DNA of 35,100 nucleotides from Flavobacteriales bacterium. GTDB lineage: Bacteria; Bacteroidota; Bacteroidia; Flavobacteriales_G; JALEGO01. The notes under the pieces were generated by a model. The model had not been told where the DNA came from, did no database searches, and worked only from the letters and a program-made list of their open reading frames with translations. The stretch is taken from the NCBI GenBank assembly GCA_020629755.1, contig JAHDCS010000025.1, positions 1 through 35,100 on the forward strand, read 5' to 3'. Position 1 is the first letter of the stretch; each line of letters starts with the position of its first letter. The position numbers were made by a program, and so were the translations under genes. Positions 1 through 35,100 of the stretch are shown here, in pieces.

Positions 1-155
1 AATACATTAAAGAACGCATAGACGAACCCTCTAGAATCTACGGAAAAGGATACGGTGAAACCAAACTGGTTAACCGCTGTAAAAACGGCGTGCAGTGCTC
101 TGAAGAAGAACACCAACTTAATCGTAGAACAGAATTTAAAATCGTAAGGATGTAA
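1..155 (+). CDS. OmpA-like C-terminal domain protein (5' end outside window)
   Basis: Only the last 50 or so codons are present, read in the frame that starts at base 3 and stops with TAA at 153-155. The peptide contains GYGETKLVN, then a CxNGVxCSEEEH block, then LNRRTEFKIV. This is the typical end of the OmpA/MotB peptidoglycan-binding domain in Bacteroidota; the closing NRRTEF part is the most conserved piece of that domain. Such proteins sit in the outer membrane or periplasm and hold the envelope to peptidoglycan. The paired cysteines around NGV are common in the Bacteroidota branch of the family. What lies at the N-terminus (barrel, TPR, WD40-like repeats) cannot be seen, so the full protein type is unknown. 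Confidence 0.85.
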   Translation, partial: YIKERIDEPSRIYGKGYGETKLVNRCKNGVQCSEEEHQLNRRTEFKIVRM

Positions 156-180
156 CCTGATTCTCTAAAGTCTCGTACAA

Positions 181-207
181 ATAGCATGAATTAAAATGTC
201 ATGCTAT
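181..207. repeat. 9-bp inverted repeat over the M28 peptidase start codon
   Basis: ATAGCATGA at 181-189 is matched exactly by its reverse complement TCATGCTAT at 199-207, with a 9-base loop. The right arm contains the first two bases of the ATG at 206-208, so a hairpin in the mRNA would hide the start. There is no T-run after it, so it is not a standard terminator for the upstream OmpA-like gene. A regulatory role is inference only. Confidence 0.45.
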
Positions 208-1474
208 GAGAACAGGTGTACTTTTTTTATTTATCCATCTATTTATAATTGGATCCGCACAAGAGAAAGAGGTTGGGCATACTAAGTATGCACGTAAAGT
301 CATTAAAAAATTAAGCTCTGAAAAATTATATGGGCGGGGTTATGTTAAGAATGGGCATTTATTAGCCGCTCAATTTCTAGAAAATGAATTTAGAAATATT
401 GGACTAAAAAAATTTGGAAATTCCCACGAGCAGTTTTTCACCATTCCGGCTGTAAATACATTTCCTGATCACGCTGCCTTGTATTTTGGCAAACAAAAAC
501 TAGAGGTTGGCACACACTTTATTGTACATGCAACCTGCCCTACATATAATCAATCGCATGATGCTGTTAGAATTAAAAAAATACCCAAAAAGCCCTCTAA
601 AAAATACAAAGACAAATTTGTAATTGTAGATGAGGCCTTAATTAAAAACAGTGACAACCCAAAAGAAGTACACAAACGTGTTCTTGAAAATGTATTTGGC
701 GCATCTGGCGTAATTATTTCAAGAGAAAAACTCACACATAGTTATGCTTCTAAACAAGCACAGGCGCCTGTTGTAGAAGTGTTGTCTTCTAAAATCCCAT
801 TAATTGCTGGTGATGTTCATTTAATTATTGATGCAGAGTTAAAAGAAAATGTAAAAGCAGAAAATATCATAGGATACATTCCCGGAAGCGAAAAACCAGA
901 CTCTTTTATTGTCTTTTCTGCACATTATGATCACTTGGGTATGATGGGTTTAGAGACCTATTTCCCGGGCGCTAATGACAACGCTAGTGGGGTGTCAATG
1001 ATTCTTACATTGGCCCGTTATTTTATGGAACATAAACCTAGGTACTCTATTGCATTTATAGCATTTGGCGGAGAAGAAACAGGATTGCTGGGTTCAAAAT
1101 ATTACACCGAACACCCTTTGTTTTCATTGAGTAAAATCCGGTTTTTAATAAACTTAGATATTTTAGGTACGGGTGATGATGGAATTCAAATTGTAAACGG
1201 ATCAGTTTATCAACAAGAATTCGACGCTATAAGCGACATAAATACACGTAATAAAAATTTATTAAAACAGGTTAAAACCAGAGGAGAAGCAGCTAATTCT
1301 GACCACTATCCTTTCCACAAAAAAGGAGTGCCTAGTTTTTTCATTTATACCTTAGGGGGGATAAAAGCCTATCATGATGTTTTTGACAAAGAAGAAACAC
1401 TGCCTTTAACAGAATACGAAGATCTTTTTAAACTGCTAGTTATTTTTTCTAATGAATTAGATGGATCTAATTAA
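206..1474 (+). CDS. M28 family zinc aminopeptidase, exported
   Basis: This is a 422-residue exported metallopeptidase. Residues 1-19 form a signal peptide ending in GSAQ. The C-terminal half carries the M28 zinc site: H240 and D242 in AHYDHLG, the bridging D258 in GANDNASG, the E290-E291 pair in FGGEETG (general base and ligand), D318 in LDILG, and H390 in AYHDVFD. All expected ligands are present, so it should be active. Family members remove amino acids from peptide N-termini in the periplasm or outside the cell. Residues of roughly 80-220 look like the inserted PA-type region common in this family, but I see no strong motif there. It overlaps rsmI by 14 bases in another frame, suggesting cotranscription. 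The exact substrate is unknown. Confidence 0.9.
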   Translation: MRTGVLFLFIHLFIIGSAQEKEVGHTKYARKVIKKLSSEKLYGRGYVKNGHLLAAQFLENEFRNIGLKKFGNSHEQFFTIPAVNTFPDHAALYFGKQKLEVGTHFIVHATCPTYNQSHDAVRIKKIPKKPSKKYKDKFVIVDEALIKNSDNPKEVHKRVLENVFGASGVIISREKLTHSYASKQAQAPVVEVLSSKIPLIAGDVHLIIDAELKENVKAENIIGYIPGSEKPDSFIVFSAHYDHLGMMGLETYFPGANDNASGVSMILTLARYFMEHKPRYSIAFIAFGGEETGLLGSKYYTEHPLFSLSKIRFLINLDILGTGDDGIQIVNGSVYQQEFDAISDINTRNKNLLKQVKTRGEAANSDHYPFHKKGVPSFFIYTLGGIKAYHDVFDKEETLPLTEYEDLFKLLVIFSNELDGSN

Positions 1475-2180
1475 GCCTGGATTATATGTAATCCCAACCC
1501 CTATTGGAAACCTTGAGGATATTACCTTAAGATCTCTTAGGTATCTCAAAGACATGGATCTTGTGTATGCAGAAGACACCAGACAAACAAAAAAGCTATT
1601 TACCCATTACAGTATTTCAACGCCACTAAAATCTTATCACCAACATAATGAACACAATAAAGTAAATGAAATCATTCGAGCCTTAGAGTTACACCAAAAA
1701 ATAGGTTTGGTAAGCGATGCAGGAATGCCTGGTATATCTGATCCAGGGTATTTAATTGTAAAACAGTCCATTGATCACAATTTACCTGTAGATGTATTAC
1801 CTGGCGCAAGCGCTTTAATCAATGGGTTAGTGATCTCTGGTTTACCCTCTGACCGATTTACCTTCTTTGGTTTTATCCCCCCAAAAAAAGGAAGAGAAAA
1901 AAAACTACTTGAACTTATCTCGCAAACATATACTAGTGTTCTGTATGAATCCCCCCATAAATTATTAAAAACATTATCTTGGTTTGCAGCTCACGCAGAA
2001 GAAGAAAGAACAATTGTAGTCGCAAGAGAGCTCACCAAGCTCTATCAAGAAGTAATTAGAGGCAGCGCCTCAGATTGTATTGAATATTTTGAATCTAAAA
2101 AAATTAAAGGCGAGTTTGTATTAATTATCGAAGGGACTAAGCGTTTTCAAAAAGACAAAGACAAATTAAAAACCCCATGA
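1461..2180 (+). CDS. rsmI: 16S rRNA (cytidine(1402)-2'-O)-methyltransferase RsmI
   Basis: The protein is 239 residues long and uses SAM to methylate the ribose of C1402 in 16S rRNA at the decoding site. It belongs to the tetrapyrrole-methylase fold. Visible marks are YVIPTPIGNLEDIT near the N-terminus, AEDTRQTKKL around residue 38, SDAGMPGISDPG in the middle, and GASALINGLVISGLPSDRF with FFGFIPPKKGRE after it, all typical of RsmI. It starts inside the end of the M28 gene, and its last 34 bases overlap the end of the convergent DUF5723-like gene. The IPPKKG stretch is encoded by one copy of the dispersed ATCCCCCC motif. It is slightly shorter than E. coli RsmI, as in many Bacteroidota. Confidence 0.95.
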   Translation: MDLIKPGLYVIPTPIGNLEDITLRSLRYLKDMDLVYAEDTRQTKKLFTHYSISTPLKSYHQHNEHNKVNEIIRALELHQKIGLVSDAGMPGISDPGYLIVKQSIDHNLPVDVLPGASALINGLVISGLPSDRFTFFGFIPPKKGREKKLLELISQTYTSVLYESPHKLLKTLSWFAAHAEEERTIVVARELTKLYQEVIRGSASDCIEYFESKKIKGEFVLIIEGTKRFQKDKDKLKTP

Positions 2181-3361
2181 TTAGCCGCCGAATACCGTCG
2201 GTTTATTTGAGAAAATAAAGATGGTATTTGTAAGGATACTAGAATGTTTTGACTAGAAAATGATACACCAGAACCTATCATTGGTTTGCCAAATCCTCCA
2301 AAAGACCCGGTTGCGAATGCACTTATTTTTTCAGACACCTTATACCTGTATATCAGATTAACTTTAGGCGAAAAGGCCTGGTTGTTTAAAAAAATAAGGC
2401 TTGTTTTAAAGCCGTGTTTTTGAATGCTTTTTTCGAATGAAGTAGAAAATAATATGGGCATAAAAATACTTGTGGTGGTTTCTAAAGTATCTATTCTAGG
2501 CCATAATGAATCTGCAATAGAAAAAGAAGCGTCACCTAAAACATTATATCCTCTAATGTTTGAAACCGTTGTGTCATTTTTATAGTGGTTCGCGTTTGTA
2601 TTAAACCAAATAAACCCTAGATCTTCTAGATTAAATTTAAAAACAGCAGGTGTGCTATCTAAAGAAGATAAAAATTGTAACTCTTTAGATAAGAAAAGAT
2701 CAATCCCCCCTCCTTTGCCATTCGCGGCTATATAATTTTTTGAAAAAGAGGCTCTCTCTTCAGACACTGTGCTAATGTCAATAAAGGCCCCATAAGGTGC
2801 TGTAAAAAGATCGCCTTCACTTAAGTCTAAAGCATAAAATTGAGAGGCCAAAACAAACTTAGCTTGTAAGGCTATATAAAAATCTTGTTTTTTAAAGAGT
2901 GTTGCGCCTAAGCCAAAACTATTATAGTGTAGCATATACGCCGATGTGTTGCCAAGATTAGCCAACTGATTTTCAAAATAACTGTTACCCATAATAGAAA
3001 GGGTGTATAAATCATTTGAAAGAATTGACGAAAGCAACCATTTGTCTTGCACGGAAAAAAACAGAGCTGATTGTTTTGTGTTTAGTCCTATATACAAGGA
3101 CTGATTTGACATCCCTCCTATTTTGTGCTGTTTTAAAGGTTTTTTAATCAAGTGTTGTTTGTCTTTTTCTGATAATACTCTATGATTAAATGTAGCATAC
3201 AGAAGTTTGTTATTATAACCAGTAGAATTAATCAGAATTTCATTGTGTAAAGCAATCTTTATTTTTTGTGTTGAATCTGTAATTAAAAAATGATCAGCAT
3301 TGATTTGAGCCTCAATTAAACAATAATTAAATACGCAAATAAAGAAAAGACTAAAACGCAT
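2147..3361 (-). CDS. DUF5723-like outer-membrane beta-barrel protein
   Basis: This 404-residue protein has a signal peptide (residues 1-18, ending in IEAQ) and then alternating hydrophobic and polar strands with many aromatic residues. It ends in FNLSLSF, the aromatic C-terminal strand typical of outer-membrane barrels. The overall layout resembles DUF5723 proteins of Bacteroidota, whose function is unknown; I assign the family by appearance rather than by a diagnostic motif. It overlaps the upstream lipoprotein gene by 11 bases, so the two are almost surely cotranscribed and probably work together in the envelope. Its stop codon lies inside the convergent rsmI gene. Residues GKGGGIDL are encoded by a dispersed-motif copy at 2703-2710. 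Confidence 0.7.
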   Translation of the reverse strand: MRFSLFFICVFNYCLIEAQINADHFLITDSTQKIKIALHNEILINSTGYNNKLLYATFNHRVLSEKDKQHLIKKPLKQHKIGGMSNQSLYIGLNTKQSALFFSVQDKWLLSSILSNDLYTLSIMGNSYFENQLANLGNTSAYMLHYNSFGLGATLFKKQDFYIALQAKFVLASQFYALDLSEGDLFTAPYGAFIDISTVSEERASFSKNYIAANGKGGGIDLFLSKELQFLSSLDSTPAVFKFNLEDLGFIWFNTNANHYKNDTTVSNIRGYNVLGDASFSIADSLWPRIDTLETTTSIFMPILFSTSFEKSIQKHGFKTSLIFLNNQAFSPKVNLIYRYKVSEKISAFATGSFGGFGKPMIGSGVSFSSQNILVSLQIPSLFSQINRRYSAANHGVFNLSLSF

Positions 3362-4889
3362 ACTTTGTTTTTAAAGAAAACTGAAGGTTTAATTTTTGCT
3401 CTTCTGTAATTTGAATTTGGCTGTTATTTTCGGAGGGATTAGCTACGGCTTTCACTAAAAAAGATTCTGCGTTGAGAAGGTTTTGTTGGTTGGTTTCGCT
3501 AATGCTAAAAGACTGTATGTTTTCGTTATTTGGGGGGATGTTTATTTGCGGGGTTAGACTATCAATGATTTGATGCGACTGATCTAAAAAATAAAGCGAC
3601 ACCTGAAAATCAATCAAAAAATTATTTTCATAACTCATAAAGAGCATCGTGCTATCAAGTGCCTCTATTTGATTATTTAACAACTCTTTATCAAAAGAAA
3701 GCGTATCTGTAAACTCAAAATTTTCAATAGTAACCAAAAGAGGCACGTCTGTTTTTAAAAAAACATTTAGCCCCTTTGAGGTATTTATAAAATTTGGTTG
3801 TACGCCTAAACCCTGATCGATAGGCAAAATAGTAAAGTCTACATCTACAAATATGTTGTACGGAATTAGATTTATAATGCTCGTAATATTAGAATTATTT
3901 GAGTTTAGTTCTATTGTTTTTTCGGAGGGATAAATAGACTCTTCTATTTGATGCGCCCGATTCAAGTTCAAAGATTGATTTATAAATGGTGCATTGAGCG
4001 CCAAGGCGGATTCTGAATTATTGGCTAGTATTTGGTGTATTTGAACACTTGCGTCTGCGCCCACATTATTTTCAATAATAAGCTCTGATTGGATTTGATC
4101 AAATAAAAAAGCATCTGCTGAAATATTGTTTAGTATTTCTATGTTAGAGGTGTCTTTTATCTGTTCTGTTAAAGATGAAAAATACCCTTCCACAAAAGAG
4201 GGTTCAATGTTTTTTATCTTCAGGTTAATACGGATGTCGTCGTCAGCTTGAACAATAAAGGTATTGGCGTTGTCACTGATTTTTATTTTATACTCAATTA
4301 AAATTTTATTGGTGGTTAATTGGTTTAACCCCGTTAAGTCGATAAAGGCGCCAGATAAATCTTTTGAAAACACTTGTGTCCCGTTTTGATCAAACGGAAG
4401 AACGTCTTGTAATATTTGTATTTCTTGGCCAAATAAAGCACTGTTTTTTAGCGTTATTTCTATGGATAATGGCTCTTTAAAATGATTTTCTATCTCTAAT
4501 TCTAAAAGGCCGTTTTTAAGGGTAATGTGTTTTATTTGGTGTTGCAAATTGGCATAAACTAATTCAGATTGTTGATTAAACAAGGTTTGAGAAGGATTAA
4601 ATGCAACCCCAGAAAAGCCTAAAGCAAAGGTGTCTGCATACAACACTTCTGCTAGATTTGAAAGTGTATCAAGATTTAAAGACGCTATTGTGTCATTAAA
4701 AAGCAATGAAAATACCCCGTTTTGATTGTTGTTAAATATGGTGTTTTGATCAATTTTTAAATCCTTTAAACAAAGGTCAGCATAAGCAATAGGCACAAGA
4801 AAATCTGCTCCAGTATTTGGTGGTTTAATCTTTTTACATCCCCCCAAAAAAAATACAACCAGAAAAAAACAATAGATTCTAATATTCAT
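3351..4889 (-). CDS. large outer-membrane lipoprotein of unknown function
   Basis: The product is 512 residues with a lipoprotein signal: a hydrophobic stretch and the lipobox LGGC, so C18 would carry the lipid. The mature part is rich in Asn, Ile, Leu and Ser and looks like repeated beta strands with no cysteine cluster, no enzyme motif and no transmembrane helix. I do not recognise a named family. It lies between rarA and the DUF5723-like gene with 11-base overlaps on both sides. Pairing with a barrel protein suggests that the two are surface partners. The coding strand contains three dispersed-motif copies (4838-4845, 3924-3931, 3532-3539) and one at 3432-3439. Confidence 0.75.
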   Translation of the reverse strand: MNIRIYCFFLVVFFLGGCKKIKPPNTGADFLVPIAYADLCLKDLKIDQNTIFNNNQNGVFSLLFNDTIASLNLDTLSNLAEVLYADTFALGFSGVAFNPSQTLFNQQSELVYANLQHQIKHITLKNGLLELEIENHFKEPLSIEITLKNSALFGQEIQILQDVLPFDQNGTQVFSKDLSGAFIDLTGLNQLTTNKILIEYKIKISDNANTFIVQADDDIRINLKIKNIEPSFVEGYFSSLTEQIKDTSNIEILNNISADAFLFDQIQSELIIENNVGADASVQIHQILANNSESALALNAPFINQSLNLNRAHQIEESIYPSEKTIELNSNNSNITSIINLIPYNIFVDVDFTILPIDQGLGVQPNFINTSKGLNVFLKTDVPLLVTIENFEFTDTLSFDKELLNNQIEALDSTMLFMSYENNFLIDFQVSLYFLDQSHQIIDSLTPQINIPPNNENIQSFSISETNQQNLLNAESFLVKAVANPSENNSQIQITEEQKLNLQFSLKTKYAF

Positions 4890-6153
4890 ACCGATTGTTC
4901 CAACATAAACGAAGATACTCTTTTATTTGATTTTCTCTTTGATTATCAGAGGGTGTATAAATCTGTGTTTTAGATAATGCATCAGGAAAAAACTCTTGGT
5001 CTACATGGTGGTTTGAATACGCATGCGCATACTTATAGTTTTGAGCATAGCCTAAGTTTTTCATAAGCTTTGTGGGGGCGTTTCTTAAATGAAGCGGCAC
5101 AGGTTTATTGGGGTATTTTTTTGCTAAATCCATCGCGGTATTTATGGCCTGGTATGCACTGTTTGATTTTGCAGATGTTGCTAAATAAAGTACCGTTTGT
5201 GAAAGTATGATCCGCCCCTCGGGCATACCAATCACTTCAATTGCTCTAAAGCAATTATTAGCAATTACAAGCGCAGTTGGATTTGCAAGACCTATATCTT
5301 CGCTGGCTAATATAATAAGGCGTCGTGCTATAAACTTAGGGTCTTCGCCCGCTTGAATCATTCTGGCCAACCAATACAGCGATGCATTAGGGTCGCTTCC
5401 TCTAATAGATTTAATAAATGCTGATATAATATTGTAGTGCTGGTCTGAGTTTTTGTCGTATGCAGGTAAATTTTGACCCACAATAGATTCTACATTTGTG
5501 TTGTCAATGAGTACTTTTTTTAATGATGTTTGCGCTAAGAGGTCAATTATATTTAATAGTTTTCTAGCATCATTCATCGCGAGTGAAAACAGGCTTTGTG
5601 TTTGTTTTATCTCAAATGTTTTTTTCTTTAAACCCTCATCTTTTTTAATAGCATGTAATAGAATCTTTTCTAGATCTTCTTCTTTTAACGCATGTAAAAT
5701 ATAAACCTGGGCTCTTGATAATAATGCGGAGTTTACCTCAAAAGATGGGTTTTCGGTTGTAGCGCCAATGAGTATAATTTGCCCTTTTTCTACAGCGTGT
5801 AAAAGCGCATCTTGCTGCGCTTTATTAAAACGGTGTATTTCATCTATAAAAAGAATAGGTGCGCTTTCTGGTTGAAACAAATTATTTTTATTTGCCGATG
5901 CAATAATTTCTCTAAGTTGTTTAACCGAAGCATCAACAGCGCTAATGGCATAAAATGCTCTATCTATTTCTTTGGCTATTAAATGCGCAAGGGTTGTTTT
6001 TCCACAACCGGGAGGCCCCCAAAGAATCATAGAACTTATTGCCTTTTCTTTTATTTGTTTGGCTAATGCCCCTTTTTTACCTAAAAGGTGTTGTTGCCCT
6101 ACATAGTCTTTTAAAGATCTAGGGCGCATGCGTTCAGCTAAAGGTTGTGCCAT
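4879..6153 (-). CDS. rarA: replication-associated recombination protein RarA (MgsA), AAA+ ATPase
   Basis: The protein is 424 residues from the ATG at 6151-6153. It is a clamp-loader-like AAA+ ATPase that acts at stalled replication forks. Residues 1-25 (AQPLAERMRPRSLKDYVGQ) are the classic RarA start. Walker A is GPPGCGKT at 46-53, Walker B contains DEIHRF around 104-109, and sensor 1 is GATTENPSFEV from about 130. The C-terminal half has SDQHYNIISAFIKSIRGSDPNASLYWLARM, typical of the MgsA tetramerisation region. An in-frame extension upstream to 6198 is possible but has no family match, and it would cross the promoter box. It leads a three-gene minus-strand unit with the two envelope genes, an odd mixture of functions. 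Confidence 0.95.
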   Translation of the reverse strand: MAQPLAERMRPRSLKDYVGQQHLLGKKGALAKQIKEKAISSMILWGPPGCGKTTLAHLIAKEIDRAFYAISAVDASVKQLREIIASANKNNLFQPESAPILFIDEIHRFNKAQQDALLHAVEKGQIILIGATTENPSFEVNSALLSRAQVYILHALKEEDLEKILLHAIKKDEGLKKKTFEIKQTQSLFSLAMNDARKLLNIIDLLAQTSLKKVLIDNTNVESIVGQNLPAYDKNSDQHYNIISAFIKSIRGSDPNASLYWLARMIQAGEDPKFIARRLIILASEDIGLANPTALVIANNCFRAIEVIGMPEGRIILSQTVLYLATSAKSNSAYQAINTAMDLAKKYPNKPVPLHLRNAPTKLMKNLGYAQNYKYAHAYSNHHVDQEFFPDALSKTQIYTPSDNQRENQIKEYLRLCWNNRYEY

Positions 6154-6175
6154 TTTATATTGATAATTAATAAAA

Positions 6176-6183
6176 CAAAAATA
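6176..6183 (-). promoter_or_regulatory. probable -7 box (TATTTTTG) for rarA
   Basis: On the minus strand this reads TATTTTTG and fits the Bacteroidota -7 consensus TAnnTTTG. It lies 22 bases before the rarA ATG. No clear TTTG is seen at the expected -33 place, so support is moderate. Its position argues against the longer rarA reading. Confidence 0.45.
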
Positions 6184-6238
6184 AGGCTTTACTTGCATGG
6201 TGTTGATTTAAATGATAATTTGCAGAAAATTAAAGACT

Positions 6239-8056
6239 ATGAAAAAATTATTACTTTTTGCATTTGGTTCATTTTTGAGCTTTCTAGGTTCTTCTCAAGT
6301 ATTAAATGAAGGATTTGAAAACGGGGTTCCGCCTGCTGGATGGATTTATACTTCAGATACTATTGATGTATTATTAGCCTCTGACCCAGGTGAATCTTTC
6401 GAGGGAACTACTGCTGCTTTATTTGATGATGTTAGTGGTCATGATACCTCTTTTTTAATTACACCAATGCTAACTTCTTTACCTGGTAATCAGCAGCTAT
6501 CTTTTTATCAAGATGAAGCTTATTCTTCTAGCTTTTACGTTTACCATGGTGTTTGGATCTCTACAACTGATACCAATCCGTCTTCTTTTACTGAAGTATC
6601 TGAAATATTGCCTCCAACATCAGGCGCTTATGAAGAAGTTACTTTAGATTTATCATCTTATGCTGGCCAAAATATCTATTTGGCTTTTGTGTATGTAGGT
6701 GATTTTGCAGATGAATGGTATGTAGATGCTGTATCTGTTGACTCAATCCCTCCGTGCCCTAATCCAACCTCTGTAACTGCTAATGCAATAGATGGGTTTA
6801 GCGCTGAAATTTCTTGGGATGGCCCAGTAAATGCGGTTGATTACATCGTAGAATACGATACAACCGGGTTTGCATTTGGTACTGGACTTATCAGTTCTTC
6901 TACTTCAAATTCTGTGGTATTGACTGGATTAAGCCCAGAAACTGTCTATGATTTTACAGTGACGGCTAATTGTGGTGTAGACGGGTCAAGCGCCCCAACA
7001 ATTGGAGGCTCTTTTGAAACTTTAGAATCTTGTCCTGGACCAGTAAGCGGTAGTATTTTATCTATAAATTCTAATTCTATTGATCTAGAATGGGTAGCTG
7101 GACCATCTGAAACGGAGTGGTTAGTTGAATGGGGTGAAGCTGGGTTTACACAAGGTTCTGGAACAACAGCTAATGTTATGGATACTTCATACACAGTAAC
7201 AGGATTATCCTCTTTAACTAGTTATGATGTTTACATTTACGGCTTGTGTGCGGCAGGTGATACAAGTGAAGCTATTATAGGCGAAGATTTATTTACACCT
7301 TGCGATCCGAACAATTCACCTAGCTCAGTGTCTTTGCCTTACTCAGAAGATTTCAATTCTGCTTCTGCTTGTGATTGGATGTCTGTAGATCAGAATAACG
7401 ATAGCATTACATGGGTGGTCTCTTCAATTGATAACTCTAATAAAGCAATGCGTATTAGTTATAACAGCACTCAAAATATGAACGATTGGTTAATTAGCCC
7501 TTCTTTTTCTTTAAGTTCTGGAGATGTTATAAGCGTTGGGTTTAACTATGCGTCTAGTACCTCATATGTTGAAGATTTTTCTTTATCTATTGCGTCTTCT
7601 TCTAATATTACAGATCTTCAAAATGCTGTTGTTTTTGATACATCAATTACAGGACCTGTTTATGCTGATGGTGCTTATAAATCTGTTGTTTTTACTGCCC
7701 CAGCAGACGGTGATTACAATTTAGGTTTTCACGGATATAGTGCTGCTGATCAGTTTTATATTATAATAGATAACATTTCAGTTGTTCCTGGTGTTGACCC
7801 TACAGGTGTTAAGAATTCTTCACTTGATAACATAAATGTATACCCTAACCCCACAACAGATTTAATTACCCTTTCTTTTGGAGAGTTAGATGTTAAAACA
7901 GTTAACTTAAAAGATGTGTCTGGTAGATTTATTGATTCTTATGCAGTAAATACTAATCAGTTAAACATTAACCTTGAAACATTAGCTACTGGTATATACC
8001 AAGTTGAAATTGTTTCAAATAAAGGATCTTACACAAAGCTTGTGTCTAAAAAATAA
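6239..8056 (+). CDS. secreted multidomain protein with two FN3 repeats and type IX sorting domain
   Basis: I start this 605-residue protein at the ATG at 6239, where a standard signal peptide (MKKLLLFAFGSF to SSQ) begins. Residues of about 22-170 and 355-523 look like two choice-of-anchor J (MAM-like) modules: each has the GFENG or DFNSA start and a LITP or LISPSF strand. Between them are two fibronectin type III repeats at about 173-262 and 265-352, each starting CPxP and carrying a LTGLSPxTxYDFTV-like strand. Residues 530-605 form a Por secretion (type A) C-terminal sorting domain with VYPNPTTD near 534 and a TGIYQVEI strand. It should cross the outer membrane by the type IX system and be displayed or released. 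It may bind surfaces or sugars; no enzyme motif is visible. The gene is closed by a strong terminator. Confidence 0.9.
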   Translation: MKKLLLFAFGSFLSFLGSSQVLNEGFENGVPPAGWIYTSDTIDVLLASDPGESFEGTTAALFDDVSGHDTSFLITPMLTSLPGNQQLSFYQDEAYSSSFYVYHGVWISTTDTNPSSFTEVSEILPPTSGAYEEVTLDLSSYAGQNIYLAFVYVGDFADEWYVDAVSVDSIPPCPNPTSVTANAIDGFSAEISWDGPVNAVDYIVEYDTTGFAFGTGLISSSTSNSVVLTGLSPETVYDFTVTANCGVDGSSAPTIGGSFETLESCPGPVSGSILSINSNSIDLEWVAGPSETEWLVEWGEAGFTQGSGTTANVMDTSYTVTGLSSLTSYDVYIYGLCAAGDTSEAIIGEDLFTPCDPNNSPSSVSLPYSEDFNSASACDWMSVDQNNDSITWVVSSIDNSNKAMRISYNSTQNMNDWLISPSFSLSSGDVISVGFNYASSTSYVEDFSLSIASSSNITDLQNAVVFDTSITGPVYADGAYKSVVFTAPADGDYNLGFHGYSAADQFYIIIDNISVVPGVDPTGVKNSSLDNINVYPNPTTDLITLSFGELDVKTVNLKDVSGRFIDSYAVNTNQLNINLETLATGIYQVEIVSNKGSYTKLVSKK

Positions 8057-8082
8057 GATTTAAAATTTTAATCTATACCTTT

Positions 8083-8111
8083 AAAGGGCAGCCTTCGGCT
8101 GCCCTTTTTTT
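8083..8111 (+). terminator. rho-independent terminator after the FN3 secreted protein
   Basis: AAAGGGCAGCC at 8083-8093 pairs perfectly with GGCTGCCCTTT at 8097-8107 around a TTC loop, giving an 11-bp stem, followed by a run of T to 8111. It is the clearest terminator in the window. The T-run touches the ung ATG at 8112. Confidence 0.92.
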
Positions 8112-8786
8112 ATGCCTCAAAAAATAAACATACACCCTTCTTGGTATGCTGTCTTAGAACAAGAATTTACCAAAGCGTATTTTCTTTCTTTAACTCAAAA
8201 AATCAAACAAGAAATCCTTTTGGGTCAAAAAATTTATCCGCCCGGAAAACTGATTTTTAATGCGTTTAATTCCTGTCATTTTGATAGCGTTAAAGTTGTT
8301 ATACTAGGCCAAGACCCGTATCACAATCCAGGCGAGGCCATGGGACTTAGTTTTAGTGTCCCTAAAAAAATTAAAACACCCCCTTCTTTAAAAAATATTT
8401 ATAAAGAAATGCACCAAGATATTGAGTTTGAAATTCCTAGTCATGGTGACTTAAGCCCTTGGGCACAACAAGGTGTTTTGCTTTTAAATGCCATACTTAC
8501 CGTTGAGCACAAAAAGGCAGGGTCTCACAGAAAATTAGGATGGGAGCGTTTTACCGACACGGTTATTCATGTACTTAGCGAAAGAAAAGAGAATATAGTG
8601 TTCATGCTTTGGGGTAATTTTGCAAAATCGAAAGCGTCCTTAATCAATAAAAAGAAACATCTGGTGTTAGAAGCCGCTCACCCCTCGCCTCTTGCCAGGG
8701 GAGCTTTTTTTAATTGCAAGCATTTCTCAAAAACAAATAACTATCTTTTATCAAAAGGTCTTAAGTCTATTGATTGGGTATTATAG
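8112..8786 (+). CDS. ung: uracil-DNA glycosylase, family 1
   Basis: This 224-residue enzyme removes uracil from DNA to begin base excision repair. The water-activating loop VILGQDPYHNP has the catalytic D68, and AMGLSFSVP follows as expected. The leucine-loop motif is HPSPLARGAFF with catalytic H190; most family members have HPSPLSA, so the A-R-G version is a small departure. The N-terminus (HPSWYAVLEQEF) matches the usual family start, which supports the ATG at 8112 even though it follows directly on a terminator T-run. There is no room for a leader, so it depends on readthrough or on a promoter within the upstream hairpin region. TACCTTTA at 8076-8083 is a near match to the -7 consensus. 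Confidence 0.95.
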   Translation: MPQKINIHPSWYAVLEQEFTKAYFLSLTQKIKQEILLGQKIYPPGKLIFNAFNSCHFDSVKVVILGQDPYHNPGEAMGLSFSVPKKIKTPPSLKNIYKEMHQDIEFEIPSHGDLSPWAQQGVLLLNAILTVEHKKAGSHRKLGWERFTDTVIHVLSERKENIVFMLWGNFAKSKASLINKKKHLVLEAAHPSPLARGAFFNCKHFSKTNNYLLSKGLKSIDWVL

Positions 8787-8820
8787 AGCTAAATTGTGCA
8801 TTAGAAAATATGGGGTTAAT

Positions 8821-9402
8821 TTAAGACGCTAAAAATGCTTCAATGAGTGTTTTTGTTTGCGCAATGGCTTTATCTAAGTCTTTATTTAACACAACGGCAT
8901 CAAATTTTTTTTCTAACTCTAGTTCACTATGTGCTTTTGCGATACGCATTTTAATTTTTTCTTCTGATTCAGAGGCTCTAGATTGTAATCTTTTTTCTAG
9001 CTCTTTTACAGAAGGGGGTTTTATAAAAATGGCCAAGGCAGATTCTTTAAATTGTTCTTTTAGGTTTAATCCGCCTACCACATCTACATCAAAAACAACA
9101 TGCTTTTGTTTGTTCCAAATGCGCTGAATTTCATTTCTTAGGGTGCCATAAAATTGTTTGGGATATACTTCTTCCCATTCAATAAATTCACCATTGTCAA
9201 TTTTGGTTTTAAAGGCCTCGGGCGATAAAAAATAATAGTCTACACCCTCAGCTTCACCCAGTCTTTTTTCTCTACTTGTGGCTGATACAGAAAACGAAAG
9301 GCCTATTTCTTTTTTTAAAAGCGCATGAACAATTGTTGTTTTTCCGGCGCCTGAAGGCGCAGAAATAATAACACACTTGCCGGTATTTTTTTGGCTACTC
9401 AA
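8821..9402 (-). CDS. gmk: guanylate kinase
   Basis: This enzyme phosphorylates GMP to GDP with ATP, a step in purine nucleotide supply. The protein has 193 residues and a P-loop APSGAGKTT at 15-23. It also has SATSREKRLGEAEGVDYYFLS (GMP binding), GEFIEWEEVYPKQFYGT, and VVFDVDVVGG, all as in Gmk. The start is a TTG at 9402. No ATG lies between it and the P-loop, and the TTG overlaps the TGA of the DUF2059 gene (TTGA), a coupled arrangement. It is the last gene of a yicC-DUF2059-gmk unit; yicC-gmk adjacency is widely conserved. Confidence 0.95.
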   Translation of the reverse strand: MSSQKNTGKCVIISAPSGAGKTTIVHALLKKEIGLSFSVSATSREKRLGEAEGVDYYFLSPEAFKTKIDNGEFIEWEEVYPKQFYGTLRNEIQRIWNKQKHVVFDVDVVGGLNLKEQFKESALAIFIKPPSVKELEKRLQSRASESEEKIKMRIAKAHSELELEKKFDAVVLNKDLDKAIAQTKTLIEAFLAS

Positions 9403-9833
9403 TATCCGGCTGCTTTCATTTTTTCAATTACTTTTTCTGTAATTTCTTTTCCCCAGCCCGCTCCTATATCATATGACTCTTGTGAAATCAACGGTGTTTT
9501 TTCTATTATCTTTTTACCTAAATCTGACTTATAAAATTTTATAATCTCTTTTAAATCGTCTTTTGTATAATGTTTTGCATACACCGGAATAAGCTTTGAT
9601 TGCAGTGACTGTATATCAAACTGATTTTTAAAACTCTCCCAAAATTCATCTGGCACATTTGTATTAGACGATTTGTAGGTGTCAATCATTTGATCCATAA
9701 GTTGTGTTGCAATAACTGAGCTACCAGATTGATCTAAAAGTTTGTATACTAATGATTCGTATTCTTTGTCCGTGTTTTGTGAAAACACAGTTAAAGAAAA
9801 AGCCAAAAAAGAAAGTGTAATACTGTTTTTCAT
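9399..9833 (-). CDS. DUF2059 domain protein, exported
   Basis: The protein has 144 residues from the ATG at 9833. A reading from a TTG 15 bases earlier is possible but less likely. Residues 1-18 form a signal peptide ending in VFSQ. The rest is helical and fits DUF2059, with YAKHYTKDDLKEIIKFYKSDLGKKI as the characteristic central helix pair, followed by a KTPLISQES stretch. The molecular role of the family is unknown. It is inserted between yicC and gmk and shares its stop with the gmk TTG start, so all three are probably made together. Confidence 0.85.
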   Translation of the reverse strand: MKNSITLSFLAFSLTVFSQNTDKEYESLVYKLLDQSGSSVIATQLMDQMIDTYKSSNTNVPDEFWESFKNQFDIQSLQSKLIPVYAKHYTKDDLKEIIKFYKSDLGKKIIEKTPLISQESYDIGAGWGKEITEKVIEKMKAAGY

Positions 9834-9864
9834 GTTTTTTATTTTCAAATTTACCTTAAATTAA

Positions 9865-10743
9865 CTACAAGACATTCGCTAATTGCTCTTTTATTTTCTC
9901 TAGCGCCTCTTTCATGTCAACGACCGTTTTTTGTATTGCGGCATCCTGCGCTTTTGATCCGATTGTGTTTATTTCTCTGCCTATCTCTTGTGAAATAAAA
10001 TTCAATTTTTTGCCTTTGATTTGATTCTTTTTAAGGGTTTGAATAAAGAGTGGTAAGTGGGCGTTAAGTCGAATGATTTCTTCATTAATGTCTATTTTTT
10101 CAGAATAATAAATCAGCTCTTGTTCTAGCCTGTTTTGATCTATACTAGGTGCATTTGCTTGTGCTATTTTTTCAGTAATGCGTTGTTTAATTTTTACAAG
10201 TCTTTTTTGATCTTCTTTTTGCACTTTTAAAAGATCTTTTTGAATTTGGTTAATGTTTTTTAAAAGGTCTTTTTCAAGTTTTTTTCCTTCTGTTATTCTA
10301 TAGTCAATAAGTTTATCAAGTGTTTTTTTTACCAGTGTTAAAAACTGTTTTTCTTGGGTTTGGTTAAATTTATTTTTTTGGGGGGATGTAGAATCCGGCA
10401 GCCGAAGCGCAATAGCAAGTAAGTCGGTATGGGGGGATAGCATTTCTTTTTTTTGAACTTTTTTCAACGCTTTAATATAGCTCTCTACTACAGAGGTGTT
10501 AAAGGGTTTTTGTTCTTTAGGATCTATGCTTTCTGAAATACTTAGCTCAATTTTTCCTCTAACTAATGTGTTTTTAATAAGGTCTCTAAGCGGGATTTCT
10601 AAATATTTTAAATTTTGAGAGGCTTTTACGTTAATTTCTGCCTGACGAGCACTGTTGAGTGAGCGCACTTCAATTTTATAATTTGTAGGGCCTATTTTTT
10701 TTTCACTAATGCCATATCCGGTCATTGAATGTGTTTTACTCAT
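9865..10743 (-). CDS. yicC: YicC family protein (predicted endoribonuclease)
   Basis: The 292-residue protein begins with SMTGYGISEKK and NYKIEVRSLNSARQAEINVKAS, the standard start of the YicC/YloC family. It ends with a DUF1732 region that contains LNFISQEIGREINTIGSKAQDA. Characterised relatives are oligomeric endoribonucleases that affect RNA turnover; that activity is taken from the family. The middle is a long, charged coiled-coil-like region. It heads the yicC-DUF2059-gmk unit, with a good -7 box at 10780-10787. Two copies of the dispersed GGGGGGAT motif lie in the coding region (10380-10387 and 10431-10438) and a third overlaps the promoter. Confidence 0.93.
   Translation of the reverse strand: MSKTHSMTGYGISEKKIGPTNYKIEVRSLNSARQAEINVKASQNLKYLEIPLRDLIKNTLVRGKIELSISESIDPKEQKPFNTSVVESYIKALKKVQKKEMLSPHTDLLAIALRLPDSTSPQKNKFNQTQEKQFLTLVKKTLDKLIDYRITEGKKLEKDLLKNINQIQKDLLKVQKEDQKRLVKIKQRITEKIAQANAPSIDQNRLEQELIYYSEKIDINEEIIRLNAHLPLFIQTLKKNQIKGKKLNFISQEIGREINTIGSKAQDAAIQKTVVDMKEALEKIKEQLANVL
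10380..10438. repeat. pair of dispersed GGGGGGAT motifs (example of window-wide set)
   Basis: GGGGGGAT occurs at 10380-10387 and again at 10431-10438. The same octamer occurs on this strand at 1355, 3532, 21274 and 30347. Its reverse complement ATCCCCCC occurs at 1875, 1949, 2703, 4838, 10773, 16625, 19294 and 32243. The variant GGAGGGAT occurs at 3432, 3924, 18166 and 19452, with its complement ATCCCTCC at 3111 and 22595. On the C-rich strand most copies are followed by A or by T and then a run of A. Function unknown. Confidence 0.8.
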
Positions 10744-10779
10744 CTTTTTATATTAGCCGATTTATAAGAAATATCCCCC

Positions 10780-10787
10780 CAAAGATA
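10780..10787 (-). promoter_or_regulatory. probable -7 box (TATCTTTG) for yicC operon
   Basis: The minus strand reads TATCTTTG, an exact TAnnTTTG match. It lies 36 bases before the yicC ATG, and its last base is the first G of a GGGGGGAT motif copy (10773-10780). A -33 TTTG is not obvious. Confidence 0.5.
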
Positions 10788-10803
10788 CCTAAAGTAGATT
10801 ACT

Positions 10804-11706
10804 TTAATTTTTGATTTGAACGGATGTCTTCTCTATGCTCACTAAATACACCCCTATAAAAATAGGGGCAGCCCCTATGATTTTCTCAATAGAAAATACA
10901 TCCATCCCGATAGAAATTGAAAAAATACTAGCCACCAAGGGTTGCGCATAAATATACATACTCACTACTGATGGCCCAACGTGTTTAACGGCAAAAAGAT
11001 TTAAAAAATAAGAGAGGATAGATGAGAAAAATATAATGTAAAAAATATAGGCATAAATCACAGGCGGAATCACTGAAAAATTAACTTGTAAGGCTTCTGA
11101 AAACGTAAAAAAACTAGAGCTTATCCACCCAAATAAAAACACCCATTTGGCTACAAAAAATCCGCTGTATTTTTTAATTAATGGTTTTACAAGCACTAAG
11201 TATAATCCATAAGAGGCTGCATTTAAAAAAATCATGAAGTCTCCTAAAAAAGTCTCTTTTGCAAATGAAAAGTCAGACTTAAATACCAAAATAATAACGC
11301 TTCCGAAAAGCCCCAAAAAAACACCAAGCGCTTTTCGATTTGTGATTTTTTCACCGAGCAAAACAGCCGAGAGTACAAGAACCATGATCGGTGCACCCAT
11401 CATTAAAATTGAGGCATTTATTGGGCGGGTAAGTGTAAGGCCTTTAAAAAAAAGCATCATATTAATAGAGGCGCCAAAAATTCCACAAATCATAAGACGC
11501 ATCATGTCTTTTTTGGGAGCAAGTGTTTTTTCTCGAAGCAACGCTGATATAATCCAGAAAAAAAGTGTTGCTGCCCCAATGCGGTAAAATAAAAAGCCAA
11601 AAGCCGATAAAAACTCGGGCATTACTTTTTTGGCAATCACAAAAGTGGCGCCATAAATGCAACTCACTGAGAAAAGGGCAATGTGCGCTAAGTTTTTATG
11701 TGTCAA
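10804..11706 (-). CDS. EamA/DMT family transporter
   Basis: This 300-residue integral inner-membrane protein has about ten hydrophobic helices in two EamA halves. The first half ends near [17 protein letters not shown], and the second begins near [18 protein letters not shown] and ends with [16 protein letters not shown]. This is the drug/metabolite transporter superfamily layout; substrates range from amino acids to metabolites and cannot be told here. The start is TTG at 11706, 11 bases inside the end of queG, so translation is probably coupled to queG. No ATG is available before the first helix. Confidence 0.9.
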
Positions 11707-12631
11707 TTGTTGAATTTAAAAAGGCAATATTGCGCATAAGTCCTGAATACTTAGTGCGTTTTACTGCGGATTTTTTAAAGAGCATATTAAAGCTTTCTTT
11801 TGTAAGCTCTGACCACTCTTTTTTTGAATAGGTCAAAAGCTCTTTTTTGGGCATAAATTTTTCTTCATTATGGGGTTTCGAAAACCTGTTCCAAGGACAC
11901 ACATCTTGACAAACATCACAGCCAAACATCCAGTTGTCAAACGTGCCTTTAAACTGCGCATCTATCTGGTCTTTCAGTTCAATGGTAAAATACGAAATGC
12001 ATTTGTCTCCATGTACTTTATAGGGTTCAATGGCTTTTGTAGGGCAGGCGTCTATGCACGCTGTACACGTGCCACAATAATCTTTAATGGGCCCGTCTTC
12101 TTCTAAATCTAGATCTAAAAGAAGTTCTGCCAAAAAGAAAAAGGACCCCGATTTTGGGCTTATGATGTTGGTGTTTTTGCCTAGCCACCCTACGCCACTC
12201 TTTTTCGCCCAAGCTTTCTCTAATACAGGAGCTGAATCTACAAAATAACGACCAGCCACCTCTCCGATCGTGCTTTGAATCTCTGCCATAAAATGCGCTA
12301 ATTTTTCCTTGATCACAAAGTGGTAATCTTCGCCATAAGCATACTTTGATATTTTGGGAGCGCGTTTATCTTCTTGTTTTTGTTCGGTATAATAATTATA
12401 CATTAAGCTCACTACCGACTTTGTGCCGTCAACCAGTTTTCTAGGGTCGAGCCGTTTGTCAAAGTGGTTTTCCATATAATGCATTTTACCATGGTGTTTA
12501 TTTGTAAGCCAATCGGTAAGACGGGGTTCTTCTTCTTCTAAAAACGAGGCTTTAGAAATGCCGCAAAACTCAAACCCCAAGCGTTTGGCAATCTTTTTAA
12601 TGTTTTTTGTATGTTGTGTTTTAAGGGTCAA
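11696..12631 (-). CDS. queG: epoxyqueuosine reductase QueG
   Basis: QueG makes the final reduction from epoxyqueuosine to queuosine in tRNA wobble positions, using cobalamin and two 4Fe-4S clusters. The 311-residue protein has [16 protein letters not shown] with the catalytic Asp at 132, then [10 protein letters not shown]. The cluster motifs are C186-x2-C189-x2-C192-x3-C196-P and C238-x2-C241-x3-C245-P, both complete. It lacks the C-terminal HEAT-like region of longer homologues, as is common in Bacteroidota. The start is a TTG at 12631. The frame has a stop a few codons upstream and no ATG, and an exact -7 box lies at 12654-12661, so this start is well supported. It is followed by the EamA gene. 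Confidence 0.95.
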
Positions 12632-12653
12632 TGTTTCGGGTGGATGTTGATTT

Positions 12654-12661
12654 CAAAGGTA
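12654..12661 (-). promoter_or_regulatory. probable -7 box (TACCTTTG) for queG
   Basis: The minus strand reads TACCTTTG, an exact TAnnTTTG match, 22 bases before the queG TTG start. No good -33 TTTG is visible upstream, so confidence is moderate. Confidence 0.5.
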
Positions 12662-12697
12662 GCTAAAGATTGTTTTTTATAAAACGAAACCAATCCT

Positions 12698-12740
12698 GTT
12701 CTAAACGTTTTAGATTCAGAAACTATTTAAGTTTTAGAAC
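12698..12740. repeat. imperfect inverted repeat in the queG upstream gap
   Basis: GTTCTAAACG at 12698-12707 and GTTTTAGAAC at 12731-12740 are near-perfect complements, differing by one missing A. The stretch 12632-12807 holds the queG promoter and this repeat; I see no gene in it. Confidence 0.3.
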
Positions 12741-12807
12741 ATTTAAGCTCTATAAGGATTATGGGGTTTACAATAGAGGAGTTCTTTTCAAAACCTTAAA
12801 TTTAGGC

Positions 12808-12939
12808 CTATATTAAATTATCTAACGGGCTTTTGATGTCCTCTTTTTTTCTATTAGAAACATGAGTATATATTTGCGTTGTTTTTATAGACTTATGGCC
12901 TAAAAACTCTTGAATATATCGAATGTCTACGCCGTCTTC
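12808..12939 (-). pseudogene. C-terminal remnant of a tyrosine recombinase/integrase
   Basis: On the minus strand, codons from 12939 down to the TAG at 12808-12810 encode a 43-residue tail with [17 protein letters not shown], then [12 protein letters not shown], then IKSPLDNL. This is the unmistakable end of a XerC/D-like phage-type integrase, holding the catalytic His of LGHKS and the Tyr of IYTHV. The Arg and HxxR parts of the active site are gone. Upstream of GAA-GAC the frame loses similarity within a few codons and meets the GC-rich palindrome at 12953-12967. No start codon exists, so it is a non-functional fragment. It shows that a mobile or site-specific recombination element once occupied this spot. 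Confidence 0.88.
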
Positions 12940-12952
12940 AAATGAACAACCC

Positions 12953-12967
12953 CGGGGCAGAGCCCCG
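12953..12967. repeat. GC-rich perfect palindrome next to integrase remnant
   Basis: CGGGGC and GCCCCG flank the loop AGA, forming a perfect 6-bp stem in an otherwise very AT-rich gap. It has no T-run suitable for a terminator in either direction. It sits 13 bases beyond the recognisable integrase tail and 55 bases before the next gene. It may be a recombination site or a REP-like element left by the lost mobile element; that is inference. Confidence 0.6.
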
Positions 12968-12998
12968 AATAATTCTATCTATTAAAAAAAATTTTGCC

Positions 12999-13006
12999 TA
13001 TTTTTG
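12999..13006 (+). promoter_or_regulatory. probable -7 box (TATTTTTG) for secreted protein at 13023
   Basis: TATTTTTG fits TAnnTTTG exactly and lies 16 bases before the ATG at 13023. It places the promoter just downstream of the GC-rich palindrome. Confidence 0.5.
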
Positions 13007-13022
13007 CCCAAATTTATAAAAA

Positions 13023-14834
13023 ATGCAAACGACATATAGTTTTATTATTTTCACCTTGTTCTTTTTTTCTTTGAATGCTCAAGTGTATAAAAAAAATACT
13101 ATAGGTTCTTTTAGGGTTAAAAAAGGGTACCAAAAGTACATAAAATCAGATGATTTTATGTTAAATCAAAAATCGCTAGATGTTTTTTACACAAATACTT
13201 TTGATGATTCAACAGAGTGGATAACAACTAATTCAAGTGTTCCTAATTTAGGAAATTGGGTGGTTGGTCCCAGTGGTCCGACTGGATATCACTCTTCATA
13301 TTTTGGTACTATTGTATCTACTTCTGGAGGTAATTTTGCTTTATTTGACTCTGATGTTCTTGGGTCAAGCAATGCTATTCAAAATGCTGTTTTAGAATTA
13401 TCTACACCTATAAATTGTGTTGGAAAATCTAATGTGGCTTTGCTTTTTGAATCCTATTATACACGATGGGCAACTAGTAAACCATCTGTAGAGGTTAGCC
13501 CTGACGGGGGTAATACTTGGGTGATAGCTGATTCTTCTTTTCATGAAAATTTAGGGCTGAGTGAAAGTACTAATAACCCAGAACTTGTAACTGTATTTTT
13601 GTCTCCGATAGCAGACAATCAAAGCGATGTAAGGATTCGCTTTCGTTATCAAGGTTCATGGGATTATGCCTGGATGATTGATGATATTAAAGTAGGCGTG
13701 CTTCAAGGGCTAGATGCTCAAATAACCGGGGTTAGACAATTTCCTCAACCTGAACTTGCAATAACACCAATTTCACAATTACAAGAAATTTACTCTCTAA
13801 AAGCAGTTATACAGAATAATCTAATTGAAGTTTTAAATAATCCAGTTTGTAGTGTTAATATTAACAACGGACTATTTATGGACTATTATACCACCCCAGT
13901 GACTATGAGCTATAGCGATACCGCTCACGTTTCTTTTAATTTTTCATCTACAAATATCATCGCGCCTGAAATGCTTAATATCGCTTTTTCTTTAGACGCT
14001 TCTAATTCTGGCAACGATGAAGATCTGTTAAATAATCATGACACTATCCAGTGGTCTATTACTGATTCTGTCATGGGATCTTTTTGGGGAGGATATTGGA
14101 ACGCCCTACCTTACTCTCATGTGCACACAACCTATGCGTTTGAGGTTATCAATGCCGATACTGTTACTTCAGCATCTGCATTTATATACTTTGAAAGTGG
14201 CACAGAAGGGCAACAAACTAGAGTGCATATTTTAGATTCATTAAGCAATATAATTGCTACATCAAACCCTGTGAATATAAACACTCAAGATACAGGGGTA
14301 TATAATCAAACAACTAATCCTGGGGGAATGCCTGAAAAGATTTTTAATTTTCCTGATGGTGGCATTATGTTAACACCCGGAAAATATTTTCTTCTTCATG
14401 AAGATAAAGTTGATGGTGTCGCATCTGTGATGTTTGACCAATTAACAACAACAGAAAATACCTCTTTTGTTTCTACAGATAGTATAATAAACCAGTTTAG
14501 TAATTTTTCTTTAAATGGAACTTGGGCGATGTATATAAATTTTGGAAAAAGTAATTTATTAACAAATAGTAATACTTTTAATAAAAAAATTAATAACTTC
14601 TTTCTGTATCCAAATCCAAGTAGAGGTATTCTAAATATTGTTGGAGTATTTAATGAAAGTGATGATAAAAAAATTGAAATTTTAGACCTGTCAGGTAAAG
14701 TATTATATTTAAATCATTTCACATCAAAAGAATTAAAAGAAGAATTTAGTATTTCTCATTTATCTGAAGGTATATATCTAATGAGAATATCATCTAAAAA
14801 TAGTAATATAGTTAAGCAGTTTTCAGTGAAATAA
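13023..14834 (+). CDS. secreted protein with type IX (Por) C-terminal sorting domain
   Basis: The 603-residue product has a signal peptide (1-19, ending in SLNAQ). Residues of about 55-235 form a jelly-roll-like module: it starts at NTFDDSTEW, has a SVEVSPDGGNTW strand and ends at YAWMIDDIKV. This is typical of Bacteroidota choice-of-anchor or MAM-like domains. The middle (about 235-510) is beta-rich with no motif I can name. The end has FFLYPNPSRG at 526-535, then KIEILDLSGKV and LSEGIYLMRI, a type A sorting domain. It should leave the cell by the type IX system. No catalytic residues are evident. It sits immediately after an integrase scar and a palindrome, so horizontal arrival is possible but unproven. 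Confidence 0.88.
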   Translation: MQTTYSFIIFTLFFFSLNAQVYKKNTIGSFRVKKGYQKYIKSDDFMLNQKSLDVFYTNTFDDSTEWITTNSSVPNLGNWVVGPSGPTGYHSSYFGTIVSTSGGNFALFDSDVLGSSNAIQNAVLELSTPINCVGKSNVALLFESYYTRWATSKPSVEVSPDGGNTWVIADSSFHENLGLSESTNNPELVTVFLSPIADNQSDVRIRFRYQGSWDYAWMIDDIKVGVLQGLDAQITGVRQFPQPELAITPISQLQEIYSLKAVIQNNLIEVLNNPVCSVNINNGLFMDYYTTPVTMSYSDTAHVSFNFSSTNIIAPEMLNIAFSLDASNSGNDEDLLNNHDTIQWSITDSVMGSFWGGYWNALPYSHVHTTYAFEVINADTVTSASAFIYFESGTEGQQTRVHILDSLSNIIATSNPVNINTQDTGVYNQTTNPGGMPEKIFNFPDGGIMLTPGKYFLLHEDKVDGVASVMFDQLTTTENTSFVSTDSIINQFSNFSLNGTWAMYINFGKSNLLTNSNTFNKKINNFFLYPNPSRGILNIVGVFNESDDKKIEILDLSGKVLYLNHFTSKELKEEFSISHLSEGIYLMRISSKNSNIVKQFSVK

Positions 14835-15011
14835 TTCCAAATTTTTAAATCCTCACACTTTTATAACTATATGAGTGAATTATTTTTAATTGGTATCCGT
14901 ATGAAAATTAATACTTATTTAAAAAAAATTATAACACTACCCCTTTAAACTGTATAAAGACCCAAAATTAAACCCTGCGTGTTTTTTAAGAAATAATCAA
15001 ATATTTTCATA

Positions 15012-16853
15012 ATTATCCCCCTCTTAAAACTTGAAAATATCACTAAAACCTATGGAAATAAGGTTTTATTTGAAGATCTTAATTTAACCATTAACAAAGG
15101 AGATAAAATTGGGTTAATTGCTAAAAATGGCAGTGGTAAAACTACCCTTTTAAAAGTGCTGGCTGGTCTTGAAACATCTGAATCTGAGAGTGCTAAAATT
15201 GAGTTTTCAAAACAAGCTACCATTGGGTTTTTACCTCAAGAACCTAAACTTAATGCTTCACACAGTATTTTAGAAGAAATATTCTCTTCTGATTATCCGC
15301 CTTTAAAAGCCATAAGTGATTACAATAAAGCCCTCTTAGAAAACAATGCAGACGCTACGCTAATTGCCTCTACAAAAATAGACGAATTAGACGCCTGGCA
15401 ATTAGAGGCAAAAGTCAAAGAAATTCTCTTTAAGTTTAACCTTACGGATTTAACCAAAAAAATTGGGGTGCTTTCGGGTGGCGAACAAAAACGCATCGCT
15501 TTTACTAAAATTTTAATCACTCAGCCAGATTTAATGATTTTAGACGAACCCACCAATCATTTAGATGTACACATGATTGAGTGGCTTGAAGATTATTTTA
15601 ACAATGAAAATAAAACCCTATTTGTGGTTACCCATGACCGTTATTTCATGGAACACGTCTGTAAAAAGATAATTGAATTAGATCATGGTGATCTCTTTTC
15701 TTATTCTGGTGGATATTTAGATTTTGTGCAAAAAAAAGAAGAACGCTTAAATAATATGCAAGTTGTACATCAAAAACTCAAACAACGTTATAAAAAAGAA
15801 TTGGATTGGGTAAGACGTCAACCAAAGGCTAGAGGCACAAAATCAAAAGACAGAACCGATCGGTTTTACACTATTAAAACGGCAGTTAAAAATTATAAAA
15901 CAGAAAATACTTTAAGTATTAACATTAAAGAGACCCGATTGGGTTCTAAAATAATTGAGCTGATAAACCTTCATAAAGCGTATGATAATAAACTCATTTT
16001 AAAAGGTTTTGATTATAAATTCAAGCGTTTTGATAGGTTGGGTATCGTGGGGGTAAACGGCGCTGGAAAATCTACTCTTTTAAAAATAATTACCCAAACC
16101 ATCCTCCCTGATAAAGGCAAAGTAATCCATGGTGAAACAATCAAAATAGGCTATTATAAACAGACCGGATTACAAGTAGATGGTTCGAAAAGAGTAATTG
16201 AATACATTAGAGATATCGCAGAGTATATCCCTTTAGAAAAGGGTCAAAAATTATGGGCCGAACAACTCTTAGAAAACTTTTTGTTTTCACGCGAACAGCA
16301 ACAGCAGCGCATTTCTACCTTAAGTGGGGGTGAAAGAAAGCGCTTGTATCTTTTAGGTATTTTAATGGATAACCCTAATTTTTTAATTTTAGATGAGCCC
16401 ACTAACGATCTAGATATTGTTACTTTAGGTATTTTAGAAAACTACCTTTCTAGTTTTAAAGGCTGTTTAATTATTGTGTCACATGACCGCTATTTTATGG
16501 ACAGACTGGTTGATCACTTGTTTGTTTTAGAAGGAGATGGCATCATTAAAGATTTCCCGGGTAATTATTCTGATTACACCACATCAAAAACAAATCCCCC
16601 TAAAAAATCGGCAGAGCAACCCTTATCCCCCCAAAAAAAATCTAACACGCAAAATTTTGAAAAACACAAGAAAATTAGAAGCCTTGAAAAGAGTCTAAAA
16701 AAGTTAGAAACGCAAAAAAAAGAGGTTGAAACACAAATGTTAGATCCTACATTACCCACTGGTGAATTGATGCAAAAATCAGAAGAACTCGATAAAATAA
16801 AGGCGCAGATTGAAGAAAAAGAAATGCTCTGGCTTGAACTCTCTGAAGAATAG
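15012..16853 (+). CDS. ABC-F family ATPase, Uup-like, with non-canonical start codon
   Basis: This soluble ABC-F protein has two ATPase domains. The first Walker A is in AKNGSGKTTLL, encoded from about 15123, with LSGGEQKR and LDEPTNHLD following. The second set is GVNGAGKSTLL, LSGGERKR and LDEPTNDLD. The linker is QVVHQKLKQRYKKELDWVRR, and the C-terminal end is a charged coiled coil, as in Uup. Such proteins act on ribosomes or on DNA branches. The N-terminal strand LLKLENITKTYG is encoded from about 15021, but the open frame begins after a TAA at 14994-14996 and contains no ATG, GTG or TTG before Walker A. The start must be ATT (15012), ATC (15015) or a neighbour. A GTG at 15156 would cut off Walker A and is rejected. 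Alignment length to relatives favours 15012 or 15015. Confidence 0.85.
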   Translation: MIPLLKLENITKTYGNKVLFEDLNLTINKGDKIGLIAKNGSGKTTLLKVLAGLETSESESAKIEFSKQATIGFLPQEPKLNASHSILEEIFSSDYPPLKAISDYNKALLENNADATLIASTKIDELDAWQLEAKVKEILFKFNLTDLTKKIGVLSGGEQKRIAFTKILITQPDLMILDEPTNHLDVHMIEWLEDYFNNENKTLFVVTHDRYFMEHVCKKIIELDHGDLFSYSGGYLDFVQKKEERLNNMQVVHQKLKQRYKKELDWVRRQPKARGTKSKDRTDRFYTIKTAVKNYKTENTLSINIKETRLGSKIIELINLHKAYDNKLILKGFDYKFKRFDRLGIVGVNGAGKSTLLKIITQTILPDKGKVIHGETIKIGYYKQTGLQVDGSKRVIEYIRDIAEYIPLEKGQKLWAEQLLENFLFSREQQQQRISTLSGGERKRLYLLGILMDNPNFLILDEPTNDLDIVTLGILENYLSSFKGCLIIVSHDRYFMDRLVDHLFVLEGDGIIKDFPGNYSDYTTSKTNPPKKSAEQPLSPQKKSNTQNFEKHKKIRSLEKSLKKLETQKKEVETQMLDPTLPTGELMQKSEELDKIKAQIEEKEMLWLELSEE

Positions 16854-16865
16854 GGGTGAATCTAT

Positions 16866-16895
16866 TTTGTAGTGATCGCCTGTTTTTTACCTTTG
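16866..16895 (+). promoter_or_regulatory. promoter of trpS (TTTG, 18 bases, TACCTTTG)
   Basis: TTTG at 16866-16869 and TACCTTTG at 16888-16895 are both exact consensus elements of the Bacteroidota promoter, spaced 18 bases apart. The last base of the -7 box is only four bases before the trpS ATG, so the transcript would start at or next to the A of ATG. Confidence 0.75.
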
Positions 16896-16899
16896 TGAA

Positions 16900-17874
16900 A
16901 TGGCAAGAATCTTAACAGGCATACAAAGTACTGGGGTACCACATTTAGGAAATGTGTTGGGTGCTATTTTGCCCGCTATTGAGCTATCCAAAGATGATAA
17001 AAACGAATCGCTTTTATTTATTGCCAATCTACATACCTACACAGCATTAAAAGACCCCAAGCTTATTACTCAGAACACTTATGCTACTGCGGCAGCGTGG
17101 TTGGCTCTTGGTTTAGATACCTCTAAAACTATTTTTTATAGACAAAGTGATGTTCCGCAGGTAACGGAATTGATGTGGTATTTAAATTGTTTTACCCCCT
17201 ACCCTATGTTGGCCAACGCACACTCTTTCAAAGACAAGGCAGACCGGTTATCTAATGTCAATGCGGGTCTGTTTACCTATCCGGTTTTGATGGCCGCAGA
17301 TATTTTATTATATGACGCGCAGATTGTGCCTGTAGGTAAAGATCAGAAACAGCATATTGAAATGACACGTGATATGGCCTCTAGCGTTAACCAAGCATGG
17401 GGAGAAACACTAGTAGTGCCTGAGCCCATGATTGATGAAAAAGTGATGAGTGTGCCCGGTGTGGATGGTCAAAAAATGAGTAAGTCTTACGGTAATACCA
17501 TTGTTATTTTTCAAGAAGAAAAGGCCTTGAAAAAACAAATCATGAAAATTAAAACCGACTCTAAAGGCTTAGAAGAACCTAAAGACCCTGATTCTTGTCT
17601 GGTGTTTAAATTGTATGATTTGCTTGCAAAGCCAAGTCAAATAAGTGAAATGCGCCAGAATTATTTGTCAGGTGGTTATGGATATGGGCATGCCAAAACA
17701 GCGCTTTTAAATTGTATTTTAGAGCGTTTTAAAAATGAGCGTGAGCGGTATTTTGACCTTATGTCTAATAAACAAGAGATAGAAGAAGAATTAGAGAGAG
17801 GTGCTGAAAAAGCAAAGTTAATTGCCAATAACGTACTTAAAAGAGTAAGAGAAAAGGCTGGGCTTAAAGTGTAA
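16900..17874 (+). CDS. trpS: tryptophanyl-tRNA synthetase
   Basis: This class I synthetase attaches tryptophan to tRNA-Trp. The 324-residue protein has the HIGH-type motif PHLGN at 14-18 in GIQSTGVPHLGN, VPVGKDQKQHIEMTRD in the middle, and KMSKSYGN starting at 192. Length and motifs match bacterial TrpS fully. A strong promoter ends four bases before the ATG, so the mRNA is probably leaderless. Its last 11 bases overlap the end of the convergent ThiF-like gene. Confidence 0.97.
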   Translation: MARILTGIQSTGVPHLGNVLGAILPAIELSKDDKNESLLFIANLHTYTALKDPKLITQNTYATAAAWLALGLDTSKTIFYRQSDVPQVTELMWYLNCFTPYPMLANAHSFKDKADRLSNVNAGLFTYPVLMAADILLYDAQIVPVGKDQKQHIEMTRDMASSVNQAWGETLVVPEPMIDEKVMSVPGVDGQKMSKSYGNTIVIFQEEKALKKQIMKIKTDSKGLEEPKDPDSCLVFKLYDLLAKPSQISEMRQNYLSGGYGYGHAKTALLNCILERFKNERERYFDLMSNKQEIEEELERGAEKAKLIANNVLKRVREKAGLKV

Positions 17875-18925
17875 ATCTCGACTTTTCGATGGCCGACAAA
17901 CCACCAAATATACTATACGCCTTATAGCCTTTCTTATTTAAAAGTAAAGCTGCCTTTAAACTTCTTTGCCCAGAGGCGCAGTGCAAATAAATTGTTTTGT
18001 CTTTAGGGAGGATGTGAAAATGTGCGTCTAAGTCTTCTAGCGGAATATTAACAAATCCCAAGTTTTTTTCAGCGTATTCTTTTTTAGAACGCACATCTAT
18101 AATATGTGATTTGATTTTTGAAATGTTTTGTAATTCTGTAGCTAAAATTTCTATTTTTTGTGTTTGGAGGGATGAGGTTTTTGTGTTTTGACTAGGCAAA
18201 ATGTTTAATGTAGTAAAGGTGTTTTCAAGCGCGTTGAAAATCAAAAGTTTATTGTAGAGTGGCGTGCCTGACTGAGTGATTATTTTAATAGCCTCTAAAG
18301 CCATCATAGATCCGATGGTGCCTGCCAATGCGCCAATTACCCCTCCGGTAGAACAGTCTGGGGTGTCTTGTAAAGAAGGGCGCTCAGGGAATACATCTAA
18401 TAAATTACACGAGCGGATGTTGTTCTCTAAAGAAAGGTTAAACACAGCGAGCTGTCCTTCAAATTTATAAATTGAGCCATACACCAAAGGTTTATGTAAT
18501 TTAACGCAATACTGGTTTACTAAATAACGGGTGGTAAAATTATCGGACCCATCTATTATCAGATCAAAGGATTTAAAAGTCTCTTCTATATTGTCTTGAG
18601 TAATGAAACTATCAAAAGTTTGAATACAGACCTGTGGATTTAACTTTTCAAGCTTTTGTTTAATGATCGTGGTTTTAGATTGCCCAACCTCATCTGTAGA
18701 GTACATCACTTGACGTTGAAGATTAGAAAGATCAATAGTGTCATTATCAGCTATACCAATGTAGCCCACCCCAGCAGCGGTTAAATACTGTAGAACAGGT
18801 GTGCCTAATCCGCCTGCGCCAATCACTAAAACCTTAGCGTTTTTTAAACGCAACTGCCCTTTTTCTCCTATTTGTTCTAAGAGAATATTTTTTTGGTAGC
18901 GGGTTGTGTCATTTGGGCTGAGCAT
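17864..18925 (-). CDS. ThiF/MoeB/HesA family adenylyltransferase with C-terminal rhodanese domain
   Basis: The 353-residue protein adenylates the C-terminal glycine of a small sulfur-carrier protein (ThiS or MoaD type) and probably hands sulfur on through its rhodanese part. The N-terminal fold has VIGAGGLGTPVLQYL at 34-48, DTIDLSNLQRQ around 62-72, and DGSDNFTTRYLVN. DCSTGGVIGAL at 190-200 holds the conserved C191. The rhodanese domain spans about 270-353 with active-site C316 in HCASGQRS. The usual zinc-binding CxxC pairs of E. coli MoeB are not visible. Whether it serves thiamin or molybdopterin synthesis cannot be told, since no partner gene is nearby. The family 9 glycosyltransferase gene lies upstream on the same strand. 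Confidence 0.9.
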   Translation of the reverse strand: MLSPNDTTRYQKNILLEQIGEKGQLRLKNAKVLVIGAGGLGTPVLQYLTAAGVGYIGIADNDTIDLSNLQRQVMYSTDEVGQSKTTIIKQKLEKLNPQVCIQTFDSFITQDNIEETFKSFDLIIDGSDNFTTRYLVNQYCVKLHKPLVYGSIYKFEGQLAVFNLSLENNIRSCNLLDVFPERPSLQDTPDCSTGGVIGALAGTIGSMMALEAIKIITQSGTPLYNKLLIFNALENTFTTLNILPSQNTKTSSLQTQKIEILATELQNISKIKSHIIDVRSKKEYAEKNLGFVNIPLEDLDAHFHILPKDKTIYLHCASGQRSLKAALLLNKKGYKAYSIFGGLSAIEKSRFTL

Positions 18926-18953
18926 GTATATTATTCAAAAGTAATGATTCTAT

Positions 18954-19910
18954 TCACAGAATAACCTCCCCACACTTAAAATGCCCTTTGGGGCAGGCTT
19001 TTTTCCCGTGAATACCACATGGTCTGCACTCTAAATGTTCTTTTGTTTGTATCACCTCACTTTGTTCTGACAATGGGCCAAATCCAAAAGAAGGTATGGT
19101 AGAACAAAAAATAGCTTTTACTGGGGCGTTCATAGCAGACGCTATATGCAAAGGGGCAGAGTCGTTCACATAATTCATCTTTGCCTTTTTCATAAGAGAG
19201 GCCGATTCTAAAAAACTAAGTTTTCCGGCTAAAACCTCAACATTCGGATGCGTTACGCTTTTTAGAATCTCTTCACATAACACCTTATCTGACATCCCCC
19301 CTAACACATAAACAATTGCCTTTTTATCTAACCTATTAATCAGATTAATCCAGCCCTTTTTAGGATATTGCTTAGTAAACCAAACAGACGCTGGCGCTAT
19401 GCAATAATAGGGTTTAGATGCTTTAGAGAAAGACCATTCTAAGTCTTTTTTGGAGGGATAAAGTTTAGGTTTTAATACTGCTTGTTTGCAAATGCCTTTT
19501 AAAAGCTTATGATTTCTTTCAATTTCGTGTGTGCCTTCAAACACGCTATGAGACACAGAGATGTGGTAAAAAAACGACAAGGGATTTTGCGAATATCCTC
19601 TCTTGTGTTTCGCCGCTGACAAGGCGGAAATAAGGCCTGTTGTAAAAAAGCGCTGAGCATTAATAAGGTAATCATACCTTTCTTTTCTAATGTGTTTAAT
19701 TATCTTAAAAGTGTTTAAAAACTTCTTTTTCTTTTTATTTAATACTAAAACATTATTGATGTGTGGATTATGGTTAAGTAAGCTTTCATTTCCTTTTCTT
19801 ACCAATACATCTATAGACGCATTAGGGTGTTCTTGTGCTATATTTTCAACCATAGAGGTGGCTAAAATAACATCCCCTATAAAAGCAGTTTGTATGAGTA
19901 AAATTTTCAA
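18954..19910 (-). CDS. glycosyltransferase family 9 (heptosyltransferase-like)
   Basis: This 318-residue cytoplasmic enzyme of the ADP-heptose:LPS heptosyltransferase family probably adds a sugar to the lipopolysaccharide core. The start LLIQTAFIGDVILAT is the family hallmark. The C-terminal Rossmann half shows YVLGGMSD, the conserved NDSAPLHIASAMNAPVKAIF donor-site block, and an ending with CRPCGIHGKKACPKGHFKC, typical of Bacteroidota members. The start codon is TTG at 19910; no ATG precedes the first conserved strand. The sugar and acceptor cannot be predicted from the sequence. A dispersed-motif copy lies at 19294-19301 and a variant at 19452-19459. Confidence 0.9.
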   Translation of the reverse strand: MKILLIQTAFIGDVILATSMVENIAQEHPNASIDVLVRKGNESLLNHNPHINNVLVLNKKKKKFLNTFKIIKHIRKERYDYLINAQRFFTTGLISALSAAKHKRGYSQNPLSFFYHISVSHSVFEGTHEIERNHKLLKGICKQAVLKPKLYPSKKDLEWSFSKASKPYYCIAPASVWFTKQYPKKGWINLINRLDKKAIVYVLGGMSDKVLCEEILKSVTHPNVEVLAGKLSFLESASLMKKAKMNYVNDSAPLHIASAMNAPVKAIFCSTIPSFGFGPLSEQSEVIQTKEHLECRPCGIHGKKACPKGHFKCGEVIL

Positions 19911-19954
19911 AACCTGGTTTGTACTAAAATAATGTTTTTAGCTCTACTTTGATT

Positions 19955-19962
19955 TATCTTTG
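19955..19962 (+). promoter_or_regulatory. probable -7 box (TATCTTTG) for the di-heme peroxidase
   Basis: TATCTTTG is an exact TAnnTTTG match and ends nine bases before the ATG at 19972, implying an untranslated leader of only a few bases. It also overlaps the TTG at 19960, which argues against that codon as a start. The -33 element is unclear. Confidence 0.55.
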
Positions 19963-19971
19963 TATGTAATT

Positions 19972-21039
19972 ATGTCCAGTTTAAAAACACTCTCTTTTCT
20001 TTTTATTATAAGCATTCTGACTTCTTGTGAAAAAGACCCCGATCCGAATTTGGCTTCTTTTGAGTATGATCCACAGCCCTATCAAATCAATTATCCGCCC
20101 CATTTTCCGCCCCCCTTACAAAACCCAGATAATCCTTTAACGGTTGATGGTGTTGCGCTAGGCAGAAAACTCTTTTATGATCCTATTTTATCAGGCGATA
20201 GTTCGCAAAGTTGTGCCTCTTGCCATAAACAAGCCTTTGCTTTTTCGGATGGATTAGCCACCAGCCCAGGGATTGATGGAGTAAACGGCAACAGAAACAG
20301 TATGGCTTTGATTAATCTAGCCTGGACGCAAGAACTCACCTGGGATGGTCGGGCGCAAAGCCTTGAAGAGCAAGGCCTAGAACCAGTGCCTAACCCCATA
20401 GAAATGCACCTGCCTTGGGCAGATGCTGAGCAAAGACTCAAAAACCACCCCACCTACCCTTTTGAATTTTACGCTGCTTTTGGCGATACCGTAATAGATT
20501 CTAATAGGGCCGCTATGGCGCTCTCTCAATTTGTAAGAACCCTTATCTCTGCTGATGCTAAAATTGATAAGGTGTTTGCCCAAAATGTAATTGACCTTAC
20601 TCAATTAAGCCCATTAGAACTTCAAGGCTTTGATTTATATACGACTGAACAAGCCGATTGTTTTCATTGCCATGACATCCCTTTAACAACTAATGATAAT
20701 TTTCACAACAATGGGCTTGATGCTAGTTTTACTGATTTTGGACGCAGTTTGGTAACAAATAACAGTTTAGACGATGGTAAATTCAGAGCCCCTACGCTTA
20801 GAAACATAGCGCTTACTGCTCCTTACATGCACGATGGTCGTTTTAATAGCCTTGATGAGGTTTTAGACCATTATAATTTTGGATTAGTGCATTCACCAAC
20901 TATAGATCCGCTAATGAAAAAGGCTGATCAAGGAGGGCTTTTATTAGACAATCAGCAAATTGCAGCTTTAAAAGCCTTTTTGCTTACGTTTACCGATTCT
21001 AGTTTTATTACAAATCCAGATTTCTCGAATCCGTTTTAA
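19972..21039 (+). CDS. di-heme cytochrome c peroxidase (MauG/CcpA family) lipoprotein
   Basis: The product is 355 residues from the ATG at 19972. It has a lipoprotein signal with C19 in LTSCEKD. Two c-type heme sites are present: CASCH at 81-85 and CFHCH at 230-234. LTAPYMHDGRF around 282-291 has the Met expected as the distal ligand of the high-potential heme. These features are complete for a periplasmic cytochrome c peroxidase that reduces hydrogen peroxide to water. MauG-like protein oxidation is a family alternative. A proline-rich stretch (YPPHFPPPL) near 41-49 is usual in these proteins. With the glutathione peroxidase downstream and bcp elsewhere in the window it adds to peroxide defence. 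Confidence 0.95.
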   Translation: MSSLKTLSFLFIISILTSCEKDPDPNLASFEYDPQPYQINYPPHFPPPLQNPDNPLTVDGVALGRKLFYDPILSGDSSQSCASCHKQAFAFSDGLATSPGIDGVNGNRNSMALINLAWTQELTWDGRAQSLEEQGLEPVPNPIEMHLPWADAEQRLKNHPTYPFEFYAAFGDTVIDSNRAAMALSQFVRTLISADAKIDKVFAQNVIDLTQLSPLELQGFDLYTTEQADCFHCHDIPLTTNDNFHNNGLDASFTDFGRSLVTNNSLDDGKFRAPTLRNIALTAPYMHDGRFNSLDEVLDHYNFGLVHSPTIDPLMKKADQGGLLLDNQQIAALKAFLLTFTDSSFITNPDFSNPF

Positions 21040-21059
21040 GAAACTGTTTGGTTTTATTC

Positions 21060-21087
21060 TTTGTAAATTTGTCAAAATCTATTTTTG
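21060..21087 (+). promoter_or_regulatory. promoter of the MFS-rlmB-gpx unit (TTTG, 16 bases, TATTTTTG)
   Basis: TTTG at 21060-21063 and TATTTTTG at 21080-21087 are exact consensus elements 16 bases apart. The -7 box covers the TTG at 21085-21087, which is the only ordinary start codon for the MFS gene, so transcription would begin after that TTG. Confidence 0.65.
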
Positions 21088-22308
21088 AACATCTCGCGTA
21101 AAGAAATCGTATTAATTGTTGTAGCAGCTCTAGGGTATTTTGTAGATATCTATGATTTAATCCTGTTTTCTGTGGTTCGCAAAGCCTCTTTGGCCGATCT
21201 GGGTTTAAACAAAGACCAAATTTTAACTATTGGCGAACAACTCATAAGTGTGCAAATGTTTGGAATGCTTTTAGGGGGGATTCTCTGGGGGATATTAGGC
21301 GATAAACGCGGAAGATTATCTGTTTTATTTGGGTCTATTATTATGTATTCGGTAGCTAATATTGCCAATGGGATGATTCAATCGGTTGAGGGTTATTACC
21401 TCTGGCGGTTTGTTGCTGGCATTGGCTTGGCTGGAGAACTCGGGGCTGGTATTACACTTGTAAGTGAAACAATGAGTAAAGAAAATAGAGGGTATGGCAC
21501 TATGGCTGTCACAACCTTTGGTGTATTAGGTGGTGTAGTGGGTGGATTTATCGCCAAACAATTTGAATGGCGCATGGCTTATTATGTGGGTGGAGCCATG
21601 GGTTTAGCTTTGCTTTTGTTAAGACTCGGGGTATTTGAATCGTCTATGTTTAAAAAAATGAAACAGTCTAAGACTCAAAAAGGCAATTTCTTTTCATTGT
21701 TTAAAAAGAAGCGGTTTTTTAAATATTTAAACTGCATTTTGATTGGAGTGCCCATTTGGTATTTTGCTGGTATTTTGATTACCTTTTCGCCTGAATTTGC
21801 AGAAAGTATGGGTTTAATGGGTATTAGTGCAGGCTCGGCTGTAGTATTGTATTATGCGGGATTAACCTTAGGAGATTTCTCTTCAGGGCTTATTAGTCAA
21901 TTATTGCGTTCAAGAAAAAAGGTGGTTTACCTGTTTTTAATATTGTCTTTTATCGGGATGCTTATGTATATGTATTTGCCTATATCGGATACGCGCATCT
22001 TTTATGCTATATGTTTTTTCTTAGGTTTTTCTTCAGGCTATTGGGCTATATTTGTAACGATGGCTTCAGAGCAATTCGGCACCAATATTCGCTCTACGGT
22101 AACCACCACTGTCCCTAATTTTGTGCGGGGAAGTTTGCCTGTTTTAATCATTGTGTATAATGTATTTAAAGGATGGTTCCATGCTAGTGCTGCGCTTAAA
22201 AATAGCGCTCTTTTATTGGGGATTCTTGTGCTAAGTATTGCGTTTTTTGCCTTAAAAGGTCTTGAAGAAACTTTTGGTAAAGACTTAGATTATAACGACC
22301 CTATATAA
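21085..22308 (+). CDS. MFS transporter (start codon uncertain)
   Basis: The product is about 407 residues with 12 hydrophobic helices and the major facilitator signature: the loop after helix 2 reads WGILGDKRGRLSVLFGS, and helix 4 has RFVAGIGLAGELGAGI. The last helices hold GYWAIFVTMASEQFGTN. The NxGDxxxG-like helix 1 (LGYFVDIYDLILF) resembles the metabolite:H+ symporter branch, which carries organic or sugar acids; the substrate is unknown. There is no ATG near the start. TTG at 21085 lies inside a promoter box, so ATC at 21091 is an alternative. The gene heads a tight unit: its stop shares one base with the CoA-binding gene start. Confidence 0.88.
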   Translation: MNISRKEIVLIVVAALGYFVDIYDLILFSVVRKASLADLGLNKDQILTIGEQLISVQMFGMLLGGILWGILGDKRGRLSVLFGSIIMYSVANIANGMIQSVEGYYLWRFVAGIGLAGELGAGITLVSETMSKENRGYGTMAVTTFGVLGGVVGGFIAKQFEWRMAYYVGGAMGLALLLLRLGVFESSMFKKMKQSKTQKGNFFSLFKKKRFFKYLNCILIGVPIWYFAGILITFSPEFAESMGLMGISAGSAVVLYYAGLTLGDFSSGLISQLLRSRKKVVYLFLILSFIGMLMYMYLPISDTRIFYAICFFLGFSSGYWAIFVTMASEQFGTNIRSTVTTTVPNFVRGSLPVLIIVYNVFKGWFHASAALKNSALLLGILVLSIAFFALKGLEETFGKDLDYNDPI

Positions 22309-22670
22309 TGCGAAAAACAACCCTGATTATTGGTGCTTCTACAAACCCTGAGCGGTACAGTTATAAAGCCGCTCAAAAATTATTAGAAAAAGGCCATGGC
22401 ATATTTTTAGTAGGCAAAAAAGAAGAAATGCTTTTTAAAGAAAAAATCAGAACCACTATACCATTAAATAAGAAAATAAACACGGTTACCCTTTATATAA
22501 ATCCATCCATCCAAAAAAACTATTACCAAGATATTATTGCTTTAAAGCCAAAGCGTGTTATCTTTAATCCGGGCACTGAAAATACAGAATTTTCATCCCT
22601 CCTAAAAAAAGAAAACATAGACGTTATAGACGCGTGTACACTTGTAATGCTCTCAAATGGACTATACTAA
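22308..22670 (+). CDS. CoA-binding domain protein (YccU-like)
   Basis: This small cytoplasmic protein of 120 residues has a Rossmann fold. The start TLIIGASTNPERYSYKAAQKL is the nucleotide/CoA-binding loop of the CoA_binding_2 family, and PKRVIFNPGTEN with CTLVMLSNG near the end completes the family pattern. The biochemical role of single-domain members is not settled; they may bind CoA or a related cofactor. It starts on the last base of the MFS stop (TAATG) and overlaps rlmB by 14 bases, so it is surely cotranscribed. A dispersed-motif variant (ATCCCTCC) lies at 22595-22602 and a looser one (ATCCATCC with A-tract) near 22504. Confidence 0.88.
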   Translation: MRKTTLIIGASTNPERYSYKAAQKLLEKGHGIFLVGKKEEMLFKEKIRTTIPLNKKINTVTLYINPSIQKNYYQDIIALKPKRVIFNPGTENTEFSSLLKKENIDVIDACTLVMLSNGLY

Positions 22671-23397
22671 AAAATCATCGGTTTTAATAGGCATCCACCC
22701 TTTAAAAGAAGCTCTAGAAAGCCAAAAACAAATCGATAAGGTATTCTTAAAAAAAGGGATGCGCACCGAGCTAATCTCTGAGCTTAAAGCCGAATTACGA
22801 AAAAGAGACATTTACTATGTAGAGGTGCCCGAAGAAAAACTTAGAAAATATACCCACAAACCTCATCAAGGAGTGATTGCATTTGTGGCACCTGTAACGT
22901 TCTATAATTTAGGACATACAATTGCAGATGTTTACGAAAATGGGCGATCTCCGTTTTTTTTAATTTTGGACAGAGTGAGTGATGTCAGAAATTTTGGCGC
23001 CATATTGCGTTCTGCTGAATTCTTTGGGGTAGACGCCGTAATTATACCATTTAAAGGCGCTTCTGCGGTTAACTACGATTCTATTAAAACTTCAGCCGGA
23101 GCGGTTTTTAATGTACGTATTTGCAAAGAAGGTGATTTAAAAAACACAGTTAATTTTTTAAAACAAAACGGCATAACTGTAGCCTCTATTACTGAAAAGG
23201 CCAGTAAATCAATTACGGGGCCTAGTCTGAAAAAACCCTTAGCTTTGATTCTAGGAAACGAAGAAACAGGCATCGATAAAGACCTTATTAAACTCTCAGA
23301 TATATCACTAAAAATTAATGGTTATGGTAAAACCGGTTCTCTTAATGTTAGCGTCGCTGCTGGTATTGCCCTGCAACAATTCGCAGACAATGAATAA
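22657..23397 (+). CDS. rlmB: 23S rRNA (guanosine-2'-O)-methyltransferase RlmB, SpoU/TrmH family
   Basis: This SAM-dependent 2'-O-ribose methyltransferase of the SPOUT fold probably acts on G2251 in the peptidyl-transferase loop of 23S rRNA. Residues 1-80 are the substrate-binding domain, with [10 protein letters not shown] and [12 protein letters not shown]. The catalytic part has motif 1 [20 protein letters not shown] (105-124), motif 2 [13 protein letters not shown] (195-207) and motif 3 [15 protein letters not shown] (227-241), which form the knot. Length of 246 residues is normal. It lies between the CoA-binding gene and the glutathione peroxidase gene, with short overlaps on both sides. 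RlmB rather than a tRNA methylase is preferred because of the N-terminal domain. Confidence 0.92.
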
Positions 23398-23884
23398 TAC
23401 ACGTTTTTATGACTATTCAGCCAAAGACATCTCTGGCAATGAAATCAAAATGAGCCAATACAAAGGTAAAGTAGTGTTGGTGGTGAACACGGCCTCAAAA
23501 TGCGGATTAACCCCTCAATTAGAAGGTCTTGAAGCGCTATATAAAAAATACAAAGACAAGGGCTTTGAAATTATAGGCTTTCCGTGTAATCAATTTTTAA
23601 AACAAGAGCCCTTAGAAGGTAAAGCGATTGAAGAATTTTGCCTAGTCAATTATGGGGTAAGTTTTAAAATTTTTGATAAAATAAAGGTCAATGGAAAAGA
23701 CACCCACCCTTTATATAAATTTCTAAAAGACGCTTTACCTGGTACTCTAGGTAATGCTATTAAATGGAACTTTACAAAGTTTTTAATTGGAGCTGACGGC
23801 ACACCTATTAAACGTTTTTCTCCACAAGATAAACCCCAGAGTATTGAGGTGTTTTTTGAGAGTGAAAAATCAAGCGTGTTTTAA
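23390..23884 (+). CDS. glutathione peroxidase family protein
   Basis: This thiol peroxidase of 164 residues starts at the ATG at 23390, overlapping the rlmB end by 8 bases. Peroxidatic C38 lies in [11 protein letters not shown], followed by GFPCNQF (Q68) and [10 protein letters not shown] (W127, N128), so the whole C-Q-W-N set is present. It uses cysteine rather than selenocysteine. Bacterial members usually take electrons from thioredoxin, so the family name may mislead. There is no signal peptide in this reading. A longer in-frame reading from 23318 would give a hydrophobic leader with LPCNNS, but it lies wholly inside rlmB and is rejected. Confidence 0.93.
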
Positions 23885-23953
23885 GATTTATTATTGTTAT
23901 ATATGTGAATGGTTAAAACATTAAACAAAATGCCCTAAAAAAATTCTGGTAAT

Positions 23954-24628
23954 ATGATTCAAAATGCCCCAATCTGGATGTCTCTTCTTTTTCTTGTAGC
24001 GTTTTTTATAACGCTTCTGTTGTTTTATTTGTCAAATAATAAAGCCTTAAAGCTCACGCTTTGCATTTTCTTTTGGTCTGTTTTACACTCTGTTTTAGCC
24101 TTGATGGGATTTTATGAAATAACAGATGGTTTTCCGCCTAGATATGCTTTGGTTTTAGGGCCAGGTACTTTGTTTATTATTTATGGTTTAATGCCCAAAA
24201 ATCATGCGTGGTTACGCCAAAACAGAAATCAAAAATTAAGCACTCTTTTACACATTGTACGTATTCCGGTTGAATTTGTTTTATTTGGATTATTTACTAT
24301 TAAAATGGTGCCTGAGCTCATGACTTTTGAAGGAAGAAATTACGATATACTTATGGGGATTACCGCTCCCCTAATGCTTTTAGCTTATTCAATGGGATGG
24401 TTAAATAAAAAGGGGTTACTTGTATGGAATTGGATTGGCCTTGGGTTTATCCTGTTCATCTTAATAAATGGTATTCTGTCGGCTGAACTTCCGTTTCAAA
24501 TGTTTGGCTTTGAGCAACCTAATAGAGGCATCAATTATTTTCCGTTTATATTATTGCCTGCAACTATCGTGCCTGTTGTGGTTTGGACACATATATCGGA
24601 TATTATTGTGTTAATTAAAAAGAAATAG
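23954..24628 (+). CDS. polytopic membrane protein of unknown function
   Basis: The 224-residue product is very hydrophobic, with about six to seven membrane helices: near 10-28, 34-52, 62-77, 96-115, 130-145, 152-170 and 194-212. The last residues are basic (IKKK). Conserved-looking features are a WSVLHSVLALMGFYE helix and GPGTLFIIYGLMPKNH. I do not recognise a named family. Its transporter or enzyme status is open. It follows the glutathione peroxidase gene after 69 bases and may or may not be in the same unit. Confidence 0.8.
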   Translation: MIQNAPIWMSLLFLVAFFITLLLFYLSNNKALKLTLCIFFWSVLHSVLALMGFYEITDGFPPRYALVLGPGTLFIIYGLMPKNHAWLRQNRNQKLSTLLHIVRIPVEFVLFGLFTIKMVPELMTFEGRNYDILMGITAPLMLLAYSMGWLNKKGLLVWNWIGLGFILFILINGILSAELPFQMFGFEQPNRGINYFPFILLPATIVPVVVWTHISDIIVLIKKK

Positions 24629-24784
24629 AGGGGCTTTTCTGTCTTAGACTATTTAGAATTATGATTAAAGACATATCTATACGATAATTTAAACCCAGAA
24701 GAACATGGTTTTAAAACATTGGACATATGTCATTTTTTAGCTCAAAAAAGAAAAAATTATGGCAATTTGCGTTAGATTGGTTAG

Positions 24785-26041
24785 ATGAACAAAAATTGGT
24801 GTAGTCTTTTTTTTATTTTTCTACCATTTATTGGGAGTTTTTCTCAAAACGTGCCAAAAAATTTATCTGATACTGACAAGCTCTTCGGGCTGTCACTAGT
24901 CTGGAAAGAAGCAGATAAAAATTTTGTGTTTTTTGATCAAGTAAAAGACTTAGATTGGGACAGCACTTATAAAGCTTATATCCCAAAAGTTTTAGCAACA
25001 AACTCTACCTATGCGTATTACAAAGAATTGCAACGTTTTTGTTCTTTACTTAATGATGGACATACCCGAGTAGTTGTACCATGGCAACTTCGAGAAGAAT
25101 TAGAGTTATACCCCCCAATAAAAACAGCACTAATCAATAATAAAGTAATCATTACAAAAGTGAATAGTGATGTGCTTAAAAAAGAAGGATTAAAAAGAGG
25201 ATTAGAAATCCAAGAAATTAACGGGATTGATGTTCATAAATACGCCAAAGAAAACATTGAGCCTTATGTTTTTTATTCAACTAGTCAAGATAAGAATGTT
25301 CAGGTTTATGATTACCATTTATTAGTAGGTGCTCAAAACAAATCGCTTACAATACGTTGTGATCAAAAAATATTTACTGTCTCCAGAACACTGAAAAGCC
25401 CTTTTAATCACAGCCCTATCTTTGATTTTAAAATCTTCAAAGACTCTGTCGCTTATTTAAAAATTACTCGTTTTTGGGGCGATTAATTTCAAGAAAAATT
25501 TGATAGTGTTTATGCACTGATTAAGCCCTTTAAAAAAATAATTCTTGATGTATCAAATAATAGTGGGGGGAATAGTGATCATGCTCATTATATTCTCTCT
25601 TATTTTGCTGAAATACCTTTTGAAGGTTCTCGGTGGAAATCCCCCATGTATATTCCAGCTTATGCCTCTTGGAATTATCCCAAGCAATGGCAAGACAATC
25701 AAGGAGAAGTCATTCAGCCTGTAGAAAAAACAAAACGTTTTTCTGGAGAAGTAATTGTTTTAATAAGTGAAAAAACATATTCTGCTGCTGAAGATTTTAC
25801 ATCCGCTTTTAAAAGTGCCAATTTAGGAATTCTTATTGGAAGACCTACTGCTGGAACAACCGGAAATCCTGTCGGGTTCGCTTTACCAGGCATGGGTGGA
25901 TTTCAAGTGTGTGCTAAAAAAGATTATCTATCAAATGGTGAAGAGTTTGTGGGTTATGGCATTAGGCCTGATGTTTTTATCCCTTACTCTTTAGATGAAA
26001 AATTACTAGTGAAAAAAGCGCTAGAGATATTCAAAAAATAA
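24785..26041 (+). pseudogene. S41 family peptidase, interrupted by an in-frame stop codon
   Basis: One reading frame runs from ATG at 24785 to TAA at 26039-26041 (about 418 codons) but holds a single TAA at 25484-25486, codon 234. Before it are a signal peptide (to FSQN), DGHTRVVVPW, and a PDZ-like EEGLKRG-type region with LEIQEINGIDV. After it the same frame continues with FQEKFDSVYALIK, ILDVSNNSGGNS and the catalytic-serine block ISEKTYSAAEDF, then GRPTAGTTGNP. These are the parts of C-terminal processing (tail-specific) proteases in the right order. A single base change could explain the stop. Either the gene is freshly broken, the stop is read through, or the base is a sequencing error. 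Confidence 0.88.
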
Positions 26042-26051
26042 CTCCCTTATT

Positions 26052-27011
26052 CTATAAATTCTTTTCAAAATTATGCAATACAAACTCTACTATTTTAGTT
26101 TGGGTATTTATCTTGGTAGAATCTGAAATCCCTAAAAATGCATGGTCTGTATTTGGCATAATCAACAACTCATTTTCAATATTTAAACTATCTAATCGGT
26201 ATTTAAAATCTACCGACTGGTATATAGGCACCAGCCGATCAGCATCTCCATGAATAATAAGCGTAGGTATAAAGTTTTTTTGTACCCTTAAAGATGGCGA
26301 ATGTTCAATAAAGAAACTATCGCGTTGAATGGTGTCTTTTTCTAGATCAAAATCAAACACATACGTGGTAAAATCTAGGGGTTCAGAAATAAATTTTGGG
26401 AGGTTTTTTCGATACTGGTATAATGTATCTAAAATAAATTTTTGCTGGTCATAAAGACAGCTTAAATGTGTAGGGCCAAAAATATCTATCACGCATTTAG
26501 GGCGTTTTCCTTGATCAATAAAATCAATACTTTTTAAAAGTGCTAAATGAGCACCCGCAGATTCACCCATTAAACAAAACCGTGTGGTATCTATTTGTAA
26601 AGAGTCTGAATACGTAAATACAAAATTTAGCGCATCTTGTATGTCATTTAAACATTCTGGAAAAGGAGGTTTGTCTTTTTGGCCTAATGTATAAGACGGA
26701 GAAATAATTGTAAACCCTTGATCTCTTAATTCATCAATACTTGGATTTAATCGGTAAAAATTAATAGACTCTTTTCTGCCTACCACCCATGCCCCGCCAT
26801 GTATGTAGATAATAAATGGGTTTTTTGAGTATTTTTTTTTGGTGGGATGATACACGTCTAGTTTTTGATTGATATTATATGAAATATTATACCCGACCTC
26901 GCCTTCTAAAATAGGCGTATGGGTTATTTTTAAATAGACCAGTAGACTAAGAAATAAACCAAAGGCCACAATAACCCCTATGAAAATAAATTTGCCAACT
27001 TTTCTTTTCAT
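26052..27011 (-). CDS. alpha/beta hydrolase (esterase/lipase-like), membrane-anchored
   Basis: The 319-residue protein has one N-terminal membrane helix (about 9-27) and then a soluble hydrolase, probably facing the periplasm. IYIHGGAWVVG at 68-78 is the oxyanion loop of the HGG esterase class. S151 lies in GESAGAHL, D258 in IHGDADRLVP and H290 in NTDHAF, giving a complete Ser-Asp-His triad. Many relatives are acetyl-xylan, feruloyl or general carboxyl esterases; the substrate here is not predictable. It is the last gene of the recA-side minus-strand array, and its ATG overlaps the gpmI stop by one base. A loose motif copy (GGTGGGAT) lies at 26841-26848. Confidence 0.9.
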   Translation of the reverse strand: MKRKVGKFIFIGVIVAFGLFLSLLVYLKITHTPILEGEVGYNISYNINQKLDVYHPTKKKYSKNPFIIYIHGGAWVVGRKESINFYRLNPSIDELRDQGFTIISPSYTLGQKDKPPFPECLNDIQDALNFVFTYSDSLQIDTTRFCLMGESAGAHLALLKSIDFIDQGKRPKCVIDIFGPTHLSCLYDQQKFILDTLYQYRKNLPKFISEPLDFTTYVFDFDLEKDTIQRDSFFIEHSPSLRVQKNFIPTLIIHGDADRLVPIYQSVDFKYRLDSLNIENELLIMPNTDHAFLGISDSTKINTQTKIVEFVLHNFEKNL

Positions 27012-28516
27012 TAGATTAAACTATCTGCTGTGATTTCGGATGGTTTTTCTATCTCCATTAATTTTAAAATGGTGGGTGCAATATTTGCTAGGTTTCCATT
27101 TTTTATCTCTTTGTAAGTATCAGAAACTAATACTGCAGGCACAAGGTTTGTCGTATGTGCAGTATTAGGCGAACCATCTGAATTTATTGTAAAATCAGCA
27201 TTGCCATGATCGGCAATAATTAAAATTTCATAGGCCTGTTCTTTGAGGGTGTTTACTAATTTTTTTAAATTTTCATCTACACATTCAATCGCTTCAATAA
27301 TTGCTTTATATACCCCTGTGTGCCCAACCATGTCTGGATTGGCATAATTTAAACATATAAAATCTGGGGCTTTTTCCTTGATTTTTAAGATGGTTTTTTG
27401 TGTTAATTCATCTGCACTCATTCTGGGTGCTAAATCATAAGTTGTGACCTTTGGAGAAGGCACTAAAATGCGCTCTTCGTTTTTAAACGACGTTTCTATT
27501 CCTCCAGAAAAAAAGAAAGTAACATGAGGATATTTCTCAGTTTCAGCAGCCCTAAGTTGGCTCAAGTTTTTATTCGCTATTACCTCTCCTAAGGTATTGG
27601 ATAGTGTTTCTTTTTCAAACAATACATCAATATTTTTAAACCGCTCATCGTACATGGTAAATGTGATAAAGTCTAAGTCTAATTTTTGTGTGTCTTTAGT
27701 ATTTTTTTGAGTTAATAATGTAGTGATTTGACGAGGCCTATCTGTTCTAAAATTGAAAAAAATAACCGCATCCTTGTCTTGAATTCTATGATTGTCTTGT
27801 TTGTCTGCTTGTAAAATAATGGGTTTTATAAATTCATCACTTTCTTGGTTTTCGTACTTCTTTAAAAGCGCTTTTTTTATGTTATTTACATTCTCTCCTA
27901 CCCCATTAATGAGAGCCTGATACGCTATTGTTGTTCTCTCCCAACGCTTGTCTCTGTCCATTGCATAATACCGGCCCATAAGCGTAGAAATTACAAAAGG
28001 TGTATGCTTAATCTTTTCTTCTAAACGCTCCAAAAAGCCAAGCCCTGATTTCGGATCGGTATCTCTGCCATCTAAAAAGGGATGAATGCTTACTTTTTGA
28101 GCACCTAATTCATTAAGTAGATCAATTAAAGCAAATAAATGATCGATATGGCTATGCACTCCACCATCAGAAAGTAAACCTATTAAATGAATGGTTTTAT
28201 TGTTTTTTATTGCTTTTTGAAATATGGAATTGAGTTTTTCAATTTTAAAAAATCGCTTGTCTTCAATGCATGTATTGATGCGTAAAAGTTCTTGGTTTAC
28301 TACTCGTCCAGCACCAATGTTTAAATGCCCAACTTCAGAATTTCCCATTTGACGATCCGGCAAACCCACGTGATGTCCATAGGTTTTAAGTGTTGTATTT
28401 GGATAGTGTTTTATAAGACAATCAAAAAAAGGAGTATTCGCTTTACAAATAGCATCTGATTTTGAGCCATCCCCTATCCCCCATCCATCCAAAATAATTA
28501 GCGCTGCTTTTGTCAT
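27011..28516 (-). CDS. gpmI: 2,3-bisphosphoglycerate-independent phosphoglycerate mutase
   Basis: This 501-residue, manganese-dependent glycolytic enzyme interconverts 3- and 2-phosphoglycerate. LIILDGWGIGD at the N-terminus holds metal ligand D10. The phospho-serine is S60 in RQMGNSEVGHLNIGAGR. GRDTDPKSG, the GRYYAMDRDKRW block, LNYANPDMVGHTG and IIADHGNAD supply the remaining binding and metal residues. Length is normal for the family. It sits two bases after the histidine kinase gene and overlaps the esterase start, so it is produced from the same array as recA, an unusual link of glycolysis with DNA repair. Confidence 0.97.
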   Translation of the reverse strand: MTKAALIILDGWGIGDGSKSDAICKANTPFFDCLIKHYPNTTLKTYGHHVGLPDRQMGNSEVGHLNIGAGRVVNQELLRINTCIEDKRFFKIEKLNSIFQKAIKNNKTIHLIGLLSDGGVHSHIDHLFALIDLLNELGAQKVSIHPFLDGRDTDPKSGLGFLERLEEKIKHTPFVISTLMGRYYAMDRDKRWERTTIAYQALINGVGENVNNIKKALLKKYENQESDEFIKPIILQADKQDNHRIQDKDAVIFFNFRTDRPRQITTLLTQKNTKDTQKLDLDFITFTMYDERFKNIDVLFEKETLSNTLGEVIANKNLSQLRAAETEKYPHVTFFFSGGIETSFKNEERILVPSPKVTTYDLAPRMSADELTQKTILKIKEKAPDFICLNYANPDMVGHTGVYKAIIEAIECVDENLKKLVNTLKEQAYEILIIADHGNADFTINSDGSPNTAHTTNLVPAVLVSDTYKEIKNGNLANIAPTILKLMEIEKPSEITADSLI

Positions 28517-28518
28517 TT

Positions 28519-29409
28519 TTACAAAGGCAAAATTAATATAAAAGTGATTTTATCATCACTAATGCTGTGGCTAACATTGGTGTTAATTAGCTTTGAAAAC
28601 TCTTTAACCAAATAAAGCCCTAAACCCATTCCGGTTTTATGACTGTTAAAACGCAAAAATTTTTGATACATATCGTTCTTGTTTGAATTTAGTTGTATTG
28701 TCGTTTGTGGATCTATAGTGTTTTTAACTTTTAATACCCCTTGATTATTTTCTGACTGAAATGTAATGTGAATTTGTGTGTGTTCTTTCGCGTATTTTAA
28801 GGCATTTTCAATTATATTTTTAAAAATAAAAAACAGGGCATAACGATCGGTTTTTAAAATAATGTCTGAGGTAACTTTCACCTCTATTTTTTCTTTTAAG
28901 GATGGATAGAACTCTAACAATTCTATTATAGTTTTTTTAAGTAATTCAGAAGCGTCAACCGCCTCAAAATGTATCGCATATTTTGTTGATTCTAAAGATG
29001 AAGCATTAATAAGATTATCAATTAAATATCCCATTTTTTTTGATTGTCTTAAACCACTAGTAATCATCTTTTGATTTGTTGCCGTTTTTTTAATCGATTG
29101 TAAAGAAAGATTAACGGCTGTTAATGGGGTTTTTAGTTCATGGGTAACCGATAAAAGCAGGTCGGCTTGTAATTTTTTTTCTTGCTCTTGTTTTTTTAAA
29201 TACCGATGAATAAAATAAACCCCAATGATTAATAGTAGCAAAAACACCATACCCTCTCCTAAAACCATATATAACGCATTTTTGTCTGGATAGAGTTTTT
29301 TTTGGGTGCTATAAATTAAATAGGCCCACCAAGAAAATTGTAAAAGCACATATCCAAAAAGAACATGTAAGAGGTGTCTAGCGTTTATGCGTGAAAAAAG
29401 TGTTTTCAC
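28519..29409 (-). CDS. membrane sensor histidine kinase, degenerate ATP lid
   Basis: This protein has 296 residues and two membrane helices, about 12-32 and 50-69, with a very short extracytoplasmic loop. The phospho-acceptor H90 lies in LSVTHELKTPLTAVN. The ATPase part has the N box FKNIIENALKYAKE (N202) and a glycine loop TGMGLGLYLVKEF (259-271). The DxGxG (G1) motif expected between them is missing: the region reads VLKVKNTIDPQTTI. So ATP use may be weak or altered. No response regulator gene is adjacent. The start is GTG at 29409, overlapping the TPR lipoprotein stop (GTGA). The lipoprotein and the kinase together may form a sensing pair, which is inference. Confidence 0.88.
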   Translation of the reverse strand: MKTLFSRINARHLLHVLFGYVLLQFSWWAYLIYSTQKKLYPDKNALYMVLGEGMVFLLLLIIGVYFIHRYLKKQEQEKKLQADLLLSVTHELKTPLTAVNLSLQSIKKTATNQKMITSGLRQSKKMGYLIDNLINASSLESTKYAIHFEAVDASELLKKTIIELLEFYPSLKEKIEVKVTSDIILKTDRYALFFIFKNIIENALKYAKEHTQIHITFQSENNQGVLKVKNTIDPQTTIQLNSNKNDMYQKFLRFNSHKTGMGLGLYLVKEFSKLINTNVSHSISDDKITFILILPL

Positions 29410-30434
29410 TTTAATGCAGAAAGTCTTTGAGCTGCAGGTGTGTAATCAGGAAGCACTTGAAGCGCCTTTTGATAAGCGTTAATTGCCTTTTTGTTTTCTC
29501 TTAAATCTTCATAACAAAGCCCGGTGTTATACCATAGTTTATGATCGTTTTGATAAGAGGTGAGTAATGTGTTGTAAAACATTAATGCCGAGTCTGGTTT
29601 ATTAAAGTATTCAAAATACAAATACGCTTTATTGAAATTAGCATGATAATCTTGCGGATCAATTTTTAAAATTAGATCATAGCCCTGCATGGCTTTTTTA
29701 GGCCTATTTAATTCTTGCAAATAATACGCTTTATGATACAAGGCTTCTTTACTTGGATTAATATTAATCGCGTTATTGTAATACTCTATGGCTAATTGAG
29801 GCGTATTTTTGGTTAAATTCCCAAGCTGTAAATATGCTTTATATAAGTTGGGGTTTTGCTCTACACTAGTCTGAAAACTCGAAATAGCCCTTAGGGTATC
29901 TGAAGCGTACTTGTAGATCATGCCTTTTTGAAAATACGCCATAGGATGAAATACATTTATTTTTAACACCTCATCTACTTTTGTAAGGGCTTCTGTGTAC
30001 TTTTCTAGCATCATTAATATTTCAGCCAGTTTTAAGCGCGCTTCTATGTTTTCGGGTTCTAAATCTATGGCCTTTTGAAGATCTTCTCTGGCTTTTCGAG
30101 TATCTAAATTGCTATAATGGATGTTTGCCCTGAAGATAAAATACTCTGCTCTTGTAGAATCTAAACTCAAGGCTCTGTTAATGTCTTCTATTGCCTCTTC
30201 TTTGTTCTTGTTTTCTAAGTATGTTTTAGCTCTTTGAAAATACAGATCTATATTAGCCGGGTCTTTTTTTATTTTTTGATTCCACTGATCAATTGAACTT
30301 GTCTGATCAGAAAGTGTTTCTTGTGTTTTTTCTTCTGTTTTTTTTGGGGGGGATGAGCATCCTGTATTAAAAAAAACAACCCCAAAGCACAAAAGCACAA
30401 TGGGGTGTATTAACCTAACTGGTTTTATAAACAT
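29406..30434 (-). CDS. TPR-repeat lipoprotein
   Basis: The 342-residue product has a lipoprotein signal with C26 in FFNTGCSS, then a charged linker, then about eight tetratricopeptide repeats from residue 50 or so to the end. Repeats show the A-x-x-x-x-x-x-A-L-x-L-P pattern, for example EEAIEDINRALSLDS and RKAREDLQKAIDLEPEN. TPR arrays bind other proteins, so it is probably an envelope scaffold or adaptor. It is tightly coupled to the histidine kinase gene downstream (GTGA overlap) and lies 12 bases after recA. A GGGGGGGAT run at 30346-30354 is a dispersed-motif copy in the linker. Confidence 0.9.
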   Translation of the reverse strand: MFIKPVRLIHPIVLLCFGVVFFNTGCSSPPKKTEEKTQETLSDQTSSIDQWNQKIKKDPANIDLYFQRAKTYLENKNKEEAIEDINRALSLDSTRAEYFIFRANIHYSNLDTRKAREDLQKAIDLEPENIEARLKLAEILMMLEKYTEALTKVDEVLKINVFHPMAYFQKGMIYKYASDTLRAISSFQTSVEQNPNLYKAYLQLGNLTKNTPQLAIEYYNNAININPSKEALYHKAYYLQELNRPKKAMQGYDLILKIDPQDYHANFNKAYLYFEYFNKPDSALMFYNTLLTSYQNDHKLWYNTGLCYEDLRENKKAINAYQKALQVLPDYTPAAQRLSALK

Positions 30435-30446
30435 TATAGATTTGTC

Positions 30447-31448
30447 TTAATTTTGAGTTAAGGCCTCCTTAATTTTAGTCTCTAATTCTTCTGCTAACTC
30501 TATGTTGTCTGATAATAATGTCTTAACCGCTTCTTTTCCTTGACCCAACTTGTCGTTGTTATAACTAAACCAAGATCCGCTTTTTTGTACGATGCCTAAT
30601 TCTACTGCCAAATCAATAATTTCACCGGTTTTTGAAATTCCTTTGCCATACATTATATCAAATTCAGCGCGCTTAAAAGGTGGCGCTACTTTATTTTTAA
30701 CCACCTTTACTTTGGTTCTGTTTCCAATAACCTGATCTCCATTTTTTATTTGAGTAGAGCGTCTAATGTCTATTCGAATAGAAGAATAAAACTTTAAGGC
30801 ATTACCTCCTGTTGTGGTTTCTGGGTTACCAAACATTACCCCAATCTTTTCTCTGAGCTGATTTATAAAGATTACACAACAATTGGTTTTATGAATAGTG
30901 CCTGTAAGTTTTCTTAACGCTTGCGACATTAGTCTTGCCTGAAGGCCCATAACAGAGTCTCCCATTTCGCCTTCTATTTCAGCTCTTGGGGTTAAGGCTG
31001 CTACTGAATCAATAACCAATAAATCAATGGCGCCAGAACGAATTAAGTTATCCGCTATCTCTAAGGCTTGCTCTCCATTGTCGGGTTGAGAAATCAAAAG
31101 ATTGTCTGTATCTACACCTAAATTTTTAGCATAAAACTGATCAAAGGCATGCTCTGCATCTACAATGGCTGCAATACCTCCAGATTTTTGACATTCTGCA
31201 ATGGCATGAATCGCTAAGGTTGTTTTTCCAGAAGACTCTGGTCCGTAAATCTCGACTATTCTCCCTTTAGGAAATCCACTAATTCCTAAGGCTAGATCTA
31301 AAGTAAGAGAACCCGTTGAGATTACCTCTACGTTTTCAACTGGTGAATCTCCAAGCTTCATTACAGAACCTTTTCCGTAAGTTTTATCGAGTTTATCTAA
31401 TGTTAATTGTAATGCTTTTAACTTTTCTTGTGCAACATCTGTAGCCAT
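30447..31448 (-). CDS. recA: recombinase RecA
   Basis: RecA coats single-stranded DNA, drives strand exchange in recombinational repair and triggers SOS cleavage. The 333-residue protein has Walker [10 protein letters not shown] at 69-77, the [12 protein letters not shown] block, [18 protein letters not shown] with Walker [22 protein letters not shown] (loop L1) and [29 protein letters not shown] (loop L2 follows). The acidic C-terminal tail is short compared with E. coli. It is preceded by bcp 15 bases upstream and followed closely by the TPR lipoprotein. I see no LexA-type operator upstream, and the gene has no obvious promoter of its own. Confidence 0.98.
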
Positions 31449-31463
31449 AGTGATTGATTTAAA

Positions 31464-31931
31464 TTATACGTGGGCGCTTAAGGTTTCTTTAATTTGCTCG
31501 GTATGTGTTTTGGTTTTTACTTTTTCAATAATGTGTGAAATAATTCCGTTTTCATCTATAATAAACGTAGTTCTGTTAATCCCCATAAAGGTTCTTCCCA
31601 TAAATTTTTTCTCACCCCAAACACCATAAAGGGTACAAACTTCTTTTTGAGTATCTGCCAATAGTGTGAAAGGTAAATTGTGTTTGTCTATAAATTTTTG
31701 ATGCTTGTTTACATCATCAGCGCTTACGCCAATTACTTCAAAGCCCTCTGATTGTAGGTCTGTATAATTATCTCTCAAATTACAAGACTGATCTGTACAT
31801 CCTGGTGTGAGATCTTTTGGATAAAAATAAAGAATTACTTTCTTACCTCTATAATCCGATAAAGAAACACTCTTGTTGTTTTGATCTACACTTTTAAATT
31901 CGGGGGCCTTCTCTCCTATTTTTAGTTTCAT
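31464..31931 (-). CDS. bcp: thioredoxin-dependent thiol peroxidase, Bcp/PrxQ type
   Basis: This cytoplasmic peroxiredoxin of 155 residues starts at the ATG at 31931, just before LKIGEKAPEF. The peroxidatic C45 and resolving C50 are five apart in TPGCTDQSCNLRD, the mark of the atypical two-cysteine PrxQ group. FMGINRTTFIIDENG is the conserved C-terminal block. It removes hydrogen and organic peroxides using thioredoxin. A longer reading from 31967 adds an unmatched leader and is not used. It heads the array bcp-recA-TPR-kinase-gpmI-esterase, with spacings of 15, 12, -4, 2 and -1 bases. Confidence 0.95.
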   Translation of the reverse strand: MKLKIGEKAPEFKSVDQNNKSVSLSDYRGKKVILYFYPKDLTPGCTDQSCNLRDNYTDLQSEGFEVIGVSADDVNKHQKFIDKHNLPFTLLADTQKEVCTLYGVWGEKKFMGRTFMGINRTTFIIDENGIISHIIEKVKTKTHTEQIKETLSAHV

Positions 31932-32046
31932 AATACTTCGTTTACTAATATAATAATAAACATGCACTTAAGGCTGTTTGTTTATAAGTTGTGGGTTGTC
32001 TTAAAGTCAAATTTCTAAAATAAGTCTGTGATAAGCGTTTATTAAT

Positions 32047-32068
32047 CGTTTATAAACGTTTATCTTTC
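32047..32068 (+). promoter_or_regulatory. overlapping palindromes and -7-like box before the glycosyltransferase gene
   Basis: CGTTTATAAACG at 32047-32058 and ATAAACGTTTAT at 32052-32063 are both perfect 12-base palindromes sharing seven bases. A related half CGTTTATTAA lies just upstream at about 32036-32045. TATCTTTC at 32061-32068 is a one-mismatch -7 box ending six bases before the ATG at 32074. The arrangement looks like an operator on a promoter; the regulator is unknown. Confidence 0.5.
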
Positions 32069-32073
32069 ACTAA

Positions 32074-33168
32074 ATGGCCAAAATACTTGTTATAAGTAAT
32101 TACAAAGATTTTCATTCTACTAGACCCGAAGCTTTTTTGTTTGTTGGTTTAGCAAAATCACATGATGTCCACGTAATCAGTGGTAAAAATAATGCACATC
32201 GAGGCGCTTTTTTAAAGGCAGGTGTGCACGTAGAGGATTTTCATCCCCCCAAAAAAAAAGACAAAATTGCCATAAAAAAAATTCAAGATTATGTTAAAAC
32301 ACGGCAAATTAAAATTGTATTCTTATTTAATAGCGAAGCCATTTCTTGTGGGCTATCTGCCTTAAAGCATTCTAAAGTAAAAATTATCTTGTATCGAGGA
32401 TTTGCAGGTCATTTATCTTGGTATGATCCTAGTGCGTATCTTAAACATTTACACCCCCGCGTTGATTTGATTTGGTGTAACTCTTTCGGTGTAGAAGAGT
32501 ACCTTAAAAAACAAATGGTTTTTGTGAACAATAAGACCATTACTATTAATAAAGGACACGATGTCTTGTGGTACGAAAATACTGACCCTTTTGATATTCG
32601 AAAAGAGATTGGTGTGGCAGATGATGCCTTTTTATTTATTACAGTAGCCAACAATAGAAAAATGAAGGGTGTTGTGTATTTATTAAATGCCTTGCGTTTT
32701 CTAAAAGATGTAGATTATCATCTTGTTTTAGTCGGTAAAAATATGGATACGCCTAAAAATAAAGCTTTGATTAAAAAAATTGGTGCCGATAAAAACGTTC
32801 ATTTTCTTGGCTTTAGAGAAAATGCACTCGCTATTGTAAAATCAGCAGATTGTTTTGTTTTACCTTCTATTTATGGCGAATCAATCACTAAGTCTGTCAT
32901 TGAGGCTATGTCCTTAAAAATACCATGTGTAATAACCGATATTCCGGGTAATGTAGAGTTAATAGATCATAAAGAAAATGGCATTGTCGTACCTTCTAAA
33001 AATCCAGAAGCGCTTGCAGAAGGGCTTTCATGTATATTAAACAACAAAAATCTACGTAAAGACTATGCAAACAAGGGGTATTTGAAAATTAAGCGTGTAC
33101 TTAATCAAGAAAATGCGATTAAAAAATTAAATGCATTAATTACCCATATATCACCATCTGATCAATAG
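32074..33168 (+). CDS. glycosyltransferase family 4
   Basis: The 364-residue GT-B enzyme probably makes a surface polysaccharide or lipid-linked sugar. The N-terminal half has a Rossmann start AKILVISNYKDFHSTRP and a central ILYRGFAGHLSWYDPSA. The donor half starts near LFITVANNRKMKGVVYLLNAL and has FVLPSIYGESITKSVIEAMSLKIPC with the E-x7-E motif, then GNVELIDHKENGIVVP. Sugar and acceptor are unknown. No other polysaccharide genes flank it, so it may act alone on core LPS or a glycolipid. Its coding end overlaps the convergent nitroreductase gene by 29 bases. A motif copy at 32243-32250 encodes HPPKKK. Confidence 0.92.
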   Translation: MAKILVISNYKDFHSTRPEAFLFVGLAKSHDVHVISGKNNAHRGAFLKAGVHVEDFHPPKKKDKIAIKKIQDYVKTRQIKIVFLFNSEAISCGLSALKHSKVKIILYRGFAGHLSWYDPSAYLKHLHPRVDLIWCNSFGVEEYLKKQMVFVNNKTITINKGHDVLWYENTDPFDIRKEIGVADDAFLFITVANNRKMKGVVYLLNALRFLKDVDYHLVLVGKNMDTPKNKALIKKIGADKNVHFLGFRENALAIVKSADCFVLPSIYGESITKSVIEAMSLKIPCVITDIPGNVELIDHKENGIVVPSKNPEALAEGLSCILNNKNLRKDYANKGYLKIKRVLNQENAIKKLNALITHISPSDQ

Positions 33169-33772
33169 GGCGACGCACTTTTTTATAATGCTGTGTTTGG
33201 TCTTCTTCGCTGCGTTTACCAACCGCTAATACCACTACCGAACTAAGATGTTTATTCTGTAACCCTAGAGTTTTATCATAACCTGCGCGATCAAATCCTT
33301 CCATCGGACAAGCATCAAGACCTAAAACAGACGCTTGAGCAAGTGCCGTGCCTAAGGCAATATAAGCCTGATTGGTTGCCCATATGTTTCGTTTATTTTG
33401 ATCAAAGGCATCAATTAAAAAGTTTTTTTGCATGTTTTTATAGCCTTCAAGTGCTTGCGTTTCTATGCCTCTTGTTTGCGCAATATTCTGGATGTATTTA
33501 TCAATAAAGCCTTCATCAACTTTTGTTTCAATCGCAAAAACAAGCAGCGCACTGCACTGTGAGACCTGTGCTTGATTAAAAGAGTGGGTAAAAAGCGCTT
33601 CTTTTGTTGCTTGATCTTCGATATACAACAGTTTAAACGGCTGAAGACCAAAACTGGTAGCAGTTAAACATATAGATTGTAAAAGTGCATCTTTATCAGA
33701 ATTGTTTATTTTAAAAGACGAATCAAATCCTTTAGTGGCATAACGTTTTTCTAAAGCAGAATTTATACTCAT
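33140..33772 (-). CDS. nitroreductase family NAD(P)H-dependent oxidoreductase
   Basis: The 210-residue FMN enzyme resembles the NfsB type. The N-terminus has INSALEKRYATKGFD (the RRS-like FMN-binding start), then a LTATSFGLQPFKLLYIED block. ATNQAYIALGTALAQASVLGLDACPMEGFD is the family core that contacts FMN, and VVVLAVGKRSEEDQ with KVRRPID completes the C-terminus. Family members reduce nitroaromatics, quinones or dihydropteridines; the natural substrate is not known. The gene faces the Tae4-like lipoprotein gene across a 78-base divergent gap in which TAATTTTC at 33789-33796 is a weak -7 candidate. Confidence 0.93.
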   Translation of the reverse strand: MSINSALEKRYATKGFDSSFKINNSDKDALLQSICLTATSFGLQPFKLLYIEDQATKEALFTHSFNQAQVSQCSALLVFAIETKVDEGFIDKYIQNIAQTRGIETQALEGYKNMQKNFLIDAFDQNKRNIWATNQAYIALGTALAQASVLGLDACPMEGFDRAGYDKTLGLQNKHLSSVVVLAVGKRSEEDQTQHYKKVRRPIDQMVIYG

Positions 33773-33850
33773 AATTATTTTTAAGACCGAAAATTACACA
33801 TAAAACTTGACTTGTATGTATTAGGTTCAGAAATTTGTAAAAACTTGAAC

Positions 33851-34504
33851 ATGAAACCATATTTAAAAGCAATAGCATTTGCTTTTGTTTTCTTATTGCT
33901 GTCTTACAGTGGTTGTAAGAAAGAAGAAAAATTGCCAATTGAGCCCACTAAACTGTCGTTAATTGACGCATATAATATTGACACAGCAACTTTAGTAAAG
34001 TATCAGAGTGCCTTGCCCGGGTTTACTACTTTATATAATTTTTACCCACAATATGGCCCTCATTTACTTAATGGCGGCGTTACAGATGCTCATTTTTCAG
34101 AGATGGTGGGTGGATATTATAAACTCAATGTTGATAGTGGTATTTTTCAAAACTCTTGTGCTTCAAGGGTAAGTTATGTATTAAATAAATCAGGAGAGCA
34201 CATTCCATATATGAAAGACACCACTTCTTCAGGAGAAAATGGTTATAAGTATATTTTCAGAGTACAAGGATTAAAAACGTATTTAGAAAACACATATGGG
34301 CCCGCTCAAATTATAGACACGAACATTACTTCTTTTTTAGGCTATAAGGGTATTATTATTTTTGAAACCGGAAGCCTTTGGTCTGATGCCTCTGGACACG
34401 CGACACTTTGGAATTTAGAACAACCGCTAGGCGGAAATTATGTTGAAGATCCTCATTTCTACTTTAAGCATTCTGAGTGTGTGTCTCTTTGGGTGGCTAA
34501 TTAA
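33851..34504 (+). CDS. lipoprotein with Tae4-like peptidoglycan amidase domain
   Basis: The product has 217 residues from the ATG at 33851. A lipoprotein signal ends at C19 in SYSGCKKEE. The rest resembles the Tae4 (T6SS_amidase4) family of NlpC/P60-like DL-endopeptidases that cut peptide cross-links of peptidoglycan. Diagnostic parts are NSCASRVSYVLNKSGEHIP with catalytic C103, GYKYIFRVQGLKTYL, GYKGIIIFETG, and SDASGHATLWN with H183; the order and spacing fit a Cys-His dyad. In other bacteria Tae4 is a type VI effector. Here it has a lipid anchor instead, and no secretion or immunity gene is adjacent, so cell-wall remodelling is as likely. An earlier TTG at 33812 is rejected because it precedes the signal. 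Confidence 0.75.
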   Translation: MKPYLKAIAFAFVFLLLSYSGCKKEEKLPIEPTKLSLIDAYNIDTATLVKYQSALPGFTTLYNFYPQYGPHLLNGGVTDAHFSEMVGGYYKLNVDSGIFQNSCASRVSYVLNKSGEHIPYMKDTTSSGENGYKYIFRVQGLKTYLENTYGPAQIIDTNITSFLGYKGIIIFETGSLWSDASGHATLWNLEQPLGGNYVEDPHFYFKHSECVSLWVAN

Positions 34505-34919
34505 TAAATTGCTGATACAATTCTTTTATTTGTTTTCTGGTTTTTATTTGAGGATGAGGGATCATTAAATCTTTTGTTTCTATCAAAAGATTATCATAGG
34601 TTATAATGTCTATATCTATTATTCTGTCTGTATATGTTTTGTGTTTAGTTTTTGTTTCTCGTCCGATTTTTTTTTCGATCTGTTGCGTTAAACTAAGAAG
34701 CTCTTTTGGAGAGTGTTTGGTGCATACAAGAATAAATTGATTGATGAAATTATGCTTTGAATCAAATTCTTCAGGGATGGTTTCTTTCATGACTCCTTGC
34801 TTTATAATGCCTCCTACTTGTTTTTGGATCATCCTTTTGGCCTTAAAAATATTATTCTTTTTTTGAAAAAGATTAGATCCTAAAAGCAATATACAGCTAT
34901 GTGTATTTCTTGTTAACAT
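34497..34919 (-). CDS. folK: 2-amino-4-hydroxy-6-hydroxymethyldihydropteridine pyrophosphokinase
   Basis: FolK transfers pyrophosphate from ATP to hydroxymethyl-dihydropterin in folate synthesis. The 140-residue protein has ILLLGSNLFQKKNNI at the N-terminus, then HNFINQFILVCT, and the signature RETKTKHKTYTDRIIDIDIITYDN with the metal-binding D-x-D. MIPHPQIKTR follows as expected. Length is a little short of the E. coli enzyme but typical for Bacteroidota. The stop lies eight bases inside the end of the convergent Tae4-like gene. The 181 bases upstream to the window end are T-rich and hold no gene I can support. Confidence 0.93.
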   Translation of the reverse strand: MLTRNTHSCILLLGSNLFQKKNNIFKAKRMIQKQVGGIIKQGVMKETIPEEFDSKHNFINQFILVCTKHSPKELLSLTQQIEKKIGRETKTKHKTYTDRIIDIDIITYDNLLIETKDLMIPHPQIKTRKQIKELYQQFIN

Positions 34920-35100
34920 ATCGTCTTTTGATGTTCATTTTTTCTAAAAATATTTTTTTTATTCATCCCTCTTTTTATTTAATAGTTTAAAATCCTTTTT
35001 TAAACAATCTTTTTTTTAAGTCATCTATAGACATGTTTTAAACATTTAATTTCTCTGTTTTTACCTTTTTTTTCTTACAAAAGAACAAAAAATATAAACT

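Follow-up and report, generated by a model that had tools for sequence, protein, structure and literature searches.

An ABC-F gene without any canonical start codon before its conserved N-terminus raises the question of where its translation begins, and whether it begins at all. The gene lies in a stretch of 35,100 nucleotides (hereafter the window) from a draft genome of 2.36 Mb in 92 contigs, which the named relatives of the encoded protein indicate to be that of a Bacteroidota bacterium. Its frame opens after the TAA at 14994–14996, continues as TCA AAT ATT TTC ATA ATT ATC CCC CTC TTA AAA CTT GAA and closes at TAG 16851–16853 on the forward strand. The in-frame codon scan detected no ATG, GTG or TTG between that TAA and GTG 15156, in agreement with the original prediction that just ATT, ATA and ATC precede this GTG (Table 1). 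The prediction also described an intact Walker A that a start at GTG 15156 would lose; AKNGSGKT, which we take to be Walker A, is present in the frame and is among the 47 codons that such a start would drop. We screened 309 long non-overlapping frames (431.9 kb; the window plus 20 stretches, ~18% of the genome) for coding-like codons 5' of each frame's first canonical start, a measure that misses many kinds of error and is blind to near-cognate starts soon trailed by a canonical codon, as in infC. The ABC-F gene ranks first, with a score of 18.6 over 44 codons, followed by one frame at 13.4 and the remainder at 7.1 or below. The lack of a canonical start in this gene exceeds chance.

Table 1. 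Features of the window discussed in the text, with positions counted from its first nucleotide.
Feature	Position	Strand	Basis or remark
GTG TTT TTT AAG AAA TAA, five-codon frame in the phase of ABC-F, shut before the gene	14979–14996	+	No sign of use
TAA, in-frame stop just 5' of the ABC-F start	14994–14996	+	
TATTTTCA, -7-like box, weak (consensus matched at 4 of 6 bases), spacing 5, putative +1 near 15014	15002–15009	+	
ATA ATT ATC, three consecutive near-cognate start codons (ATA 15009, ATT 15012, ATC 15015)	15009–15017	+	
ATC, proposed start codon (codon 1) of ABC-F	15015–15017	+	Alignment with the starts of 110 relatives; ATG in the same-genus genome
ABC-F gene, 612 codons and TAG; two ABC domains, linker, C-terminal domain	15015–16853	+	Pfam, NCBIfam
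Presumed Walker A (AKNGSGKT) of the first ABC domain	15120–15143	+	Translation and DNA
GTG at codon 48 of the frame read from ATC, the first canonical start in frame; 3' of Walker A	15156–15158	+	
S41 peptidase-like gene cut by in-frame TAA 25484–25486	24785–26041	+	Halves share one frame

Around the proposed start, AUG is absent from 14904 to 15051, and the sole upstream GTG in that interval, at 14979, is closed by the TAA. Adenines occupy -3, -4 and -6 relative to ATC 15015, which is unpaired in both predicted RNA folds; the RNA structure around the start is ordinary in these folds (z -0.80 and -1.42). Entry by frameshifting from a start in another frame was considered and rejected, as the last stops of the other two frames fall at 15010 and 14987 with no later start up to 15020.

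Alignment with 110 relatives, all Bacteroidota, places the putative ABC-F start at ATC 15015–15017, so that a non-AUG start is supported. These relatives comprise 39 loci from the order, 57 from a phylum sample and 14 named loci. The order set held 40 places including the window, every one of which was used, and the phylum set held 58 including the window (E <= 1e-165, 395 genomes), likewise all used; because 337 of these genomes gave no match at this threshold and three candidates were scored per genome, the phylum sample is weighted towards close relatives. From 80 named loci the 14 closest, all Bacteroidota, were taken (L032–L045); L046–L111 (Firmicutes, paralogues and others, including L047, a Bacteroidales gene with ATG) were left aside, and the scan of named genomes may omit the window's genome and very near ones. 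Taking as the start of each relative whichever canonical codon lay closest to the column, up to 15 nt away, we found the start at the same column with zero offset in 108 of the 110, the other two (L133 and L138) starting two codons on through a local gap. The codon is ATG in 80 relatives, GTG in 23 and TTG in 7. AUH occurs at this column in 0 of 110, so an infC-like conservation of AUH fails; with a canonical codon in 110 of 110, the ATC is confined to this genome among those compared, which excludes a conserved AUH signal. The original prediction had named relatives with an ATG at the same place, and reads revealing a base error, as evidence that would tell against it: ATG, GTG or TTG indeed stands there in every relative, which is half of that evidence. 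The genus consists of two genomes including the window's, and the ABC-F protein of its other member is 62–64% identical and starts with ATG (start region MQYLKLENITKTYG versus IPLLKLENITKTYG in the window). Residue 2 is proline (CCC) in the window only and asparagine in 98 of the 111 sequences. The genus mate's gene adjoins different genes, and synteny is uninformative.

ABC-F ATPases consist of ABC ATPase domains joined by an ABC_tran_Xtn linker on a single chain. The window protein has this architecture, with PF00005 (two stretches), PF12848 and PF16326 over the Pfam cut-offs. It passes the NCBIfam model for ribosomal protection-like ABC-F proteins (NF000355; 416.2 bits against a cut-off of 380), a model that is not specific, as the EttA of the same genome also passes with 393.1, and drug resistance does not follow. 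The EttA models were failed by the window protein (TIGR03719, 468.4 versus 806.75 bits; NF008775, 471.1 versus 599 bits), as was the Uup model NF050005 (398.1 versus 900 bits, 612 residues). The genome carries other ABC-F-like genes, among them a separate EttA gene that passes TIGR03719 (898.5) and NF008775 (889.9). The closest solved chains are EttA, followed by Uup, YheS and YbiT. The window protein shares its ABC domains, ABC_tran_Xtn linker and ABC_tran_CTD with the housekeeping factors EttA, Uup and YfmR; unlike EttA and Uup, it passes the broad NF000355 alone and falls below their own models. We infer that it is a YfmR/Uup member of the housekeeping ABC-F proteins, a type that in Bacillus subtilis is reported to be able to resolve Asp-Pro stalling in the absence of EF-P (PMC11381351). 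The tree places the ABC-F sequences of the window and of its genus mate (L003) not beside the other two genomes of the family but together with f8 loci, one Saprospiraceae and one unplaced Bacteroidetes record (support 54). Transfer or replacement of the ABC-F gene in the window's genus is possible.

The original prediction also drew attention to a TATTTTC stretch at 15002–15008 near the -7 consensus and, from it, to a possible leaderless non-AUG message. The -7 element of Flavobacterium johnsoniae is reported at -12 to -5 (PMC6847099), and our test for a leaderless message used the box TAHHTTTG ending 4–5 nt before the start. The stretch exists, but at 4 of 6 bases and spacing 5 it is within chance: 31% of shuffled versions of this AT-rich stretch contained an equally good box 3–6 nt from the start. 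By this shuffle test, a promoter immediately 5' of ABC-F is not above chance, and a further box at 14881–14888 (5 of 6) is uninformative, with an equal box in 93% of shuffles of the 180 nt. Some relatives, in contrast, are enriched in the box. Boxes of at least 5 of 6 at 3–6 nt are found in 21 of 110 relatives versus 3–11 in eleven control blocks, and a perfect box at 4–5 nt in 10 of the 111 sequences against 0.07 expected per position. Because these boxes exceed controls and expectation, the ABC-F message is probably leaderless, or nearly so, in some relatives, and the loci with a perfect box, predicted to be leaderless for this gene, span several families. A perfect TAnnTTTG precedes the ABC-F start by 4–5 nt in L035, L045, L120, L149, L202, L214, L222, L223, L225 and L226. 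Published surveys point to small shares of such messages in the phylum, with 3.7% of 5' UTRs under 10 nt in Bacteroides thetaiotaomicron (PMC7366714), 5.5% leaderless in Flavobacterium psychrophilum (PMC9723704) and 87% of leaders over 10 nt in F. johnsoniae (PMC6847099). The 21 relatives with the box geometry start with ATG in 19 cases and GTG in 2, while 28 of the remaining 89 are non-ATG (p = 0.056). For the ABC-F gene of the window, the leaderless reading appears weak.

The constraint on the N-terminal codons bears on where in the frame the protein begins. Across codons 3–47 (45 columns, six outgroup loci), 1 derived change falls on the window branch and 6 on that of its sister; the other 564 columns hold 70 and 52, respectively. 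The window-branch counts (1/45 versus 70/564) differ by Fisher's test at p = 0.049, a measure blind to a very recent loss of the start. The codons after ATC may still be under selection in the window lineage, for which this is weak and modest evidence. Codons 3–47 look conserved on the window branch, which puts the N-terminus upstream of GTG 15156. This GTG, the first canonical in-frame start and the one chosen by a mechanical ORF list, would yield a protein without the first Walker A; it would discard 47 codons whose 45 compared columns hold a single window-derived change, and in 110 of 110 relatives the upstream column is occupied by a canonical start codon. A start there was ruled out on conservation and is, in our judgement, extremely improbable. 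Initiation at ATT 15012 or ATA 15009, or from a leaderless or nearly leaderless message, is improbable to a lesser degree. Both codons are in frame, the -7-like box would set +1 near 15014, and in the genus mate a box matching 5 of 6 bases, TACCTTTA, stands six bases 5' of the ATG. With +1 at 15014, however, ATT 15012 and ATA 15009 would begin 5' of the message end, and the relatives fix the start at 15015. The box of the window is within chance under shuffling, relatives with its geometry are nearly all ATG, and leaderless initiation in Escherichia coli is reported to be much poorer from GUG, UUG and CUG, with GUG good in some other species (PMC9031893).

The two remaining alternatives question whether the ATC is real or still functional, and both touch on a second lesion in the window. 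The S41 peptidase-like gene is interrupted by an in-frame TAA, and its C-terminal part (25487–26041) is the frame that ranks second in the coding-potential screen, at 13.4. That part has no match in the genus mate; elsewhere it lies in open frames of 337–568 aa at 9 of 11 places and in shorter ones at 2 of 11. This may be either a broken gene or a consensus error. A consensus error in the ABC-F gene, with a canonical start in the organism and one wrong base (15017) in the assembly, is unlikely but deserves serious weight. Because the comparison rests on one sequence of the species, a single wrong base at 15017 would explain everything. The canonical codon at this column in all relatives, the C run that the ATC abuts, the one-codon lesion in the S41 gene 10.5 kb away within the same 35 kb and the lack of any other frame above 7.1 in the further 396.8 kb screened are in its favour. 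On the other side, residue 2 also departs from the family, so the neighbourhood of the start has diverged beyond one base, and disturbed frames are few in the sampled genome. Real pseudogenes are common; thus the TAA in the S41 gene need not be an error. A recent loss of the start, leaving a young pseudogene or a strain polymorphism with little or no protein, we regard as rather more doubtful. It would have a parallel in an E. coli isolate in which an ATG-to-ATA change of the rpoS start is reported to accompany a reduction of RpoS (PMC12864459); the window's genome also carries further ABC-F-like genes, EttA among them, and the S41 peptidase-like gene of the window looks broken as well. Against it, the 612 codons are free of stops, the domains are intact and the N-terminal codons are conserved at the p value given above; moreover, if infC with its AUH starts is taken as a guide, AUC would be a weak start rather than none.

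Near-cognate initiation was surveyed in infC at 20 loci of the order, one of them from the window's genome; a 21st genome (G037) had no locus. ATG, GTG and TTG are absent before the conserved block of infC in 17 of the 20 loci, and AUH is present there in 20 of 20. AUH initiation therefore appears well precedented in the order, where infC seems as a rule to use near-cognate starts. Exceptions are found in three genomes, that of the window, that of its genus mate and a third from the family, each with a TTG two codons before the AUH; the window genome's infC has its TTG two codons 5' of its ATT, plus an ATG further on. Since the infC genes of both the window's genome and its genus mate have this TTG, the precedent does not demonstrate AUH initiation in the genus. 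The comparison with infC made in the original prediction is thus apt for the order but meets one of its exceptions in the window's own infC. Two of the 17 loci, L170 (from the window's family) and L175, have ATC as their sole AUH codon ahead of the conserved infC block.

We therefore favour, with somewhat better than even confidence, an intact housekeeping ABC-F gene that is translated from AUC at 15015, a lineage-specific start. The fixed start column, the absence of a canonical start nearby, the intact frame and motifs and the infC precedent support this reading; AUH in none of the relatives, the TTG in infC of the window's genus and the small numbers of the N-terminal signal (1 versus 6) argue against it. 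The canonical start would have changed to ATC after the split from the genus mate. Initiator fMet-tRNA may initiate on AUC by imperfect third-base pairing, and IF3 may reject most such attempts, which would result in a low yield; the third base of the start codon is reported to be tolerated, with weak pairs excluded by IF3 (PMC10158994). The A at -3 and -6, the unpaired start region and the lack of a nearby AUG could help the ribosome choose the AUC, and A-3 and A-6 are described as favouring initiation in F. johnsoniae, where AUG is rare around the starts (PMC6847099). If real, the case would extend AUC starts beyond infC in a phylum that has no Shine-Dalgarno sequences and in which the acceptance of weak starts by ribosomes is poorly known. 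Gene callers restricted to ATG, GTG and TTG would shorten such a gene, here with the loss of Walker A.

Weak starts look recurrent in this ABC-F gene, mostly in one family, with ATC as the extreme. GTG or TTG starts the gene in 30 of the 110 relatives, of which 25 belong to family f7 (25 of 40 there); the window's own family is otherwise ATG (3/3). Loci with such starts include L114, L140, L142, L144, L145, L147, L148, L150, L152, L156, L157 and L159–L161. In the phylum sample the count is 26 of 57, or 26 of 46 among genomes with a counted EttA; the 11 without a counted EttA all have ATG. As controls, EttA and trpS were sought in the 57 phylum-sample genomes plus G000–G003 (61 in total). EttA (542 residues) was matched in 51 of 61, with 50 counted and G219 left out, and trpS in 50 of 61, with 49 counted and G310 left out; an NCBIfam check bore out both names. 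The start was ATG in 50 of 50 EttA and 49 of 49 trpS genes, largely from the same genomes, and the contrast of the ABC-F gene (26/57 non-ATG) with each control gives Fisher values below 1e-8 (kinship ignored). The comparison covers these two control genes, both probably of high expression, and they may be rich in ATG for that reason. GTG or TTG is found in 13 of 57 genus-level groups, or 14 with the ATC of the window, with record titles used to pool five groups. In a tree built from 189 residues, the start must have switched between ATG and non-ATG 14 times or more, with 45 of the 106 inner branches open. AUG starts are reported to be held generally by purifying selection (PMC5622118). In the literature searched, largely at surface level, we found no earlier report of weak starts in this ABC-F gene.

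The contrast between the weak starts of this ABC-F gene and the uniform ATG of EttA and trpS is suggestive of translational throttling of a translation factor. We tentatively propose, as a possibility still well short of probable, that the weak start is a selected, recurrent feature of the Bacteroidota ABC-F gene with AUC as its extreme. Such a start would limit the supply of a ribosome-binding ATPase and tie its synthesis to IF3 and initiation stringency, perhaps also to its own activity. Control by its own activity is conceivable because the P2 (CCC) of the window is unique among the 111 sequences and YfmR-type factors are reported to be able to resolve stalls at proline-containing motifs (PMC11381351).

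Known non-canonical starts resemble the proposed AUC in part. Like infC, the ABC-F gene belongs to the translation machinery and lacks AUG, GUG and UUG before a conserved N-terminus; unlike in infC, where AUH is widespread, its proposed AUH start is private to one genome, and the codon is canonical in 110 relatives. In Staphylococcus aureus, infC is reported to start at AUA, and ccpN and cvfC1 have non-canonical AUA and AUU starts with lower yield (PMC13009471). The ABC-F gene would share with ccpN and cvfC1 a non-canonical start codon, which in their case reduces yield; their starts, in contrast, are described as conserved and placed behind extended Shine-Dalgarno sequences (PMC13009471), and Bacteroidetes mRNAs are described as being without such sequences (PMC6847099). 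A further parallel is sigR of Streptomyces, which is reported to start at GTC, a non-canonical start that lowers translation through repression by IF3; it differs from the case of the ABC-F gene in codon and gene, in its experimental proof and in its conservation across Streptomyces (PMC5472188).
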